Source of the DNA: Micromonospora violae
Lineage (GTDB): Bacteria > Actinomycetota > Actinomycetes > Mycobacteriales > Micromonosporaceae
Assembly: GCF_004217135.1 (NCBI RefSeq)
Contig: NZ_SHKK01000001.1
Coordinates: forward strand, 5,828,001-5,892,000
DNA length: 64,000 nucleotides
Direction of reading: 5' to 3'
Position numbers and translations under genes: made by a program. Positions 1-64,000 of this stretch are shown here, one piece after another. Position 1 is the stretch's first letter. The number at the start of each line of letters is the position of its first letter. The notes below the pieces were generated by a model, which saw only the letters and a list, made by a program, of their open reading frames with translations, ran no database searches and was not told the origin of the DNA.

Positions 1-603
1 GGAGGCGACACCGACCTGCTGACCGTTGTAGAACTGCGGGCCGCCGGAGTCGCCGCGCCAGGCGTTGCCGTTGATCCGGGTGCTGCGGATCGCCTGGCCG
101 CCGTACGCGTCGGTGACGCTGTTGCTGGTCACCCGGACGGTGGCGGTCTTCAGCTGGGTGGACGCGGAGCAGCCGCTGTAGCAGGTCATGCCCCAGCCGT
201 AGATCGAGTTCGTCGAGTTGATCGGCGGGTTGCTGCTGGCCAGGCTCACCGCGGAGGTGCTGACGGTGCTCGAGAGCCGCATGAGCGCGAGGTCGTAGCG
301 GGTGTAGGTGGCGCTGACCGTGCGGGTGACCCCGCCGGAGGTGCGGTTCACGCTTCCGATGCGCACCGACATGGTGCCGTTGAGGCAGTGTCGGGCGGTG
401 AGCACCCACTGCGCGGCGATGACGCTGCCGGAGCAGGTGAACGAACCGTTGCTGAGCACGGCGGCGGCCCAGGGGGCGGACGAGACGGTGCCGCCGCCGA
501 TGATGGGTTGCGGGCCGGCGGGTGCGGCGGACGCGGCGGACGTGACGCCGAGGGCGCCGACCAGCGCGGTGCTGAGGACGGCGAGCAGGGAGCGGATGCG
601 CAT
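1..603 (-). CDS. secreted trypsin-like serine protease (S1 family), 3' end cut off by window
   Basis: The first 201 residues are visible; the C-terminus lies outside the window. An N-terminal signal peptide (Arg residues, then a hydrophobic stretch, then SAASA) is followed by an IIGGG-like start of the mature protease. The S1 catalytic triad is readable in order: His in TARHC, Asp in DLALM and Ser in GDSGGP. The Ala usually found before the His is Arg here. Cys pairs around His and in the CYSGC stretch suggest disulphides. It should act outside the cell on peptide bonds, with trypsin-like specificity only presumed because the specificity pocket is partly missing. It starts at ATG 603 and is transcribed away from purS. 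An upstream promoter and palindrome are listed separately. Confidence 0.9.
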   Translation of the reverse strand, partial: MRIRSLLAVLSTALVGALGVTSAASAAPAGPQPIIGGGTVSSAPWAAAVLSNGSFTCSGSVIAAQWVLTARHCLNGTMSVRIGSVNRTSGGVTRTVSATYTRYDLALMRLSSTVSTSAVSLASSNPPINSTNSIYGWGMTCYSGCSASTQLKTATVRVTSNSVTDAYGGQAIRSTRINGNAWRGDSGGPQFYNGQQVGVAS

Positions 604-692
604 CGGGTGGACTCCTTGGACGGGGGCGGGCCCGGGGTCGCCGGGTGCGGGTGCGGCGGCAGCGGGGGTTCCCGTGGACGCCTCAATCGACT

Positions 693-732
693 TACATCGA
701 TGTAGAGTAAGGCCCGAAGTGATCATTATCAA
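693..732 (-). promoter_or_regulatory. promoter and palindromic operator of the secreted protease
   Basis: Reading the minus strand, TTGATA (727-732) and TACTCT (704-709) are spaced by 17 bp, a good sigma-70-type promoter pointing at the protease. A perfect 12-bp palindrome, TACATCGATGTA (693-704), touches the -10 box and covers the expected start point, so a repressor bound there would block initiation. No candidate regulator lies beside it. The rest of the 604-960 gap shows nothing else I can name. Confidence 0.55.
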
Positions 733-960
733 GAACCTGATCGAGGTTCGACAATGTAACGATTCAGCTACCAGCAACGCCGTATATGTCCTGCTGAGGC
801 CACCTGTCGCGCCTGACGGGTCATCCTGGGCGGCGGCAGTGTCGATCACTGTCTGAACTGCGGCCGGCCGGTGCGTCCGCGGCGATATCTGCCAGGTACG
901 CTGGCTGCGCTCGCCCATTGTGGGTCGGCACCCAACTGCGTACACAGTCAGGAGTGCCCA

Positions 961-1224
961 GTGCCTCGCGTCGTCGTCGACGTCATGCTCAAGCCCGAGA
1001 TCCTCGATCCGCAGGGCCAGGCCGTCGCAAACGCGCTGCCCCGGCTCGGCGTCAGTGATGTCGCCTCGGTTCGGATCGGCAGGCGGATCGAGATCGAGTT
1101 CACCGGTGAACCGGATCTCGACCGCGCTCGGGAAATTGCCGACAAACTGCTCGCCAACCCGGTCATCGAGGACTTCACCATCCGCCTGGTCGAGGCCGAC
1201 GAGACCGCGGACGCCCGCTCGTGA
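961..1224 (+). CDS. purS: phosphoribosylformylglycinamidine synthase subunit PurS
   Basis: This 87-residue protein has the usual PurS length and opening ([16 protein letters not shown]). It is the small subunit that bridges PurQ and PurL in the bacterial FGAM synthase complex of de novo purine synthesis in the cytoplasm. The GTG start at 961 is set by AGGAG a few bases upstream, and an in-frame upstream extension has no ribosome site. Its stop overlaps the purQ start by 4 nt, so translation is coupled. Confidence 0.95.
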
Positions 1225-1904
1225 CCGCCCGGGTCGGTGTGGTCACCTTCCCCGGCTCGCTCGACGACGGGGACGCGGCCCGGGCCGTCCGGATCGCCGG
1301 CGCTGAGCCGGTCCGGCTCTGGCACGGCGACCCGGACCTGCACGGCGTCGACGCGGTCGTCCTGCCCGGCGGGTTCTCCTACGGTGACTACCTGCGGTGT
1401 GGTGCCATCGCCCGGTTCGCCCCGGTGATGGAGACGATCGTGGACGCCGCCCAGGGTGGTCTGCCGGTGCTCGGCATCTGCAACGGCTTCCAGATCCTGT
1501 GTGAGGCGCACCTGCTGCCGGGCGCGCTCACCCGCAACCAGCACCTGCACTTCCGCAACCGGGACCAGGTCCTGCGCATCGAGTCGGTCGGGACCGCGTG
1601 GACCAACGTGTTCCAGCCCGGCCAGGAGGTGCTCATCCCGGTCAAGAACGGTGAGGGCTGCTACGTCGCGGACACCGCGACGCTGGACCAGCTCGAAGCC
1701 GAGGGCCGGGTGGTCGCACGCTACGTCGGCGGCAACCCCAACGGGTCCCAGCGCGACATCGCCGCGATCACCAACGCCGCCGGCAACGTGGTCGGCATCA
1801 TGCCGCACCCCGAGCACGCGGTGGAGGCGCTCACCGGCCCTTCGCTGGACGGCCTCGGCTTCTTCACGTCGGCCCTCAAGCACCTGGTGGGGGCGCCGGC
1901 ATGA
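1221..1904 (+). CDS. purQ: phosphoribosylformylglycinamidine synthase, glutaminase subunit PurQ
   Basis: This is a 227-residue class I glutamine amidotransferase that releases ammonia from glutamine for FGAM formation by PurL. The catalytic Cys87 sits in GICNGFQ, and the His196/Glu198 pair is in PHPEH near the C-terminus, so the triad is complete. Length matches small PurQ proteins. The GTG start overlaps the purS stop, and purL follows after 67 bp, giving the standard purS-purQ-purL order. Confidence 0.95.
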
Positions 1905-1971
1905 CCGGCGGCACGATCATCGGTCAGCTCAACCGCCGGTCTGGCGGGCACGAGCGCAGCGAGGAGAGGTC

Positions 1972-4641
1972 ATGACCACCCATCCGGACCCGGTACGGGA
2001 CACACCGGAGGCGTACTCCGCCCCGGCGCAGCCGGCCGAGCCGAGCCCGGCGCAGCCGGTCGCACCGGCGGCCGCTCCCGCCCAGCCGGCCGCCGCCGTC
2101 TGGACCGAGGGCGTGGACACCGTGCCGCGTGCCGGTGCCACCCCGGGCGAGCTTCAGCCGTACACCGAGCTGGGCCTGCGCGATGACGAGTACGAGCGGA
2201 TCCGGCAGATCCTCGACCGCCGGCCCACGCAGTCCGAGCTGGCCATGTATTCGATCATGTGGAGCGAGCACTGCTCCTACAAGTCGAGCAAGGTGCACCT
2301 GCGCCAGTTCGGTGAGAAGGCCGTGCACAGCGACCGGCTGCTCGCCGGCATCGGTGAGAACGCCGGCGTCGTGCAGGTCTCCGACGAGCTGGCGGTGACC
2401 TTCAAGGTCGAGTCGCACAACCACCCGAGCTTCGTCGAGCCGTACCAGGGCGCGGCGACCGGTGTCGGCGGCATCGTCCGGGACATCCTCGCCATGGGCG
2501 CCCGCCCGGTCGCGGTGATGGACCCGCTGCGCTTCGGTGCCGCGGACCACCCGGACACCGCCCGGGTGCTCACCGGCGTGGTCGCCGGGGTGGGCGGCTA
2601 CGGCAACTGCCTGGGCCTGCCCAACATCGGTGGCGAGCTGGTCTTCGACCCCTCCTACCAGGGCAACCCGCTGCTCAACGCGCTCTGCCTGGGTGTGCTG
2701 CCGGTCAGCCGGCTGCAGAACAAGGCCGCCGCTGGCCCGGGCAACGTTGTCGTGCTGATGGGCGCCAAGACCGGCCGCGACGGCATCGGCGGCGTCTCGG
2801 TGCTCGCCAGCGCCACCTTCGACGAGGGCAGCGAGGCTCGCCGCCCCGCCGTGCAGGTCGGTGACCCGTTCACCGAGAAGCTGCTGATCGAGGCGTGCCT
2901 CGAGCTGTACGACGGCCAGCTGGTCGTCGGCATCCAGGACCTCGGCGGCGCCGGCCTGACCTGCGCGCTCACCGAGACCGCCGCCGCCGCCGGCACCGGC
3001 ATGCGGGTCTGGCTGGAGCGGGTGCCGCTGCGCGAACCGTCGATGGACCCGCACGAGATCCTGGCCAGCGAGTCGCAGGAGCGGATGCTGCTGGTCGTCG
3101 AGCCGGACAAGCTCGACACCGTGCTCAAGACCTGCGAGAAGTGGGGCGTCCTCGCCACCGCGATCGGTGAGGTCACCGCACCGGAGCCGGACGGCAGCCC
3201 CGGTCGACTGCTGATCACCTGGCGGGACCACCTGGTCGTCGACGTGCCGCCGGGTTCGCTGGTCGATGACGGCCCGGTCTACGCCCGGCCGATGCGCGAG
3301 CCGGCCGACCTGATCCTGCTCCAGGCCGACCGGGCCGAGACGCTGCCCCGCCCGGCCGACCCGGAGGCGCTGCGGGAGACCGTGCTGCGCATGATCGCGT
3401 CGCCCAACCTGGCCGACAAGACCTGGGTCACCGAGCAGTACGACCGCTACGTGCTGGGCAACACAGTGCTCGCCCAGCCGGAGGACGGCGGCGTGATCCG
3501 GATCGACGAGCGGACCGGTCTCGGCGTGGCGCTGTCGGTGGACGGCAACGGTCGGTACGCCCGGCTCGACCCGTACAACGGCACGAAGCTGGCCCTGGCC
3601 GAGGCGTACCGGAACGTGGCGGTGACCGGCGCGAAGCCGATCGCCGTGACCAACTGCCTCAACTTCGGCTCCCCGGAGGACCCGGGCGTGATGTGGCAGT
3701 TCGCCGAGGCCGTGCGCGGCCTGGCGGACGGCTGCGTGGAGCTGGGCATCCCGGTCACCGGTGGCAACGTCAGCTTTTACAACCAGACCGGTGCCGCGGC
3801 GATCCACCCGACCCCGGTGGTCGGCGTGCTGGGTGTGCTGGACAACGTCGCCGACCGGGTGCCGATGGGCTTCGTGCCGCGTGCCGGTGGCGACAACGAC
3901 CAGCTCTACCTGCTCGGTGAGACGAACGTGGAGCTGTCCGGCTCGGAGTGGGCCTGGGTGACGCACGAGCACCTCGGCGGTATTCCGCCGCAGGTCGACC
4001 TCGGACGGGAGAAGGCGCTCGCCGAGCTGCTGGCCGAGGCCGCCCGCGTCGGTCACCTCAGCTCGGCGCACGACCTCTCCGACGGGGGTCTTGCCCAGGG
4101 CCTGGTCGAGTCCTGCCTGCGTCGCGGGGTCGGTGCCCGGGTCGCAGTGCCGGAGCAGTTCGCCGAGGGCTCGATGCCGTTCGTCTACCTGTTCAGCGAG
4201 TCCGCCACGCGGGCGCTGGTCTCGGTGCCGCGCGGTCACGACAAGGCGTTCGCGGCGCTCTGCGCCGAGCGGGGCGTGCCGTTCGAGTTGATCGGCGTCA
4301 CCGACCCGTCCGGCGGGGCGCTCGAGGTGCACGGCCAGTTCCGGATCGGCCTGGACGAGCTGCGCGCCGCGCACACCGAGACGTTGCCGCGCCTCTTCGG
4401 CGGCTCGGCGGCCGTCGAGGTGCCGGCGCCGGCTGCTGGCGTGGCGGGTGCGGTCGAGGCCGTCCCGATGCCGGGGGAGCCGGCCGAGCCGGTCGACGCG
4501 GCCGAGGTGGTCTCCGAGCCGATCGCTTCCTCGGGTCCTTCCCCGGAGACCGGCGCGGTCGAGCCGATCGGGTCAGCGCAGCCCGACGGGGCGTCCGAGT
4601 CCGGCCCCGGTGTCACCGAGCCGTCGGCTGACGAGCGCTGA
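1972..4641 (+). CDS. purL: phosphoribosylformylglycinamidine synthase, synthetase subunit PurL
   Basis: This ATP-dependent subunit converts FGAR to FGAM using ammonia from PurQ. Recognisable PurL segments include [13 protein letters not shown], the [16 protein letters not shown] motif and a repeated AIR-synthase-like fold in the C-terminal half. The ATG at 1972 follows GAGGAGAGG. At 889 residues it is clearly longer than typical small PurL (about 740). The excess is an Ala/Pro-rich N-terminus of about 60 residues and an acidic Pro/Glu/Ala/Val tail of about 75 residues, both low complexity. The core looks intact and functional. Confidence 0.95.
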
Positions 4642-4645
4642 GGCG

Positions 4646-5401
4646 TTGGCGGCCGCTGTCTACGGCCAACCCGGATCCGGTGCCCGGTTCGACTGGGGGC
4701 TGACCGGGGCGGCCGAGCTCGGTCGGGTCTGCGCGGCGTTGGTGGTGGTGGACGTCCTGTCGTTCACCACCGCCGTGGAGGTGGCGGTCGCCCGGGGCAT
4801 GCGGGTGCACCCGTTCCCCTGGGGTGAGCAGGCCGCCGAGTACGCCGTCCGGGTCGGCGCGACCGCCGCCGTCGGGCGGCGGCAGACGACCCCGGAGCAT
4901 CCGTGGTCGCTGTCGCCCGCCGCCCTGAGCCGCGCCCCCGTGGTGGCGGACCTGGTGCTGCCCTCGCCGAACGGCTCCGCCATCAGCGCCGCCGCCAGCG
5001 CCACCGGCCTGCCGGTGGTCGCGGCGTGCCTGCGCAACGCACGCGCCGTCGGGGGTTGGCTGCGCCGCCAGGGGTACGGCACGGTGAACGCCCCGATCGG
5101 CGTGATCGCCTCCGGGGAGCGCTGGCCGGACGGGTCGCTGCGCCCGTCGGTGGAGGACCAGCTCGGCGCCGCCTCAGTCCTGGACGCCCTCTCCGGCGTA
5201 CCGGGTGGGCTCTCGGTGGAGGCGGCCATGGCGCTCGCCGCGCTGGCGAGCACCCCCGATGTGCCCGCCGCCGTGCGCGGCAGCGTCTCCGGCCGGGAGT
5301 TGACCGAGACCGGCTTCGCCGCGGACGTGGACGTCGCCGTGCGGATCGGCGTGTCGGACGTCGTGCCGGTGCTCCACCAGGGCGTCTTCTCCGCCGCCTG
5401 A
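4646..5401 (+). CDS. ComB-like 2-phosphosulfolactate phosphatase family protein
   Basis: The protein of about 251 residues matches the ComB fold family: DVLSFTTAVEVAVARG near the start and LPSPNGSAISAAAS in the middle, as in archaeal 2-phosphosulfolactate phosphatase. That enzyme acts in coenzyme M synthesis, a pathway not expected here, and no other com genes are nearby, so the true substrate is unknown. The start is uncertain: TTG 4646 gives a family-like length just after the purL stop, while GTG 4610 would overlap purL. Position directly behind purL suggests co-transcription. Confidence 0.75.
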   Translation: MAAAVYGQPGSGARFDWGLTGAAELGRVCAALVVVDVLSFTTAVEVAVARGMRVHPFPWGEQAAEYAVRVGATAAVGRRQTTPEHPWSLSPAALSRAPVVADLVLPSPNGSAISAAASATGLPVVAACLRNARAVGGWLRRQGYGTVNAPIGVIASGERWPDGSLRPSVEDQLGAASVLDALSGVPGGLSVEAAMALAALASTPDVPAAVRGSVSGRELTETGFAADVDVAVRIGVSDVVPVLHQGVFSAA

Positions 5402-5426
5402 CCCCACGCCCCCGCCCGGCGCGCTG

Positions 5427-5503
5427 TGATCGACTCGGCTTTCAAGAAATCGGGGTGTCCAGGTCTGGGGGATACCCCCGACTTCCTGAAACGCGAGTGG
5501 ACC
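5427..5503. repeat. dispersed imperfect palindrome, copy A
   Basis: The left arm, beginning TGATCGACTCGGCTTTC, and a right arm ending near 5503 are imperfect reverse complements around a roughly 20-nt centre. The same left arm and layout recur at 24403-24481. This copy has the more decayed right arm. It lies between the convergent comB-like gene and the surface-protein gene, just before a separate terminator. Confidence 0.65.
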
Positions 5504-5506
5504 TGC

Positions 5507-5552
5507 CACGACGAAACGGCCACCCGGATCTCCGGGTGGCCGTTTCGTCGTG
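5507..5552. terminator. bidirectional terminator hairpin, 22-bp perfect stem
   Basis: Arms 5507-5528 and 5531-5552 are perfectly complementary with only a 2-nt loop. It sits between two convergent genes and should stop transcription from both sides. Confidence 0.85.
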
Positions 5553-5564
5553 CGTTGTGGTGGG

Positions 5565-7628
5565 TTAGTCGTCGAGCCAGTCGAGGCGGCGACCGCCGCG
5601 CTCGGTCGGCGGCGGGGTGTCCGACCGGTTCCGCCCGGCGGGCTGGCCGTAGTTGCCCTGGTCGTAGCCCCGGTCGTCGTAGCCGCCGCGCTGTTGCGGG
5701 GGCTCCTGGCCGTAGCCGCCGCCCTGGTCGTACCCGCCAGCGGGCTGGCCGTAGTTGCCCTGGTCGTAGCCCCGGTCGTCGTAGCCGCCGCGTTGCTGCG
5801 GGGGCTCCTGGCCGTAGCCGCCACCCTGGTCGTACCCGCCGGCCGGTTGGCCGTAGCCGCCCTGGTCGTAGCCGCCGGCCTCGGCACCGCCGTACCCCGC
5901 GGTCGGCTCGGCAGCACGCCCGCCGTACGGGGCGGGATCGGGCTGACCGTACCCCTGCCCCTGCTCCGGCTGGTAGACGCCGGTGGCGTACGGGTCGGCC
6001 GGAGCCGGGTACTGGGTGCTGTCGCCGGAGTACCGGCCGGTCGGCTCGTCGAACCGCTCGCCGTAGGCCGCTCCGCCGGCGGGGGCCGGCGGGTAGGCGG
6101 TGGTCCCGCCCGGGGCGTCGTAGTCACGACCGCCGTAGCCGCCACCGGAGGCCGGCGCGTTGCCGTAACCGCCACCGGACGCGGGCGCGCCGCCGTAACC
6201 GGCGCCGGAACCGGGTGCGTTGCCGTAACCGGCACCGGAACCGGGTGCGTTGCCGTAACCGGCACCGGAACCGGGTGCGGTACCGTAACCGTCACCAGCC
6301 GCACCGGCGCCGTAGCCACCGTCCGCGCCGGCCGGAGCGCCGTAGCCGCCACCCGACGCGGGCGCGTTGCCGTAGCCGCCGGCACCGTAGCCACCGGGCG
6401 CCGGCTCGTCGCCGTAGCCGGCAGCGCCCCAGCCCTGCTGACCCGCGCCGCCGTACGTCGGGGCAGGCGCCCCGTACGGGTCCGGCGGAACGTCGTCGAC
6501 CACCGGGCGGTGCATCATCGTCGGTGCCTCGCTCAGCGCCGCGCCGCCGACCATCGTCGGGTCTGCTCCGCCGGGACGACCACCGACCACCCGGGTCTGG
6601 TCGTCGGCACCGCGGTACCCGCCCCGTGCGGGCGGCACCACGCCGCCACCACCGGCAGCCGCGGGAGCGCCGTCCTCGTCGTCGTTCTCCTTGCGCTTCA
6701 TCCAGAGCAGCACGATCGTGCCGACACCGGCAGCGACCAGAAGACCACCGAGCAGGATGATGATGTAGTTGCCGAGACCGCCACCGTCCTCGGTGTTCGC
6801 CGCGTTCGCCGGAGCGCCCTCGCTGGCCGCCTCGGTGGGCTCCTCCTCGGTGCCCTCCTCGTCGGTCACCTCGTCGCTGGGAGTGGCCTCGGGAGTGGCG
6901 GACGGGGTGGCGCTGGGCGTCACCTCGACCCTGAGCGCGAGGCTGATCCGTTGCCCGGTGACGGCCTGCCCGGCGGCGGCGTTGATGGTCTTGGTGGCCA
7001 CCACGTTGTCGAAGCTGGCGCCCAGATCGATCCGGCCCGGCGCGATCGGCTTGTCGCTGGTACCGGTGAAACGGAAGTCGCCGCTGCCGTTGCTGGTGGT
7101 GTCGAACTGCCGGCCGGTGCTGTCGCGCAGCATGACCACTGCGTTCGCGACCGCCTTGCTGTCGGCCTGCGAGATCACCTTGCCGGAGATCGACCGCACG
7201 GTCTGGGTCTGCGGCGGCGTCGGCGGAGCGGCCGCCTTGACGGTGACTCTGATGGTGACGGAATCACCCCTGACCCGGATCGACGCTCGCGTGTTGTTCG
7301 CCGCCGGAGCATTGGCAGCCGCCGTCAGCGTGATCGACACTGGCTGCGCGGTTGGCACTCCAGCCGGGAAGTTGACCTCGCCGCATCCTCCGCAACTGAC
7401 TCCACTCGGAAGGCCGGTGACGGTGACTTCGGTCGAGCTCTCACCGAGGTCCGGGGTCACCTGGAGCGCTACGCTGGCGCTGCCACCTGAGTCGAGGGTT
7501 ACGGCATCCTTGTCCGCTGTGACCTTTGCGGCCATTGCTGGCGTGGCGGGGACGGCGAGCAGAGCGCCGGCAACCAGCGCTACGACCACACCGGCCCGCT
7601 GCTTCCAGGCACGTCGGTGTGTTGACAC
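5565..7628 (-). CDS. membrane-anchored exported protein with Gly/Tyr-rich cytoplasmic repeat tail
   Basis: I read 687 residues from GTG 7628, chosen because GGAAGG precedes it and it begins a proper signal peptide (residues 1-34, ending AMAA). An extracellular part of about 250 residues looks beta-rich: a CGGC pair near 79-82, then a carboxypeptidase-regulatory-like repeat (SGKVISQADSKAVANAVV). A Ser/Thr/Glu stalk follows, then one transmembrane helix (about 285-310), a KRK stop-transfer motif and a tail of nearly 380 residues of GYG/GGYDQG repeats. The topology puts the tail in the cytoplasm. Function is unknown; the architecture suggests an envelope protein with a disordered, self-associating tail. 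A strong terminator follows. Confidence 0.85.
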   Translation of the reverse strand: MSTHRRAWKQRAGVVVALVAGALLAVPATPAMAAKVTADKDAVTLDSGGSASVALQVTPDLGESSTEVTVTGLPSGVSCGGCGEVNFPAGVPTAQPVSITLTAAANAPAANNTRASIRVRGDSVTIRVTVKAAAPPTPPQTQTVRSISGKVISQADSKAVANAVVMLRDSTGRQFDTTSNGSGDFRFTGTSDKPIAPGRIDLGASFDNVVATKTINAAAGQAVTGQRISLALRVEVTPSATPSATPEATPSDEVTDEEGTEEEPTEAASEGAPANAANTEDGGGLGNYIIILLGGLLVAAGVGTIVLLWMKRKENDDEDGAPAAAGGGGVVPPARGGYRGADDQTRVVGGRPGGADPTMVGGAALSEAPTMMHRPVVDDVPPDPYGAPAPTYGGAGQQGWGAAGYGDEPAPGGYGAGGYGNAPASGGGYGAPAGADGGYGAGAAGDGYGTAPGSGAGYGNAPGSGAGYGNAPGSGAGYGGAPASGGGYGNAPASGGGYGGRDYDAPGGTTAYPPAPAGGAAYGERFDEPTGRYSGDSTQYPAPADPYATGVYQPEQGQGYGQPDPAPYGGRAAEPTAGYGGAEAGGYDQGGYGQPAGGYDQGGGYGQEPPQQRGGYDDRGYDQGNYGQPAGGYDQGGGYGQEPPQQRGGYDDRGYDQGNYGQPAGRNRSDTPPPTERGGRRLDWLDD
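5643..5846 (-). repeat. two near-identical 102-bp in-frame tandem repeats
   Basis: Units start at 5643 and 5745 and differ at only a few bases. Each encodes 34 residues of the Gly/Tyr/Gln tail of the surface protein. The near identity at DNA level indicates recent duplication or ongoing conversion. Confidence 0.85.
6130..6300 (-). repeat. 30-bp in-frame repeats coding GYGNAPGSGA
   Basis: About five units of 30 bp, the central ones almost identical, encode the decapeptide GYGNAPGSGA and variants in the same tail. They form a second, shorter repeat family within the gene. Confidence 0.8.
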
Positions 7629-7789
7629 GTCCACCGCCTTCCGGGCTGACGTCCCTCTGACCGGCGGGGCGCCGGGCCGGGGATCATCACGGTACGAATA
7701 CGCCGTCGGCAACTATGCCTTGTCCGACTGCATGAGCGCGACCCAGGGCCAGCGTCGCGTGTCTGGCGCGGGGGTCGTATCGTCCCGTC

Positions 7790-8143
7790 GTGTCCTCTCC
7801 GCACAGTAAGTCCGCTGCCGTTACGGCCGTTCTGTCAGCGCTCGACGAGGGGCGTGCACCCGAACGGTCGGTGTTCCGAGAGGCGGTCCGGTCGATGTTG
7901 GCCGTCCTCGCGGAGCGCGCCCCCGGCCGTTCGGTGGAGGTGCGCGTTCCACCATACGGGGCGATCCAGTGCGTACCGGGGCCTCGACACACCAGAGGAA
8001 ACCCACCAAATGTGGTGGAGATGGCCCCGAATACCTGGCTGGAGCTGGCTACCGGCAGGATTGGCTGGGCGGAGGCGGTCACCGACGGTCGCGTTCAGAT
8101 GAGCGGCAATCGTGCGGACCTCTCGGCGTATCTGCCCCTCTAG
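7790..8143 (+). CDS. SCP2-like (sterol carrier family) small protein
   Basis: The 117-residue cytoplasmic protein resembles the actinobacterial sterol-carrier family protein commonly found just upstream of purF (conserved RVPPYGAIQCVPGPRHTRG and NVVEMAPNTWLELATG). SCP2-type folds bind lipids in a hydrophobic tunnel, but no ligand is known for this branch. It starts at GTG 7790, with TATCGT six bases upstream, consistent with a leaderless message. Its context next to purF is conserved rather than explanatory. Confidence 0.8.
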   Translation: MSSPHSKSAAVTAVLSALDEGRAPERSVFREAVRSMLAVLAERAPGRSVEVRVPPYGAIQCVPGPRHTRGNPPNVVEMAPNTWLELATGRIGWAEAVTDGRVQMSGNRADLSAYLPL

Positions 8144-8217
8144 TCATCCCGATGTCCCACTCTGCGTAACGGAGCGCAGGGGGATCGTGACTTTCTGTAT
8201 TGACAGCGATTCGCGTA

Positions 8218-8238
8218 CACTGTCAGGCGATGACAGTG
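8218..8238. promoter_or_regulatory. inverted repeat in the purF upstream region
   Basis: CACTGTCA and TGACAGTG flank 5 nt. TTGACAG lies just upstream at 8200-8206, so the TGACAG motif occurs again nearby. The arrangement about 75 bp before purF suggests an operator or promoter, though I cannot fix a convincing -35/-10 pair. Confidence 0.4.
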
Positions 8239-8311
8239 GTCCCGGCAGAGGAGTGTGGATCCGCCCGTGATCCCCGCCCGGCCGGTCCAGACCAGCATGA
8301 GGGAGCGGTAG

Positions 8312-9850
8312 GTGCCCCGAGGCGACGGCCGGCTGAGCCACGACCTTGACCCCCAACGACCTGGCCCCCAGGACGCCTGTGGCGTCTTCGGCGTCTGGGC
8401 CCCTGGCGAAGAGGTTGCCAATCTGACCTACTTCGGCCTCTACGCCCTCCAGCACCGCGGCCAGGAGGCTGCGGGCATCGCGGTGAGCGATGGTTCCGGC
8501 GTGGTGGTCTACAAGGACCTCGGCCTGGTGGCGCAGGTCTTCGACGAGCCCACCCTGGCGAGCCTGCGTGGTCACCTGGCGATCGGGCACGCCCGTTACT
8601 CCACCACCGGCGCGTCGAACTGGGAGAACGCCCAGCCGACGATCCGGTCGACCACCTCCGGCACGACCATCGCGTTGGCCCACAACGGCAACCTGGTCAA
8701 CACGACCGACCTGGAGAAGGAGGTCGCCGAGCGCGGCCTCATCGCGGACGGGTCGACCAACGACACCTCGCTGGTGACGATGCTGCTCGCCAGCCGACCG
8801 GATCTGTCGGTCGAGGCGGCCGCGCTGGAGGTGCTGCCGCAGCTGCGCGGCGCGTTCAGCTTCGTCTTCATGGACGAGTCGACCCTGTACGCGGCCCGCG
8901 ATCCGCACGGCGTCCGCCCGCTGGTGCTCGGCCGCTTGGAGCGCGGCTGGGTCGTTGCCAGCGAGACGGCCGCACTGGACATCGTCGGTGCCAGCGTGGT
9001 GCGTGAGGTCGAGCCGGGCGAGCTGATCGCCATCGACGAGAACGGGCTGCGCTCCACCCGGTTCGCGGTGCCGGAGCCGAAGGGCTGCCTCTTCGAGTAC
9101 GTCTACATCGCCCGCCCGGACGCCACGATCGCCGGGCGCAACATCCACGCGGCGCGGGTGCAGATCGGCCGGCAGTTGGCCAAGGAGCACCCGGTCGAGG
9201 CCGACCTGGTCATTCCGGTGCCCGAGTCGGGCACCCCGGCCGCGATCGGGTACGCGGAGGAGTCCGGCATCACCTACGGCGCCGGCCTGATGAAGAACCC
9301 GTACGTGGGTCGCACCTTCATCCAGCCTTCGCAGACCCTGCGTCAGCTCGGCGTCCGCCTCAAGCTCAACCCGCTGCGGGAGAACGTCCGGGGCAAGCGG
9401 TTGGTGGTCGTGGACGACTCGATCGTGCGCGGCAACACTCAGCGCGCCATCGTCCGGATGCTGCGCGAGGCGGGGGCGTTGGAGGTGCACGTCCGGATCT
9501 CCTCACCGCCGGTCAGTTGGCCGTGCTTCTACGGCATCGACTTCGCCACCCGGGCGGAACTGCTGGCCAACGGGTTGGACAACGACGGCATCCGGCGCTC
9601 CATCGGCGCCGACACGCTGGGCTACGTTTCGCTGCCCGGCCTGATCGCGGCGACCGAGCAGCCGAAGTCCCGGCTGTGTCGGGCGTGTTTCGATGGGGAG
9701 TACCCGATCGAGCTGCCGGCCGGCAACCTGATCGGCAAGCACGTGCTTGAAGGGGTGGGTCGACGCGTCGCCAACTCGGCGCTGGAGACCCCGCCCACCA
9801 ATGGCTCGTCCGTCGCCACTCCGGGTGGCGTTACCGCAAACCGCCCGTAG
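8312..9850 (+). CDS. purF: amidophosphoribosyltransferase PurF
   Basis: This enzyme carries out the first committed step of purine synthesis: PRPP plus glutamine gives phosphoribosylamine. The 512-residue protein has a 22-residue propeptide ahead of the catalytic Cys23 in QDACGVFGVW, which must become N-terminal for glutaminase activity, as in the B. subtilis type. The PRPP-binding motif VVVDDSIVRGNT is at about 363-376. Cys residues in CLFEYVY and LCRACFDG fit the Fe-S-cluster class. The GTG start follows GGGAG. purM follows after 57 bp. Confidence 0.95.
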   Translation: MPRGDGRLSHDLDPQRPGPQDACGVFGVWAPGEEVANLTYFGLYALQHRGQEAAGIAVSDGSGVVVYKDLGLVAQVFDEPTLASLRGHLAIGHARYSTTGASNWENAQPTIRSTTSGTTIALAHNGNLVNTTDLEKEVAERGLIADGSTNDTSLVTMLLASRPDLSVEAAALEVLPQLRGAFSFVFMDESTLYAARDPHGVRPLVLGRLERGWVVASETAALDIVGASVVREVEPGELIAIDENGLRSTRFAVPEPKGCLFEYVYIARPDATIAGRNIHAARVQIGRQLAKEHPVEADLVIPVPESGTPAAIGYAEESGITYGAGLMKNPYVGRTFIQPSQTLRQLGVRLKLNPLRENVRGKRLVVVDDSIVRGNTQRAIVRMLREAGALEVHVRISSPPVSWPCFYGIDFATRAELLANGLDNDGIRRSIGADTLGYVSLPGLIAATEQPKSRLCRACFDGEYPIELPAGNLIGKHVLEGVGRRVANSALETPPTNGSSVATPGGVTANRP

Positions 9851-9907
9851 CACCAACCGGCGCGGCCCGGCTACCGCCGGCGGCACCGAGAACCAAAGGG
9901 GAGAACC

Positions 9908-11062
9908 GTGACGCACGTGTCCGAGCGCAGCGGCGCAGGAAGCAGCCCGACCGGCGCAGGCGGCGACCGCCAGCCGTGGACGGGCGGCGCTGGCCGCCAG
10001 GCGCGCAAACGCTCGGTCTCGTACGCCGACGCCGGCGTCTCGATCGACGCGGGCGACCGCGCGGTGGAGTTGCTCAAGTCGAAGGTGCGCCAGACCCGCC
10101 GCCCCGAGGTGCTGGGTGACCTCGGTGGCTTCGCCGGCCTGTTCCGGCTGGACACGAAGAAGTACAAGAGCCCGATCCTGGCGTCCTCCACCGACGGGGT
10201 GGGCACCAAGCTGGTGATCGCCCAGCAGATGGACATTCACGACACGGTCGGTATCGACCTGGTCGCGATGGTCGTCGACGACCTGGTGGCCTGCGGCGCC
10301 GAGCCGCTGTTCCTGCTCGACTACATCGCCACCGGCGAGGTCGTTCCGGACAAGGTCGCCGAGATCGGCGCGGGCATCGCCGACGGCTGCCGCTACGCCG
10401 GCTGCGCGCTGCTGGGCGGGGAGACCGCCGAGCACCCCGGCGTCCTGCGCCCGGACGAGTACGACATCTCCGCGACCGGTGTGGGCGTGGTCGAGGAAGC
10501 CGACATCCTCAGCCCCGAGCGGGTCGAGGTGGGCGACGTGGTGATCGCCATGCGCTCCTCCGGCCTGCACTCCAACGGCTACTCGCTGGTCCGGCACGTG
10601 CTGCTCGGCGCGGCCCGGATGCGTCTGGACATCGTGATCGACGACTTCGGTCGGCAGCGGACCCTCGGTGAGGAGCTGCTCACCCCGACCAAGATCTACG
10701 CCAAGGACTGCCTCAAGCTGATCGCCGAGGCCGAGGTGCGGGCGCTGTCCCACATCACCGGCGGCGGCATCCCCGGCAACCTGGTGCGGGTGCTGCCCGA
10801 GCACGTCGACGCGGTGGTCAACCGGTCCACCTGGAAGCCCCAGCCGATTTTCGACCTGATCCAGTCGAAGGGTCGGATCGACGACCAGGACATGGAGTCG
10901 ACCTTCAACATGGGCGTCGGCATGTTCGCGATCGTGTCGGCCGAGGACGCTGACCGGGCGCTGGCCACCCTGACCGGCCGTGGCGTCGAGGCGTGGCAGG
11001 CCGGCGAGATCATCGAGGGCACCGGCAACGTGCAGATGGTCGGTCAGCACACCCGAGGATGA
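9908..11062 (+). CDS. purM: phosphoribosylformylglycinamidine cyclo-ligase PurM (AIR synthase)
   Basis: PurM closes the imidazole ring of FGAM to AIR with ATP. The 384-residue sequence shows the family features SYADAGVSIDAGDRAV, SSTDGVGTKL and GGGIPGNLVRVLP. About 35 extra N-terminal residues are polar and low complexity. The GTG start follows a GGGGAGAA ribosome site. It forms a purF-purM pair separate from purSQL. A short GATCAC/GTGATC hairpin directly after the stop may be the terminator. Confidence 0.95.
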   Translation: MTHVSERSGAGSSPTGAGGDRQPWTGGAGRQARKRSVSYADAGVSIDAGDRAVELLKSKVRQTRRPEVLGDLGGFAGLFRLDTKKYKSPILASSTDGVGTKLVIAQQMDIHDTVGIDLVAMVVDDLVACGAEPLFLLDYIATGEVVPDKVAEIGAGIADGCRYAGCALLGGETAEHPGVLRPDEYDISATGVGVVEEADILSPERVEVGDVVIAMRSSGLHSNGYSLVRHVLLGAARMRLDIVIDDFGRQRTLGEELLTPTKIYAKDCLKLIAEAEVRALSHITGGGIPGNLVRVLPEHVDAVVNRSTWKPQPIFDLIQSKGRIDDQDMESTFNMGVGMFAIVSAEDADRALATLTGRGVEAWQAGEIIEGTGNVQMVGQHTRG

Positions 11063-11120
11063 TCACTTTCCGGTGATCGTACGGGCACCTGATCAGGGCT
11101 TCACCCGAGTGGCCAATGCC

Positions 11121-11151
11121 GCCTAGCCTGAAGGGCACCCTCAGGCTAGGC
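11121..11151. promoter_or_regulatory. perfect inverted repeat abutting the RiPP maturase ribosome site
   Basis: GCCTAGCCTGA (11121-11131) and TCAGGCTAGGC (11141-11151) form an 11-bp perfect stem with a 9-nt loop. It ends directly at the GGAGGAGGG ribosome site of the radical SAM gene. It could terminate purM, act as an operator for the RiPP operon or be a translational control hairpin. Position alone favours control of the downstream gene. Confidence 0.5.
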
Positions 11152-11162
11152 GGAGGAGGGCG

Positions 11163-12296
11163 ATGGCTGCTCGGGGACAGTCGTTCAGCGGGATGCGCGG
11201 TCTGGCCGCCGTCCCGTCGTACGTCGTCATGCAGCCCACCACCCTCTGCAATCTCGACTGCGCGTACTGCTACCTGCCGTTTCGGGCCACCGACCGCCGG
11301 ATGCCGGTGGCGGTGGCCGAGGCGGTCGCGGTCGCGGTGAAGCCCTGGGCGGCGAACGGTCGCTTCTCCGTGGTGTGGCATGGCGGCGAACCCCTGGCCG
11401 CCGGTCGGGAGCACCTGGCCGATCTGATGGCGCCGTTCGGGCCGGAGGTCGAGCACCACGTGCAGACCAACGCCACCCTCATCGACGACGACTGGTGCGA
11501 CTTCTTCGTCCGGCACAGGATGCGGGTGAGCGTCAGCGTCGACGGGCCCCGGGCCCGCAACGGGGACCGGGTCAACCGGGCCGGTCAGCCGGCGTACGAC
11601 CGGATCGTGCACGGCATCGCGGCGCTGCGCCGGCGTGGTCTGCCCTTCTCCGCGTTGGCCGTGGTGTCCCGACCGGAGCCGGGGCTCGCCACCGAGCTGT
11701 ACGACTACTTCCTCGAGTTGGGCTGTGACGTCCTGGGCATCAACATCGAGGAGACCGAGGGGGTCAACACCCGCGACAACCGCCACGACCCGTCGGCGGT
11801 GTCCGCGTTCTGGGCGGAGTTGGTCGGGGCGTGGCGTCGGGAGCCCCGGATCCACCTCCGCGAGATCGAGTGGTCGTTGCGCTATGCCGCGGCGGTGCTC
11901 GACAACTCGGCGGACGGGGTGCTGCCCCGCCACCTGGACCCGATTCCGACGATCGGTCACGACGGCTCGGTGATCGTGCTCTCCCCGGAGCTGGCCGGCT
12001 TCACCGACCCCCATTACGGCGACTTCAGCAGCGGCAACGTGCTGACGACCCCGTTGGCGCAGATCCTCGGCACCGCGGCGGCGACGCCGTGGGTGGGGGA
12101 GTTCCTGGCCGGGGTGGAGGCGTGTCGGGCGTCCTGCCCGTACTTCGGCTTCTGCGGCGGTGGCCATGCCGCCAACCGCTACTTCGAGCTGGGGCGTTTC
12201 GACGGTACCGAGACCGAGCACTGCCGCAACAGCAAGATCCGCCTATTGGAGGGAGTGTTGGAGCATGCCCGAGACCACCAGTCACCGGCGGCCTGA
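11163..12296 (+). CDS. amcB: radical SAM/SPASM peptide maturase, AmcB-like triceptide (cyclophane) family
   Basis: This 377-residue enzyme has the radical SAM cluster motif C29-x3-C33-x2-C36 (CNLDCAYCY) near the N-terminus. A C-terminal SPASM-type Cys set (C320, C324, C330, C353; CPYFGFCGGG) should hold auxiliary Fe-S clusters. Such enzymes cut S-adenosylmethionine to a radical and crosslink side chains of a ribosomal peptide. GGEP in WHGGEPL and SVDGP are typical of this branch. The next gene overlaps its 3' end and encodes a small peptide rich in aromatic-X-Asn motifs, matching actinobacterial triceptide maturases that form three-residue cyclophanes. The ATG is set by GGAGGAGGG. No protease or transporter gene is adjacent. 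Confidence 0.8.
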   Translation: MAARGQSFSGMRGLAAVPSYVVMQPTTLCNLDCAYCYLPFRATDRRMPVAVAEAVAVAVKPWAANGRFSVVWHGGEPLAAGREHLADLMAPFGPEVEHHVQTNATLIDDDWCDFFVRHRMRVSVSVDGPRARNGDRVNRAGQPAYDRIVHGIAALRRRGLPFSALAVVSRPEPGLATELYDYFLELGCDVLGINIEETEGVNTRDNRHDPSAVSAFWAELVGAWRREPRIHLREIEWSLRYAAAVLDNSADGVLPRHLDPIPTIGHDGSVIVLSPELAGFTDPHYGDFSSGNVLTTPLAQILGTAAATPWVGEFLAGVEACRASCPYFGFCGGGHAANRYFELGRFDGTETEHCRNSKIRLLEGVLEHARDHQSPAA

Positions 12297-12492
12297 GCGC
12301 GAAGCGGACGACGGAGTCACCGAACGGGTGCGGGACGCGGGTCCCGCGCTCGTCGCCCTGCTCCAGGAGGCCGAGGACGCACGGCGGCTGCGTTCGGAGG
12401 TGTCGGGCGGGGACGGCTCCAGCGCGGTCTGCGCGTGGAACCACTTCGAGAACATCCCGACGTTCTACAACTGGAACAACCGCCCGCGCTGA
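12265..12492 (+). CDS. amcA: RiPP precursor peptide, AmcA-like, with aromatic-X-Asn core
   Basis: A 75-residue peptide begins inside the end of the maturase gene. Residues 1-50 are a charged helical leader (VTERVRDAGPALVALLQEAE). The C-terminal core, residues 56-75, carries W58-N-H, F61-E-N63, F67-Y-N69 and W70-N-N72, the three-residue spacing that cyclophane-forming radical SAM enzymes crosslink. Translation is likely coupled to the maturase; GGAG precedes the ATG. It ends with NNRPR and is followed at once by a strong terminator, so it closes the operon. Which rings form, and where the peptide is cut, cannot be read from sequence. Confidence 0.75.
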   Translation: MPETTSHRRPEREADDGVTERVRDAGPALVALLQEAEDARRLRSEVSGGDGSSAVCAWNHFENIPTFYNWNNRPR

Positions 12493-12503
12493 GGTAGCCG
12501 TGG

Positions 12504-12553
12504 TCAGGGGCCTGTCGAGCGGCCGGAGTGACTCCGGTCGGGCAGGCCCCTGA
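12504..12553 (+). terminator. terminator of the RiPP operon
   Basis: An 11-bp perfect outer stem (12504-12514 with 12543-12553) encloses a second inner hairpin (CCGGAGT/ACTCCGG), giving a branched structure starting 12 nt after the precursor stop. Confidence 0.8.
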
Positions 12554-12627
12554 TCGTCGGCGACTGCACCTGCACGGGACGTGCGTGAGCACGCGGAGGT
12601 TACCGCGTGCTCAGTTGCGTCGAGAGG

Positions 12628-12843
12628 TCAGCGGGTCGGACGGACCCAGGGATCCGGATCGTCGTCCGCGTGATCCTCATCATCGTCGTCGACGAACTCT
12701 TTAGAGTCGTCGTCGAAGTGGTGCTCAGACTTACCAGCACCCGCCAGTTCGCGCTGCAAGGCGGTGAGGTCGGTGTTCGGGGAGTGGTACTTCAACTCCC
12801 GCGCCACCTTCGTCTGCTTGGCCTTAGCACGGCCGCGCCCCAT
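12628..12843 (-). CDS. DUF3073 family protein
   Basis: This 71-residue protein opens MGRGRAKAKQTKVARELKYH and is basic at the N-terminus and strongly acidic (runs of Asp/Glu) at the C-terminus, exactly the DUF3073 pattern of actinobacteria. Its function is unknown; the charge layout might suit binding to nucleic acid or protein. ATG 12843 is preferred over upstream starts because it matches the family start and follows GAGGGGG. It stands alone between the RiPP operon and the amino acid dehydrogenase. Confidence 0.9.
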   Translation of the reverse strand: MGRGRAKAKQTKVARELKYHSPNTDLTALQRELAGAGKSEHHFDDDSKEFVDDDDEDHADDDPDPWVRPTR

Positions 12844-13106
12844 GGCTCGACCCCCTCGCACAGAATGCGGGGCAGCCCGAAGGCGGGCCCCGATGACGTC
12901 AGGCATCTCTCGTGGCTCTTACGGTACATGGGGATGCCATCGTTCGGCACCTCGGGTTACCGTCGGCCGGCTCTGCGCGTCGCGTCGATCCGGCCGTCAC
13001 CCAGTGTACCGGGTAAGGAGCGGAACGGTTAGCACCCGTGACACCGGACAAACCGCACCAAAATCGACCCGGCCTCAGCTTACCCAGCAACCGCGGCACC
13101 GGGGGC

Positions 13107-13137
13107 CCGGGGGCGGATCTCGTCGATCCGCCCCCGG
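13107..13137 (-). terminator. terminator of the amino acid dehydrogenase gene
   Basis: A 13-bp perfect GC-rich stem (13107-13119 with 13125-13137) with a 5-nt loop lies 6 nt past the stop codon of the minus-strand dehydrogenase. There is no T-tract, as usual in these organisms. Confidence 0.8.
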
Positions 13138-13143
13138 AAACGC

Positions 13144-14226
13144 TCAGCGCAGGTGGATCGCGCGCAGCCGGCCGACCTCCGCCATGCGCCGCTCCGCCAG
13201 CCGGTCGGCGGCGACCGCCGGCGGCACACCCTCCGCGTCGGCCAGGTGCAGGATCTCGCGGGTGGTGTCGTAGATCCGGGTCGCCCGCAGCTTCGCCCGC
13301 TCGAAGTTGAAGCCCTCGATCTCGTCGGCCACCTGGATGACGCCGCCCGCGTTGACCACGTAGTCCGGGGTGTAGAGGATGCCCCGGTCGGCCAGCAGCT
13401 TCTCGATGCCCGGGTGAGCGAGCTGGTTGTTCGCCGCCCCGGTCACCACCTTGGCCCGCAACGCCGGCACGGTGTCGTCGTTCAGGGCGCCGCCCAGCGC
13501 GCACGGCGCGTACACGTCGATGTCCGCGGCGACCAGCGCGCTGGAGTCGTCGACGAGGGTGACCTGCGGGTGGTTGGTGCGGACCCAGGCGAGCGCCCTC
13601 GGGTTGACGTCGGTGGCGACCACCTCGGCGCCATCCTCCAGCAGGTGCCCGGTCAGGTACTTGCCGACCTTGCCCAGGCCGGCCACGCCGACCCGCCGAC
13701 CCCGCAGGCTCGGGGTGCCCCACACGTGCTCGGACGCGGCCCGCATCCCCTGGAAGACACCCCAGGCGGTGAGGATCGACGAGTCACCGGCACCGCCGTG
13801 CTCCACGCTGCGCCCGGTCACGTAGCGGGTCTCCCGAGCCACCACGTCCATGTCCGCCACGTACGTGCCGACATCGCAGGCGGTGTAGTAGCGGCCGCCC
13901 AGCGACTCCACGAACCGGCCGTACGCGCGCAGCAGCGCCTCGCTCTTGATCTGCTCCGGGTCACCCCAGATGACGGCCTTGCCGCCGCCCAGGTCGAGCC
14001 CGGCGAGCGCGTTCTTGTACGCCATCCCGCGGGACAGGTCCAGCACGTCGGCGAGGGCGTCGTCCTCGCTGTCGTACGGGTAGAAGCGGGTGCCGCCGAG
14101 CGCCGGGCCCAGCGCGGTGGAGTAGATCCCGATGATCGCCTTCAGGCCGCTCTGCTTGTCCTGGCAGAACACGACCTGTTCGTGACCGGTTGATACCGGA
14201 TCGTCGGTGCTCGCGAATACGCCCAT
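13144..14226 (-). CDS. vdh: Glu/Leu/Phe/Val dehydrogenase, probably valine (branched-chain) dehydrogenase
   Basis: This 360-residue NAD-dependent enzyme deaminates an amino acid to its 2-oxo acid. The catalytic lysines are in [16 protein letters not shown] (K71, K83), and the Rossmann motif is [12 protein letters not shown]. The length and the [16 protein letters not shown] opening match leucine/valine dehydrogenases rather than glutamate dehydrogenases. In actinomycetes such enzymes supply branched acyl-CoA starters for fatty acids and polyketides. ATG 14226 follows AGGAG. It is monocistronic with its own terminator. Exact substrate preference is inferred only. Confidence 0.85.
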
Positions 14227-14420
14227 GGTTTGCTCCTACGATGGTGTGCGTCCTTGTGGAACGCGGACCTGGTGGACCCCGGCGGGGATGCTGCCGGTGA
14301 GATCGAGCCTAGTATCGGCCGTCGTGCGGGTGCTCGACGCGCCGCCGCCGTCCCACGTTGCGGCGCGCGTACCCCCCGCCGCTGAGCGCGTACGGGCGTG
14401 GTTCGTGGGAGGATCGCGCG

Positions 14421-15260
14421 GTGCCGTCGCTCTTCGCTTCTTACCTGCGCGTGTACGAACCGTTGGCCGCCTTCGACCGAGACCGGCAGAGCTACTGGCG
14501 CCGTTACGTCTCGGAGGGTCGCGCGATCGCCCCGGTCGAGGGGCCCGGTCGGCAGCGGACGGCGGTGATCGAGGCGTTGGGCGCCGGCTGGACCCGGCTG
14601 CCCGACCTGCCGGAGGAGGCGTACGTCCTGGAGACGGACGACAGCCTGCTGGTCTGCCCGTGGAACCTGCGGATCCGCGTCGCCGAGGCGGCGCTCAGCG
14701 CCCGGGACGGGGTGCCCTCGGTGCTCGCCGACGCCTTCGTGCCGCCGGTGCTCGCCGGGCAGGCCAGGGCGGTGGTGGACGACTGGCGCAGTGGCGCCCG
14801 GGTGCTGGAGCACGGGGTGCCCCGGGTGCACGAGCAGATCGCCACCTGGGGCGTACCGCTGCGGTGGTTCGTGCTGTTCGACCCGGTCGAGCGGGACCTG
14901 GTCACCCAGCCGGGCCGGCGGTCGCTGCGCTACCGCACCGAGATCTCCAAGGCTCGACGCCGCTCGTCGCGGGCGTTGTCGGTGTTGCGCAAGTCGGTGG
15001 GCGAGGCGCCGATCACCGAGGCGGTGGAGGAGGCGGCGCGCTGGCTGGAGGAGTTCCATCCGCGGTCCGTGGTCGAGCTGGACTACGGCGGTCTGGTCGA
15101 CCTGCTCTCCGACGAGACCCTCGCTGCGGACGACTCGCCTGAGCTGGTTGCCGGTGGCCTCGCGGGGTTGTCCCGGGGCGAAGCCGAGGAGGCGTCCGCC
15201 GCGTACGACAAGTTGGTGGCCCGGTGGCGCGCGGTGCAGCTGCTGGAGCGGTGCAACTAG
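14421..15260 (+). CDS. conserved actinobacterial protein of unknown function
   Basis: A 279-residue soluble protein without signal peptide or transmembrane segments. I chose GTG 14421 because GGGAGG lies 8 nt upstream; an in-frame ATG at 14358 has no such site. It opens PSLFASYLRVYEPLAAFDRDRQ. There are no catalytic motifs I recognise. The C-terminal third is helical with many Ala/Glu/Leu residues. Similar stand-alone proteins of this size are common near bldC in actinomycetes, but I know no function. Confidence 0.75.
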   Translation: MPSLFASYLRVYEPLAAFDRDRQSYWRRYVSEGRAIAPVEGPGRQRTAVIEALGAGWTRLPDLPEEAYVLETDDSLLVCPWNLRIRVAEAALSARDGVPSVLADAFVPPVLAGQARAVVDDWRSGARVLEHGVPRVHEQIATWGVPLRWFVLFDPVERDLVTQPGRRSLRYRTEISKARRRSSRALSVLRKSVGEAPITEAVEEAARWLEEFHPRSVVELDYGGLVDLLSDETLAADDSPELVAGGLAGLSRGEAEEASAAYDKLVARWRAVQLLERCN

Positions 15261-15510
15261 GGCATATCACCCGAGGAGCGCTCCCAAGGTGAGTTGCGCT
15301 CGTAGTTGACGCATCACGAACCGTGATCATGAGTCCGAATAAGGTAGTTTCTGCCGTGTAAAAGTCGTAAAAATCGGGCATGGTTCATCCGTCCGTCTAG
15401 GGACCTTCATCCGTTCGGCCCATGTCGGACATCGGGGACTAGCCGGACCATGGGAGACGCGTCGGCCGGCGGGACCCCGGCCGATGTCTATACATGTGGA
15501 GGAGTGACCG

Positions 15511-15720
15511 ATGGCATCGCGAACGCACGAACCAGAGCCGCTACTCACGCCGGCCGAGGTGGCGTCGATGTTCCGGGTCGACCCGAAGACGGTGACCCGG
15601 TGGGCCAAGGCTGGCAAGCTCAGTGCCATCCGCACCCTGGGTGGCCACCGTCGGTACCGCGAGTCGGAGGTCAGGGCGCTGCTGCAGGGCCAGATCCCGC
15701 AGCAGCGGCAGGGCGACTGA
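15511..15720 (+). CDS. bldC: BldC, MerR-like developmental DNA-binding protein
   Basis: The 69-residue protein is essentially one MerR-type winged helix-turn-helix (LLTPAEVASMFRVDPKTVTRWAKAGKL, then GHRRYRESEV). BldC binds direct repeats head to tail and delays development in Streptomyces; the sequence here is very close to that protein. The ATG follows GGAGG. The roughly 250 bp upstream (15261-15510) hold no gene and must contain its promoter, though I could not assign clear boxes. A strong terminator follows. Confidence 0.93.
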   Translation: MASRTHEPEPLLTPAEVASMFRVDPKTVTRWAKAGKLSAIRTLGGHRRYRESEVRALLQGQIPQQRQGD

Positions 15721-15737
15721 GCCGGCAACAGCTTTTC

Positions 15738-15775
15738 GGAAAGGGGCGGTGGATCTCGATCCGCCGCCCCTTTCC
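15738..15775. terminator. terminator between bldC and the convergent oxidoreductase gene
   Basis: Arms 15738-15754 and 15759-15775 pair over 17 bp with a single G-T mismatch and a 4-nt loop, 18 nt after bldC and 24 nt from the end of the convergent gene. It may serve both. Confidence 0.85.
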
Positions 15776-15798
15776 ATGCCCCGACGCGGTTGCGGGGG

Positions 15799-16188
15799 TC
15801 AACGCCGCGACTCGGCCAACGTCACCCGGATGCCGACCGTGCCGCCCTCGCCGCGCCGCAACCGGCTGCCCAGCAGGCTCAGCCGACCGAGCAGGCGGTA
15901 CTTGTGTTTGAGCAGGTCGCGGACCCGACCGGTGTCTGAGCCCCCGTAGATCGTCGCGTGCGCTGACACCTCCGCCCCGTGTGGCCGGCCCCGCACGTCG
16001 CACGGCGCAACGGTCACCTCGCCGTTGTTGCGGATCCGTTTCACCTTGCCTGAGTCCGCCCGGGTCCAGACCGCCAACGCCTCACCGTCGCGTACCGCCC
16101 AGACCGGGGTCGGCACCGCCCGACCGTCCTTGCGGAAGGTCGTGAGCAGGATGTACTTCTCGGCCGACAGCCGGTCCAGCGTGGTCAC
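15799..16188 (-). CDS. PPOX-class F420-dependent oxidoreductase
   Basis: A 129-residue split-barrel flavin/deazaflavin-binding protein of the pyridoxamine-phosphate-oxidase superfamily. SAEKYILLTTFRKDGRAVPTPVW and DSGKVKRIRNNGEVTVAPCD are typical of the F420-dependent actinobacterial branch. It probably reduces or oxidises a small substrate that cannot be named. The GTG start at 16188 lies 6 nt after TATCCT on the minus strand, suggesting a leaderless transcript. It is divergent from the methyltransferase gene, sharing a very short promoter gap. Confidence 0.85.
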   Translation of the reverse strand: MTTLDRLSAEKYILLTTFRKDGRAVPTPVWAVRDGEALAVWTRADSGKVKRIRNNGEVTVAPCDVRGRPHGAEVSAHATIYGGSDTGRVRDLLKHKYRLLGRLSLLGSRLRRGEGGTVGIRVTLAESRR

Positions 16189-16242
16189 GCCGCCAGGATA
16201 CGGCCGGCGCGGGCCACTGAGTGGCCGGATAGCGTGAACGCC

Positions 16243-17022
16243 GTGACGGTTGAGCCTCTAATCGGTGACGTGATCGGCGAACTGCTGCGGGACACGCTCG
16301 CCGTGGCCACCGGGGTGGGCCCGCGACCCCTGGTCGGCGGTCGACTACCGCGACCGGTCATCGAGATCATCGAACGGGACGACGGTCTGATCAACGGCGC
16401 GCCGGCCGCGCACTACCTGGACGCGCCGGCGCAGTGGCAGCCGTACGACCACCGCGCGGTGGACCGCACGTACGGCGAGACGCTGGACATCGGCACCGGA
16501 GCCGGCCGGATCGCGCTGCTGCTCCAGGAGCGCGGCGTACCCGTCACCGGGCTGGACACCTCCGCGGGCGCGTTGGAGGTGAGCCGTCGACGCGGGGTCC
16601 GGCGACTGGTGCACGGCACCGTCGACACGCACCTCGGAGACGGCCCGCGCTACGACACGTTCCTGCTGCTCGGCAACAACCTCGGGCTGTTCGAGGGCCG
16701 GGAGCGCGCTCCCGCGTTCCTGGCCGCGCTCGCCGCACTGGCCCGACCGGGGGCGCAGATCATCGCGCAGGGCACCGACCCGTACGGCACCCGCGACCCG
16801 CTGCACACCGGCTACCACGAGCGCAACCGTCGGCGTGGCCGGCTCGGTGGCCAGCTGCGGCTGCGGCTGCGTTACCGCGAGTTGAGCACTGAATGGTTCG
16901 ACTACCTGGTCTGCTCGGCGGACGAGTTCGCCAGCCTGGTGCACGGCACCGGCTGGCGGCTGACCGATGTGGACGACCGCGACGCCCCGTACTACCTGGC
17001 CACGCTGCGCCTCGTCGACTGA
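16243..17022 (+). CDS. class I SAM-dependent methyltransferase
   Basis: Motif I reads LDIGTGAGRIALLLQERG, followed by an acidic residue in TGLDTS, and a post-motif region LLLGNNLGLFEG; together they define a Rossmann methyltransferase of about 259 residues. The N-terminal 70 residues are an unclassified cap. The substrate is unknown. GTG 16243 is favoured because TAGCGT lies exactly 7 nt upstream, as for other leaderless genes here; GTG 16234 would add three residues. A hairpin terminator follows. Confidence 0.8.
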   Translation: MTVEPLIGDVIGELLRDTLAVATGVGPRPLVGGRLPRPVIEIIERDDGLINGAPAAHYLDAPAQWQPYDHRAVDRTYGETLDIGTGAGRIALLLQERGVPVTGLDTSAGALEVSRRRGVRRLVHGTVDTHLGDGPRYDTFLLLGNNLGLFEGRERAPAFLAALAALARPGAQIIAQGTDPYGTRDPLHTGYHERNRRRGRLGGQLRLRLRYRELSTEWFDYLVCSADEFASLVHGTGWRLTDVDDRDAPYYLATLRLVD

Positions 17023-17026
17023 GTGC

Positions 17027-17067
17027 CGACGGCCCCCGCGTCCGCCGGGCGGAGGCAGGGGCCGTCG
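17027..17067. terminator. terminator between methyltransferase and convergent Ca-loop gene
   Basis: CGACGGCCCC (17027-17036) pairs perfectly with GGGGCCGTCG (17058-17067), with a further small GC hairpin inside. It lies 5 nt past the methyltransferase stop and 6 nt past the convergent gene. Confidence 0.7.
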
Positions 17068-17073
17068 TACGTC

Positions 17074-17361
17074 TCAGACCTGGACGGTCGGGGGGAGTTG
17101 CTCGGGCGGGAGACCACCGTCGCCGTCGACCACCTCGTCCGGGGTGCCGTCCTCATCGATGTCGACCATGGTGATGTCCACCTTGCCGTCACCGTCGGTG
17201 TCGAACTGGAACAGGTCGGCCTTGCCGTCGCCGTCGGTGTCCACCACCCACACGTCGGTCTGACCGTCGTTGTTGGTGTCGGCGCGCAGCAGCTCGACCC
17301 GCTCGTCGCCCCGGGTCTCCACGATCTCTCCGTCGGTGACGCTCTCCGGTGCCTGGCTCAT
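17074..17361 (-). CDS. small acidic protein with four calcium-binding-type D-x-D-x-D-G loops
   Basis: A 95-residue strongly acidic protein. Four regularly spaced loops (DTNNDGQTD, DTDGDGKAD, DTDGDGKVD, DIDEDGTPD), about 15 residues apart, match EF-hand-like or thrombospondin-type-3 calcium loops without the flanking EF helices. Each is followed by a short hydrophobic strand (VWVV, LFQF, ITMV). There is no signal peptide, so it is apparently cytoplasmic. Function is unknown; calcium buffering or a Ca-dependent fold is inferred. ATG 17361 follows GGAAGG. Confidence 0.8.
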   Translation of the reverse strand: MSQAPESVTDGEIVETRGDERVELLRADTNNDGQTDVWVVDTDGDGKADLFQFDTDGDGKVDITMVDIDEDGTPDEVVDGDGGLPPEQLPPTVQV

Positions 17362-17538
17362 GTCGATGCGGTCCTTCCCTTGGTTGACGGGCCGTCATTA
17401 CCCGATCCGGCGCTCCCCCACGCATGGGCCGGGTCGTCGCGCTGTCTAGGGTCGCACCATGAGCGAGCGGAACGGGCGGGACACCCGGGTCGGCGTGGCG
17501 GGGATCCCGCGCGCCGGCGGAGGGGACAGGGAGGCGTG

Positions 17539-18396
17539 ATGAGCGATCGTTTCGTGGTCGTCGGTGCCGGCACGATGGGGCTCGGCATCGCGTACGTGGC
17601 GGCTGGCGCCGGGCACGCCGTCGAGCTGGTCGAGGTGGACCCCGGCCGGGGTGCGGCCGCGCTGAACCGGCTCGCCGAGCTGTGGGAGCGGGCGGTGCAG
17701 CGCGGGAAGCTGAGCGCCGACGAGGCCGCCGCGAACCGGCAGTTGGTGACGCTCCGCCCCACCCTCGCCGAGGTGGCTCCCGCTCCTGCGGTGATCGTGG
17801 AGGCGGTGCCGGAGCGCCTCAACCTGAAGCGTGCGGTGCTGCGGGAAGCCGCCGCGCTGCGCCCGGCGCTGCTGGGCAGCAACACCTCCAGCATCGCCAT
17901 CGGTGAGCTGGCCGCCGAGTTGGACGCGCCGGAGCGCTTCCTCGGCCTGCACTTCTTCAACCCGGTCTGGGCGATGGCCCTGCTGGAGATCGTGGTCGGC
18001 CCGGCCACCGCCGAGGAGACCACCGCCGCGGCCGTCGCGCTCGCCAAGCGGCTGGGCAAGGACCCCGTCGTCGTACGCGACATGCCCGGCTTCGCCACCA
18101 GCCGGCTCGGGGTCACCCTCGGGCTGGAGGCGATCCGAATGGTGGCCGACGAGGTGGCCAGCCCGGCCGACATCGACAAGGCCATGGTGCTCGGCTACCG
18201 GCATCCGATCGGGCCGTTGGAGCTCACCGACCTGGTCGGCCTCGACGTGCGGCTGGACATCGCCCGCACCCTCCAGGCCGCGTACGGGGACCGCTTCGCG
18301 CCGCCGCCGCTGCTGGTCGAGATGGTGGCCGCCGGGCGGCTGGGTAAGAAGTCCGGGCAGGGCTTCTACCGCTGGGAAAGCGGTGTCAAACAGTGA
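17539..18396 (+). CDS. 3-hydroxyacyl-CoA dehydrogenase family protein
   Basis: This 285-residue NAD(H)-dependent enzyme oxidises 3-hydroxyacyl-CoA. It has the Rossmann motif VVGAGTMGLGIAYVAAGAGH, SNTSSIAI, the catalytic His in LGLHFFNPV and the C-terminal helical domain ending GKKSGQGFYRW. The length is that of stand-alone hydroxyacyl/hydroxybutyryl-CoA dehydrogenases. ATG 17539 follows GGGAGG. Its stop overlaps the start of the enoyl-CoA hydratase by 4 nt, so the two consecutive beta-oxidation-type steps are coupled. Confidence 0.9.
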   Translation: MSDRFVVVGAGTMGLGIAYVAAGAGHAVELVEVDPGRGAAALNRLAELWERAVQRGKLSADEAAANRQLVTLRPTLAEVAPAPAVIVEAVPERLNLKRAVLREAAALRPALLGSNTSSIAIGELAAELDAPERFLGLHFFNPVWAMALLEIVVGPATAEETTAAAVALAKRLGKDPVVVRDMPGFATSRLGVTLGLEAIRMVADEVASPADIDKAMVLGYRHPIGPLELTDLVGLDVRLDIARTLQAAYGDRFAPPPLLVEMVAAGRLGKKSGQGFYRWESGVKQ

Positions 18397-19136
18397 GCGG
18401 GTTGCGGATTGAGGAACGGCCGGACCGGCTGGTGGTCACCCTGGACCGGCCGGAGAAGCGCAACGCCATCGATGCCGACCTGATCGCCGAGCTGCACCAG
18501 GTCTGCGCCGAGTTGGAGGCGCACCCGCGTCTGCTGCTGCTCACCGGTGGTGCGGCGGGCATCTTCGCCGGTGGCGCCGACATCAGCCAGCTGCGTGAAC
18601 GGGGTCGCACGGATGCCCTCGCCGCGATCAACTCGGCCGCCTTCGCCCGCATCCGGGCGCTGCCGATGCCGACCGTGGCGGCCGTCGACGGACCGGCGTT
18701 GGGTGGTGGCGCGGAGCTGGCGTACGCCTGCGATCTGCGGGTGTGCACGGCCCGGGCGGTCTTCGGTCAGCCGGAGGTGCGGTTGGGCATCCTGGCCGGT
18801 GCTGGCGCGACCCACCGGCTGCCCGCGTTGATCGGTGAGGGTCGGGCCAAGGAGCTGCTCTTCACCGGCCGGCGGGTGGACGCCGCCGAGGCGCTGCGGA
18901 TCGGCCTGGTGAACCGGGTGGTGGACGAGCCGGGCGAGCTGCTCACGGTGGCGCACGCGGTGCTGGACGAGATCGCCCTGGGCTCCCCGTTGGCGGTGCG
19001 GCTGACCAAGCTGGCGGTGGACGCACCCGCCGCCGCGCATCCGCATCTCGACCTGGTCAGCCAGGCGGTGCTCTTCGAGGACGAGGAGAAGCACCGCCGG
19101 ATGACCGAGTTCCTGGAGCGCCGCCGACCGCGCTGA
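18393..19136 (+). CDS. enoyl-CoA hydratase/isomerase family protein
   Basis: This 247-residue crotonase-fold protein has the oxyanion-hole segments FAGGADISQL and ALGGGAELAYACDLRVC, with the catalytic Glu position in FGQPEVRLGI. It hydrates 2-enoyl-CoA (or acts on a related acyl-CoA) and is translationally coupled to the upstream dehydrogenase. The pair looks like a small fatty-acid or aromatic-acid degradation operon. A symmetric terminator follows. Confidence 0.88.
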   Translation: MSGLRIEERPDRLVVTLDRPEKRNAIDADLIAELHQVCAELEAHPRLLLLTGGAAGIFAGGADISQLRERGRTDALAAINSAAFARIRALPMPTVAAVDGPALGGGAELAYACDLRVCTARAVFGQPEVRLGILAGAGATHRLPALIGEGRAKELLFTGRRVDAAEALRIGLVNRVVDEPGELLTVAHAVLDEIALGSPLAVRLTKLAVDAPAAAHPHLDLVSQAVLFEDEEKHRRMTEFLERRRPR

Positions 19137-19151
19137 TCCCCACGAACCAGA

Positions 19152-19186
19152 GACGGCCGCACCGGCGGGAAGCCGGTGCGGCCGTC
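19152..19186. terminator. bidirectional terminator, 15-bp perfect stem
   Basis: Arms 19152-19166 and 19172-19186 are perfectly complementary around a 5-nt loop, between the convergent enoyl-CoA hydratase gene and the ABC binding-protein gene. Confidence 0.85.
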
Positions 19187-19203
19187 GTGGGTCTGCGGCC
19201 GGG

Positions 19204-20547
19204 TTACTGCTGGATCTGCACCCCGGCGTCGGCCAGACTGCGGATCACCTGGGCGGACTCACCGAACCCGATGATCAGTACGGCGTCCGCGCCGAACTCC
19301 TTGACTTCCTTCGCGCCGTCGGTGAAGTCGACCGGGGGCGCCTTCGCGTCGGCCGGCGGCTCGTACGTCATCAGCTTGAGCCGGTCGACGGCGACACCGG
19401 CCTTCTCCAGCTCGTCGCGGACGGTGGCCTGGAGGCCCTCACCGTAGGAGTCCTTGCGGGCGACGATGACGATCTTCTGCGACCCGTCGCGGAGGATGAC
19501 GTCGGCCAGCGCCCGGCCCTGGAGGCTGTCCGGCGGGGCGGTGCGGAAGTAGAGACCCTGGTCGTCCGCGTCGGTCAGGCTGCTGTCGGTGTTCGACGGG
19601 GAGAAGAGGATCTTCCCGGCCTGCACCACGTCCGGCAGCACGGCCCGGGAGATGCCCGAACCACCCGCGCCGATGATCACGCTGACGCCGTCCGTCACGT
19701 GCTTGGCCACCGTCGCCTTGGCCACCGTCGGGCTGGTCCCGTCGTCGCCGTCAAGCCAGGTCACCGGCTTGCCCAGCGCGCCACCAGCGGCGTTGATCTC
19801 GCGGATCGCCAGCTCGGCGCCAGCGGCCATCGGCGGGTAGGCGATAGCGAGGTCACCGGTCTTCGGCAACAGGCCGCCCAGGATCAGCGGCTCCTGGTCG
19901 GGGTCGCCGCCCGCGCGCTGCTTCTTCGGCTTCGGCGGCGTCTTGGTGCTCGCCGCCGACTCGATGCCCGCCCCGACGAACTCGGTCTTGCCGTCGTTGA
20001 TCTGCTGCCCGTCGAAGGTCAGCGTGGCGTAGCTCGCGGTGGCCGGCTCACCCTTGTCGGTGAAGCCCGCCCGGGTCAGCGACACGCCGCGGTACTCGAT
20101 GTCCTGCCCGTTGCGGGCCAGGGCGAGGCAGCTGGCCGGATCTTCGCAGCGCTGCCCGTCGTTGGTAACGGCGACGATCTGCTTCGTGATGGCGGCCGGG
20201 TCGGTGCTCCCAGCCAACTGGGCGGCGAGCACGGCGATCACCACCGCGTCGTACGTCTCGGCGGAGTACACGTAGTCCGTCAGCGCCGGATCGACGGCCC
20301 GTAGCCGGGTCTTGAAGTCATCCGGCAGCGGAACGAGGGGCGTGGTGCCCTTCATCCCGTCGACGAGACTCGCCCGTTCCTTCAACTCCGCAGGATAGGA
20401 GTTGAGCATGTTGCCGTCCGTGCCGTAAAGGCGCACCTGTTGGGCGCTCGCCTCTTCGGGCTTGTCATCCCCGCAAGCGCTTGTGGCGAGCAGGATCGTC
20501 GCGCAGGCAGCCAGTGTGGCTACCCGCGAGCGGCGTGAATCGAACAT
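19204..20547 (-). CDS. branched-chain amino acid type ABC binding lipoprotein, circularly permuted
   Basis: A 447-residue exported protein with a signal sequence and lipobox-like ATSAC (Cys25). The periplasmic-binding fold of the LivJ/amide type is complete but in swapped order. Residues about 37-185 (LYGTDGNML ... YDAVVIAVLAAQLAGSTDP ... YATLTFDG) correspond to the usual C-terminal half. A Pro/Lys-rich linker (186-219) follows, and residues 220-447 (LILGGLLPKTGDLA ... AVLIIGFGESAQVIRSLADAG) correspond to the usual N-terminal half. It presumably binds an amino acid or amide-like ligand outside the membrane. No permease or ATPase genes are adjacent. ATG 20547 follows GGAAGG. Confidence 0.85.
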   Translation of the reverse strand: MFDSRRSRVATLAACATILLATSACGDDKPEEASAQQVRLYGTDGNMLNSYPAELKERASLVDGMKGTTPLVPLPDDFKTRLRAVDPALTDYVYSAETYDAVVIAVLAAQLAGSTDPAAITKQIVAVTNDGQRCEDPASCLALARNGQDIEYRGVSLTRAGFTDKGEPATASYATLTFDGQQINDGKTEFVGAGIESAASTKTPPKPKKQRAGGDPDQEPLILGGLLPKTGDLAIAYPPMAAGAELAIREINAAGGALGKPVTWLDGDDGTSPTVAKATVAKHVTDGVSVIIGAGGSGISRAVLPDVVQAGKILFSPSNTDSSLTDADDQGLYFRTAPPDSLQGRALADVILRDGSQKIVIVARKDSYGEGLQATVRDELEKAGVAVDRLKLMTYEPPADAKAPPVDFTDGAKEVKEFGADAVLIIGFGESAQVIRSLADAGVQIQQ

Positions 20548-20666
20548 GGTCGTCCTTCCTCCGGCGAAGGTCCGCTGCGCACATTAGCGTGCCGAGGCCG
20601 GCGGCGGGACCGTGGAGGTGGCGTAATGCGCAGGTCGCTCGCATTGAACACGGACAGTGACGGTCG

Positions 20667-20695
20667 TTGGTGGGCTTGACCGCCCGTCCTACTGT
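20667..20695 (+). promoter_or_regulatory. promoter of a leaderless gene
   Basis: TTGGTG (20667-20672) and TACTGT (20690-20695) are 17 bp apart. The GTG start lies only 7 nt beyond the -10 box, so the transcript should begin at or next to the start codon. Confidence 0.55.
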
Positions 20696-20702
20696 GCGCT
20701 GA

Positions 20703-21092
20703 GTGACGGACCTACCACAGCAGACGTTCGATGACGCGGCCGCCGTGCTCCGCTCGGCGCTGACCGGCGATGGAGATGCGGTGGTGGGAGCATTCGACGC
20801 GGTCGTCGACCGGGCCGGCCTGAGCGGCGCGTACGGGGTCGCCTGGTGCCTGGCCGCGACGATGCTCGGCGACGCGCCGACGGCCAGCGGGGCGGCGCTC
20901 GACTTTCCCGGGATCGACCAGGCCGGGTACGACACCCGCTGGGTGGCCCGCTTCGTCAGCGCGTACGCCAATCGGGACGAACCGACCGGTGAGGCGCTGT
21001 TCGGCGCGGCGGCGGCCGACGGGCTGCTCCCCGACTGCCTGCTCACGCTCGCCGGCTCGACGATCGCCACCCTGCGCAGCCGCGCCGAATGA
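20703..21092 (+). CDS. small hypothetical protein, leaderless
   Basis: A 129-residue, Ala-rich, mostly helical soluble protein (FDDAAAVLRSALTGDGDAVVGAFDAVVDRAG). It has no signal peptide and no recognised domain. The GTG start fits a -10 box 7 nt upstream. Codon use and third-position GC match the neighbours, so it is a real gene. It is convergent with a secreted-protein gene across a terminator. I cannot assign a function. Confidence 0.7.
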   Translation: MTDLPQQTFDDAAAVLRSALTGDGDAVVGAFDAVVDRAGLSGAYGVAWCLAATMLGDAPTASGAALDFPGIDQAGYDTRWVARFVSAYANRDEPTGEALFGAAAADGLLPDCLLTLAGSTIATLRSRAE

Positions 21093-21119
21093 GCGCCCGC
21101 GCCGGGTGACGTGCCGGTA

Positions 21120-21155
21120 GGTCGCGGCGTCCGTCGGGGGGCGGACGCCGCGACC
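21120..21155. terminator. bidirectional terminator, 14-bp perfect stem
   Basis: Arms 21120-21133 and 21142-21155 pair perfectly around an 8-nt loop between two convergent genes. Confidence 0.8.
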
Positions 21156-21166
21156 GCGCGGGTCAG

Positions 21167-21607
21167 TCAGAACGCGTGGTACGCGATCAGCGGCTCGTAC
21201 TCGTACCGCAGGTTCTCGAAGCGGACCCGGAAGTTGACGCCGTCCCGGACGTTCGTCGCCACCGTGATCCAGCCCGAGTTGGCCGGCAGGTAGGTCCAGT
21301 AGTTGCAGGCGCTCGTCTTGTCGACGAATATCACGCACGCTTCGGTGGCGTACACACTCGCGTTGCGGACGTTGATGTCGCGGCAGCGTGTCGTGGTGCG
21401 GTACTCGCCGGCCGAGCCCCCGTAGCGGCCGGTCTCGAAGTACGACCGGACCGCCCCGCCGTAACAGGTGGCGAGCGGGGCGAACGCATTCAGCCCGGAG
21501 CTGACCGGTGGGGTCGGTGTTGTCGGCTCCGCCTGTGCGGGCGTGCCGACGGCGAGCAGGGCGGCGGTCGTGGCGACGGCGAGCAGACGAGCGGTCGGAG
21601 ATGGCAT
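21167..21607 (-). CDS. small secreted protein of unknown function
   Basis: A 146-residue protein with a clear signal peptide (RLLAVATTAALLAVGTPAQA). The mature part of about 120 residues has four Cys (TCYGGA, TRCRDI, ACVIF, ACNYW), suggesting two disulphides, and many aromatic residues in a probably beta-rich fold. There are no catalytic motifs I recognise. A 10-bp palindrome GATACGTATC (21674-21683) lies about 70 bp upstream and may be regulatory. Confidence 0.75.
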   Translation of the reverse strand: MPSPTARLLAVATTAALLAVGTPAQAEPTTPTPPVSSGLNAFAPLATCYGGAVRSYFETGRYGGSAGEYRTTTRCRDINVRNASVYATEACVIFVDKTSACNYWTYLPANSGWITVATNVRDGVNFRVRFENLRYEYEPLIAYHAF

Positions 21608-21738
21608 ACGTTCGTTCCTCCGGGAGCGGGTGACTGACCGTCCGTATCGGACTGATCATCTGGCCGTGACGATGATACGTATCGATTGATTCCGGCGCGG
21701 CCCCGAGGATGTCCGGCCCGTGTGGTAGCTCTGTAGCC

Positions 21739-22443
21739 ATGTCCGAGGCCATGCTCAGCAAGGTGCGCAAGCTGCTGGCCCAGGCCGAGGATCCGGCCTG
21801 CACGCCGGCCGAGTCGGCCGCGTTCACCGCCAAGGCGACCGAGCTGATCGCTCGCTACGGCGTGGACCGGGCGCTGCTCGCCGCCCGGGACCCGACCACC
21901 GACCCGGTTGGTGACCGCGTGCTGGACGTCGTCGCCCCGTACGCCCGCGACAAGGTCGGCCTGCTCGCCGCGGTGAGCGAGCCGCTGCGCTGCCGCTGCG
22001 TACGCCGGCGGCGAGGCAACGGCTTCTCGCTGCACCTCTTCGGCTTCGCCAGCGACCTGGAACGGGTCGACCTGCTCTTCACCTCACTGCTCGTGCAGGC
22101 GGCGCACGGCCTGGCCGCCACCGAGGTGCCCGCGGACGACCACCCCGCCGCCTTCCGCCGCTCCTGGCTGGCCGGTTTCGCGGAGGTGGTCGGCGGCCGA
22201 CTCTGGGCGGCCGAGACGGCAGCGGCCAGCGAGTCGGGCACACCGTCGATGGCGCTGGTGCTGGCCGACCGGTCCGACCGGGTGCAGCGACGGCTCACCG
22301 AGGAGTACCCGCGGTTGCGCACCGCGCCGCCACGCCGGCTGGGCGGCACCGGCTTCGGCTCGGGGGCCGAGGCCGGCGAACGCGCCAACCTCGGTGGCCG
22401 GAACCTCGGCGGTGCCGCTGCTGATCGGCGGCTCGGCCGCTGA
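21739..22443 (+). CDS. DUF2786 domain protein
   Basis: A 234-residue protein whose N-terminus (MLSKVRKLLAQAEDPACTPAESAAFTAKATELIARYGVD) is the DUF2786 signature found in bacterial and phage proteins of unknown role. The C-terminal quarter is low-complexity Gly/Arg/Ala. ATG 21739 lies 7 nt after TAGCTC, which suggests a leaderless message; an upstream in-frame ATG at 21709 is less likely. It is convergent with the next gene, 12 bp away. Confidence 0.85.
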   Translation: MSEAMLSKVRKLLAQAEDPACTPAESAAFTAKATELIARYGVDRALLAARDPTTDPVGDRVLDVVAPYARDKVGLLAAVSEPLRCRCVRRRRGNGFSLHLFGFASDLERVDLLFTSLLVQAAHGLAATEVPADDHPAAFRRSWLAGFAEVVGGRLWAAETAAASESGTPSMALVLADRSDRVQRRLTEEYPRLRTAPPRRLGGTGFGSGAEAGERANLGGRNLGGAAADRRLGR

Positions 22444-22455
22444 CCCGGTGTGCCG

Positions 22456-22983
22456 TCAGGCCGTCGCGGTGGGGCGGTGCCGCGACACCGAGGCGACGTA
22501 CCGGGTGAGGAGCTCGTGCCAGCCGGCGGTGAGCGCCTTGCGGTAACCCTCGGCAGCCTCACCATGCCGGTCGAAGTGCCGGTGCTCCAGCTCGACCCGG
22601 GTGCGTTCCGGCCCCTCCGAGTGGAACAGCACCTCGACCTCGCTCGCCCGGGCCGGGTCCGGCACCGGCGCCCGGTCGGGGCCGATCTGCCAGACGAAGA
22701 CCAGCCGGCGCGGCGGATCCCAGGTGAGCACCCGTCCCCAGTCGGCGCGGAAGCCGTACGGGCCCAACTCGTAGAGCATGCCACCCGCCCGCGGCTCCAT
22801 GCCCAGCTCCGCCAACGCGTCCGGGCCGGACCAGGTGTATTCGGTGACCCACCAGTCAGTCAGCTCGTCGGTGAAGACCGCGAACGCGTGCTCGGCGGAG
22901 CTTGGGACGAGGAGGCCGCACCGGAGCGAGAACTGGTCGACGTCCTGCCGGATGTCGGCCGGATCAGTCAATTCCTGTCCCAT
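22456..22983 (-). CDS. SRPBCC/AHSA1-like ligand-binding protein
   Basis: The 175-residue protein looks like an activator-of-Hsp90-homology/START-like fold: PSSAEHAFAVFTDELTDWW at the start, a Pro/Gly-rich middle (GRVLTWDPPRRLVFVWQIG) and RTRVELEHRHFDRHGEAAEGYRKAL with a C-terminal helix. Such proteins bind hydrophobic ligands; no substrate is inferable. I chose ATG 22983 because it fits the family; TATGGT lies 8 nt before it. Longer in-frame starts run into unrelated low-complexity sequence. Confidence 0.8.
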   Translation of the reverse strand: MGQELTDPADIRQDVDQFSLRCGLLVPSSAEHAFAVFTDELTDWWVTEYTWSGPDALAELGMEPRAGGMLYELGPYGFRADWGRVLTWDPPRRLVFVWQIGPDRAPVPDPARASEVEVLFHSEGPERTRVELEHRHFDRHGEAAEGYRKALTAGWHELLTRYVASVSRHRPTATA

Positions 22984-23137
22984 AGGCCCGGACCATACCG
23001 GCTGATGCCCGGCTGTGCAGCTTCGCGCGGTGCCCGGTTCCAGACAGAGGGTCGTCGACTCGTCACGGACGGGATGCCCCGCCGGAAAGCGGGTAACCGG
23101 CGGTCGACCGGGACTCTGTGCAGGCGGGCGGGAGAGC

Positions 23138-24205
23138 ATGAGCGAGAACGCGCAGCAACCAGAGCCGGCCCGGAACGTCGACAACCCGGAGCCGGACGTC
23201 CTGCTCGACATTCCGAAGGTCTCGGTCGACTCGATCCGGCTGGCGGTCGACGGTCTGGACGCCGACCTGTCGCTGCGGGCCCGGGTGGCCAACCTGCTCC
23301 AGGTCGACGCCGGTGTACGGGTGCACATCAGCGGCGCCGAGTTGAACGTCAACGGGGTGAACGCTGAGGCGCAGCTGCGGGTGCGGTTGGAGCAGCTGAC
23401 CAGAATCCTGGGACGAGCGCTCGAGACGCTCGACAACAACCCTGACCTCATCGAGGCGCTCGCCCGCACCACCGTTGACGACGCCCACCGCAGCGCCCAG
23501 CAGTTGGCGGCGGAGGCGGCGAGGGTTGCTGAGGCGCGGGCGCCGGGGGTTGCTGAGGCGCGGGCGCCGGGCGCTGCTGAGGTGCGGGCGCCGGCGCGGC
23601 GCTCGAACGGGGTGACTGAGTCTGGTCAGCAGGTGGGCGCGGTGGGTGCTGTCGCCGACCGCGACCGATCAAGCCCCGGCCAGCCAGGGCTTGATCGGTC
23701 GGGTGCCGATCGGCCCGGTTTCGGTCGGTGGGGTGTCGATCGGTCTGGTCGTGGTCGACCACAGCCGGGTCGGCCCGGACCGGGTCCGGTCAGCTCGGAG
23801 CCGACGGCCGGAGGCCCGGGGCCGCTAGCCGGCGGGCCGGGGCCGCTAGCTGGCGGCCCTGGCCCAGCCCAGCAGGCCCACCCGGAGAGCAAGCGCCCGG
23901 AGAGTTGGCACCCTGAAGGGCGGCATTCGGAGGGGCGGCACTCGGAGTTCCGTGGGCCGGAGGGCCCGACCGGGCGATCCGGCGACCGGCCCAACCAGTC
24001 GGCTGCGCCGGGTCCGAGCCCGTCCGGCGGGGGTGACGGCGGTCTGTCGGCCGCGGCGCAGGCTGCCGCGCAGAACGCAGCCCACAACGCCGCCCAGCTC
24101 GCCGAGCAGGCCGGGGAGACGCTGCGACAGGCCGGACGCAGCGTGTGGGAGGCGATCCAGGGCGGCGTTGCGCAGCATCGCCCGCAGGACCGCCCCGACC
24201 GCTGA
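23138..24205 (+). CDS. unknown protein with helical core and disordered Pro/Gly-rich middle
   Basis: A 355-residue cytoplasmic protein. Residues about 15-130 form a conserved-looking region (DVLLDIPKVSVDSIRLAVDGLDADLSL and INGAELNVNGVN-like segments, then helices around LEQLTRILGRALETLDN). The middle is low complexity with repeated EARAPG and GPLAGGPGP units. The C-terminus is Ala/Gln-rich helical (AQAAAQNAAHNAAQLAEQAG). I do not recognise the family. The stop codon lies in the first unit of a tandem repeat. ATG 23138 follows GGGAGAG. Confidence 0.7.
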   Translation: MSENAQQPEPARNVDNPEPDVLLDIPKVSVDSIRLAVDGLDADLSLRARVANLLQVDAGVRVHISGAELNVNGVNAEAQLRVRLEQLTRILGRALETLDNNPDLIEALARTTVDDAHRSAQQLAAEAARVAEARAPGVAEARAPGAAEVRAPARRSNGVTESGQQVGAVGAVADRDRSSPGQPGLDRSGADRPGFGRWGVDRSGRGRPQPGRPGPGPVSSEPTAGGPGPLAGGPGPLAGGPGPAQQAHPESKRPESWHPEGRHSEGRHSEFRGPEGPTGRSGDRPNQSAAPGPSPSGGGDGGLSAAAQAAAQNAAHNAAQLAEQAGETLRQAGRSVWEAIQGGVAQHRPQDRPDR

Positions 24206-24360
24206 CCCCGCGCGGGACGGCCCCGACCGCTGACCCCGCGCGGGACGGCCCCCGACCGCTGACCCCGCGCGGGACGGCCCCCGACCGCTGACCCCGCGCG
24301 GGACGGCCCCGACCGCTGACCCCGCGCGGGACGGCCCCGACCGCTGACCCCGCCCGGAGG
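24193..24360. repeat. tandem array of about six 28-29 bp units
   Basis: Five nearly identical units (CCCCGACCGCTGACCCCG, then CGCGGGACGG) plus a diverged sixth follow head to tail. Units differ only by one extra C. The first unit contains the stop codon of the preceding gene. There are no spacers between units, so it is not a CRISPR array. Confidence 0.85.
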
Positions 24361-24402
24361 CGCGGCCGTCGCTGGGCGGTCGACCGCTGACGTCGCCACC
24401 AC

Positions 24403-24481
24403 ATGATCGACTCGGCTTTCTGGAAATCGGGGTGTCCCGACGCCGGCAACACCGCGACTTTCAGGAAGCCGAGTCGATCAT
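24403..24481. repeat. dispersed palindrome, copy B (intact)
   Basis: The 79-bp element starts ATGATCGACTCGGCTT and ends with its reverse complement. The outer 30-nt arms pair at 26 of 30 positions with about 19 nt between. It shares the left arm and overall design with 5427-5503. It resembles a REP-like mobile palindrome; no transposase is nearby. Sequence 24482-24666 after it shows nothing I can name. Confidence 0.75.
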
Positions 24482-24666
24482 GCGGCTTTCCGGCGCCGGG
24501 GTGGGCCGGGCGCGGGCAGGTCGCCGGATTGCCCAGTCGAGCCCTCCGGACCGCGGGACTCCGGATGCCGCCCCGCCACACGGAGTGAGAGATACCGCCG
24601 GAAACAGCAAGATCCCCACCTGCGTATCCGCTGGTGGGGACCTCTGTAGCCCGGCGAAAGGCTATG

Positions 24667-24740
24667 TGGCCAGGGGCGGGGTCGAACCGCCGACCTTCCG
24701 ATTTTCAGTCGGACGCTCGTACCAACTGAGCTACCTGGCC
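24667..24740 (-). tRNA. tRNA-Phe (anticodon GAA)
   Basis: The minus strand gives GGCCAGG acceptor 5' arm pairing with CCTGGCC, a D-loop AGTTGGTA, anticodon loop CTGAAAA with GAA, and GGTTCGACCC in the T arm. CCA is not encoded. It is last of three tRNA genes on this strand. Confidence 0.97.
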
Positions 24741-24839
24741 GTGTTGCTCGGCTCATGCTACCCGGCGACCGGACGAACCGGTGGCAGGGCGACCTGCTCC
24801 GATACGCAGAACGCCGCGCGGGGCGCGGCGTCAGCGCTG

Positions 24840-24913
24840 CGGTCCTGACGGGACTTGAACCCGCGACCTCCGCCTTGACAGGGCGGCGAGCACTCCAACT
24901 GCTCCACAGGACC
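24840..24913 (-). tRNA. tRNA-Asp (anticodon GTC)
   Basis: The minus strand begins GGTCCTGTGG and ends with pairing CAGGACC plus G. The anticodon loop is CTGTCAA (GTC), and the T arm is GGTTCAAGTCC. CCA is not encoded. Confidence 0.97.
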
Positions 24914-24944
24914 TAGCTTGTGTTGCTCCGGCTTGCGCCGGTCG

Positions 24945-25017
24945 TGCCCCCAACGGGATTCGAACCCGTGCTACCGCCTTGAAAGGGCGGCGTCCTGGGC
25001 CGCTAGACGATGAGGGC
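24945..25017 (-). tRNA. tRNA-Glu (anticodon TTC)
   Basis: The minus strand begins GCCCTCATCGTCTAGCGG and ends TGGGGGC plus A. The anticodon loop is CTTTCAA (TTC), and the T arm is GGTTCGAATCC. It is first in the Glu-Asp-Phe cluster, an order common in actinobacteria. The 25018-25171 stretch upstream must hold the shared promoter. Confidence 0.97.
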
Positions 25018-25171
25018 GGCCCCGCCATCATTGCATATTCGCAACTTCAAGCGGACTTGCTCCCATCCGGCCCCGCCGGAGGCTTCAAAAGCATACGTGA
25101 TGCCTGGTCGGTCGACAAAATCGGTATGGGCGGGGGCTTGGGACGAGTTATAACCGCAGGTCAGAGCGGTT

Positions 25172-25954
25172 CTAGCGGAGTCGGGCGATGCCGAATCTTT
25201 GCTTCAGGTCGGCGATCAACTTCGGGCAGGCGGCGAGCGTTGCGGCCCGGTTTCCGCCTCCGTCGTGCAGCAGAACGATGCCGCCGGGGCGGGTGGCGGC
25301 GTGGACTCGCTTGCCGATGGTCGCGGCGCTCGGCTTGTCCCAGTCCTGTGGGTCGACCGACCAGTGCAGCGGGCGCATGCCGAGGCTCTTGGCCACTGCG
25401 ATCACCTCCGACGTCCACCGGCCGCCGGGCTGCCGGTAGAACGACACCTTCGCGCCGGGGGCGGCCTTCTGGATGGCCTTGCTGGTGCGGTCCAGGTCGG
25501 CCCGGATCTCGGCGACAGGTCGCCGGGCCAGGTCGAGGTCATGTCGCCAGCTGTGGTTGCAGAGCTGGTGTCCCTCCCGGACGATCCGCCGGACCAGCTC
25601 CGGGTGGCGCTGCACCTCGCGACCGACGACGCAGAAGGTCGCGGTCACCTTCGCGGCACGTAGTTGGTCGAGCACCTTCGGTGTCCAGGTCGGGCTGGGC
25701 CCGTCGTCGAACGTCAGGGCCACCGGTCGTACGCCGGTGTTGCGACCCAGGCCGGCGGGGAGCTTGGCCGGCAGCGGCCGCAGTGGCGGCTTGGCCGGCT
25801 TGGTGACGCTGGGGTGCGGTGTCGGGGTGGGTGACGTGGTCGATTCCACCGGTGCTGGCGCGCTGGCGCGTGCGATGGTGCGGTGCCGCTGCGCGCAGCC
25901 GGACAGAAACAGCGCCATGGCGAGGACGGACGCCAGGACGGCGCGGGCTTGCAT
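25172..25954 (-). CDS. polysaccharide deacetylase (NodB domain) lipoprotein
   Basis: A 260-residue exported protein with lipobox LSGC (Cys20) and a Pro/Thr linker. The NodB domain carries motif 1 TFDDGP (Asp83-Asp84) and motif 2 H134-S-W-R-H138, the Asp/His/His zinc site, with LLHDG late in the domain. It probably removes N-acetyl groups from peptidoglycan or another wall glycan at the outer face of the membrane. It is transcribed alone, reading away from the tRNA cluster's upstream side, and starts at ATG 25954 after GGAG. Confidence 0.9.
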   Translation of the reverse strand: MQARAVLASVLAMALFLSGCAQRHRTIARASAPAPVESTTSPTPTPHPSVTKPAKPPLRPLPAKLPAGLGRNTGVRPVALTFDDGPSPTWTPKVLDQLRAAKVTATFCVVGREVQRHPELVRRIVREGHQLCNHSWRHDLDLARRPVAEIRADLDRTSKAIQKAAPGAKVSFYRQPGGRWTSEVIAVAKSLGMRPLHWSVDPQDWDKPSAATIGKRVHAATRPGGIVLLHDGGGNRAATLAACPKLIADLKQRFGIARLR

Positions 25955-26029
25955 CTGCTTGCTCCCGGAGGGTCGGGGTCGGCGGACCCGCCCGACGGTA
26001 GTTCACCTCGCCAGCTGGCGACAGTGCGA

Positions 26030-26974
26030 TCAGTCACGCCTCGACTGGTCCAGGGAGTCGCGGACGGCGGCGCAGAGCGAGACCGCTTCGGCCAGCTCCA
26101 CCGGTCGCACCACCCCGGCGGGCAGGGTGTCGGCTTGCCAGCCGGGACCGGCGGCGAGCACCAGCAACGGGCGTCGGGGCGCGGCGAGCAGCGCGCTGAG
26201 TTGGGCCGGGTCGGCGGTGGCCCGGGTGTGCGACCAGAGCACCACGGCCGCCGGACCGGTCCGGTTGACCGCCTCGACGAGGGCGGCGACCGGCACCCGT
26301 GCGCCGAGCATCCGGTAGCTGACGCCGGCCTCCGCGAGCGCCGCGGCCAACGCCTCCAGCGGCAGGGTGTGCTGTTCCTCGTCGGCGCAGGAGAGCAGGA
26401 TCCGGGCCGGTCCGGTGGGGACCTTGGCCCGGCTGGCCGCCGCGAGAGCCTCCGAGACGCAGCGGGACACCAGGTGTTCCACCTCGATCAGGCCGGCGGT
26501 GGCGGCGTGGCGTTCGCCGATGCCGGCGAGCACCGGGCGCAGCAGGCCGTCCCAGGTGGCGACGACTCCGCCGGTGCCCAGGGCGTGCGCGATCGTCTCG
26601 CTGATCGCCGCCGCGTCCAGCCGCATGGCGGCCCGGGCCAGGCCACGGGCTGCCGGGGCGGCACGGCCGACCGGGATGGTGCCGCCGCCGTCACGGCCGG
26701 TCGGGTGGATCCGGGCGGTCGCGCTGGCGCCGTTGGGTGTCGGGTCCGGTGCCTGGCGGGCCCAGCGGGCCGCCTCGGCGGGGCTCACGCCCTCGGCGGT
26801 GAGCCGGCGCATGATCTCCAGGCGGGCCAGATCGGTGGGTGTGTACCGGCGGTGGTGGCCGGGGATGTGTTCGCTGGGCCCGAGCCCGTAGCGCTGGTGC
26901 CAGGTGCGCAGGGTTGTCACCGCGACCCCCAGCCTGCGTGCGACCGCGCCCGCGCTCAGTGCCTCATCGACCAC
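26030..26974 (-). CDS. MerR-type regulator with cobalamin-binding domain (CarH/LitR-like)
   Basis: A 314-residue protein. Residues 1-75 form a MerR winged helix (AVARRLGVAVTTLRTWHQRYGL, GHHRRYTPTDLARL). The rest matches the B12-dependent photoreceptor family: a helical bundle with IGERHAATAGLIEVEH aligning to the W-x9-EH cobalamin cap motif, and DEEQHTLPL supplying the lower axial His202. The cap Trp is His156 here. Family members repress carotenoid genes in the dark and release DNA when light breaks adenosylcobalamin. It is the last gene of the idi-crtI-crtE strand, overlapping idi by 11 bp, so it probably controls this locus. Confidence 0.85.
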   Translation of the reverse strand: MVDEALSAGAVARRLGVAVTTLRTWHQRYGLGPSEHIPGHHRRYTPTDLARLEIMRRLTAEGVSPAEAARWARQAPDPTPNGASATARIHPTGRDGGGTIPVGRAAPAARGLARAAMRLDAAAISETIAHALGTGGVVATWDGLLRPVLAGIGERHAATAGLIEVEHLVSRCVSEALAAASRAKVPTGPARILLSCADEEQHTLPLEALAAALAEAGVSYRMLGARVPVAALVEAVNRTGPAAVVLWSHTRATADPAQLSALLAAPRRPLLVLAAGPGWQADTLPAGVVRPVELAEAVSLCAAVRDSLDQSRRD

Positions 26975-27584
26975 CCGACCGCTCCGCCGTGTTGTCCGCC
27001 GACCAGCCGGGCGGGGTCGTGCCCGGCCCGATTGCGTCAGACCGGGACCCCGCGGGGCGGAGCAGCCGGTTCACCACCCCGCCCAGCCAGGGTGCGTACG
27101 ACCGGGGGTCGAGCGCCAACTCGGCCTCCAGCGCGGTGGGGTCGGCCCACCGCAGCTCGGCCACCTCGTCCGGGTCCGGCAGTAGCGGGGCGCTGGGCCG
27201 GAACTCGCCTCGCAGTACGTGGTCGTACTCGAACTCGACCCGGCCGGTCGCCGGGTCCTCGGCGTAGTAGACGTAGGTGCCGACCTCGGTGAGCTCGACC
27301 GGGCCCGTGCCCAACTCCTCGCCCAGTCGTCGGTTGGCCGCCTCGGCGAGCGACTCCCCGGGACGGGGGTGCCCGCAGCAGGAGTTGGCCCAGCGCAGCG
27401 GGAACCGGGTCTTGACGGCGGCTCGACGCTGGAGCAGCACCTGGCCGTCCGGGTCCACCAGCAACACCGAGAAGGCCCGGTGCAGCCGCCCCGGCGGTTG
27501 GTGCGCGGCCGCGACGGTCGTCTCGCCGTGCGCCTTGCCGGTCTCGTCGACGAGTTCGACGAGATGTTCCTCACGTGCGCTCAT
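26964..27584 (-). CDS. idi: isopentenyl-diphosphate delta-isomerase, type 1
   Basis: A 206-residue Nudix-fold enzyme interconverting IPP and DMAPP, the C5 units for carotenoids. The catalytic Cys is in NSCCGHPRPGE and the Glu region is FEYDHVLRGEF; the QRRAAVKTRFPLRW stretch is also typical. Start ATG 27584 overlaps the crtI stop by 4 nt; longer in-frame starts run through crtI. The C-terminal 25 residues beyond NRLLRPAG are low complexity. Confidence 0.92.
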   Translation of the reverse strand: MSAREEHLVELVDETGKAHGETTVAAAHQPPGRLHRAFSVLLVDPDGQVLLQRRAAVKTRFPLRWANSCCGHPRPGESLAEAANRRLGEELGTGPVELTEVGTYVYYAEDPATGRVEFEYDHVLRGEFRPSAPLLPDPDEVAELRWADPTALEAELALDPRSYAPWLGGVVNRLLRPAGSRSDAIGPGTTPPGWSADNTAERSGGR

Positions 27585-29062
27585 CGGCCTTCCCCAGTGA
27601 TTCGGCCGGCGGCGAGCTTGCCGGAGATGAGCACCATCGGCACGCCGACCCCGGGCTGCGTCCCGGAGCCGACGAACACCACGTTCGACAGGTCGCGGTG
27701 CAGGTTCGACGGGCGGAACGGGCCGGTCTGGAAGAAGGTGTGCGCGGCGGCGAACGGAGTGCCGGCGGCCATCCCCTGCTCCTCCCACTCGGCAGGGGTG
27801 ATCGCGCGCAGCACCTCGACCCCGGCGCCGAAGCCGACGTAGCCGCGCTCCTCCAGGGTGCCGATCAGCTGGTCGGTGTAGCGCTGGGTCAGGTCGCCAC
27901 GCCACTCGAACGGCGCCCGGTGCAGGTTGGGCACCGGGGCGAGCACGTAGTAGGTGTGCCGGTCCGCTGGGGCCACCGCGGGGTCGGTCCGGCTCGGGTT
28001 GGTGACCAGGAGCGACGGATCGGTCATCAATTCACCCCGCCGGATGACCTCATCGAAGGTGCCCTTCCACGCGCGGCCGAAATGGATGTTGTGGTGGGCG
28101 ATCTTCGCATAGCCCTGTCGGGAGCCGACATGCAGAACGACGCAGGACGGCGAGTAGGTGAGCCGGCGCTTCGGCGCGGCGGGCAGCAGGTCCCGGTAGG
28201 CGACCGGCAGATCGGGGTTGAGCACCACCACGTCCGCCGGCACCAGGTCACCGTCGGCGGTGAGCACGCCGGTGGCCCGACCGTTCGCGGTCTCCACCCG
28301 GGTCACCGTGGTGCCGTAGCGGATCTGCACGCCGTGCTTCTCGGCCGCGCCGGCCATCGCCCTGGAGACCGCGTGGATGCCGCCGCGCGGGAAGTAGACG
28401 CCGGCCACCGAGTCGAGGTACGCGATGACCGCGTAGATGGCGAGCGCGTCGTGTGGCGCGAGGCCGGCGTACATCGCCTGGAAGGAGAAGATCCGCTGGG
28501 TACGCGGGTCGCGGAAGAACTGGTTGATTTTCGTCTGGAGGCGGCGGAAGGCGCCGCCGCCGAGCAGCTTGAGCAGGTTGCCGGTGATCAGATCGGTGGG
28601 CGCGTCCAGGTTGCGCTCGATGAAGTCGGTGCGCTCCAGCCGCCACAGCTCCCGCGCGTACTCGACGAACCGCAGGTAGCCGTCGGCCTCACACGGCCCG
28701 CAGACCCGGGAGATCTCGGCGGCCATCCGGGTGGTGTCGGTGAGCACGTCGAGAGTCGAGCCGTCCGGGTAGTACGCCCGGTAGGCAGGGTCGAGCGGGG
28801 TCAGGTCCAGCCAGTCGCGCAGCTCCTCGCCGACCGCGCCGAGCGCCTCGGCGATCAGGTCGGGCATGGTGAGCACGGTCGGGCCGGTGTCGAACTCGTA
28901 GCCGTCCACGCCGAGGCGTCCGGCCCGCCCGCCGGGCACGGGCTCGCGCTCCAGCACGGTCACCTGTCGACCGGCACCGGCCAGGTGCAGCGCGCAGGCC
29001 AGCCCACCCAGCCCGGCCCCGACGACCACCACCCGGTCCGTCCGTCCTGTCACCGTCCGCAC
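27581..29062 (-). CDS. crtI: phytoene desaturase CrtI
   Basis: A 493-residue FAD enzyme. It has an N-terminal dinucleotide motif VVVVGAGLGGLACALHLAGAG and C-terminal signature GVGVPMVLISGKLAAG, with GSGTQPG just before. CrtI-type enzymes introduce double bonds into phytoene, usually giving lycopene, at the membrane. It sits between crtE (28 bp upstream) and idi (4-nt overlap) in one operon. Whether it makes three or four desaturations cannot be read from sequence. Confidence 0.93.
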   Translation of the reverse strand: MRTVTGRTDRVVVVGAGLGGLACALHLAGAGRQVTVLEREPVPGGRAGRLGVDGYEFDTGPTVLTMPDLIAEALGAVGEELRDWLDLTPLDPAYRAYYPDGSTLDVLTDTTRMAAEISRVCGPCEADGYLRFVEYARELWRLERTDFIERNLDAPTDLITGNLLKLLGGGAFRRLQTKINQFFRDPRTQRIFSFQAMYAGLAPHDALAIYAVIAYLDSVAGVYFPRGGIHAVSRAMAGAAEKHGVQIRYGTTVTRVETANGRATGVLTADGDLVPADVVVLNPDLPVAYRDLLPAAPKRRLTYSPSCVVLHVGSRQGYAKIAHHNIHFGRAWKGTFDEVIRRGELMTDPSLLVTNPSRTDPAVAPADRHTYYVLAPVPNLHRAPFEWRGDLTQRYTDQLIGTLEERGYVGFGAGVEVLRAITPAEWEEQGMAAGTPFAAAHTFFQTGPFRPSNLHRDLSNVVFVGSGTQPGVGVPMVLISGKLAAGRITGEGR

Positions 29063-29090
29063 GTGACCACCTCCTCGTTCCAGTCGCCCA

Positions 29091-30233
29091 TCAGGCCCGC
29101 CGGTTGGTAGCGGCGGTGGCCAGCCCGGTCAGCGCGGTCCGCGCCGTCTGGTCCACGGGTGCGGCGTCGAGCGCGGTCAGCGCGTCGCTCACCCGCTCGG
29201 TGATCATCTCCTCCACCCGGGCCGCCGCGCCGGTCTCGGCGACCAGCCCGGCGAGCGTGTCGACCGGCCCGTCGGCGGCCCGCTCCAACGCCGTGAGCTG
29301 GGCCGGCGTGGCCAGCTCGCGGGCCAGCACGAGCAGTGTGGTCGGTTTGCCGGTGCGGAGGTCGTCGCCGGCCGGTTTGCCGGTGGCCGCCGGGTCGCCG
29401 TAGACACCGAGCAGGTCGTCGCGGAGCTGGAACGCCTCGCCGACGGCCAGCCCATAGCGGGTGTACGCGGAGACCAGCGGATCGTCGGCGGGTATTCCGG
29501 CCAGGCAGGCCCCGAAGAGCAGTGGTCGCTGGACGGTGTAGCTGGCGGTCTTGTAGCGGGCCACCCGCAGCGCCCGGTCGACCGACCAACTCGCCGGGTC
29601 GTTCTCGCCGAGCACGTCGAGGTACTGCCCGGCGACCGTCTCCACCCGCATCTGGTCGTAGCAGCGACGCACGTCGAGGAGTCGGGTCGACGGCACCGAG
29701 GCGTGCGCCAGCAACTGGTCGGCCCAGACCATGCAGAGGTCGCCGATGAGCACGGCGACGGCCTCACCGAACCGGCCGGGATCGCCCCGGAGGCCTGCGG
29801 CGATGTGCTGGTCGGCGAGCGCGACGTGTGCGGTGGGTCGGCCCCGGCGGGTGGTGGACGCGTCCATCACGTCGTCGTGCACCAGCGCGAAGGTGTGCAG
29901 CAGCTCCAGCGCGGCCAGCGCGGGCAGCACGGGCGGCAGCGCCGCGGTGGCGCCGACCGCCCCGCGCCAACCCCAGTAGGCGAACGTGGAGCGGATCCGT
30001 TTGCCGCCGGTGAGCACGGCCTCCCGCGCGGTGGCGGCGAAGCGACCCATCGATGCGTCGATGTCGTTGAGGGCGTCCACCTCGGCGGTGAGGAAAGTGT
30101 TCAGCGTCTCGTCGATCGCCGTGACCAGATCGTGGGTATAAGCCGCCAGAACGGCGCGGACCGGATCGTCCCCGTCTCCCGGCCCCGCCGGCGCTACGCG
30201 GGTCACGTTGCCCGCCACTGCGTCGTTGGCCAT
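29091..30233 (-). CDS. crtE: polyprenyl diphosphate synthase, probable GGPP synthase CrtE
   Basis: A 380-residue isoprenyl chain-elongation enzyme. The first Asp-rich motif is HDDVMD (Asp120-121 and Asp124), and the second is RDDLLGVYGD (Asp272-273). Lys/Arg residues in GGKRIRS match the substrate-binding site. In a crt operon the product is most likely C20 geranylgeranyl diphosphate for CrtB. ATG 30233 lies 7 nt after TACGCT on the minus strand, fitting a leaderless transcript. It is the first gene of crtE-crtI-idi-merR. Confidence 0.92.
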   Translation of the reverse strand: MANDAVAGNVTRVAPAGPGDGDDPVRAVLAAYTHDLVTAIDETLNTFLTAEVDALNDIDASMGRFAATAREAVLTGGKRIRSTFAYWGWRGAVGATAALPPVLPALAALELLHTFALVHDDVMDASTTRRGRPTAHVALADQHIAAGLRGDPGRFGEAVAVLIGDLCMVWADQLLAHASVPSTRLLDVRRCYDQMRVETVAGQYLDVLGENDPASWSVDRALRVARYKTASYTVQRPLLFGACLAGIPADDPLVSAYTRYGLAVGEAFQLRDDLLGVYGDPAATGKPAGDDLRTGKPTTLLVLARELATPAQLTALERAADGPVDTLAGLVAETGAAARVEEMITERVSDALTALDAAPVDQTARTALTGLATAATNRRA

Positions 30234-30261
30234 GCGGCTGAGCGTACCTTAAGCTACGAGC

Positions 30262-30282
30262 TGCGTCGATTGGTGCGTCGAT
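30262..30282. promoter_or_regulatory. 9-bp direct repeats in the crtE-crtB divergent promoter
   Basis: TGCGTCGAT occurs at 30262-30270 and again at 30274-30282, a 12-bp period, within the 65-bp gap between divergent crtE and crtB. B12-type MerR regulators of carotenoid genes bind direct repeats of similar spacing, so this is a candidate operator for the locus regulator. Confidence 0.45.
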
Positions 30283-30298
30283 AATTGGAGGAGGTTCA

Positions 30299-31222
30299 GT
30301 GGAACCTGATCTCGCCGCCGCCTATGGCCGGTGCCGTGAGCTGCACAAACGCCACGGCCGCACCTACTATCTCGCCACCCGCCTGCTCCCCGCCTGGAAA
30401 CGACGGCACGTGCACGCCCTCTACGGGTTCACCCGGTACGCGGACGAGATCGTGGACCGCACCGAGGACCTGCCCCAGGCCGAGCGGGCCGCTCTGCTGG
30501 ACCACTGGGCCGGGCAGTTCATGGCCGGCCTGCACGGGGCACCGGTCGATGACCCGCTGCTGCCGGCCGTGCTGCACACGATCGCGGTCTTCGATCTCGA
30601 CCGGGACGACTTCGCGTCGTTTCTGAAAAGCATGGCGATGGACCTCACCGTCACCGCGTACCCGACCTACGACCACCTGCTCGACTACATGGAGGGCTCG
30701 GCAGCGGTCATCGGCACCATGATGCTGCCGATCCTGGGCAGCTCCGACCCGGCGGCGGCCCGGGAGCCGGCCCGGCAACTCGGCTTCGCCTTCCAGCTCA
30801 CCAACTTCATCCGGGATGTCGCCGAGGACCTCGACCGGGGCCGCACCTACCTGCCGGACGAGGACCTGGCGAAGTTCGGGGTCACCCGCGAGGACCTGGC
30901 CGAGGCCCGCGCGCGAGGCCGCGGTACGCCGCGCATCCGCGAGTTGATCGAGTACGAGGTGACCCGCGCCCAGGCGCACTACGCCGCCGCCGCACCCGGT
31001 GTCACCATGCTGGCGCCCGCCTCGCAGGCCTGCATGCGCACCGCGTACGCGCTCTACGGCGGCATCCTCGACGAGGTGGCCGCGCAAGGTTACGACGTCT
31101 TCGTCCGGCGGGCCGTGGTGCCGCAGCGGCGACGGATGGCGGTGGCCGCGCGGGCCCTGCTCAGCTCGACCGGTACGCCGGTCGTCATCCCCGGGCCGAG
31201 GATCCACCCGCAGAGCCGATGA
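30299..31222 (+). CDS. crtB: phytoene synthase CrtB
   Basis: A 307-residue squalene/phytoene synthase that joins two GGPP to phytoene. The first Asp-rich motif is DEIVD (49-53) and the second RDVAED (172-177), with NFIRDVAEDLDRGRTYLP intact. The GTG start follows GGAGGAGG. It is divergent from crtE, so all enzymes from C5 isomerisation to lycopene are in one block; no cyclase or hydroxylase is seen nearby. It is convergent with the next gene, 7 bp away. Confidence 0.94.
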   Translation: MEPDLAAAYGRCRELHKRHGRTYYLATRLLPAWKRRHVHALYGFTRYADEIVDRTEDLPQAERAALLDHWAGQFMAGLHGAPVDDPLLPAVLHTIAVFDLDRDDFASFLKSMAMDLTVTAYPTYDHLLDYMEGSAAVIGTMMLPILGSSDPAAAREPARQLGFAFQLTNFIRDVAEDLDRGRTYLPDEDLAKFGVTREDLAEARARGRGTPRIRELIEYEVTRAQAHYAAAAPGVTMLAPASQACMRTAYALYGGILDEVAAQGYDVFVRRAVVPQRRRMAVAARALLSSTGTPVVIPGPRIHPQSR

Positions 31223-31229
31223 CCGCCCT

Positions 31230-32306
31230 TCAGAGCACCGAGTGCAGGACGTCGGCCAGCTCGTTGACGCGGTCGTGTTCGTCCAACCGGGCCGTGGCGT
31301 ACGCGCAGGCGTACCCGCGTTCCGGGTCGGCCCACGCGCCGCTGCCGCCGACACCGCCCATGCCCCAGCTGCCGTCCGGCTCCCGCTGCATGCCCAGCGT
31401 CCACTGGGCCGGACGGTCCAGCACCAGGTCCGGCCCGTCGTACTGGACCCGGGTCGTCTCCGCGATCAGGTCCGGGCTGAACAGCCGGACGCCGTCCAGG
31501 ATGCCGCCGGCCAGCAGACCGGCGTAGAGCCGGGCCAGCCCGGACGCGGTGGCGTGCAGATTGACCGCCGGCATCTCGGCGCCCCGCCACAGCGGGCTGT
31601 TCACCACGGCCAGGTCCAGGCCACCGGCCGGGTTGCCCATCGCGCGCGCCCGCAGCGAGCCCGGCTCGCCGAGCTTCCGACTCGGCCACTGCGGGTCGCC
31701 GTAGCGCAGGTCCGCGCAGCGCCGCTGGTCCGCCTCGGTCAGCCCGAAGCCGAGGTCGAGCTGCCACCGGTCGGCGATCTCCTCGGCCAGGAACCGACCC
31801 ACCGACCTACCGTCGACCCGCCGGACCAGCTCGCCCACCAGATGCCCGTACGTCCAGGCGTGTTCCCCGGCGACCGAGCCCGGCGACCACTCGGGGTCGG
31901 CGGCGGCCAGGTCGCCGGTGAGCAGCGCCCAGTCGGCGACCGCGATGGCTGGCCGGGGCACCGGGAAAGCCGGAAGCCCGGCGGTGTGCGACAGCACCTG
32001 ACGCACGGTGGCGGGGGTGCGGAACTCCGGCCAGTACCGGTCCACCGGCGCGTCGAGATCGACCTTGTCCCGGTCGACGAGCATCAGCAGGCAGAGCGCG
32101 GCCACCGGTTTGCCGACCGAGTAGACGTTCACCAGCGTGTCCGGCCGCCACGGCTCGCCGCCCGGTCCAGGGTCGGTGCGGGAGCCGCCGATCAGGTCCA
32201 CGACCGGCTGCCCGTCGTACCAGATGGTCAGGCCGGCACCTGTCTCCCGCCCGGCGGTGAACAGATCGTGGAAGCAGTCCCGGACGGGAGCGAAGCGTGC
32301 GTCCAT
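31230..32306 (-). CDS. beta-lactamase-fold serine hydrolase (class C/EstB-like)
   Basis: A 358-residue protein with the S-x-x-K nucleophile motif SVGK and the Tyr motif as YGH rather than YxN; HTAGLPAF and GMGGVGGSGAWADP are typical of esterase-like members. It has no signal peptide, so it is a cytoplasmic esterase or amidase rather than a secreted resistance enzyme. ATG 32306 lies 6 nt beyond TACCGT, again hinting at a leaderless start. The substrate is unknown. Confidence 0.87.
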   Translation of the reverse strand: MDARFAPVRDCFHDLFTAGRETGAGLTIWYDGQPVVDLIGGSRTDPGPGGEPWRPDTLVNVYSVGKPVAALCLLMLVDRDKVDLDAPVDRYWPEFRTPATVRQVLSHTAGLPAFPVPRPAIAVADWALLTGDLAAADPEWSPGSVAGEHAWTYGHLVGELVRRVDGRSVGRFLAEEIADRWQLDLGFGLTEADQRRCADLRYGDPQWPSRKLGEPGSLRARAMGNPAGGLDLAVVNSPLWRGAEMPAVNLHATASGLARLYAGLLAGGILDGVRLFSPDLIAETTRVQYDGPDLVLDRPAQWTLGMQREPDGSWGMGGVGGSGAWADPERGYACAYATARLDEHDRVNELADVLHSVL

Positions 32307-32385
32307 CCGGTCACGGTAAGCGTCCGGGCCGGTGAGCGCGTCGACTTTTCATCGGCCCTGGTGGTCGGGGCGGTGTCGCTGGGGG

Positions 32386-33873
32386 ATGCTGTTCGGTGTG
32401 GCGGAGCCGGAGCTGGTGGATGTGGTCGTGGTCGGGCTCGGGGTTGGCGGCGAGGAGGTGGCCGAACGGCTCGCCGAGGCCGGCCTGAGCGTCGTTGGCG
32501 TCGAACGGAATCTCGTCGGCGGGGAGTGCCCGTACTGGGGTTGCATCCCGAGCAAGATGATGATCAGAGCGGCCAACGCGCTCGCCGAGGCTCGCCGGGT
32601 CGACGGGCTCGCCGGGGCCGCGCAGGTCCAACCGGACTGGGCGCCGGTGGCCAAGCGGATCCGCGAGGAAGCCACCGACACCTGGGACGACACGGTCGCG
32701 GCCGAGCGGTTCATCGGCAAGGGCGGCCGGCTCGTGCGGGGCAGCGGCCGGCTCGACGGTCCGCGCCGGGTTCGCGTCGGCGACCAGGTGTTCGAGGCCC
32801 GACACGGCGTGGTGCTGGGCACCGGCACCCGCCCGTCGGTGCCGCCGATCGACGGGCTGGCGGACACCCCGTACTGGACCAACCACCAGGCGATCGAGGT
32901 CGAGGAGTTGCCCGATTCGCTGCTCGTGCTCGGTGGCGGTGCGATCGGTCTGGAGTTGGCGCAGGTCTTCGTCCGCTTCGGGGTCCGGGTCACCGTGGTC
33001 GAGGCGCTCGACCGGGTGCTGGCCGTCGAGGAACCCGAGGCGTCCGAGGTGGCCGCCGCGGCGCTGCGCGCCGACGGCGTGGAGATTCACACCGGGGTAC
33101 GCGCCGAACGGGTCGAGCACGACGGGACCAGGTTCACCCTGCACGGTGGTGGCGGCGTGGAGTTCACCGCCGACCGGCTGCTGGTGGTGACCGGGCGCAA
33201 GGCCAAGCTGGCCGAGCTGGGTCTGGACACGATCGGCCTGGACACCAACCAGCGGTACCTGCCGGTGGACGACCGTCTGCACGTCACGGAGCACGTCTGG
33301 GCGGTCGGTGACCTGACCGGCGAGGGTGCCTTCACCCACATCGCCATGTACCAGGCGGGGATCGTGATCGCCGACATCCTGGCTCGCGCCCGGCAAGCGA
33401 CGGCCGGGGCGGACGCCAGCGGCACCGCCAGCGTGGTCGGCGGGGCGATGGGCGCGTCCAGCTCGTTGGCCGCCAGCGGGTCGAGCGGGTCCGCCGGCAC
33501 CGTCCCGCGCGCCGACTACCGCGCGCTGCCCCGGGTGACCTTCACCGATCCCGAGATCGGCGCGGTCGGGCTCACCGAGCGGCAGGCCCGCGAACGCGGC
33601 ATCAACGTGCAGGTGGGTTTCACCAAGCTCGGCAGCTCGACCCGAGGTTGGATCCACCGGGTCGGCGACGGCGATTTCATCAAGGTCGTCGCGGACGCCG
33701 ACCAGGGGGTGCTGGTCGGCGCGACGTCGGTCGGCCCGGCCGGCGGCGAGGTGCTGTCCGCGCTGGTGGTGGCGGTGCACGCGGCGGTGCCGCTGAGCCA
33801 GCTCCGGCACATGATCTACGCGTACCCGACCTTCCACCGGGCCATCGGCGACGCCCTCCGCGACCTGTCCTGA
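32386..33873 (+). CDS. FAD-dependent pyridine nucleotide-disulphide oxidoreductase, lipoamide-dehydrogenase-like
   Basis: About 495 residues. It has the FAD motif VVVGLGVGGEEVAERLAEAG, the redox-active pair in GGECPYWGCIPSKMM, the NAD(P) motif LGGGAIGLELAQVF and the AVGDLTGEG flavin loop. The His-x-His-Pro-Thr motif of true lipoamide dehydrogenases reads YAYPTF here, so the usual catalytic His is absent. An Ala/Ser/Gly insert of about 40 residues (around 340-380) is unusual. It may be a quinone or flavin reductase-type relative. GTG 32398 is an alternative start. Confidence 0.85.
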   Translation: MLFGVAEPELVDVVVVGLGVGGEEVAERLAEAGLSVVGVERNLVGGECPYWGCIPSKMMIRAANALAEARRVDGLAGAAQVQPDWAPVAKRIREEATDTWDDTVAAERFIGKGGRLVRGSGRLDGPRRVRVGDQVFEARHGVVLGTGTRPSVPPIDGLADTPYWTNHQAIEVEELPDSLLVLGGGAIGLELAQVFVRFGVRVTVVEALDRVLAVEEPEASEVAAAALRADGVEIHTGVRAERVEHDGTRFTLHGGGGVEFTADRLLVVTGRKAKLAELGLDTIGLDTNQRYLPVDDRLHVTEHVWAVGDLTGEGAFTHIAMYQAGIVIADILARARQATAGADASGTASVVGGAMGASSSLAASGSSGSAGTVPRADYRALPRVTFTDPEIGAVGLTERQARERGINVQVGFTKLGSSTRGWIHRVGDGDFIKVVADADQGVLVGATSVGPAGGEVLSALVVAVHAAVPLSQLRHMIYAYPTFHRAIGDALRDLS

Positions 33874-33995
33874 CGAGTGCTCCGCGCCCCGCGCTGCGGC
33901 GCCCCGCGCCGGGCCTCGTTTTCACAGCGGGCTGAGCAGGTGAGGTGCGGTACAGAGCCTCGCTGGGTCCGCGGGGTCGAGGACCCAGTTGTCCG

Positions 33996-34068
33996 CCCTT
34001 TGCTCTGCACCCGCGGAGGCACCAGCTACAGACCGTGAGTGTCGCCTCCGCGGGTGCAGAGCAAAGGG
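33996..34068. repeat. 25-bp perfect inverted repeat with 23-nt spacer
   Basis: Left arm 33996-34020 (CCCTTTGCTCTGCACCCGCG, then GAGGC) and right arm 34044-34068 are exact reverse complements. It lies in the 520-bp gene-free stretch 33874-34393. A shorter hairpin (CTGGGTCC 33963-33970 with GGACCCAG 33981-33988) precedes it and could terminate the oxidoreductase gene. The element looks like a REP-type palindrome rather than a simple terminator. Confidence 0.75.
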
Positions 34069-34075
34069 TGCGAGG

Positions 34076-34159
34076 GAGACCATGGGCACCCGGACGGGTG
34101 GCGCATGGTGCGGCGACGGAGACCATGGGCACCCGGACGGGTGGCGCATGGTGCGGCGA
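34076..34159. repeat. two identical 41-bp direct repeats, period 43
   Basis: Copies 34076-34116 and 34119-34159 are identical over 41 bp (GAGACCATGGGCACCCGGAC, continuing). Each copy is itself an imperfect palindrome (CCATG...GCATGG). They follow the 25-bp inverted repeat immediately, so this gap holds a composite repeat block. Confidence 0.8.
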
Positions 34160-34393
34160 GGGCGCAGGTGCGGGCCGTTCAGGCCGGGCGGCGGGCCACC
34201 AGGACGTCGCGCATGATCGACTGATCCACCCGGTGCCGCAACGCGCGGTAGGGCTGATCTGACTCCAGCGCCACCTCCGGGATGGGTGAGCGCGGCAATT
34301 TGGTGGGCGAAGGGAAGAATGAGGCAGCCGGCCAGCAAATGGTGCGCAGTTCGCTGTTCATTTCTTTCATAGCCGTGACGTACGATTGCGGCC

Positions 34394-35398
34394 GTGACCA
34401 AGCGGTTGACTGAAGTTGCCAAGAAGGCGGGCGTCAGCGAGGCCACCGTCAGCCGGGTGCTCAACGGCCGGGACGGCGTCTCCGAGGCGACCCGGACCGC
34501 CGTGCTGACCGCGCTTGACGTGCTCGGTTACGAGCGGCCGACCAAGCTGCGCGGCGAACGGGCCCGGCTGGTCGGGCTGGTGCTGCCCGAGTTGCAGAAC
34601 CCGATCTTCCCGGCGTTGGCCGAGGTCGTCACCGGCACTCTGGCCCAGCGCGGCTACACCCCGGCGCTGTGCGCGCGGACCATCGGTGGCGTGTCCGAGA
34701 TGGACTACGTGGAGATGCTCCTCGACCACCAGGTCTCCGGAGTGATCTTCGCCGGTGGCTCGTACGCGCTCGCCGACGCCAAACACGACCACTACCGTCG
34801 GCTGACCGACCGAGGGCTGCCGGTGGTGCTGGTCAACGCGGGTGTGGACGAGTTGGGTTTCCCCCGGGTGTCCACCGACGACGCGGTGGCGGTGGAGCAG
34901 GCGTACGGGCACCTGCGCTCGCTCGGGCACGAGCGGATCGGGATGGTGCTCGGCCCGGAGGGGCACGTGCCGTCCCGACGCAAGCTCGACGCGATGATCC
35001 AGGCGGCGGGCTGGGACGAGGGCGACGCTGAGTGCGTCGAGCGCTCCAGCTTCTCGATGGAGGGGGCGCGGGTCGCCGCGACCAAGCTGGTCGAGCGGGG
35101 CGTGACCGGCATCATCTGCGCCAGCGACGTGCTGGCGCTGGGCACGATCCGGGCGGCCCGGCGGTTGGGGCGTTCGGTGCCGACCGACGTGTCGGTCGTG
35201 GGTTACGACGACTCCGCCTTCATGACGTGCACCGATCCGCCGTTGACCACGGTGCGGCAGCCGATCGAGACGATGGGGCAGGCCGCCGTGGATCTGCTGG
35301 TCACCCAGATCGAGGGTGCCGGCGTCCTCCAGGACGAGTTGCTGTTCGAGCCGGAGTTGGTGGTGCGGGGCTCGACCGCGCCCGCCCCCGGCCGCTAG
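34394..35398 (+). CDS. LacI-family repressor, probable regulator of the alpha-glucoside operon
   Basis: A 334-residue regulator. The N-terminal LacI helix-turn-helix reads RLTEVAKKAGVSEATVSRVLNGRDGVS, followed by a sugar-binding periplasmic-fold domain (SGVIFAGG, ICASDVLALG, SVVGYDDSAF). It probably represses the transport and glucosidase genes that follow until an alpha-glucoside binds. GTG 34394 lies 7 nt after TACGAT, fitting a leaderless mRNA. It is separated from the binding-protein gene by a terminator and a 335-bp control region. Confidence 0.9.
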   Translation: MTKRLTEVAKKAGVSEATVSRVLNGRDGVSEATRTAVLTALDVLGYERPTKLRGERARLVGLVLPELQNPIFPALAEVVTGTLAQRGYTPALCARTIGGVSEMDYVEMLLDHQVSGVIFAGGSYALADAKHDHYRRLTDRGLPVVLVNAGVDELGFPRVSTDDAVAVEQAYGHLRSLGHERIGMVLGPEGHVPSRRKLDAMIQAAGWDEGDAECVERSSFSMEGARVAATKLVERGVTGIICASDVLALGTIRAARRLGRSVPTDVSVVGYDDSAFMTCTDPPLTTVRQPIETMGQAAVDLLVTQIEGAGVLQDELLFEPELVVRGSTAPAPGR

Positions 35399-35420
35399 GG
35401 GCCACAACCGCACGACGCTT

Positions 35421-35457
35421 CGGCCGTCGACCGCTTCTCGCGGTCGGCGGCCGTTTT
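35421..35457 (+). terminator. rho-independent terminator of the LacI gene
   Basis: A 14-nt stem (35421-35434 with 35440-35453, one mismatch) is followed by TTTT, 22 nt after the stop codon. Confidence 0.8.
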
Positions 35458-35599
35458 CGTCGTTGCTCGCCGCGGTCGGCACCGACCGGGTTGAGTGACC
35501 GGGCATAAGGCGTCAATATCCAGCAAACCGGGTCACTTTCAGGGTCTTGCCAACATCTGTCGTAATCACGTCGTGTCCTTTCGGCACAAGGTCGATACC

Positions 35600-35628
35600 T
35601 TGCTGAAATGGGTCGGCCTCGCTACAGT
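35600..35628 (+). promoter_or_regulatory. probable promoter of the sugar transport operon
   Basis: TTGCTG (35600-35605) and TACAGT (35623-35628) are 17 bp apart, about 100 bp upstream of the binding-protein start. The surrounding 35460-35732 region is where a LacI operator is expected, but I do not see an unambiguous palindrome. Confidence 0.5.
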
Positions 35629-35732
35629 GACTCCACTCACACCTGGCTCCGACGCAGCTACTGGGCGTCAGGTCGTATCACCGCAGATCAGCGAAGGTCA
35701 TTGGAGACACCCGTTCCCGAAGGGATGGACAG

Positions 35733-37112
35733 ATGTCCGTACCGCAATACCGAAAGGCTGCGGCGGTCGCGCTCGTGGCCGGCCTGGGGCTCAGCCTCAC
35801 GGCGTGCTCCACGAAGAGCGACGACAGCGACTCGACCGCAGGCGGCAAGGTCACCATCACGGTCGACTGCCAGCCGGTCGGCGCCCAGAAGGAGCTGCTG
35901 AAGAACTGGAACGACGACGTCGCCGAGTTCCAGAAGCAGAACCCGGACATCACCATCAAGAGCGTCAGCGTCGGCGAGCAGTGCAACAACCCGCCGGACT
36001 TCACCGCCCGCCTCGCCGGCGGCACGGTGACCGACGTGTTCTACGGGTACATGACCGATCTCCAGCAGGTGCTCGACTCCGGTCAGGCGATGGACATCGG
36101 CCAGTACGCCAACAAGGACACGATCCCGACCTGGGACAGCGTCGACCCCGCGCTCAAGGAGGTCTTCACCGACGCCGGCAAGCTCTACGCCGTCCCGGTG
36201 AAGAACTACTCGATGGGCCTGGTCTACAACAAGGTCCTGTTCCAGCAGGCGGGGCTGGACGTGAACAACCCGCCCAAGACCTGGGCCGAGGTCCGGGACG
36301 CCGCCAAGAAGATCTCCGCGCTCGGCAACGGCATCGCCGGCTACTCGGAGTACAGCGCCGGCAACACCGGTGGCTGGCACTTCACCTCCCTGCTCTACTC
36401 GCAGGGCGGTCGGGTGCTGACCGAGGACGGCAAGAAGGCCGACTTCAACAACGCCATGGGCAAGCAGGTCCTGCAGAACCTCAAGGACATGCGGTACGGC
36501 GACAACAGCATGGGTGCCCGTCAGCTGCTCCAGTGGGGTGACCTGCTGACGAACGCCGGCGCGGGCAAGGTCGGCATGTTCATCGGCGCGCCGGACGCCA
36601 CCCAGGCGATCGTCAGCCAGTTCCAGGGCAAGTTCCAGGACTGGGCGATGGCCCCGCTGCCCGGCCAGGACGGCGCGGCGAAGGGGACGCTCGGTGGTGG
36701 CGAAGGCTACTTCTTCAAGAAGGACCTCACTCCCGAGCAGGTCAAGGCCGGTCTGAAGTGGATCGCCTACCAGAAGCTCACCCCGGGCAAGGGTCAGTTC
36801 GACTACGTCCGGGCCAAGCCGCAGAACTACCCGGTGGGTCTGCCCCAGCCGCTGCTCTTCGCCAACGGCAGTGACGCCCAGAAGCAGGAGCTGGAGCTGC
36901 GCAAGGCGAACGCGAACGTCGACACGTCGAACTTCGCGCTCTTCGAGGCGACCCCGGTCCCGATCAAGGGTGAGCCGCGCAACGCCCAGGCCATCTACGC
37001 GGTGCTCGACGCCGCGATGTCCGGTGTGCTGACCAACCCGAACTCCAACATCGACGCCCTGCTCAAGACCGCCGAGGAGAAGGTCAACCAGCTCCTCACC
37101 GCCGAGAGCTGA
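35733..37112 (+). CDS. sugar ABC transporter substrate-binding lipoprotein (family 1, alpha-glucoside type)
   Basis: A 459-residue exported lipoprotein with lipobox LTAC (Cys25) and a solute-binding-family-1 fold (YAVPVKNYSMGLVYNKVLFQQAG, GGEGYFFKK, PNSNIDALLKTAEEKVNQLL). It captures oligosaccharide at the outer membrane face for the two permeases downstream. It resembles AglE/MalE proteins. The gene is followed by a stable hairpin before the permeases, a layout that lets the binding protein be made in excess. No ATPase gene is present; a shared MsiK-type ATPase is assumed. Confidence 0.9.
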   Translation: MSVPQYRKAAAVALVAGLGLSLTACSTKSDDSDSTAGGKVTITVDCQPVGAQKELLKNWNDDVAEFQKQNPDITIKSVSVGEQCNNPPDFTARLAGGTVTDVFYGYMTDLQQVLDSGQAMDIGQYANKDTIPTWDSVDPALKEVFTDAGKLYAVPVKNYSMGLVYNKVLFQQAGLDVNNPPKTWAEVRDAAKKISALGNGIAGYSEYSAGNTGGWHFTSLLYSQGGRVLTEDGKKADFNNAMGKQVLQNLKDMRYGDNSMGARQLLQWGDLLTNAGAGKVGMFIGAPDATQAIVSQFQGKFQDWAMAPLPGQDGAAKGTLGGGEGYFFKKDLTPEQVKAGLKWIAYQKLTPGKGQFDYVRAKPQNYPVGLPQPLLFANGSDAQKQELELRKANANVDTSNFALFEATPVPIKGEPRNAQAIYAVLDAAMSGVLTNPNSNIDALLKTAEEKVNQLLTAES

Positions 37113-37117
37113 CCGAC

Positions 37118-37156
37118 CGGGGTGGGGGCCGGTACGCCGAGCCGGCCCCCACCCCG
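37118..37156 (+). terminator. intercistronic hairpin between binding protein and permease genes
   Basis: A perfect 15-bp stem (37118-37132 with 37142-37156) with a 9-nt loop sits inside the operon. It is likely a partial terminator or 3'-end stabiliser that raises binding-protein mRNA relative to permease mRNA. Confidence 0.75.
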
Positions 37157-37200
37157 TTCGCACCGCGTCGTCGACGTCACCGACTCACCCAGGAGTTGCC

Positions 37201-38157
37201 TTGGCGATCACCACCGTCCCGGAGACCCCCAGGAAACCGGGCCGCCCGCCGTCGCCGTACTCGACGAGGCCGCAGCGCACGAGCCTCGGCCGCAAGGTAC
37301 GGGACAACCTCACCGGTCACGCCTTCCTGATCGGTGCGGTGCTCTGCTTCGTCGTCTTCTCCTGGTACCCGATGATCCGCGGCATCGTGATGAGCTTCCA
37401 GCGCACCCGGCGTGGCGAGACCACCTGGGTGGGCTGGGACAACTACTCCCGCATCATCGCCGACCCGAGCTTCTGGACGGCCTGGCAGAACACGTTCTAC
37501 TTCACCGTGCTCGCGCTCGCCCTCGGCTACGTGGTGCCCTTCTTCGTGGCGGTGTTGCTCAACGAGTTCCGCCACGGCAAGGGTTACCTGCGGATCCTCG
37601 TGTACCTGCCGGTGATGCTGCCGCCGGCGTCCGCGCTGTTCCTCTTCAAGTTCTACGCGTACGACCCCAGCGAGGCGGGGCTGTTCAACGCGATCCTCAA
37701 GGCGCTGCACCTGCCCACCTCGCAGTGGATGCAGTCGCCCGAGATGACCATGCCGGCCATGGTGGTGGCGTCGACCTGGATGAACATGGGCGGCGCGGTG
37801 CTGATCTACCTGGCGTCGTTGCAGAACATTCCCGGCGAGCTCTACGAGGCCGCTGAGTTGGACGGGGCCGGGATCTGGCGGCGGATCGTGCACGTGACCA
37901 TCCCGCAGACCCGGCTGATCCTCGCGCTCCTGGCGATGTTGCAGATCGTCGCCACCATGCAGCTCTTCATCGAGCCGCTGATCCTCGCCAACGGTGCGGG
38001 CGCGGAGGACTCCGCGACCTCGGTGGCGTACCTCATCTACCAGCACGGGTTCTTCCAGAACGACCTCAACGGCGCCGCCGCACTGGGCGTGATCATGCTC
38101 GTGGTGCTGGCCGGCTTCTCCGCCGTGTACGTGCGACTGACTGCGAAACAGGACTAG
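37201..38157 (+). CDS. sugar ABC transporter permease, MalF/AglF type
   Basis: A 318-residue inner-membrane permease with six predicted transmembrane helices after a basic N-terminus. The cytoplasmic coupling loop is EAAELDGAGIWRRIVHVTIP, the EAA motif that docks on the ATPase. The TTG start at 37201 follows AGGAG; no better start is near. It is followed after 11 bp by the second permease. Confidence 0.9.
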   Translation: MAITTVPETPRKPGRPPSPYSTRPQRTSLGRKVRDNLTGHAFLIGAVLCFVVFSWYPMIRGIVMSFQRTRRGETTWVGWDNYSRIIADPSFWTAWQNTFYFTVLALALGYVVPFFVAVLLNEFRHGKGYLRILVYLPVMLPPASALFLFKFYAYDPSEAGLFNAILKALHLPTSQWMQSPEMTMPAMVVASTWMNMGGAVLIYLASLQNIPGELYEAAELDGAGIWRRIVHVTIPQTRLILALLAMLQIVATMQLFIEPLILANGAGAEDSATSVAYLIYQHGFFQNDLNGAAALGVIMLVVLAGFSAVYVRLTAKQD

Positions 38158-38168
38158 GACGGCGAGGA

Positions 38169-39056
38169 ATGGCACAGGATTCCGGAACCCGGACCCTCAT
38201 CTCCCAGACCCAGATCAGCCGGGGGCGCGGCCGGGTCGTCTACTGGACGCTGCTGGTCGTCGTCGTGGTGGGTTTCACGCTCGTCTTCCTCGGGCCGCTC
38301 TACTGGATGGTCACCGGCGCGCTGAAGTCCGGCCAGGAGATCGCGCAGACCCCACCCTCGCTGTTCCCGAAGGATCCGCAGCCGCAGAACTACATCGACG
38401 CGTGGAACAACCTGGCCCTCGCCAAGCTGCTGTTCAACACGTTCTACTACGCCATCGGTGCGGTGCTGTTCCAACTCGTCCTCGACACCGCGGCCGCGTA
38501 CTCGTTGTCCAAGCTTCGGCCGATCTTCGGCAACGCGATCCTCGCCCTGATGCTCGGAACCCTGATGATCCCGGCGATGGTCCTCATCGTTCCGCAGTAC
38601 GTGACCGTGATCGACCTGCCGATCGTGCACATCAACCTGCTGGACTCACCGTTCGCGATCTGGTTGCCCCTGGTCGCCAACGCGTTCAACATCTTCCTGT
38701 TGAAGCGGTTCTTCGACTCGATCCCCGAGGAGTTGATGGCCGCCGCCCTCATGGACGGGGCGACGTCACTGCGCACCCTCTGGTCGATCATCCTGCCGCT
38801 GTCGCGGCCCATCCTCGGCGTAGTCTCGATCTTCGCCGTGACCACGGTCTGGAAGGACTTCCTCTGGCCCAAGCTGGTCATGCCCTCACCCGAGACCCGG
38901 ACGGTCAGCGTCGGCATCTACGCCTTCGCCGGCGGCACACCGATGAACGTCGTGATCGCCGCGTCGGTCATCGCCGCGATCCCGACCGTCATCATCTTCC
39001 TGATCTTCCAACGGAACATCATGTCCGGTCTGACCACGGGCAGCATCAAGGGATAG
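38169..39056 (+). CDS. sugar ABC transporter permease, MalG/AglG type
   Basis: A 295-residue permease with six predicted helices and the EAA loop as MAAALMDGATSLRTLWSIILP. It pairs with the preceding permease to form the transmembrane channel. The final helix is followed by the short C-terminus MSGLTTGSIKG typical of MalG proteins. The alpha-glucosidase gene follows after about 100 bp. Confidence 0.9.
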   Translation: MAQDSGTRTLISQTQISRGRGRVVYWTLLVVVVVGFTLVFLGPLYWMVTGALKSGQEIAQTPPSLFPKDPQPQNYIDAWNNLALAKLLFNTFYYAIGAVLFQLVLDTAAAYSLSKLRPIFGNAILALMLGTLMIPAMVLIVPQYVTVIDLPIVHINLLDSPFAIWLPLVANAFNIFLLKRFFDSIPEELMAAALMDGATSLRTLWSIILPLSRPILGVVSIFAVTTVWKDFLWPKLVMPSPETRTVSVGIYAFAGGTPMNVVIAASVIAAIPTVIIFLIFQRNIMSGLTTGSIKG

Positions 39057-39157
39057 CCACCAGCGCATCCTCCCGCGCGGCGAACAACGACCGTTCGCCC
39101 GACACATGACCAGGTCCGGCGAACCCGCCGACGTACTGACGCAGAAAGCAGGTGCTC

Positions 39158-40804
39158 GTGTCCACAGCTGACAGAAGTCCGTGGTGGCGGGGAGCCGTGA
39201 TCTACCAGGTGTATCCCCGGAGCTTCGCCGACGGCAACGGCGACGGCATCGGTGACATCGCCGGCATCCGGTCCCGGCTCAACCACCTGTCCGCGCTCGG
39301 CGTCGACGCGATCTGGTTCAGTCCCTGGTACCCCTCGCCGATGGCGGACGCCGGCTACGACGTCTCCGACTACCGTGACATCGACCCGGTCTTCGGCAGC
39401 CTGGCCGAGGTGGAGGCGCTGATCGCCGAGGCGCACGCACTGGGCATCCGGACCATCGTCGACGTGGTGCCGAACCACTGCTCCGACGCGCACCCCTGGT
39501 TCCAGGCCGCGCTCGCCGGCGGGCCCGGCGCACCCGAGCGGGACCTGTTCTGGTTCCGACCCGGCCGGGGCCCCAACGGTGACGAACGGCCCACCGACTG
39601 GATCGGCGAGTTCGGCGGCGAGACCTGGACCCGCACCACCAATCCGGACGGGACCCCCGGCGACTGGTACCTGCACCTGTTCGCCCCGCAGCAGCCGGAC
39701 TTCAACTGGGACCACCCCCGGGTGCGGCAGGAGTTCGAGGACATCCTGCGGTTCTGGTTCGACCGGGGGGTGGACGGCATCCGGATCGACTCGGCCGGAT
39801 TGCTGGTCAAGGACGGGACGCTGCCCGAGGTCCGCGAGGACGAGCCGCACCCGTTCCACGACCTCGACGGGGTGCACGAGATCTACCGGGGCTGGCGTCG
39901 GGTCGCCGACGAGTACGCCGACCGCGCGCTGATCGGTGAGGTGTGGCTGCCGGACCGGCAGCGGTTCGCCAACTACCTGCGCCCGGACGAGTTGCACGCG
40001 GCGTTCAACTTCGACTTCCTCGGTTGCGCCTGGGACGCCACGGCGCTGCGGGAGAGCATCGACGGGACGCTCAGCGCGCACGCGCCGGTCAACGCGCCGG
40101 CCACCTGGGTCCTGTCGAACCACGACGTGACCCGGCACGTCACCCGCTACGGTCGGGCGGACACCCGGTTCAGCTTCGCCGCCAAGCGCGAGGGGATCCC
40201 CACCGACCTGGAGTTGGGCACCCGCCGGGCCCGCGCCGCCGCGCTGCTGTCCCTGTCGCTGCCCGGTGCCACCTACATCTACCAGGGCGAGGAGCTGGGC
40301 CTCTACGAGGTCGAGGACATCCCGTACGCGCTGCGTCAGGACCCGATGTGGGAACGGTCCGGCCGGATCGACCCGGGGCGGGATGGCTGCCGCGTACCGC
40401 TGCCGTGGGCCGGGGACGAGCCGCCGTTCGAGTTCAGCCCCAAGGGTGCGGCCGCGCCCTGGCTCCCGCAGCCGGCGGACTGGAAGGACCGCACGGCCCA
40501 GGCGCAGACCGGCGACTCGGCCTCGATGCTGGAGCTGTACCGGTCGGCGATCCAGGCCCGGCGGGCCGAGCCGGCGCTCGGTGACGGTGAGCTGACCTGG
40601 TTGCCCGCCCCGGACGGGGTGCTCGCGTTCAGCCGTGGCGGTGGCTTCACCTGCCTGGTCAACCTCTCCGCCGGGCCGGTGCCGATGCCGGCCCAGGGGG
40701 AGTTGCTGCTCGCCAGCGGGCCGCTCGACGACGGACTGCTGCCGTCCGACACCGCAGTCTGGCTGCGTACCCCCGATGTGGCGGACGGGCCTGTCCTGAC
40801 CTGA
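39158..40804 (+). CDS. GH13 alpha-glucosidase (cytoplasmic)
   Basis: A 548-residue glycoside hydrolase family 13 enzyme without signal peptide, hydrolysing imported alpha-glucosides to glucose. It has the (beta/alpha)8 barrel with WWRGAVIYQVYPRSFADGNG at the N-terminus, catalytic nucleophile Asp211 (GIRIDSAG), acid/base Glu261 (GEVWLP) and Asp323 (SNHDVTRH), so the active site is complete. GTG 39158 is preferred since AAGCAGG lies 6 nt upstream; GTG 39152 would overlap that site. It completes the regulator-transporter-hydrolase set. Confidence 0.9.
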   Translation: MSTADRSPWWRGAVIYQVYPRSFADGNGDGIGDIAGIRSRLNHLSALGVDAIWFSPWYPSPMADAGYDVSDYRDIDPVFGSLAEVEALIAEAHALGIRTIVDVVPNHCSDAHPWFQAALAGGPGAPERDLFWFRPGRGPNGDERPTDWIGEFGGETWTRTTNPDGTPGDWYLHLFAPQQPDFNWDHPRVRQEFEDILRFWFDRGVDGIRIDSAGLLVKDGTLPEVREDEPHPFHDLDGVHEIYRGWRRVADEYADRALIGEVWLPDRQRFANYLRPDELHAAFNFDFLGCAWDATALRESIDGTLSAHAPVNAPATWVLSNHDVTRHVTRYGRADTRFSFAAKREGIPTDLELGTRRARAAALLSLSLPGATYIYQGEELGLYEVEDIPYALRQDPMWERSGRIDPGRDGCRVPLPWAGDEPPFEFSPKGAAAPWLPQPADWKDRTAQAQTGDSASMLELYRSAIQARRAEPALGDGELTWLPAPDGVLAFSRGGGFTCLVNLSAGPVPMPAQGELLLASGPLDDGLLPSDTAVWLRTPDVADGPVLT

Positions 40805-40809
40805 CCGTC

Positions 40810-40845
40810 GTGGTGCCGGCGGTCCCGTCCCGCCGCCGGCACCAC
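40810..40845 (+). terminator. terminator of the sugar operon
   Basis: A 13-bp perfect stem (40810-40822 with 40833-40845) and 10-nt loop lie 5 nt after the alpha-glucosidase stop. Confidence 0.8.
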
Positions 40846-40975
40846 CACCCACCAGCCCCCACCTGCCGGGGGAGGAAGGAGAACCGAGGGGCAACGTGTC
40901 ACGCGACGGCGTACCCCCTGCACCCGTCGCCGGGCAACGCACCGCACCCACCCCCGAAAGAGGTGTAGCGACCCC

Positions 40976-43900
40976 ATGTCAAGAAACCACACGAGACCAG
41001 ACACTTCGCCGACCGGCGGCCCCGTCCCCCGGGCCACCCACCATCGCCCGGCCCGCCGGTTGCTCGCCGGCGCGCTCGCCGGAATGCTCCTCGCCACCGC
41101 CCCGGTCGTCACCCCCACGGCCAGCGCGGCACCGGCGGTCGACCCGGTCGCCGCCGCCGCGCGCGTGGCCATGCTCGCCGGGCTCTCCGCCACCATGACG
41201 GCCAGCAGCCACAACCAGAACTACGTGGCGGGCAACGCCAACGACGGCAACGCGTCGACCTACTGGGAGAGCGCCAACAACGCCTTCCCGCAGTGGATCC
41301 AGGCGGACCTGGGCGCCACGGTCAACGTGGACCGGGTGGTGCTGAAGCTGCCGCCCTCGTCGGACTGGCAGACCCGTACGCAGACGCTGTCGGTGCTCGG
41401 CTCGACCAACGGCTCGTCCTTCACCACGCTGAAGGCGTCCGCCGGCTACACGTTCAACCCGAGCAGCGGCAACACCGCGACGGTCAGCTTCACCGCCGCC
41501 AGCACCCGCTACGTCCGCGTGCAGGTCACCGCGAACACCGGTTGGCCGGCCGCGCAGTTCTCCGAGGTCGAGGTGTACGGCGCCACCGGCAGCACCGACA
41601 CCCAGGCACCCAGCGTCCCGGGCAACCTGGCCTACACCCAGCCGGCCAGCGGGCAGATCCGGCTCACCTGGTCGGCGTCGACCGACAACGTCGGGGTGAC
41701 CGGCTACGACATCTACGCCAACGGCGCGTTGCGCGGCAGCGTCAGCGGCTCGACGCTCACGTACACCGACAGCCAGCCGGACAGCGCCACGGTGTCGTAC
41801 CACGTCCGGGCGAGGGACGCGGCCGGCAACCAGTCGGCGAACAGCAACACCGTGACCCGGACCGGCACCGGCAACCCGCCCACCGGCAGCAACCTGGCCG
41901 TCGGTAAGCCGATCACCGCCTCCGGGTTCGTGCACACGTTCGTGGCCACCAACGCCAACGACAACAACGTGGCCACCTACTGGGAGGGCAACGGCAACCC
42001 GAGCACGCTGACCGTGCAGCTCGGCGCGAACGCCACCCTCAGTCAGGTTGTGCTGAAGCTCAACCCGGACCCGGTCTGGGGCACGCGGACCCAGAACATC
42101 ACCGTGCTCGGTCGGGACCAGGGCTCGTCGAGCTTCACCACCCTGGTCGGCGCGGCGAACTACACCTTCAACCCGGGCAGCGGCAACACGGTGACCATCC
42201 CGGTCTCTGGCGCGGCGGCCGACGTCCGGCTCTCGATCGCCTCGAACACCGGTGCCCCGGCCGGGCAGGTGGCCGAGTTCCAGATCTTCGGCACCCCCGC
42301 GCCGAACCCGGACCTGACCGTGACCGGCATGTCGTTCAGCCCGTCCGCGCCCGTGGAGACCAGCACCATCACGCTCTCCGCGACCGTGCGTAACGCGGGT
42401 TCGGCGGCCTCCGGCGCGACAGGAGTCAACTTCTACCTGGGCGCCACCCGGGTCGGCACGGCCTCGGTCGGCGGCCTCGCGGCCGGTGCCTCGACCACGG
42501 TCAGCGCCAGCATCGGCACCCGCGACTCGGGCAGCTACCCGCTCAGCGCGAAGGTCGACGAGTCGAACACCGTCGTCGAGTCCGACGACACCAACAACAG
42601 CTACACCAACCCCAGCCCGCTGGTGGTCGGCGCGGTGGCCAGCTCCGACCTGGTCGCCTCCGCGGTCGACTGGTCACCGGGCAACCCGCCGCCCGGCAGC
42701 ACGGTCACGTTCTCGGTGTCGATCCGCAACGCCGGCAACCAGGCGTCCGCGTCCGGTGCGCACGGCATCACCCTGACCGTCCTCAACGAGTCCGGCACCG
42801 TGGTCCGTACGCTGACCGGCTCGTACTCCGGGGTGATCAACGCGGGTGCGACGGTCGGCCCGGTCAACCTGGGCACCTGGACCGCCGCGAACGGCAAGTA
42901 CACCGTCCGGGTGGTGCTCGCCGTGGACGGCAACGAACTGCCGGTCAAGCAGACCAACAACACCACCGACCGGCCGCTCTTCGTGGGGCGCGGCGCCAAC
43001 CTCGGGTACGACATGTACGAGGCCGAGGACGGCACGACCGGCGGCGGTGCCGGGCAGGTCGGGCCGAACCGGGACATCGGCAACCTCGGCGGTGAGGCGT
43101 CCGGACGGCGGGCGGTGACCCTGAACACCACCGGCGCGTACGTCGAGTGGACCACCCGGGCGGCGACCAACACCCTGGTCACCCGCTTCTCCATCCCCGA
43201 CTCGGCGGGTGGCGGAGGCATCGACTCGACGCTGAACATCTACGTCAACGGCACCCTGCACAAGCCGATCAACCTGACCTCCAAGCACATCTGGTTGTAC
43301 GGCTCGGAGGCCAGCCCGAGTGACTCGCCGAGCGCCGGCCCGCCCCGCCACCTGTACGACGAGGCGAACGTGATGCTGAACTCGACCATTCCGGCCGGCA
43401 GCACGATCCGTTTGCAGAAGGACCCGGCGAACACCACCACGTACGCGATCGACTTCATCAACCTGGAGCTGGTCGCACCGCGTGCCAACCCGGACCCGGC
43501 CCGTTACCGGGTGCCGTCCGGCTTCAGCCACCAGGACGTGCAGAACGCGCTGGACGCGGTCCGGATGGACACCACCGGCAACCTGGTCGGCGTCTACCTG
43601 CCGGCCGGCACGTACGAGACCGCGCAGAAGTTCCAGGTGTACGGCAAGCCGGTAACGGTTGTCGGCGCGGGCATGTGGTACACCCGCTTCCAGACGCCGA
43701 CCGGTCAACAGAACACCGACGCGGGCTTCCGGGTGGAGTCCTCGGCCAGCGGGTCGTCCTTCTCGCACCTGGCGTTCTTCGGCAACTACACCAACCGGAT
43801 CGACGGGCCGGGCAAGGTCTGGGGTGAGCTGAAGGACGTCGACAACATGACGCTGGACAGCGTCTGGGTCGAGCACACCGTCTGTGCGTACTGGGGGGTG

Positions 43901-44674
43901 AGCGTCAGCGGGCTGACCATCCGCAACAGCCGCTTCCGCAACACCTTCGCCGACGCCGTGAACCTTACCAACGGCAGCACCAACAACCTGGTCACCAACT
44001 CCGAGGGCCGGTCGAACGGCGATGACGCGTTCGCCCTCTTCTCGGCGACCGACCAGGGCGCGTCGGTCGGCAACAACGGCAACGTGTTCGAGAACCTGAC
44101 GGCCACGCTGACCTGGCGGGCCGCCGGTTTGGCGGTCTACGGCGGCTACAACAACATCTTCCGCAACCTGTACATCGCGGACATGTTGACGTACTCGGGC
44201 ATCACCATCAGCTCGTTGGACTTCGGTTACCCGTTCATCGGGTTCGGGGCCAGCCCGCCGACCCAGTTCCAGAACATCTCGCTGATCCGGGCGGGCGGGC
44301 ATTTCTGGGGCTCCCAGACCTTCCCGGCGATCTGGGTCTTCTCCGCCTCGAAGGAGTTCCGGGGCATCCGGGTGTCCGACGTGGACATCGTCGACCCGAC
44401 GTACACCGGGATCATGTTCCAGACCAAGTACAACGGGTCGCAGCCGGAGAACCCGATCACCGACACGGTCTTCACCAACATCTCGATCAGTGGCGTCCGT
44501 AAGAGCGGTGACGCGTACGACGCGAAGTCCGGCTTCGCGGTCTGGGCCAACGAGATGCCGGAACCCGGTCAGGGCCCGGCGGTCGGCTCGGTCACCTTCA
44601 ACAACCTGCGGTTGACCAACAACTACCAGGACATCCGCAACACCACGACAACCTTCACCATCAACCGCAACTGA
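40976..44674 (+). CDS. secreted multidomain GH87-like alpha-glucanase
   Basis: A 1232-residue exported enzyme. A long twin-region signal sequence ends near PTASA. In order I see a discoidin (F5/8) domain (about 68-205), fibronectin type III (211-300), a second discoidin domain (304-442), two CARDB domains (443-555, 555-680), a carbohydrate-binding module starting YEAEDG (about 682-838) and a C-terminal right-handed beta-helix (838-1232). In the helix Asp993 is followed 23 residues later by Asp1016-Asp1017 (NGDDAF), matching the GH87 catalytic arrangement of alpha-1,3-glucanase/mycodextranase. It should attack insoluble alpha-glucan such as fungal wall glucan, feeding the importer upstream. 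ATG 40976 has no obvious strong ribosome site. Confidence 0.8.
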   Translation: MSRNHTRPDTSPTGGPVPRATHHRPARRLLAGALAGMLLATAPVVTPTASAAPAVDPVAAAARVAMLAGLSATMTASSHNQNYVAGNANDGNASTYWESANNAFPQWIQADLGATVNVDRVVLKLPPSSDWQTRTQTLSVLGSTNGSSFTTLKASAGYTFNPSSGNTATVSFTAASTRYVRVQVTANTGWPAAQFSEVEVYGATGSTDTQAPSVPGNLAYTQPASGQIRLTWSASTDNVGVTGYDIYANGALRGSVSGSTLTYTDSQPDSATVSYHVRARDAAGNQSANSNTVTRTGTGNPPTGSNLAVGKPITASGFVHTFVATNANDNNVATYWEGNGNPSTLTVQLGANATLSQVVLKLNPDPVWGTRTQNITVLGRDQGSSSFTTLVGAANYTFNPGSGNTVTIPVSGAAADVRLSIASNTGAPAGQVAEFQIFGTPAPNPDLTVTGMSFSPSAPVETSTITLSATVRNAGSAASGATGVNFYLGATRVGTASVGGLAAGASTTVSASIGTRDSGSYPLSAKVDESNTVVESDDTNNSYTNPSPLVVGAVASSDLVASAVDWSPGNPPPGSTVTFSVSIRNAGNQASASGAHGITLTVLNESGTVVRTLTGSYSGVINAGATVGPVNLGTWTAANGKYTVRVVLAVDGNELPVKQTNNTTDRPLFVGRGANLGYDMYEAEDGTTGGGAGQVGPNRDIGNLGGEASGRRAVTLNTTGAYVEWTTRAATNTLVTRFSIPDSAGGGGIDSTLNIYVNGTLHKPINLTSKHIWLYGSEASPSDSPSAGPPRHLYDEANVMLNSTIPAGSTIRLQKDPANTTTYAIDFINLELVAPRANPDPARYRVPSGFSHQDVQNALDAVRMDTTGNLVGVYLPAGTYETAQKFQVYGKPVTVVGAGMWYTRFQTPTGQQNTDAGFRVESSASGSSFSHLAFFGNYTNRIDGPGKVWGELKDVDNMTLDSVWVEHTVCAYWGVSVSGLTIRNSRFRNTFADAVNLTNGSTNNLVTNSEGRSNGDDAFALFSATDQGASVGNNGNVFENLTATLTWRAAGLAVYGGYNNIFRNLYIADMLTYSGITISSLDFGYPFIGFGASPPTQFQNISLIRAGGHFWGSQTFPAIWVFSASKEFRGIRVSDVDIVDPTYTGIMFQTKYNGSQPENPITDTVFTNISISGVRKSGDAYDAKSGFAVWANEMPEPGQGPAVGSVTFNNLRLTNNYQDIRNTTTTFTINRN

Positions 44675-44675
44675 G

Positions 44676-45476
44676 CTAGCGCCTGGTCGACGCCGTCGGG
44701 AGGGTCCCCTCTTCCGGCGGCGTCGTGCCGTGCCGGCCCGCACCTGCGGCGAACCGGGCCGCGCCGGCCACCGCGTCCGTGGCCAGCGAGTTCATCCCGT
44801 ACGCCAACTCGGTCGCCAGCGCCTCCGGCTCGGGCCGTCCCGCGCCGGCCAGCAGCGCCGCCCGGTCGTTGCGCAGGCAGGTCTGCGGGTGCCGGGCGAT
44901 CTCGGCCGCCAACTCCTCGGCCGCCGCCCGCGCCTGGCCGGGTGGCACCAACCGGTTGACCAACCCCATCGTGTACGCCTCGTCCGCCGACACCGGGCGG
45001 CCGGTGAGGATCAGGTCCATGGCCCGGCTCTCCCCGATCAACCGGGGCAGCCGGACGGTACCGCCGTCGATCAACGGCACTCCCCAGCGGCGGCAGAACA
45101 CCCCGAGTGTCGCGTCGGACTCGGCGATCCGCAGGTCACACCAGAGCGCCAGTTCGAGCCCGCCGGCGACCGCGTACCCGGAGATCGCCGCGATCACCGG
45201 TTTGCTGAGCACCATCCGGGTCGGACCCATCGGCCCGTCCCCCTCCGGCTCGACCCGGTTGCCGCTCGGCGTGCCGATCGCCTTGAGGTCGGCGCCGGCG
45301 CAGAACGTGCCACCGGCACCCCAGAGCACGGCCACCGCCGCGTCCGGGTCGGCCTCGAAGGCCCGAAAGACGTCGGCCAGCGCCCGCGCCGTCGGCCCGT
45401 CGACGGCGTTGCGCGCGGCCGGCCGGTCGAGGACCACCGTGGTAACCGCCCCGGCCCGTTCCACCCGCACACCCAT
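44676..45476 (-). CDS. enoyl-CoA hydratase/isomerase family protein
   Basis: A 266-residue crotonase-fold enzyme with FCAGADLKAIG and YAVAGGLELALWCDLRIAE at the oxyanion hole. Where active hydratases place a catalytic Glu there is GVFCRRWGVPLIDGG, a pattern seen in crotonase relatives with other acyl-CoA substrates, so the reaction is uncertain. ATG 45476 matches the family N-terminus; the open frame continues far upstream through the divergent gene but is not coding there. It is convergent with the glucanase gene, 1 bp apart, without an own visible terminator. Confidence 0.87.
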   Translation of the reverse strand: MGVRVERAGAVTTVVLDRPAARNAVDGPTARALADVFRAFEADPDAAVAVLWGAGGTFCAGADLKAIGTPSGNRVEPEGDGPMGPTRMVLSKPVIAAISGYAVAGGLELALWCDLRIAESDATLGVFCRRWGVPLIDGGTVRLPRLIGESRAMDLILTGRPVSADEAYTMGLVNRLVPPGQARAAAEELAAEIARHPQTCLRNDRAALLAGAGRPEPEALATELAYGMNSLATDAVAGAARFAAGAGRHGTTPPEEGTLPTASTRR

Positions 45477-45602
45477 CCCGCCAGCATGCCCGCCCCACCC
45501 CACCCCGACAATCCCCGTCGATCTTGCAGCCGTGGGCCGGCCCGGGGCAGGTTTGTCTCCACCGACCGGTTTGCGACGCCGATCGCCGGGAAGTCGGTAC
45601 TC

Positions 45603-46457
45603 GTGCGAGCGTTTCTGACGAAAGTTGAGCAGGACTCCCGGCTGGACCGCGCGGGTGACCGGTTGCAGAAGGTGGTCCTGGGCACGCTGCGTCCGCGCCG
45701 GCTGCGCGACCTGCTGCACGGGGTGACCCTCGGTCATCCGCTGCACCCGGCGATGGTGCAGGTGCCGGTCGGCGCGTGGATCAGCGCCGCCGTCCTGGAC
45801 CTCATGCCCGGGCAGCGCCGGCCCGCCACCGTGCTGGTCGGGCTGGGCACCGTCAGCGCGGTGCCGGCGGCGATCGCCGGTCTGAACGACTGGGCGGCAC
45901 TGTCCCGGGACCAGCGCCGGGTCGGCCTCGTGCACGCCGCCGCGAACACCGTCGGCGTGGCGCTCTACGCCGGCTCGTTGGCCGCGCGGCTGTCCGGCCG
46001 ACACGCGATGGGCCGTGCCCTCGGGCTCTTCGGACTCTCCACCGTGAGTCTCGGGGCGTACATCGGGGGTCACCTGGCGTACAAGCAGGGGGCGCAGGTC
46101 AACCAGAGCGTCTCCGAGCTGCACCGGATGACCGACGGCTGGCACTCGCTGGCCGACATGGCGACGTTGCCGCAACGCACCCTGATCACCCGAGAGGTGG
46201 ACGACGACATCTCGGTGATCCTCTACCGCCACGGTGACGAGGTGACGGTGATGTTGGAGCGTTGCCCGCATCAGAGTGGGCCGCTCGGTGAGGGCGAGGT
46301 GCGGGAGATCGACGGCCACGCCTGCGTCGTCTGCCCGTGGCACGGCAGCGCGTTCCGACTCAACGGCGGCGAGGTCGTGCAGGGGCCGTCCGGCAACGAC
46401 CAGCAGATCCTGCCCACCCGGATCCAGAACGGCGTGCTCCAGACCCGCCTGCCCTGA
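45603..46457 (+). CDS. DUF2231 membrane protein fused to a Rieske [2Fe-2S] domain
   Basis: A 284-residue protein. The first 170 residues are a DUF2231-type membrane region (HGVTLGHPLHPAMVQVPVGAW, then four hydrophobic segments). The C-terminal 100 residues are a Rieske ferredoxin-like domain with C-P-H in LERCPHQSG and C-P-W-H in VVCPWHGSAF, so all four cluster ligands are present. It may pass electrons at the membrane; partner and substrate are unknown. GTG 45603 follows GGGAAG. It is divergent from the enoyl-CoA hydratase. Confidence 0.87.
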   Translation: MRAFLTKVEQDSRLDRAGDRLQKVVLGTLRPRRLRDLLHGVTLGHPLHPAMVQVPVGAWISAAVLDLMPGQRRPATVLVGLGTVSAVPAAIAGLNDWAALSRDQRRVGLVHAAANTVGVALYAGSLAARLSGRHAMGRALGLFGLSTVSLGAYIGGHLAYKQGAQVNQSVSELHRMTDGWHSLADMATLPQRTLITREVDDDISVILYRHGDEVTVMLERCPHQSGPLGEGEVREIDGHACVVCPWHGSAFRLNGGEVVQGPSGNDQQILPTRIQNGVLQTRLP

Positions 46458-46522
46458 CCGCCTGCCCTGACCGCCCGCCCGGTAACGCTCCGTGGCGACC
46501 CCGGAGGCAATGACACGCTCGA

Positions 46523-46566
46523 CGTTGATGCCTGTGGGTCATCTTGATGACTCACAGGCATCAACG
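46523..46566. repeat. 21-bp near-perfect palindrome with 2-nt loop
   Basis: Arms 46523-46543 and 46546-46566 (CGTTGATGCCTGTG core) pair with one mismatch. It lies in the 263-bp gap between two convergent genes and may act as a bidirectional terminator. Its lower GC than its surroundings is odd for a local terminator. I see no gene in the gap 46458-46720. Confidence 0.75.
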
Positions 46567-46720
46567 CTTCCCGAGGAATTGCTTCCGCTGCGGCCGGGTG
46601 ACCAGACCGTCGCCGTGTGCTGGCCGGCCGCCGTCACCGCGGACAGGCGGCACACCACCGCACCAGACGCGGAGCCTGAACAGGGCCAGCCGTGCGACAG
46701 CGTCGCGCCGGTCGATCGCC

Positions 46721-47998
46721 TCAGCTGCGTCGGTGGCGGCCGACCGGCGGTCCGTCCGGTACGGAGTCCAAGCCGTGCCCACCGTTGAACAGCCCGCCTT
46801 CCGCGCCGCCGCCGACCCAGCCGTCGTCGCCACTCCACTCGCCAGGGCTGTCGGTACCCATTCCGCCGCCGACCGGTGCCGCGCCGCCGCCCGGTGCCGC
46901 GCCGCCGCCCGGTGCCGCGCCGCCGCCCGGTGCCGCGCCGCCGACCGGTGTCGCGCCGCCGACCGGTGTCGAGGGGCCCTCGATGGCCGCCGCCCGGCTG
47001 GCAGCCCACGCGGCCCCGCTCCCGGCCAGCCGGGGAGCGCCGGCTGCGGTGGCCGGTCGGCGGCGCAGCCCCAGGACCGCGCCGATCTGCGCGCCGACGA
47101 TGCTCGCCACCGCCAGTACGGCGGAGACCGCCAGCGGCCGGTTCACCCGATCGGCCGCACCGACCCGGGCCGCACCGACAGTCATCGCCGGTGGCTGGCC
47201 CGCTGACTCCGTACCGCTGGGTGGTGCCGGGGCCACCCGCGGCGGTGCGGCAGGTTCGGGCGCCGGCCGGGGTGCGGGCGGCTTCGGCGCTGCGGGCCGG
47301 TCGACGAGCCGGCCGGTGGCGTGCCGCCGGGCCCCCTGGTCGGTGGCCTCCGAGGGGAGTCGGAGCAGTTGACCAGGGCGGATCCGGTCCGGGTCGTCGA
47401 GCTTGTTCAGCTTGGCGAGCTGTCGGTAGTCGCCGAACTCGTCCAGGTACCGCTCGGCCACCTCCCCGAGGTAGTCGCCCCGCGCCACCCGGTACACCGG
47501 AGCGGCCGTGTCCGGCGTCGTCGTCACCCGGGGTGGGGCGGCCATCGTGGTGGCGACCGGTGCGCTCGGACTCGCGTACGCCGGGGCACCGTAGATCGCC
47601 GCGGCGCTGGCGGCGGCCGGGCTGGCGACCAGGATCAGCGCGACCGAACCGACCAGCGCGGCGGCGGCCCTCTGCTGGCGGCCCATCCCGGGCAGCTTCG
47701 GCGCCGGCCGGCGCAGCATCTGCGCGCCCAACTCGACGAGGACGGAGAGGGCGAACGTGGCCCAGCCGAACCAACCGGCCACCGCCAGTGCCCGCAGGAA
47801 GAGCTGACCGTCGTCCCGGCTGGTCAGCGCGGTGCCCACCGCGCTGATGGTGGGGAGGTGATCGGGGAGGGGGTTGCCGGCGAAGGCGAGCAGCGCGATC
47901 GGCGCGCCGAGCAGCAGCACCAGGAGCACGGCCAGCGCGCCGATGCCGGTGAGGATCCGTCCGGTCCGCCGTACGACGGACCCACCCGATAGGGGCAT
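46721..47998 (-). CDS. membrane protein with LysM domain, last gene of the Tad operon
   Basis: A 425-residue protein with two or three N-terminal transmembrane helices (ILTGIGALAVLLVLLLGAPIALL, AVAGWFGWATFALSVLVEL). A LysM peptidoglycan-binding domain follows (YRVARGDYLGEVAERYLDEFGDYRQLAKLNKL ... PGQLLRLP), then a Pro/Ala linker, another helix (LAVSAVLAVASIVGAQIGAVLGL) and a Gly/Ala/Pro repeat tail. It may anchor the pilus machinery to the wall. It begins 14 nt after the TadG-like gene, so it is probably part of that operon. Confidence 0.85.
   Translation of the reverse strand: MPLSGGSVVRRTGRILTGIGALAVLLVLLLGAPIALLAFAGNPLPDHLPTISAVGTALTSRDDGQLFLRALAVAGWFGWATFALSVLVELGAQMLRRPAPKLPGMGRQQRAAAALVGSVALILVASPAAASAAAIYGAPAYASPSAPVATTMAAPPRVTTTPDTAAPVYRVARGDYLGEVAERYLDEFGDYRQLAKLNKLDDPDRIRPGQLLRLPSEATDQGARRHATGRLVDRPAAPKPPAPRPAPEPAAPPRVAPAPPSGTESAGQPPAMTVGAARVGAADRVNRPLAVSAVLAVASIVGAQIGAVLGLRRRPATAAGAPRLAGSGAAWAASRAAAIEGPSTPVGGATPVGGAAPGGGAAPGGGAAPGGGAAPVGGGMGTDSPGEWSGDDGWVGGGAEGGLFNGGHGLDSVPDGPPVGRHRRS
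46868..46970 (-). repeat. 15-18 bp in-frame repeats, GGGAAP/GGATPV
   Basis: Six or so units reading gccgccgcccggtgccgc on the plus strand encode GGGAAP and related hexamers in the tail of the LysM protein. Confidence 0.75.
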
Positions 47999-48012
47999 GG
48001 CTGCCTTCCTTC

Positions 48013-48462
48013 CTACGGTCCTGCGGTGATGGCACGCGCGGTCGCCTCGCCGGTGACGGTGACCGTCCTGGCCCGGACGAACGGTCCGAGCATCGAGCGG
48101 TGGTAGGTGATGGAGACGGTCACCCGGATCAGGGTTTCCCCGTCGACCTGGGGAAAGTTCACGGTGTGGCCGGAGGTGCCCACGGCGGCCAGGTACCTGG
48201 CGACCGCTACGCGCGCCTCCGGCTCGTCGATCCGCTTCGGCCCGCCCTCGATGGCGGTGGCCCGGTCGATGGCCTGACCGCCGGCCCGAGCCGCCTCGGA
48301 GGCCAGGTTCTGGGCACGTTGCAGGGTGCGGAGCTGCCCGGCGGCGTCGAAGGAGAGGCCGATAATGGCCAGTACGCCGATCATCGTCACCGCGAGGAAG
48401 ATGCTCACCCGGCCGTGCTCACCTGCCGGGGCGGAGTTGGCAGCCGGCGTGGTGGTGGTCAT
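48013..48462 (-). CDS. TadG-like pilus assembly protein
   Basis: A 149-residue protein with an N-terminal prepilin-like helix (EHGRVSIFLAVTMIGVLAIIGLSFDAAG) and a soluble domain with LQRAQNLASEAARAGGQA, typical of TadE/TadG minor pilins. The Glu expected five residues after the cleavage Gly is Phe here, so processing by the peptidase is doubtful. Its start overlaps the upstream gene by 4 nt. Confidence 0.8.
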   Translation of the reverse strand: MTTTTPAANSAPAGEHGRVSIFLAVTMIGVLAIIGLSFDAAGQLRTLQRAQNLASEAARAGGQAIDRATAIEGGPKRIDEPEARVAVARYLAAVGTSGHTVNFPQVDGETLIRVTVSITYHRSMLGPFVRARTVTVTGEATARAITAGP

Positions 48463-48926
48463 TGCCGACTCCGGTAACGGTCCAGGGGGGAGGTGAACTC
48501 TCCGGTGATCTCCCGCTGGCTCATCATCCCGGGCAGGATGCCGAGCGTGATGTCCCGGAAGGACACCAGGCAGCTGATCGTCACCGTCACCGAGGCGTCC
48601 GTACCCGGGTCGCTGCGGAATGCGGCGTCGAAGCTGGCTGGGCCGCCACCCTTCCAGCCGGTGAACGTGGGTTCCAGGTCGTTGGCGCAGGCCAGGCCGT
48701 GCCAGTCCAGCTGCTTCTGGGCCGCCTCCAGCGCCTTTTGCTGTGCGGTGGCGGAATCCCGGGAGATCGAGGCCGCCCGGGCGGCGTCGTGCGCGGCCGC
48801 GTCGAGCGCCTCCGCCGCCACCGCGTTGCGCCCGACCACACCGGCGAGCACCATCAGCGCGATGAACGCGGGCGCGAGCACCGCCACCTCGATGGAGACC
48901 GAGCCGCGCTCGGTGCTGCGGGTCAT
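48459..48926 (-). CDS. TadE-like pseudopilin
   Basis: A 155-residue minor pilin candidate. G then SVSIEVAVLAPAFIALMVL gives the type IV prepilin pattern with Glu at +5. The soluble part contains two Cys (LACAND, ISCLVS) probably forming a disulphide. ATG 48926 overlaps the preceding gene by 4 nt; longer starts lie inside that gene. It should be cleaved by the divergent prepilin peptidase and act in Flp pilus assembly. Confidence 0.83.
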   Translation of the reverse strand: MTRSTERGSVSIEVAVLAPAFIALMVLAGVVGRNAVAAEALDAAAHDAARAASISRDSATAQQKALEAAQKQLDWHGLACANDLEPTFTGWKGGGPASFDAAFRSDPGTDASVTVTISCLVSFRDITLGILPGMMSQREITGEFTSPLDRYRSRQ

Positions 48927-49384
48927 GGCGTCGTCACCCTCTCCACGGTCCCGTGGGCGGTCTGCCGTACCGCGAAGTCCACGCCCGGCACCACGGACAG
49001 GGACCGTCCGCTCACCGTGCAGGTCACCTCGGTCGGGGTGGGCACGTCGGTCGGGGTGGTCACGCAGGTCGGGCCGGCCTTGTCCCAGCCCACCAGCCAT
49101 CCGCCGGCGGCTCGTAGGAAGCGGGAGGCGCTCTCCACCCCGGCGCCGTCGCGCGCCTGGTACGTCCGCTGCGCGTTGACGCCACTCTGCGCGGCGTTCA
49201 ACGCGGTCGACCGGGCGAGGAAGACGGCCGCGACCTGGATCGAGGCGAAGAGCAGCACCAGGATCAGCGGCATCAGCACGGCCAACTCCACCGGGTTCGC
49301 ACCCCGCTCGCTGTCACCGGCCGCGAGGCGGCGCCGGGCGGCGGTTGCCACCCGGTGCCACCTCGGGAGCACGGCTCGGCGCAT
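48923..49384 (-). CDS. TadE-like pseudopilin
   Basis: A 153-residue protein with SERG then ANPVELAVLMPLILVLLFAS, again Glu at +5 after the Gly and a hydrophobic helix. QVAAVFLARSTALNAAQSGVNAQRTY is typical TadE. One Cys pair (PTCVTT, VTCTVS) is in the C-terminal part. It begins 5 nt downstream of the pilin gene. Confidence 0.85.
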   Translation of the reverse strand: MRRAVLPRWHRVATAARRRLAAGDSERGANPVELAVLMPLILVLLFASIQVAAVFLARSTALNAAQSGVNAQRTYQARDGAGVESASRFLRAAGGWLVGWDKAGPTCVTTPTDVPTPTEVTCTVSGRSLSVVPGVDFAVRQTAHGTVERVTTP

Positions 49385-49389
49385 CCCGG

Positions 49390-49593
49390 CTACTTCGGGT
49401 CGGTGTGGTCCGGGATGCCGTTCATCCAGTTGTTGGCCTTGGCCAGGGCCAGCGTGGTGACGGCCATGGCGACCACGACCAGGCCGGCGATGATCACCGC
49501 GGTGGGCACCGGGCTGTCGCCGCGCTCACCGTCGCGGCGCAGCTCGGCCAGGCGCGTCGTCAGCACGACGTGCAGGTAGCTGAGGATGGGCAT
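49390..49593 (-). CDS. Flp-type major pilin candidate
   Basis: A 67-residue protein with one transmembrane helix (TAVIIAGLVVVAMAVTTLALA) and a short polar tail, placed between tadC and tadE as flp genes of actinobacteria are. The leader contains ERGDSPVP, where the usual Glu after the cleavage Gly is missing, so it is a non-classical pilin. Start ATG 49593 has GGAGAA upstream. Confidence 0.75.
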   Translation of the reverse strand: MPILSYLHVVLTTRLAELRRDGERGDSPVPTAVIIAGLVVVAMAVTTLALAKANNWMNGIPDHTDPK

Positions 49594-49611
49594 GGTGTTC
49601 TCCTTCGGGGG

Positions 49612-50484
49612 TCAGAGACGGGCGACGAACGGATAGAGGACGAACCCGAGCAACACGAAGACGAGCAGCGCGCCCGGGATGTCGAGCTTGCTGGTCACCG
49701 CCTCGGCGCGAGCGAGGTTGTCGGTACGGATCTGGTCGCGCAGCGAGTCGGCCCGGCTGCGCAGGGTCTCGTGCACCTGCGCTCCCTCGCTGCCGGAGGA
49801 GCGCATGATCGCGCCGACGTCACCCAGCTCGGGGATACCGATCTTGTCGGCGAGGTCGCGCAGCTCGTCCCAGGGCGCGTGCATCTGCATCTGGGCGATC
49901 CGCAGCGACTCCTGGAGCCGGTCGAACACCCAGCCGTCGCAGACCGCCGCGGCCCGTTCCAGCGACTGCACCGGCCCGTGCGCCGCGGAGAGCTGCAACG
50001 CCACCAGGTCGAGGTAGGTGCAGACCGCCTGGCGGAACTCGTCGCGGGCGGCGGCGGCCTTGGTCAGCACCGCCCGGTGCGCCAACAGGCCGGCCAGCAG
50101 CGCCAGTCCGAGGCTGCCGAGCACCGGGACGACGAACGGGAACGGGATGCCGAGCACCCACAGCGCCACCCCGAGCAGGGTCGGCAGGGCCAGCCCGAAC
50201 AGGGTCGAGAGCAGCACCGACAGCGTGTACTGCTCGGAGGTCTGACCGATCAGGGCCAACTGCTGGTGCGGCGGGCGCAGCCAGCGGGACAACCCGGTCA
50301 GCCAGTCGAGTCGCCGGGACGCGGGCGCGGCGAGGCGGCCGGTGCCCGGTGGCTGATGCAGCCGGCGCAGCGCCGGGCCCAGCGCCGGAGTCGCCGGCAC
50401 CAACTCCCGGATCACCAGGAACACCCCGAACCCGATGCCGGCGCCACCGCAGACCGCCACGACCAACTGCCAGTTGACGATCAT
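49612..50484 (-). CDS. tadC: type II/IV secretion inner-membrane platform protein TadC
   Basis: A 290-residue membrane protein with a T2SF domain: helices at both ends and the cytoplasmic segment YLDLVALQLSAAHGPVQSLERAA ... GDVGAIMRSSGSEGAQVHETL. Together with TadB it forms the platform on which the ATPase assembles pili. It is 16 nt downstream of tadB. Confidence 0.85.
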   Translation of the reverse strand: MIVNWQLVVAVCGGAGIGFGVFLVIRELVPATPALGPALRRLHQPPGTGRLAAPASRRLDWLTGLSRWLRPPHQQLALIGQTSEQYTLSVLLSTLFGLALPTLLGVALWVLGIPFPFVVPVLGSLGLALLAGLLAHRAVLTKAAAARDEFRQAVCTYLDLVALQLSAAHGPVQSLERAAAVCDGWVFDRLQESLRIAQMQMHAPWDELRDLADKIGIPELGDVGAIMRSSGSEGAQVHETLRSRADSLRDQIRTDNLARAEAVTSKLDIPGALLVFVLLGFVLYPFVARL

Positions 50485-50500
50485 GGGAGCCGCCTCTCGC

Positions 50501-51403
50501 TCACGCGATCGCCTCGCTCGGGTCGGGCACCGGCAGGAAGCGGGCCGGCCGTTGCGGCTGACTCATCGACCGCACCCAGGCCAGCAGGCCGATGAAGGTG
50601 GCACCGAGAACAGCCATGATCACCTGCCCGACCGGGGTGCCGTACGGCTCGATGTACTCGGTGTTGACCAGCCCGTACGCCAGGGTCGCCAGGGTCATTC
50701 CGGTGAGGAAGCGGACCGCGAACCGGGGCTGGGTGCGCTTGGCCTCGATCTCCCGACGGGTCGCCACCTCGGACGACGCCGCGCCGGCGATCGACCCGAG
50801 TACGTCACCCAGCCGCTCGCCCCGGTCCGACAGGTGCAGGATCAGCGCCGCGACCACCTGGTCGCAGACCGGGTCGGCGATCTCGTCGGCGAACGCCAGC
50901 AGCGCGGAGCGGGCCATCCAGCCGGCCTGTAGACGGGCGGCGAGCAGCCGTACCTCGTCCTCGATGCCGGGTGGCACGCTGCCGATCGTGCCGATGATCG
51001 ACTGCTGGAGGCCCTGCCCGGTGCCGGAGACGTCCTTGAGCCGGCGGGTCCACTCGCCGACCGCCTCGATCCGGGCGATCGCCCGCTGTTCGGCCTTGCC
51101 CACCCCGAACAGCCACGGGGTGCCGGGCACCGCCACCGCCACCAGCAGCCCCACCACCGGCAGCCCGGTCACCAGGAACGCCAACGCACCGGCGACCAGC
51201 GCGGCGACGAGCAGCGCCTGGTGGGCCCGCTGCTCGGCCGGGGTGCTCCCCGGCCCGCGCCACAGTCGGGCGATCCCCGGCCCGCTGCCCGGCCCCGGCC
51301 CCGGAGGTCGGCGGGTGCCGACCAGCGCGACCACGGCCAGCAGCAGCCCGGCCACGCAGGCGGCCCCGGAGACCACCGCGATCAACTCCAGGCTGGCGGG
51401 CAT
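50501..51403 (-). CDS. tadB: type II/IV secretion inner-membrane platform protein TadB
   Basis: A 300-residue T2SF-domain protein. It has an N-terminal helix, Gly/Pro linker, two central hydrophobic segments, a cytoplasmic domain (VGEWTRRLKDVSGTGQGLQQSIIGT ... LILHLSDRGERLGDVLGSI) and C-terminal helices. ATG 51403 is 4 nt from the tadA stop; the in-frame GTG/ATG upstream would overlap tadA. It partners TadC. Confidence 0.85.
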   Translation of the reverse strand: MPASLELIAVVSGAACVAGLLLAVVALVGTRRPPGPGPGSGPGIARLWRGPGSTPAEQRAHQALLVAALVAGALAFLVTGLPVVGLLVAVAVPGTPWLFGVGKAEQRAIARIEAVGEWTRRLKDVSGTGQGLQQSIIGTIGSVPPGIEDEVRLLAARLQAGWMARSALLAFADEIADPVCDQVVAALILHLSDRGERLGDVLGSIAGAASSEVATRREIEAKRTQPRFAVRFLTGMTLATLAYGLVNTEYIEPYGTPVGQVIMAVLGATFIGLLAWVRSMSQPQRPARFLPVPDPSEAIA

Positions 51404-51407
51404 CACA

Positions 51408-52949
51408 TCACCGCCGGGCCAGTCGGGTCTGCCGAGGTCGCCGCCAGGCACCGGCACCGGCCTCGACCCACCGGGTCAGCAACCGCGCGTCGTACCCCAC
51501 CCGCAGCAACTGGTCGCGGACCCGTTCCGGCAGGTGCCGGGGGACCGCACGACCGTCCGGGCCGGGCCCGAAGACCGTGGTGGTGGTGATCCGACCGGCT
51601 TCACCGGCTCCGATCACCTCCTCCACGTGCGAGACGAACCGGTGTTTGCGCCCACCGATCGCGGTCTCGTCCTCGACGGTGACGTAGACGATCAGGTCGA
51701 GCGCGTTGCCGGCCATCCGGCGGGCCTGGTCGACGGTCATCTCGCGGCCGTGCGCCAACGCCAGCTCGACGATCCGTTCACCCACTCCGGAAGCGGTACG
51801 GGCGTGGATGGTGCACATCGACCCTCGACTGGTGGTCATCGCCTGGAGCATCGGCACGATCTCCCGGGACCGCACCTCGCCCACGATGATCCGCAGGACG
51901 CCCATCCGCAGCGACAGCGGAATCAGGTCGGCGATGGTCACCTCACCGGCGGGACGGCCGTCGAAGCCGCGCTCGCCGTGGCCCTCCCGGGCCTCGAAGC
52001 TCATCACCGCCCGGTGCCGTTCCCGGCGGCGGGCCGGGAGCAGCTCCCGACTCTCCTCCAGCAGCACGTACGGCTCGTCGGGCGGGATCTCGTTCATCAA
52101 CGCCCGGATGACAGTGGTCTTTCCGGCCCCGGCCAAGCCGGCGACCATGATGTTCAGACCGGCGCGCATCGCCGCGCGGAGGAAGTCGCGCAGCAGCGGG
52201 TCGATCATCTCGTCCAGGTCGCCTCGGGCGCCGGCGAGGTCGTCGAGGCTCACGTCCAGGGTGTTGTGCTTGCGGATAACCGCGTAGGGGCGGTGGCTGA
52301 CCAGGAACACCGCGGCCAGCCGGCTGCCGTCGGGCAGTTGCAGATCGAGGGTGGGCTTCACCGTGGAGAGGGACCGCTCGGTCGCGCCCGCCCGACGGGC
52401 CGCCGCCTGGAGGATCTCCACCAGTTCGGCGTCGCTGTCGGCGATCGGCTCGGCCCAGTCCACCCCACCGCCGTGCCGGGTGATGCGTACCTGGTCGCAG
52501 CCGAGGATGTGCACCTCCTCGATGGTGTCGTCGACCAGCAGGGTCTGTAGCCGGCCGAGCCCGACCAACTCGGCGGTCACCTGGTCGAGCAGCAGGCGTT
52601 CCTCACCGGCGGCCATCGGCGTGCCGGCCCGGCGCACCGAGTCCGCGTACGCGGCGACCACCGCGACGGCGAGTCGGGCCCGCTCGGTGTCCTCCTCGTC
52701 GACGGTGAACTCCCGGCCGCGCTGCCAGAGGGTGAGCCGTTCGGTGAGTTCCCGGCGCAGCTCCCGGACCACCTGGAAGTCCACCCGGGGTCGAGGCGAC
52801 GACTCCGGCGGTGGGGTGACCGCTGGCGTCGGCTGCGGCAGCGGCACGGACTGGTGGTGCCGGCCGTTCGGCCCGGTCAGGGGTGGCGCGGTGGAGGTCA
52901 CGCCCGGTGGCTGTTGGCGCGGATCGGTGGAGACCGGCTCAAACCGCAT
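51408..52949 (-). CDS. tadA: pilus assembly ATPase TadA/CpaF
   Basis: A 513-residue secretion ATPase. The N-terminal 60 residues are Pro-rich. The Walker A motif is GLAGAGKTT (271-279), the Asp box and Walker B region read VLLEESRELLP and LRIIVGEVRSREI, and the His box is MCTIHARTASG. It hydrolyses ATP at the cytoplasmic face to drive pilin export. ATG 52949 overlaps tadZ by 11 bp. Confidence 0.92.
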   Translation of the reverse strand: MRFEPVSTDPRQQPPGVTSTAPPLTGPNGRHHQSVPLPQPTPAVTPPPESSPRPRVDFQVVRELRRELTERLTLWQRGREFTVDEEDTERARLAVAVVAAYADSVRRAGTPMAAGEERLLLDQVTAELVGLGRLQTLLVDDTIEEVHILGCDQVRITRHGGGVDWAEPIADSDAELVEILQAAARRAGATERSLSTVKPTLDLQLPDGSRLAAVFLVSHRPYAVIRKHNTLDVSLDDLAGARGDLDEMIDPLLRDFLRAAMRAGLNIMVAGLAGAGKTTVIRALMNEIPPDEPYVLLEESRELLPARRRERHRAVMSFEAREGHGERGFDGRPAGEVTIADLIPLSLRMGVLRIIVGEVRSREIVPMLQAMTTSRGSMCTIHARTASGVGERIVELALAHGREMTVDQARRMAGNALDLIVYVTVEDETAIGGRKHRFVSHVEEVIGAGEAGRITTTTVFGPGPDGRAVPRHLPERVRDQLLRVGYDARLLTRWVEAGAGAWRRPRQTRLARR

Positions 52950-53739
52950 CCGGCACCCCCTGCTGCACGGGCCACGCCAACCGGGCCCGCCGCCGCTCCA
53001 CGAGCGCACCGACCGGGACCTCCAGCGCGGCCGCCGCGCGCATCAGTGGCCGTCCGGCCCGTACGGTCCCGCCCAGGGCGAGCACCCCGGCGGTACGCGG
53101 ATCGTGCGGCAGCCGCGCGATGACCGGCAGTTTCAGGGCGCGGCTGATCTCGGCCCGCCCGTGCCCGTCGCCGACCAGCAGCAGTCGCAGGGTGCCCGGA
53201 GGCACCCGGTGCTCGACGAAGTCCCGTTCGATCGCGGTGACCACCGCCCGGGTGCCGGACAGGTCCGGCAGGTGCGCCCGGGTCACCAACAGCACCACCG
53301 AGGCGGCCCGCAGCACCGGCCACGGCGGCCCGGTCACGTGCAGCCGGCCACAGTCGACGAGGACGTCGTAGCCGGGGGTGCCCCGGTCGAGGGCGTCGAA
53401 GTAGTCGGCGAAGCGCTGCCAGAGCGGGGTGACGCTGCCACTCTGAGCCGGGTCGACGAGGCCGGGCAGGAGCAGTCGTTCCCGGCGGGGCGCGTCCAGG
53501 TCGACCAGCTGCGACCAGAACGCGGTTTCGAGGTTGCCGTCGCGCAACTCCCCGACGGCCAACTCGCCGATGCCGCGCGGGCCGTCCAGTTGGCCACCGA
53601 GGTATCCGGCGAGGATCGACCCGCCGGCCGGGTCGCATTCGGCGACCACCAGCCGCCGGTGCCAGGCCAGCGCGCAGGCCAGCGCCGAGGTCGTGACGCC
53701 GGGCGAACCCTTCGCGGACACCAGCGCGATGATCGCCAT
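52939..53739 (-). CDS. ParA/MinD-like ATPase of the Tad locus (TadZ/CpaE-like)
   Basis: A 266-residue P-loop protein with deviant Walker A AKGSPGVTTSA and VAECDPAGGS. TadZ proteins position the pilus machine at a cell pole. The sequence lacks the N-terminal receiver-like domain of some CpaE proteins. It is 2 nt downstream of the SAF-domain gene and overlaps tadA. Confidence 0.83.
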   Translation of the reverse strand: MAIIALVSAKGSPGVTTSALACALAWHRRLVVAECDPAGGSILAGYLGGQLDGPRGIGELAVGELRDGNLETAFWSQLVDLDAPRRERLLLPGLVDPAQSGSVTPLWQRFADYFDALDRGTPGYDVLVDCGRLHVTGPPWPVLRAASVVLLVTRAHLPDLSGTRAVVTAIERDFVEHRVPPGTLRLLLVGDGHGRAEISRALKLPVIARLPHDPRTAGVLALGGTVRAGRPLMRAAAALEVPVGALVERRRARLAWPVQQGVPDAV

Positions 53740-53741
53740 GC

Positions 53742-54398
53742 TCAGGCCGCCTCGGTCAGCACGACGGCGAGCCGTTCCTGGGAGGCGAGCGCCACCACGG
53801 CCGGTACGTCGCGGGTGAGCAGCGCCAGGTACAGGACCCGGTTGTCGTTGGCCGGGCTGACCATGTCGATGACGGTGGCGGTGAACCGGGTGGCGGCGGC
53901 GGTGTTGTCGTCGGCGTTCTTGTCCGGGGTGCTGACCAGCAGGACCTTGTCGCCGGGGTGCAGTTCGCGGGCCGGCACCTGGGCGGTCTTCAGGCCGAGT
54001 GCGATCTGCTGCTGCCCGGGGCCGAGCAGCGGGTCGTCGGTGACCTGTCCCAGGGTGAGCAGCGTGCCCGGCACCAGGGCGACCGCGGCCCGTTTGCCGA
54101 CCACCTCGTCGAGTCGCCCGGCGGGCACCGGGCGCAGCCCCTGACCGCCGGCGACCTGCACGGTGACCAGGTCACCGGCGCTGATCTCGCGGCCCACCTC
54201 CACCGGCCGGGCCACCGCCAGGTAGCTGCCGGTGGCCCGGACGGAGGTGACCGCGAACGCCGCGCCCAGCCCGCCCAGGGCGATCAGCAGGACGGCGAGC
54301 CCGAGCAGCCCGGGGCGGACCCGGCGCTGGCGGACCACCGTGGGCGGGTTGACGGGCGCGTCCACGGATCCGCTCCCGTTGCGGGTCGCGAGGCTCAT
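53742..54398 (-). CDS. SAF-domain pilus protein (CpaB/RcpC-like)
   Basis: A 218-residue protein with one transmembrane helix (LLGLAVLLIALGGLGAAFAV) and a SAF domain (VARPVEVGREISAGDLVTVQV, VGKRAAVALVPGTLLTLGQV). CpaB-type proteins guide pilin passage across the envelope. ATG 54398 overlaps the upstream gene by 4 nt. Confidence 0.83.
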   Translation of the reverse strand: MSLATRNGSGSVDAPVNPPTVVRQRRVRPGLLGLAVLLIALGGLGAAFAVTSVRATGSYLAVARPVEVGREISAGDLVTVQVAGGQGLRPVPAGRLDEVVGKRAAVALVPGTLLTLGQVTDDPLLGPGQQQIALGLKTAQVPARELHPGDKVLLVSTPDKNADDNTAAATRFTATVIDMVSPANDNRVLYLALLTRDVPAVVALASQERLAVVLTEAA

Positions 54399-55318
54399 CG
54401 GGTCACCACCTGAAGTTCGTTGATCTGGATCGGTACCGTGCCGCTGTTCCGGGTCACCGGGATCACTCCGCTCTCGCCGCCGCCGCTCCAGGTCACCGTC
54501 CAGTACGTGGTGGCGGTGACCCGGTAGGTGCCGGCCTTCTGGTAGCCCTTGTCGTAGCCGCAGTCCGGGGAGGGTTCGCCCGCCCACTTGCCCTTCGACT
54601 CGTACCTGGTGCCTTCATCGGGGCAGGAGACCTTGTCCCCGTTGCCCATGTCCCAGACGATCTCGGTGACCTTGGCAGTGATCTCGACCCGCAGGCCGCG
54701 GTCGGTTTCGTCGGCGTATATCGGGCCGAAGTAGCTCGTGTTCTTCTCGGACCACATCCACACCGGCAGGCCGACCAGGCCGGGGCCGACGCGCTTGCGG
54801 GGCGCGACGCCCAACGGGGCTGGCAGCAGTTTGATCGACGCCAGGGCGCGCCGGGCCAGCTCCTCCGGGTTGGGTGGCGCGCCGAAGCCGGGTGGCGGCT
54901 CGGCCAGCGTGACCAGGTCCTGGGCGCCCAGGTCGCCGCCGTTGCAGGTCTGCAGATACCACTGGTGACCCTCGGGCGGGTCTTCCGGTCCCTCGGTCAG
55001 CTTGTAGTAGCAGCCGTCGCCGTTGTTGAACCAGCCAAGGTCCTCGTCGTAGCAGGGGACGGTGCGTTCGTTCCACTGGCAGACGCCGCCGCCCCCACCG
55101 CCGCCGCCGTCGCCGCCCCCACCGTCGCCCCCGCCCCCACCGTCGCCCGGCTTGCCGGGCTCGTCGTCCCAGACGCTGCAGTCGGGTTGGTCGGGCGGGC
55201 AGCCCGCTCCCGGGTCGGCCCGGCGGGCGGCGGCCGGCACTGTCGCACCGACCACCAGCAGGAGCGCGAGGCCGATCCCGGCGAGCGCCCGTCGGGTCGT
55301 CGCGGACCGGCTCAGCAC
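54395..55318 (-). CDS. secreted Cys-containing protein of the Tad operon
   Basis: A 307-residue protein with a signal peptide (GIGLALLLVVGATVPAAA). The mature part has a poly-Gly/Asp tract (about 58-80), eight or so Cys (CPPDQPDC, VCQWN, VPCYDED, DGCYY) and a beta-rich C-terminal half with an immunoglobulin-like look (GTYRVTATTYWTVTW). Such proteins often sit at the head of actinobacterial tad operons; function is unknown, perhaps a surface partner of the pilus. It overlaps the next gene by 4 nt. Confidence 0.78.
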   Translation of the reverse strand: MLSRSATTRRALAGIGLALLLVVGATVPAAARRADPGAGCPPDQPDCSVWDDEPGKPGDGGGGGDGGGGDGGGGGGGGVCQWNERTVPCYDEDLGWFNNGDGCYYKLTEGPEDPPEGHQWYLQTCNGGDLGAQDLVTLAEPPPGFGAPPNPEELARRALASIKLLPAPLGVAPRKRVGPGLVGLPVWMWSEKNTSYFGPIYADETDRGLRVEITAKVTEIVWDMGNGDKVSCPDEGTRYESKGKWAGEPSPDCGYDKGYQKAGTYRVTATTYWTVTWSGGGESGVIPVTRNSGTVPIQINELQVVTR

Positions 55319-55878
55319 GGCTGGTCCCGGTGCGTCGCGCCGTAGTTGATCAACCAGCGGCCGTCCGGATACCGGGTCGCGGTGGCGGTGGAGAGGTGTC
55401 TGCCGCCGCCGCTGCCCGGGACCGGGCGTTTGTCCTTGGCGTAGACCAGTCGGTAGCCGGTCGTGTCCAGGCAGTCCTGGATGTCCACGGTGGCCGGCTT
55501 CGCGTCCAGGCTGACGGCGGTCACGGTCGGGTCGGATTTCAGCGTCCCGGTACGCATGGCGCCGTGCTCCTTAGCCTGGCGAATGGACACTCGGACTCGG
55601 GTCAGCAGTGGGTCGCCCAGAAACCGCGACAGCTCCGGCGCGCGTGGATCACTGCGCAGGCCCGCCGCGCGCGAGGCCGTGAGATAACCGGAGTACGCGT
55701 CGAGCGCCGATTTCTCGGCAGCTCGCCGTTCGACGTCGGGATCGGTCCGCTGTTCGTTGTCGCGGACTGCCGTCGGCCGTTCGACCGTTTCCCGTCCGCT
55801 CGCGCAGGCGGTGAGCGGCATCGCCGCGATGACCGCCAGCAGGCAGATTGCCGCTCGTCTGAGCTGCCGTCCGCGCAC
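55312..55878 (-). CDS. small lipoprotein, first gene of the Tad operon
   Basis: A 188-residue exported lipoprotein with lipobox LTAC after IICLLAVIAAMP-like hydrophobic residues. The mature part has a helical EKSALDAYSGYLTASRAA segment and one later Cys pair (QDCLDT, DQPC), resembling NTF2/Mce-associated-like folds. GTG 55878 is chosen because GGAGG lies 7 nt upstream. It overlaps the next gene by 7 bp. The operon promoter must lie upstream of it. Confidence 0.77.
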   Translation of the reverse strand: MRGRQLRRAAICLLAVIAAMPLTACASGRETVERPTAVRDNEQRTDPDVERRAAEKSALDAYSGYLTASRAAGLRSDPRAPELSRFLGDPLLTRVRVSIRQAKEHGAMRTGTLKSDPTVTAVSLDAKPATVDIQDCLDTTGYRLVYAKDKRPVPGSGGGRHLSTATATRYPDGRWLINYGATHRDQPC

Positions 55879-56467
55879 CGTCGAGCCTCCTCGTGGTCGC
55901 CCGGTGCGGTGACGGTCCACCGCCGTCGGGCATGCGGAAGCGCGCCCGGATCAGCACATCCGGAGCGTTGATCGCGCTTCTGCATTCACCGTTACGGATC
56001 TTTTACAAATGCCGGGGTCCTGTGTCGTCCGATGGTGAAGGTGAGGCTTGCGTCACACCCAAGGGGCGAGCATAGGCTGACGCTCGCCGATGCAACAGAG
56101 GCAATTCAACTGAACACTCTGAGTTATGACAGGTGGTGGCGATGGGTGTCCACACCCCGCCCCGAGCAATGATCGAGCGAAAGGTCGTTATTGATGGGGC
56201 GTCGCCGGGTCGAATGCGCTCACCGAGGTCCCGCTACGGTTCGCGCGAGTGGACATCGCGGCCTCATCCCGGCATTCGAACGGTCCGGTCGGCGGTTTGG
56301 CGGGCCAGTTCGTCCGGCGCGGCGACCCCTGCGGAAGCTGTCGAAACCACCCGCGCAAGCCCGGGTGGGCACGTCGCTTTCTGCGCCATCCGCTACACCA
56401 CAGCGAACTGTCAATCACGATCCGTGTTCGCCAGCGGGGGCCAACGCCTGGCCGCACAGGAGGCGAC
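55879..56467. other. divergent control region between Tad operon and prepilin peptidase
   Basis: This 589-bp stretch has no convincing gene. 55960-56190 is noticeably AT-richer (GTTACGGATCTTTTACAAAT) and likely holds promoters for both sides. 7-bp inverted GGCGAGC/GCTCGCC arms sit near 56066-56090. An open frame continues upstream from the peptidase to GTG 56249 but has no ribosome site and an unlike composition. Confidence 0.5.
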
Positions 56468-57355
56468 ATGGCGCTGACCGGTCCCCCCGAGGCCGTCCCC
56501 GGTCGGGAAGACCAGCCCGATCGGCGCCCGGCGCCCCCACCATCCGGCGGAACGACCGAGACACCCGCCCAGCGGGCAACGCCCGCTCCGCCACCCGAAC
56601 GACCAGCGGGCCACGACACGCCGGTGGTCCGCGCCCGGGTCTCCACCGTGTTGGCGATCCTCGCGGTGAGCCCGCTGATGCGCCTGGCCGCGCTGCGCTA
56701 CGCCGTACCCCCGGGCCTGCCCAGCCGGACCGGCTGCGACGCCTGCGGCGCGCCGGTCGGCCTGACCCGCCCCTGGCCGGCGCTGGGCCCGGCGGCCCGG
56801 TGCGGCCACTGCCGCGCCCGGGTCGGCCCACCGCCGGGCACCGTCGAGCTGATCGTGCTCGCGACGGCGGTGCTGCTGGTGTTCGCTGGTCCATCCGACG
56901 GGGCGCTGCCGGCGTTGATCTGGTGGCTGGGCTGGACGATCCCGGCGATCCTCGTCGACCTGGCCGTGCACCGGCTACCGGATCGGCTCACCCTGCCCGC
57001 GGCGGCCGGGACCTGGCTGCTGCTCGGCGTGGCCGCGCTCGACGCCGACCCGGGGCACTGGCTGCGGGCCGTCCTCGGCGGCAGCGGGCTGGCGCTGTTC
57101 TTCGCCAGCACCGCGCTGCTGCTCGGCCGCCGCGGTTTCGGGCTGGGCGACGCGAAGCTGGCGCTCAGCGTCGGGGCACTGCTCGGCTGGTACGGCTGGC
57201 CGGTGCTGCTGTTCGGGCTGCTGCTCACCTTCGCGCTCTCCGCCCTGGTGAGTCTGGGCCTGCTGGCCGCGCGCCGGGCCACCTGGAGCACCCACCTGCC
57301 GTTCGGTCCGTTCCTGCTGCTCGGCACCACGGCTGCCCTCCTGCTGGCGGCCTGA
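56468..57355 (+). CDS. prepilin peptidase (A24 family) for the Tad system
   Basis: A 295-residue integral membrane protease and probable methylase. A Pro-rich N-terminus of 50 residues precedes eight or so helices. Zinc-type pairs C90-x2-C93 and C112-x2-C115 lie in a cytoplasmic loop as in full-length PilD. The active-site aspartates are Asp164 (DLAVHRLPD) and Asp228 in GLGD. It cleaves and may methylate the pilins encoded divergently. ATG 56468 follows CAGGAGG. Confidence 0.87.
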   Translation: MALTGPPEAVPGREDQPDRRPAPPPSGGTTETPAQRATPAPPPERPAGHDTPVVRARVSTVLAILAVSPLMRLAALRYAVPPGLPSRTGCDACGAPVGLTRPWPALGPAARCGHCRARVGPPPGTVELIVLATAVLLVFAGPSDGALPALIWWLGWTIPAILVDLAVHRLPDRLTLPAAAGTWLLLGVAALDADPGHWLRAVLGGSGLALFFASTALLLGRRGFGLGDAKLALSVGALLGWYGWPVLLFGLLLTFALSALVSLGLLAARRATWSTHLPFGPFLLLGTTAALLLAA

Positions 57356-57371
57356 CCCGTCGCGCGGCTGG

Positions 57372-58001
57372 TCAGGGGCGGGAGCGGCTGGCCAGTTTGG
57401 GCGCCGGGCTGTCGGCGCGGTCGGCCCGGCGGCGGAGCACCTCGCCGGTCGGGCGGGCCAGCAACGGGGTGGCCACCACGGCGACCAGGGCGCCGAACAG
57501 CACACCCGCGATCACGTCGTGCGGGTAGTGCACGCCCACGAACACCCGGGAGAACGCCGCGAGCGCGGCCAGGGGCAGCGCGACCAGGCCGAGTCGGCGG
57601 GAGAGCAGCAACGTGGTGACCGCCAGCGCGCCGGCCACGGTGGCGTGGTTGCTGGGGAACGACCAGTCGCCCGGGGGTGGACAGGCGCCCGCGATGATCG
57701 CCCGGCCGATGGTGCGGCAGGGGCGTTCCTCGTCCACCACGGTCTTGAGGAACTCACTGCCCACGTACGCCAGCAGGGCCGGCGCTGGCGCGATCAGGGC
57801 GAGCGCCCGGCCGTGCGGGCCATCGGAGCGGCGGCTCAGCGCGGCCATCAGCAGCAGCGCGCCGAGCAGCAGGATCACCCCCTCGGTGGCGTGCCCGACG
57901 AACCACTGCACCGGCTCGGGGCTGCCGGCGGCGGCGTCTACGACGTCGCTGTACCACTCGGCGCTGATCTCTGGAACGTCCATGCTGGTGTAGTCGACCA
58001 T
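57372..58001 (-). CDS. PAP2-family membrane phosphatase
   Basis: A 209-residue membrane protein with the three PAP2 phosphatase motifs: K-x6-RP (KTVVDEERP), PSNHA and SRVFVGVHYPHD. It has five or six helices. It likely dephosphorylates a lipid phosphate or undecaprenyl diphosphate. ATG 58001 has GAGGTGATG upstream. It is convergent with the peptidase gene, 16 bp apart. Confidence 0.88.
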   Translation of the reverse strand: MVDYTSMDVPEISAEWYSDVVDAAAGSPEPVQWFVGHATEGVILLLGALLLMAALSRRSDGPHGRALALIAPAPALLAYVGSEFLKTVVDEERPCRTIGRAIIAGACPPPGDWSFPSNHATVAGALAVTTLLLSRRLGLVALPLAALAAFSRVFVGVHYPHDVIAGVLFGALVAVVATPLLARPTGEVLRRRADRADSPAPKLASRSRP

Positions 58002-58112
58002 GCATCACCTCACTACATGTTCATACCCCGGTCACCTCGTGGACACCCTAGGAACGCGGCAGAGGGCACCGCCGCTGTCGAAGGTCAGGTGGTCTTTCCG
58101 ACTTTCGGTGGC

Positions 58113-58577
58113 TCAGATCGCCGCGGGGCCGCCGGCCATCCGCTCGCGGACGGCCTCCAGCGCCTCGAAGGCGTACGCCCAGTTGTGGCACTTGAAGCTG
58201 CGCAGACCGTCGATCGCGGTGTGACAGTCGGAGCAGCGCACCCCGGCGATGGCATCCGGGATCTCGGTGTTGACGTACTTGCGCTCACCCAGGATGACCG
58301 TGGCGATCATGGCCTTGTCGTGCAGGCCGGAGAGCGCCGACGAGACGATGTCGTACCAGGTGATGCGTCGGCGGCACTTCGGGCAGTCGGGTTCGTCGCC
58401 GCTGACCCAGAGCGGGGCGCCGATGCTGCGCGCCGGTATGCCGAGCAGTTTCTCCAGCCGGCGGACGTCCGACTCCGGGGTGGTCCACCGGTGTTGGCCG
58501 GGCAGTGCTGCGGGCGAGTCGTACACGGCGCGGAACAGATCGTGGTCGACCTGCACGGTCTCGCGTTGAGCGGTCAT
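58113..58577 (-). CDS. small protein with two CxxC zinc-ribbon-like pairs, function unknown
   Basis: A 154-residue soluble protein. CPKC and CSDC pairs, about 55 residues apart, with a further FKCHNW, suggest a structural zinc or haem-like site (CxxCH in CSDCHT). WYDIVSSALSGLHDKAMIATVILG lies between them. I do not recognise the family. ATG 58577 is preceded by GAGGAGGG. Confidence 0.7.
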   Translation of the reverse strand: MTAQRETVQVDHDLFRAVYDSPAALPGQHRWTTPESDVRRLEKLLGIPARSIGAPLWVSGDEPDCPKCRRRITWYDIVSSALSGLHDKAMIATVILGERKYVNTEIPDAIAGVRCSDCHTAIDGLRSFKCHNWAYAFEALEAVRERMAGGPAAI

Positions 58578-58761
58578 CGGCGCGTCCCTCCTCGTTGAGT
58601 GGGTGCCCCCACCGTGGTCAGCGGTGACCATGGGCGCAGCCGGATCAACGACACGAGGGGCGCGTGGGTCGTCCCTTCCGCAGCTGACCGCTTTCGCCTC
58701 CGGTAGCCGACCCCGGGTGGTACGACGGACGGAGGGCGCGCGCCACCGGGAGGAGCGGCCG

Positions 58762-59922
58762 ATGGCGAGCAGACCCGAACGGTTGCTGCGGGGCGGCGGC
58801 TCGCCGCTGAGCGCCTCGTTCCTGGAGCTGTTCTTCGATCTGGCGTTCGTGCTCGCGCTCAGCCAGCTGGCCGATCACCTGCTGCACGACCTCACAGTGG
58901 TCGGCGCACTGCGTACCGCCCTGCTGTTGGCCGGTGTCTGGTGGATCTGGGTGACCACCACCTGGTTCGCCGACTGGTACGACCCGCAGAGTCCGGCGGT
59001 GCGGTGGCTGCTGGTGGGTGCCGCGCTGGGCAGCCTGCTGACCGGGGTGGCGATCCCACACGCGTTGGACGGGCGGGGCCTGCTCTTCGCCGGCGCGTAC
59101 GTCTCGGTGCACCTGGCCCGGGGCGCGGTCACCGCCTTCGCGCTACGCGGTCACCCCCGGCAGAGCCGGGCGCTGCGCATCCTCTGCTGGTTCAGCGTCT
59201 CCGCCGTACCGTGGCTGGTCGGCGGGTTCCTGCCGCAGTGGCGGGTGCCGCTGTGGCTGCTAGCCCTCGCCATCGACCTCACCGGCCCGCGCATCGGGTG
59301 GCCCACGCCGGGGATGGGCCGGATCGGGCGGCAGGAGCTGCACCTCGCTGGTGAGCACTTCGCCGAGCGGTACCAGCAAATCATGATCATCGCGCTCGGT
59401 GAGGTGGTCCTGGTCGCCGGTCTCTCGTACGCCGACAGCGACCTCGCCCTCGCGCAGACCGCAGCGTTCCTGCTGGTCTTCGCCACCGCGGTGCTGATCG
59501 GTCTGCTCTACGTCACGCCCGCCGGTCAACGCCTCGGCCCGGCCATCGAGCACGCCGACCCGTCCTGGCTCGGGGTCATCACCGGTTACCTGCACCTGCT
59601 GATGATCGCCGGGTTGGTGGTCACCGCCGTCGGCGGCGAACTGAGCATCGCGGATCCCCTGCGTACCGGTGACCTGACGGCGGTCCTGGTCATCCTGGGC
59701 GGCCCGACGCTGTTCCTGGTGGGGCGGATCCTCTTCTCGGCGGCGATCCACCGGCGACTCTCCTGGCCTCGGGTCGTCGCCCTGTTCGTGCTGGCCGGTG
59801 CGGCGGCCGTGCTGCGACTGCCGCTGCTGGCGGTCAGCGCGGTCGCCGCCGGGGTGGCGCTCGCGGTGGTCGTGCTGGACCACGCCGGCATCCGGTCCTA
59901 CCGCCCACCCCCTGGCGCGTAG
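58762..59922 (+). CDS. low temperature requirement protein A (LtrA)-like membrane protein
   Basis: A 386-residue protein with about ten hydrophobic helices and the LtrA pattern (SFLELFFDLAFVLALSQLADHL, HFAERYQQIMIIALGEVV). Family function is not established beyond membrane association. ATG 58762 follows GGGAGGAG; an upstream in-frame ATG at 58603 has none. The MarR-GNAT gene starts 27 bp beyond its stop but has its own operator. Confidence 0.87.
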   Translation: MASRPERLLRGGGSPLSASFLELFFDLAFVLALSQLADHLLHDLTVVGALRTALLLAGVWWIWVTTTWFADWYDPQSPAVRWLLVGAALGSLLTGVAIPHALDGRGLLFAGAYVSVHLARGAVTAFALRGHPRQSRALRILCWFSVSAVPWLVGGFLPQWRVPLWLLALAIDLTGPRIGWPTPGMGRIGRQELHLAGEHFAERYQQIMIIALGEVVLVAGLSYADSDLALAQTAAFLLVFATAVLIGLLYVTPAGQRLGPAIEHADPSWLGVITGYLHLLMIAGLVVTAVGGELSIADPLRTGDLTAVLVILGGPTLFLVGRILFSAAIHRRLSWPRVVALFVLAGAAAVLRLPLLAVSAVAAGVALAVVVLDHAGIRSYRPPPGA

Positions 59923-59930
59923 CCGAGAAG

Positions 59931-59946
59931 CCTGACTAAAGTCAGG
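59931..59946 (+). promoter_or_regulatory. palindromic operator over the -10 box of the MarR-GNAT gene
   Basis: CCTGACTAAAGTCAGG is a perfect 7-bp inverted repeat with a 2-nt centre. It contains TAAAGT (59937-59942) exactly 7 nt before the ATG, so the binding site would cover the -10 region of a leaderless promoter. Autorepression by the encoded MarR domain is the natural reading. Confidence 0.65.
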
Positions 59947-59949
59947 TAG

Positions 59950-60846
59950 ATGGACTCGGCTCTCATCGCCGCCGTGCGGCGGTTCAACCGGACGGTCACG
60001 CAACGGGTGGGTGCGCTCGACGACGAGTACATGGCCCAGGGGCGTCCATTGGGGCAGGCTCGGCTGCTCTGGGAGATCGGCCCCGCCGGTGCCGAGGTCG
60101 CCGCGCTGCGGGCCCGGCTCGGCCTGGACTCCGGACACCTCAGCCGACTTCTGCGCACCCTGGAAAACGACGGCCTCATCGAGGTGGCGCCGACCGACCA
60201 GGCCGGTGCTGACGGCCGCGTACGCGTCGCCACGCTCACCGACGCCGGTCGAACCCAGTGGGCCGACCTCGATCAGCGGTCGGACGACCTCGCCGCCTCG
60301 ATCCTCGAACCGCTCAGCGAACCCCGCCGCGAACGACTCGTTGCCGCGATGGCCGAGGTCGAACGGCTGCTCATCGGGTCGATGGTGGTCATCGAACCGT
60401 GCCCGCCGAGCGACCCGCGGGCCCGCGCCTGCCTGCGGGCGTACGTCCGGGACATCGCGCGACGGTTCGAGGGCGGATTCGACCCCGCACTGAGCAAGCC
60501 GGTCCACGACGACGCGCTCGTCCCGCCCAACGGGGTGCTCCTGCTCGCCACCCTCAACAGCGAACCGATCGGCTGCGGCGCGGTCAAACTCCACCCCGGC
60601 GCGCCCGCCGAGATCAAACGCGTGTGGGTGGCCGACACCGTACGCGGGCTCGGCGTCGGCCGGCGGCTGCTGGGCGAGCTGGAACGGTACGCCGCCGAGC
60701 GGGGTGCGACAGCCGTCCGGCTGGACACCAACCGCAACCTCACCGAGGCGATCGCGCTGTACCGGGCGACCGGTTACCGGGAGATCGAGGCGTACAACAC
60801 CGAGCGCTACGCCCACCACTGGTTCGAGAAGCGCATCGGTCGGTGA
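59950..60846 (+). CDS. MarR-type regulator fused to GNAT acetyltransferase
   Basis: A 298-residue fusion. Residues 1-150 are a MarR winged helix (LGLDSGHLSRLLRTLENDGLIEV). Residues 155-298 are a GNAT domain with the acetyl-CoA loop VRGLGVGRRLLGELERYA and ATGYREIEAYN. Such fusions are common in actinobacteria and may couple DNA binding to acetylation of an unknown small molecule. A palindrome overlaps its promoter. Confidence 0.88.
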   Translation: MDSALIAAVRRFNRTVTQRVGALDDEYMAQGRPLGQARLLWEIGPAGAEVAALRARLGLDSGHLSRLLRTLENDGLIEVAPTDQAGADGRVRVATLTDAGRTQWADLDQRSDDLAASILEPLSEPRRERLVAAMAEVERLLIGSMVVIEPCPPSDPRARACLRAYVRDIARRFEGGFDPALSKPVHDDALVPPNGVLLLATLNSEPIGCGAVKLHPGAPAEIKRVWVADTVRGLGVGRRLLGELERYAAERGATAVRLDTNRNLTEAIALYRATGYREIEAYNTERYAHHWFEKRIGR

Positions 60847-60902
60847 CGGCGGGGCGCTGACCTGCGTGCCCCGCCGTAGCGATCCGCACCCTGGGGCGGG
60901 CC

Positions 60903-60933
60903 GGGACGACGAACCCGTCGGGTTCGTCGTCCC
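60903..60933. terminator. bidirectional terminator
   Basis: GGGACGACGAACCCG and its exact reverse complement are separated by a single T (in practice a small loop of about 5 nt). It lies between convergent genes. Confidence 0.8.
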
Positions 60934-60975
60934 CCCACCCGGTGATCGCCTACCTGAGGTGCCTGGTAGCGCCGA

Positions 60976-63015
60976 TCAGCCCTTCACCGCCCCCGCGGTG
61001 AGCCCTTCGGTCAGGAAGCGCTGCCCGAGGGCGTACATGACCACCACGGGGATGCTGACGAGCAGCGACGCCGCGGCGAGTTGTCCCTGTGGCACCACGT
61101 CTCCGGCGATCATCGACTGCATCCCCACCGGAAGCGTCTTGTACTCGTCCTTCGTGATGAACACGAACGCGAACAGGAACTCGTTCCAGGCGTTGGTCAG
61201 GGTGAAGAGCGCGACCGCCAGCAACCCTGGCTTCGCGAGGGGCAGCACCACCCGGCCGAACGCCTGGAGCCGGGTGCAGCCGTCGACCAGCGCGGCCTCC
61301 TCCAGCTCGATGGGGATCGACGAGAAGTACCCCACCAGCAGCCAGGTGGCGAACGGCAGCGTGAAGGTCGGGTACGTCACCACCAGAGACCACAACGAGT
61401 CGCTGAGCCGGGTGCCGATGAGCATCTGGTACAGCGGGATGAACAGCAGCGCGCCCGGCATCACGTAGGTGAGCAGCACCGTGACGGTGAAGCCCTGCGC
61501 CCCGCGGAACCGCAGCCGGGCCAGCGCGTAGCCCGCCAGGGCTGCGCAGACCAGCGCCACCGCGGTGGACGCGGCCGACACCAGCAGCGTGTTGAGGTAC
61601 CAACGACCGAACGGCTGGTTGTCGAAGAGCGCGCCGAACTGCTCCAAAGTCCACGGCGTTGGCCACAGGTCGTCGGTGCGCATGACGACCTGGCCCTCGG
61701 ACTTGAAGGCGGTGACGGCGATCCAGTACAGCGGGCCCAGCGCGAAGAAGAGCAATCCGGCCAGCACGGCACCGGACCCCAGACCGGACACCACGGACGA
61801 CGCCCGACGACCACCTCGGGACTGCAGCGCCGAGACCACCCGGCCGACCCCTGCGGCGATCAGCAGAATCACCGCGAGGACGACCGCCGCCTTCCAGAAG
61901 ATCTGTGGCGACGCCCAGAAGAGCAGACCGGTGACCACCGCGGTGACGATCCATGGAAGCGCCTTGCGGCCCGTCCCGGTCCACCACTGCGCCCCGATCC
62001 ACCGCGCTACCCGGCGTCGCCGGGGCAGCTTGATGGTGCCGTCCTGGCGCAGCAGGCGGACCAGCACGAACACCAACCCGCCGATGATGGGCAGCATGAC
62101 GAGTGTGACCGCCGCGCCGGCTCCGTACTGCAATTGCAAGATCGCCTTCGAGTACGCGATGAGCACGTACGGCGCCGTCACGTCGCCCGGACCGCCCTGG
62201 GTCAGCAACCAGATGAGGTCGAAGTTGTTGAACGTCCAGATCGACGACAGGGTCACCGTCACGGTGATCACATGGCGCAGTCCGGGCAGCGTCACGTTGG
62301 CGAACCGTTGCCACGGCGAAGCGCCGTCGATGGTCGCCGCCTCGTAGAGGTCCGTGGGGATGGCCTTCAACCCGGCCAGGAAACACACGGTGAAGAACGG
62401 CACACCCTTCCAGACGTTCACGAGGATCACCGACGGCATGGCCAGATTCGGGTCGGACAGCCAGCCCGCCGGCCAACTGTCGACCAGGTGCACGCTGGCC
62501 AGCAGCGGCCCGATCCCGGTGGCGGTGAGCAGCGTGTTGACGCTGCCGAAGATCGGGTCGAGCAGCGAACGCCAGCTGAACGCCGTCACCACCGTCGGCA
62601 CCACCCACGGCACCAGGAGCAGCCCGGCCAGCAGGGCCCGCCCACGAACCCGGTGGTGCAGCAGCAGGGCCGCGGCCAACCCCAGCACCACCTTGAACAC
62701 CTCGGCGTACGCGGTGAAGACGAACGAATTCACCACGCCCGTGTGGAACTGGTCGTCGCCGACGAGCGCGAGGTAGTTGTCCAGGCCGACGAAGACGGTG
62801 TCCTGCCCGTGCCGTTCGGTGGTGCTGGTGATCATCGACCGGCCGATCGGCACGAGCACGAGCGTGCCGACCAGCACGGCCATGGGCGTCAGGAACAGCG
62901 CCGCCAGCCGCCAGTCACGACCCAGCCGCCGCTGGATCGCGGTGAGAGAGCCGGGCCCCGACGGCGGGGAGGATCTCCGCGCCGTCGGGACCCGCGCAGG
63001 ACGGACCGATCTCAC
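60976..63015 (-). CDS. sugar ABC transporter, two permeases fused in one polypeptide
   Basis: A 679-residue membrane protein in a single frame. Residues 1-325 are a MalF/UgpA-like permease with EAATIDGASPWQRFANVTLP (225-244). A basic linker with two extra hydrophobic segments (about 353-392) follows, then residues 410-679 form a MalG/UgpE-like permease with EEAALVDGCTRLQAFGRVVL (572-591) and the usual GLTAGAVKG end. Both ATPase-coupling loops are intact, so a single chain could form the whole channel. The GTG start overlaps the binding-protein stop by 4 nt. No ATPase gene is present. Confidence 0.9.
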   Translation of the reverse strand: MRSVRPARVPTARRSSPPSGPGSLTAIQRRLGRDWRLAALFLTPMAVLVGTLVLVPIGRSMITSTTERHGQDTVFVGLDNYLALVGDDQFHTGVVNSFVFTAYAEVFKVVLGLAAALLLHHRVRGRALLAGLLLVPWVVPTVVTAFSWRSLLDPIFGSVNTLLTATGIGPLLASVHLVDSWPAGWLSDPNLAMPSVILVNVWKGVPFFTVCFLAGLKAIPTDLYEAATIDGASPWQRFANVTLPGLRHVITVTVTLSSIWTFNNFDLIWLLTQGGPGDVTAPYVLIAYSKAILQLQYGAGAAVTLVMLPIIGGLVFVLVRLLRQDGTIKLPRRRRVARWIGAQWWTGTGRKALPWIVTAVVTGLLFWASPQIFWKAAVVLAVILLIAAGVGRVVSALQSRGGRRASSVVSGLGSGAVLAGLLFFALGPLYWIAVTAFKSEGQVVMRTDDLWPTPWTLEQFGALFDNQPFGRWYLNTLLVSAASTAVALVCAALAGYALARLRFRGAQGFTVTVLLTYVMPGALLFIPLYQMLIGTRLSDSLWSLVVTYPTFTLPFATWLLVGYFSSIPIELEEAALVDGCTRLQAFGRVVLPLAKPGLLAVALFTLTNAWNEFLFAFVFITKDEYKTLPVGMQSMIAGDVVPQGQLAAASLLVSIPVVVMYALGQRFLTEGLTAGAVKG

Positions 63016-64000
63016 TGCCGCAGCCCCTGCTGGTTGAAGATCTGCACCATCTTCGCGTGAGCGGCTGTCACGGCCTGCGCCGGCGCCGTGCCCTGGACGA
63101 CCTGCTGCATCATGTCGGTGAGCACGTAGGCCGACCCCACCGCCTGCTGGCCCGCGCTGGCCTTCTGCGGGAAGGCCAGGCCGTTCTTCGTGTTCAGCGG
63201 CAGCGACAGCTCGGTGATCTTGCGCAGCATGGGGAACGCCGCGTCGCCGCTGGTGAAGAACGGGTCGGCGTCCCAGACCTTCTCCCAGGCGGGCATCACC
63301 AGGCCGGGGGCTTCCTTCGCCACCCCGAGCAGCGCGGGCGCGCTGACCAGGTACTGCGCGAGGAGCTTGGCGAGCGCCGGGTTCTTAGCACCCTTGAAGA
63401 CGACGAAGCCCTGCGACTGGCCGAGCAGCAGGGGAGTGTCGGTCGCCGGCCCGATGCAGTCGGAGAACACGTGGGTGTTCGCGTGCACCGGGTTCTTCTT
63501 GGTCCGGGAGTCCGCGTAGACACTGAACTGGTTGCGGGTGTAGCCCAGGACCCCGGCGAGCCAGTTCTCGTTGTTGCTGGTGTCGGTCCAACTGGCCACC
63601 CCGGGCGGCAGCATCGGCTTGTACTTGGGATTGGTGTAGATGTCGCCCAGGAACGTCACCGCCTGCACCGTCTCGGGGGAGTTGAACGTGACCTTGGTGC
63701 CATCGTTCGAGGCGATCGACCCACCGTAGGCGTTGATCAGCGCCTCGATCATGCCGTTGCCGTCACCGGACCGATTCACCGTCATGCCCCAGCCGAACCG
63801 GCGCTTGGCCGGATCGGAGATCTCCAGGCAGACGTCCCGCAGCTCTTCCCAGCTGTAGATGTCCTTGGGCGTGATGCCCTTGTCCTGCATCCAGTCCTTG
63901 CGCAGGAACGACCCGATTCCGATGAAGTGGTACGGGATCGCGAACCACCTGCCGTCGAAGACGCAGAAGTTCTTGGCCTCCGCGCAGGGTTCGCCGTACT
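63012..64000 (-). CDS. sugar ABC transporter substrate-binding protein, 5' end outside window
   Basis: The C-terminal 329 residues are visible. WFAIPYHFIGIGSFLRKDWM, TPKDIYSWEELRDVCLEI, and a C-terminal YVLTDMMQQVVQGTAPAQAVTAAH are typical family 1 solute-binding features. The start and signal peptide lie beyond the right edge. It precedes the fused permease with a 4-nt overlap, so the two form an operon for an unidentified sugar. Confidence 0.85.
   Translation of the reverse strand, partial: YGEPCAEAKNFCVFDGRWFAIPYHFIGIGSFLRKDWMQDKGITPKDIYSWEELRDVCLEISDPAKRRFGWGMTVNRSGDGNGMIEALINAYGGSIASNDGTKVTFNSPETVQAVTFLGDIYTNPKYKPMLPPGVASWTDTSNNENWLAGVLGYTRNQFSVYADSRTKKNPVHANTHVFSDCIGPATDTPLLLGQSQGFVVFKGAKNPALAKLLAQYLVSAPALLGVAKEAPGLVMPAWEKVWDADPFFTSGDAAFPMLRKITELSLPLNTKNGLAFPQKASAGQQAVGSAYVLTDMMQQVVQGTAPAQAVTAAHAKMVQIFNQQGLRQ

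Follow-up and report, generated by a model that had tools for sequence, protein, structure and literature searches.

A putative AmcA/AmcB triceptide locus with a conserved core peptide in Micromonospora violae and its relatives

Results and Discussion

The amcBA gene pair and its neighbours

The window analysed here is a 64,000-nucleotide stretch of the Micromonospora violae genome, and the features under study are collected in Table 1. The amcB product matched the Pfam Radical_SAM domain and reached 514.1 bits against NCBIfam NF041718 (AmcB), thus passing the curated cut-off of 425. It carries the radical-SAM motif CNLDCAYC and C-terminal SPASM cysteines; among 52 aligned AmcB sequences, fragments included, C29, C33 and C36 of the CX3CX2C motif are kept in 50, and C321, C325, C331 and C354 of the SPASM region in 51 to 52. 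The second-best family was GrrM/OscB (TIGR04261) with 236.3 bits, yet this lies below its cut-off of 310. A search of solved structures by sequence matched AmcB to anaerobic sulfatase-maturating enzyme and ChlB; for AmcA the same kind of search returned nothing significant (best E 0.83).

The precursor itself passed NCBIfam NF041722 (phane_AmcA_3a) with 117.4 bits at a curated cut-off of 65. Its last 22 residues, AVCAWNHFENIPTFYNWNNRPR, contain the motifs W58-N-H, F61-E-N, F67-Y-N and W70-N-N. An earlier sequence-only reading of this DNA had described a SPASM radical SAM enzyme overlapping a 75-residue peptide, had taken the two for an actinobacterial triceptide-type maturase with its precursor and had proposed a comparison with known AmcA-type peptides. 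Both frames, their overlap and the motifs were found as described, and with both curated cut-offs passed the assignment to the AmcA/AmcB family holds.

Upstream of the pair lie purM (TIGR00878) and genes with purF-like and purL-like Pfam domains. Downstream, on the opposite strand, a DUF3073 gene is followed by a gene for an amino-acid dehydrogenase and then by a 300-aa ORF (window 14358-15260), which stands beside the dehydrogenase gene in 30 of 31 family loci and is without a Pfam or NCBIfam match. No protease or exporter was recognised among the neighbouring gene products scanned, a scan that covered part of the ORFs and left several long ones without a Pfam match; within this scope, the proposal of a minimal locus of maturase and precursor stands. 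An Rfam scan of the window returned three tRNAs only.

Table 1. Features of the amcBA locus, in window coordinates
Feature	Position	Strand	Description	Basis
Promoter-like element	11100..11129	+	conserved; TTCACC (-35-like) 11100-11105, 18 nt, TAGCCT (-10-like) 11124-11129	upstream regions of relatives
Front inverted repeat	11119..11153		13 bp, perfect, 9-nt loop; arms 11119-11131 and 11141-11153	fold and relatives
amcB	11163..12296	+	radical SAM/SPASM maturase, 377 aa; start ATG 11163, stop 12294-12296	NF041718 match; Pfam Radical_SAM
amcA	12265..12492	+	75-aa precursor, 32-nt overlap with amcB; start ATG 12265, stop 12490-12492	NF041722 match
AmcA leader helix region	12316..12399	+	about residues 18-45	family motif of leader profile; modelled helix in fusion relative
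AmcA C-terminal core	12424..12489	+	invariant AVCAWNHFENIPTFYNWNNRPR; predicted rings F61-N63, F67-N69, W70-N72	conservation; ring positions inferred
Rear stem	12493..12565		strong stem between convergent amcA and DUF3073, possible terminator	fold; coordinates approximate

Flanking elements

The pattern TTCACC-17 to 19 nt-TAGCCT was present in every one of 57 distinct sequences upstream of amcB in close relatives (56 from the genus and one, L075, from a neighbouring genus), and a similar pattern in 54 of the 80 named loci listed. The 7.14-Mb genome holds a single copy of the element, the one upstream of amcB, and the control gave none. Similar elements were seen in several other genera, many Actinoplanes-type loci keep the -10-like part only, and some loci show neither part. 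A scan for sigma-70 consensus promoters found none at this position; against this result, we take the element as the putative amcB promoter. Between purM and the element, TGATCA-like words are repeated at window 11062-11097 and were noticed by eye in many relatives of the genus; they are possibly an operator candidate.

The front hairpin of the sequence-only reading exists, with 13 perfect pairs rather than 11 and a single-strand fold of -30 kcal/mol (z -4.7). Its left arm overlaps the -10-like part, its right arm varies among relatives, and the perfect repeat was found in 10 of the 80 named loci listed and in 13 of the 57 distinct upstream sequences of close relatives. Given this variable right arm and the lack of a perfect repeat in most relatives, the hairpin was rejected as a conserved RNA element framing the locus, and it appears to be a lineage-limited repeat. 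Behind the genes, where a branched terminator had been proposed, a strong, long stem is present (-59 kcal/mol, z -5.9) and is a possible terminator, but it has no T-run and a scan for the terminator consensus found none.

Conservation of the core peptide

Among 57 distinct amcA genes of the genus, the last 22 codons gave a pN of 0 and a pS of 0.234 and thus no amino-acid change, with the leader region of the same genes drifting at a pN of 0.163 and a pS of 0.392 (pN/pS 0.41); an earlier run with one gene of the neighbouring genus (L075) added gave nearly the same values. The leader profile shows the family motif dpVadRVrdaragLtaLLaEAeaARr. The linker between leader and core is variable, and no conserved cleavage site was seen in it by inspection.

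Similarity to the AmcA of the window yielded 88 distinct amcA genes, 81 of which carry AVCAWNHFENIPTF[Y/F]NWNNRP and seven a second class of core, e.g., WRPFEDAFPTFYQFTNRPR. When loci were retrieved by AmcB instead, 59 of 66 held the first-class core VCAWNHFENIPTF[Y/F]NWNN. The rest consisted of two loci with RWTDVFTTQFTEFSNRPR, two copies of one fused locus, two loci of the second class and L133, whose core was missed by the search pattern and is of the second class by eye. This set comprises the best matches and six loci from genomes without AmcA_3a, and one genome is represented twice; it is less biased than the named loci, since those were retrieved partly by core words. At sequence level, the end of the peptide hardly changes across many related genera. 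Nonconservation of the small frame, which had been put forward as grounds for refuting the locus, was not found, as the frame is conserved in homologous loci.

A fixed chromosomal site and vertical descent

All 61 same-genus genomes compared, among them that of the window, hold an AmcB orthologue with 80-100% identity. With the fusion protein P0005 (see below) as query, each of the 160 listed genomes of the genus gave a best E value of 3.8e-143 or below, as counted by hand; 10 genomes without a match stand outside these. Of 200 family genomes sampled, 143 contain an AmcA_3a above the cut-off, each with a single match, and 57 do not; 14 control genomes gave none. Named carriers span at least 14 genus names, including Salinispora, Actinoplanes, Catenuloplanes, Phytohabitans, Asanoa and Catellatospora. 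For these, 80 of at least 112 relatives were kept, found partly by core words, so the core count in the named loci is biased.

The order amcB-amcA followed by a convergent DUF3073 gene was kept in all 31 family loci counted, to which a 32nd (L118), with its contig starting inside amcB, was not added. Directly upstream of amcB, purM was found in 26 of the 31. As to the others, in L099 and L112 the contig ends after a few hundred bases in which no purM was found, and the contig of L119 starts in amcB. In L096 and L097, purM and purF lie on the other strand and farther off, and amcBA stays with DUF3073. None of eight loci outside the family has the amcB-amcA-DUF3073 order. No AmcA_3a match was found in 51 family genomes, and the 20 of these that were listed were examined: six hold a full AmcB relative at 63-69% identity, G541 holds a 61% AmcB fragment at a contig end, and the remaining 13 all keep DUF3073, with purM inside the fetched stretch in two of them. 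In L251, purM and DUF3073 are about 360 nt apart with no amcB match.

AmcB distances track those of PurM (38 loci, rho 0.81) and of the dehydrogenase (36 loci, rho 0.72), and in both cases none of 999 permutations was as high. The locus behaves like a core gene, held at one chromosomal site.

Fusions of AmcB and AmcA

With the AmcB of L136 as query, six AmcB-AmcA fusions were found among the 120 listed of 1,698 proteins, and their tails end in [T/S][F/Y]Y[N/G]W[N/H]NR[P/S]R, mostly TFYNW(N/H)NRPR. A second search added P0125, giving seven fusions among 155 distinct AmcB relatives listed (P0004, P0005, P0008, P0009, P0010, P0012 and P0125), all with a shortened core. P0004, the protein of L136 on contig 429 of genome G516, is an in-frame fusion that lies between purM and DUF3073, at the same locus as that of the window, and a separate amcA was not seen there.

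All six fusions tested passed the AmcB cut-off (428-479 bits). With the core removed, a profile built from 103 AmcA leaders gave five of six tails a higher score than the best-scoring of 1,200 shuffles; the exception was P0008. BLASTP of AmcA against P0009 matched the core and one chance stretch and nothing else. In a quick tree of 121 sequences with a midpoint root, the six fusions and the unfused P0006 and P0007 formed one group (SH-aLRT 99), so that the fusion may be old with later splitting or may have arisen repeatedly; P0125 was part of neither the tree nor the two profile tests. The fusions belong to separate entries and share roughly 58-76% identity with each other, which makes a single assembly error an unlikely source; five of them, however, are on contigs shorter than 5 kb, and the genome of G516 is a draft. 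The fusion tail alone as query returned only its own protein, and among the matches listed for 354 family genomes a match ran through the tail in G516 only.

An AlphaFold model of P0005 (pLDDT 88, pTM 0.89) contains a leader helix at residues 374-394 with a pLDDT of about 80; from residue 398 on, the tail is mostly below 50 and the core tail is not resolved. The fold matches radical SAM/SPASM enzymes, the best solved relatives being anaerobic sulfatase-maturating enzyme and ChlB together with either the precursor or its leader, among them ChlB-ChlA complexes.

The fusions demonstrate that the gene for such a peptide need not yield a separately released product, so that processing by factors elsewhere, which the sequence-only reading had called for, may or may not be needed. 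We are evenly divided on the further reading that this clade makes AmcB and AmcA as one chain, in which the maturase would carry its own reduced-core substrate, the product would be a minimal two- or one-ring tail and release would be unneeded; the AmcA of the window may then also act without leader removal. Borosins, in which a methyltransferase is fused to its own core peptide, likewise combine enzyme and substrate core in one chain, but with a different enzyme and chemistry, and the locus of the window is itself unfused. If the attached tail is crosslinked, these proteins would be a maturase-precursor fusion among triceptides. If active, they would offer a one-chain enzyme-substrate pair for studying how a peptide is held and stapled, and would single out the final two motifs as the important part. 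Among the papers listed by literature searches none dealt with the locus or with AmcB-AmcA fusions, from which we do not claim their absence from print.

Ring pattern and role of the product

The core can be read in the consecutive triplets WNH-FEN-IPT-FYN-WNN. Three or more aromatic-X-Asn motifs were reached in 4.6% of 20,000 shuffles of the 22-residue core, which is weakly unusual by composition; with counts this near to chance, the case for rings rests on conservation and on the variants at the locus and not on motif counting. From similarity-found, AmcB-retrieved and fusion sequences, 19 distinct core variants were assembled. The last motif has Asn at its third residue in all 19 and is the only one kept throughout, whereas the third residue of the penultimate motif varies (N in eight, Q in seven, E in three, G in one), so the penultimate ring may not be universal.

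From these variants, rings are predicted at F61-N63, F67-N69 and W70-N72, and we favour these three, with W58-H60 doubtful. AmcB would bind the leader helix of AmcA, and most likely the radical SAM step would abstract the H-beta of a third residue and couple it to the aromatic ring, repeatedly along the tail, thereby linking each aromatic ring (residue i) to the C-beta of residue i+2 in consecutive C-terminal triplets. According to a review (PMC11002830), related enzymes connect the C-beta of Asn with C4 of Phe or with C6/C7 of Trp. At 2 Da per ring, the loss would be about 6 Da in total. The sequence-only reading had counted four rings, which would bring the loss to 8 Da; W58-N59-H60 is indeed invariant in all 81 distinct 3a genes and contiguous with the other triplets, and the same review (PMC11002830) describes varied third residues in related enzymes, Arg, Ser and Ala among them. 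However, in the nine second-class cores at the same locus this triplet is replaced throughout, by W-R-P (five), W-R-A (two) or P-R-P (two), while FEN persists as FED in eight and FSD in one and the last W/F-X-N is kept, and W-N-H is absent from all seven fusion cores. A fourth ring is therefore poorly supported and rather doubtful, and W58-N-H60 may or may not close. A product that is not simply multi-cyclophane, with Cys56 engaged in a thioether, a disulfide dimer or a metal site, is improbable. Every one of the 81 distinct 3a genes encodes this Cys, and four of the seven fusion tails (P0004, P0005, P0009 and P0012) have a Cys before the aromatic pair, although at other distances; the other three are without one, and so are other unfused core classes at the same locus, which keep their aromatic triplets.

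The three-ring product would be nearly the same in all carriers of class 3a read, made from a gene pair that stays at one chromosomal site behind its conserved promoter-like element. That the small frame is a chance ORF has a negligible probability: long spurious ORFs are abundant in this GC-rich window, yet here the core has a pN of 0 against a pS of 0.23, an NCBIfam equivalog matches, the position is conserved and fusions to AmcB exist. Invariance, vertical inheritance and the existence of fusions suggest that the producing organism probably uses the product itself, and we infer a producer-directed, housekeeping-like role, e.g., as an internal signal or ligand, rather than that of an arms-race antibiotic. 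Against such a role stand the 57 of 200 sampled genomes of the family without an AmcA_3a above the cut-off. The alternative of a secreted bioactive RiPP (an antibiotic or bacteriocin), with protease and exporter encoded elsewhere in the genome, is unlikely. Many RiPP systems do borrow distant proteases, and the variable linker before the core would suit unspecific trimming; a product nearly invariant across genera and vertical inheritance at a housekeeping locus are nevertheless unlike arms-race peptides, and no exporter was recognised among the scanned neighbours. Taken as a whole, a vertically inherited AmcA/AmcB triceptide system, likely with three rings and a housekeeping-like, producer-directed role, is quite probably the right explanation. 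The bioactivities of triceptides have not been elucidated, as stated in a 2025 paper (PMC12257519); a product this frozen, shared by many genera and fixed in its chromosomal place, makes a good case for testing them. For specialists, the interest lies in the housekeeping-like conservation and the fusion clade.

Comparison with known systems

The Amc name was reportedly defined by Phan and Morinaka in 2022. The family is already named, and the locus is a well-conserved member of it, with both curated cut-offs (NF041718 and NF041722) passed, the same two-gene architecture, a C-terminal multi-motif core and no difference in kind. AmcA/AmcB are in print, as judged by the title of that work (Phan and Morinaka 2022, 10.1021/acschembio.2c00621). 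What is added here to the named family is the fixed locus, the frozen core, the promoter-like element and the fused relatives.

Some Micromonospora genomes hold an accessory Amc system elsewhere, with cores of the FDNRPTWDN...FDSRPGWDNWNKK type in 10 of 11 fetched accessory loci (L232-L235 and L237-L242, where it occurs besides the fixed-locus system). It shares the aromatic-X-Asn motifs, and the one maturase tested, that of L232, reaches 566.8 bits and so clears the AmcB cut-off, but the accessory AmcB is 38-42% identical to that of the window, and the core and the genomic place are different. Similar FDN/WDN cores were found in other families (L032-L034 and L038). In the remaining accessory locus, L236 of genome G036, two AmcB-related maturases are adjacent, of which the first passes the GrrM/OscB cut-off (377.6 versus 310 bits), and a frame upstream contains RWNQSSWNNAFRDTGTWTNTWGQ.
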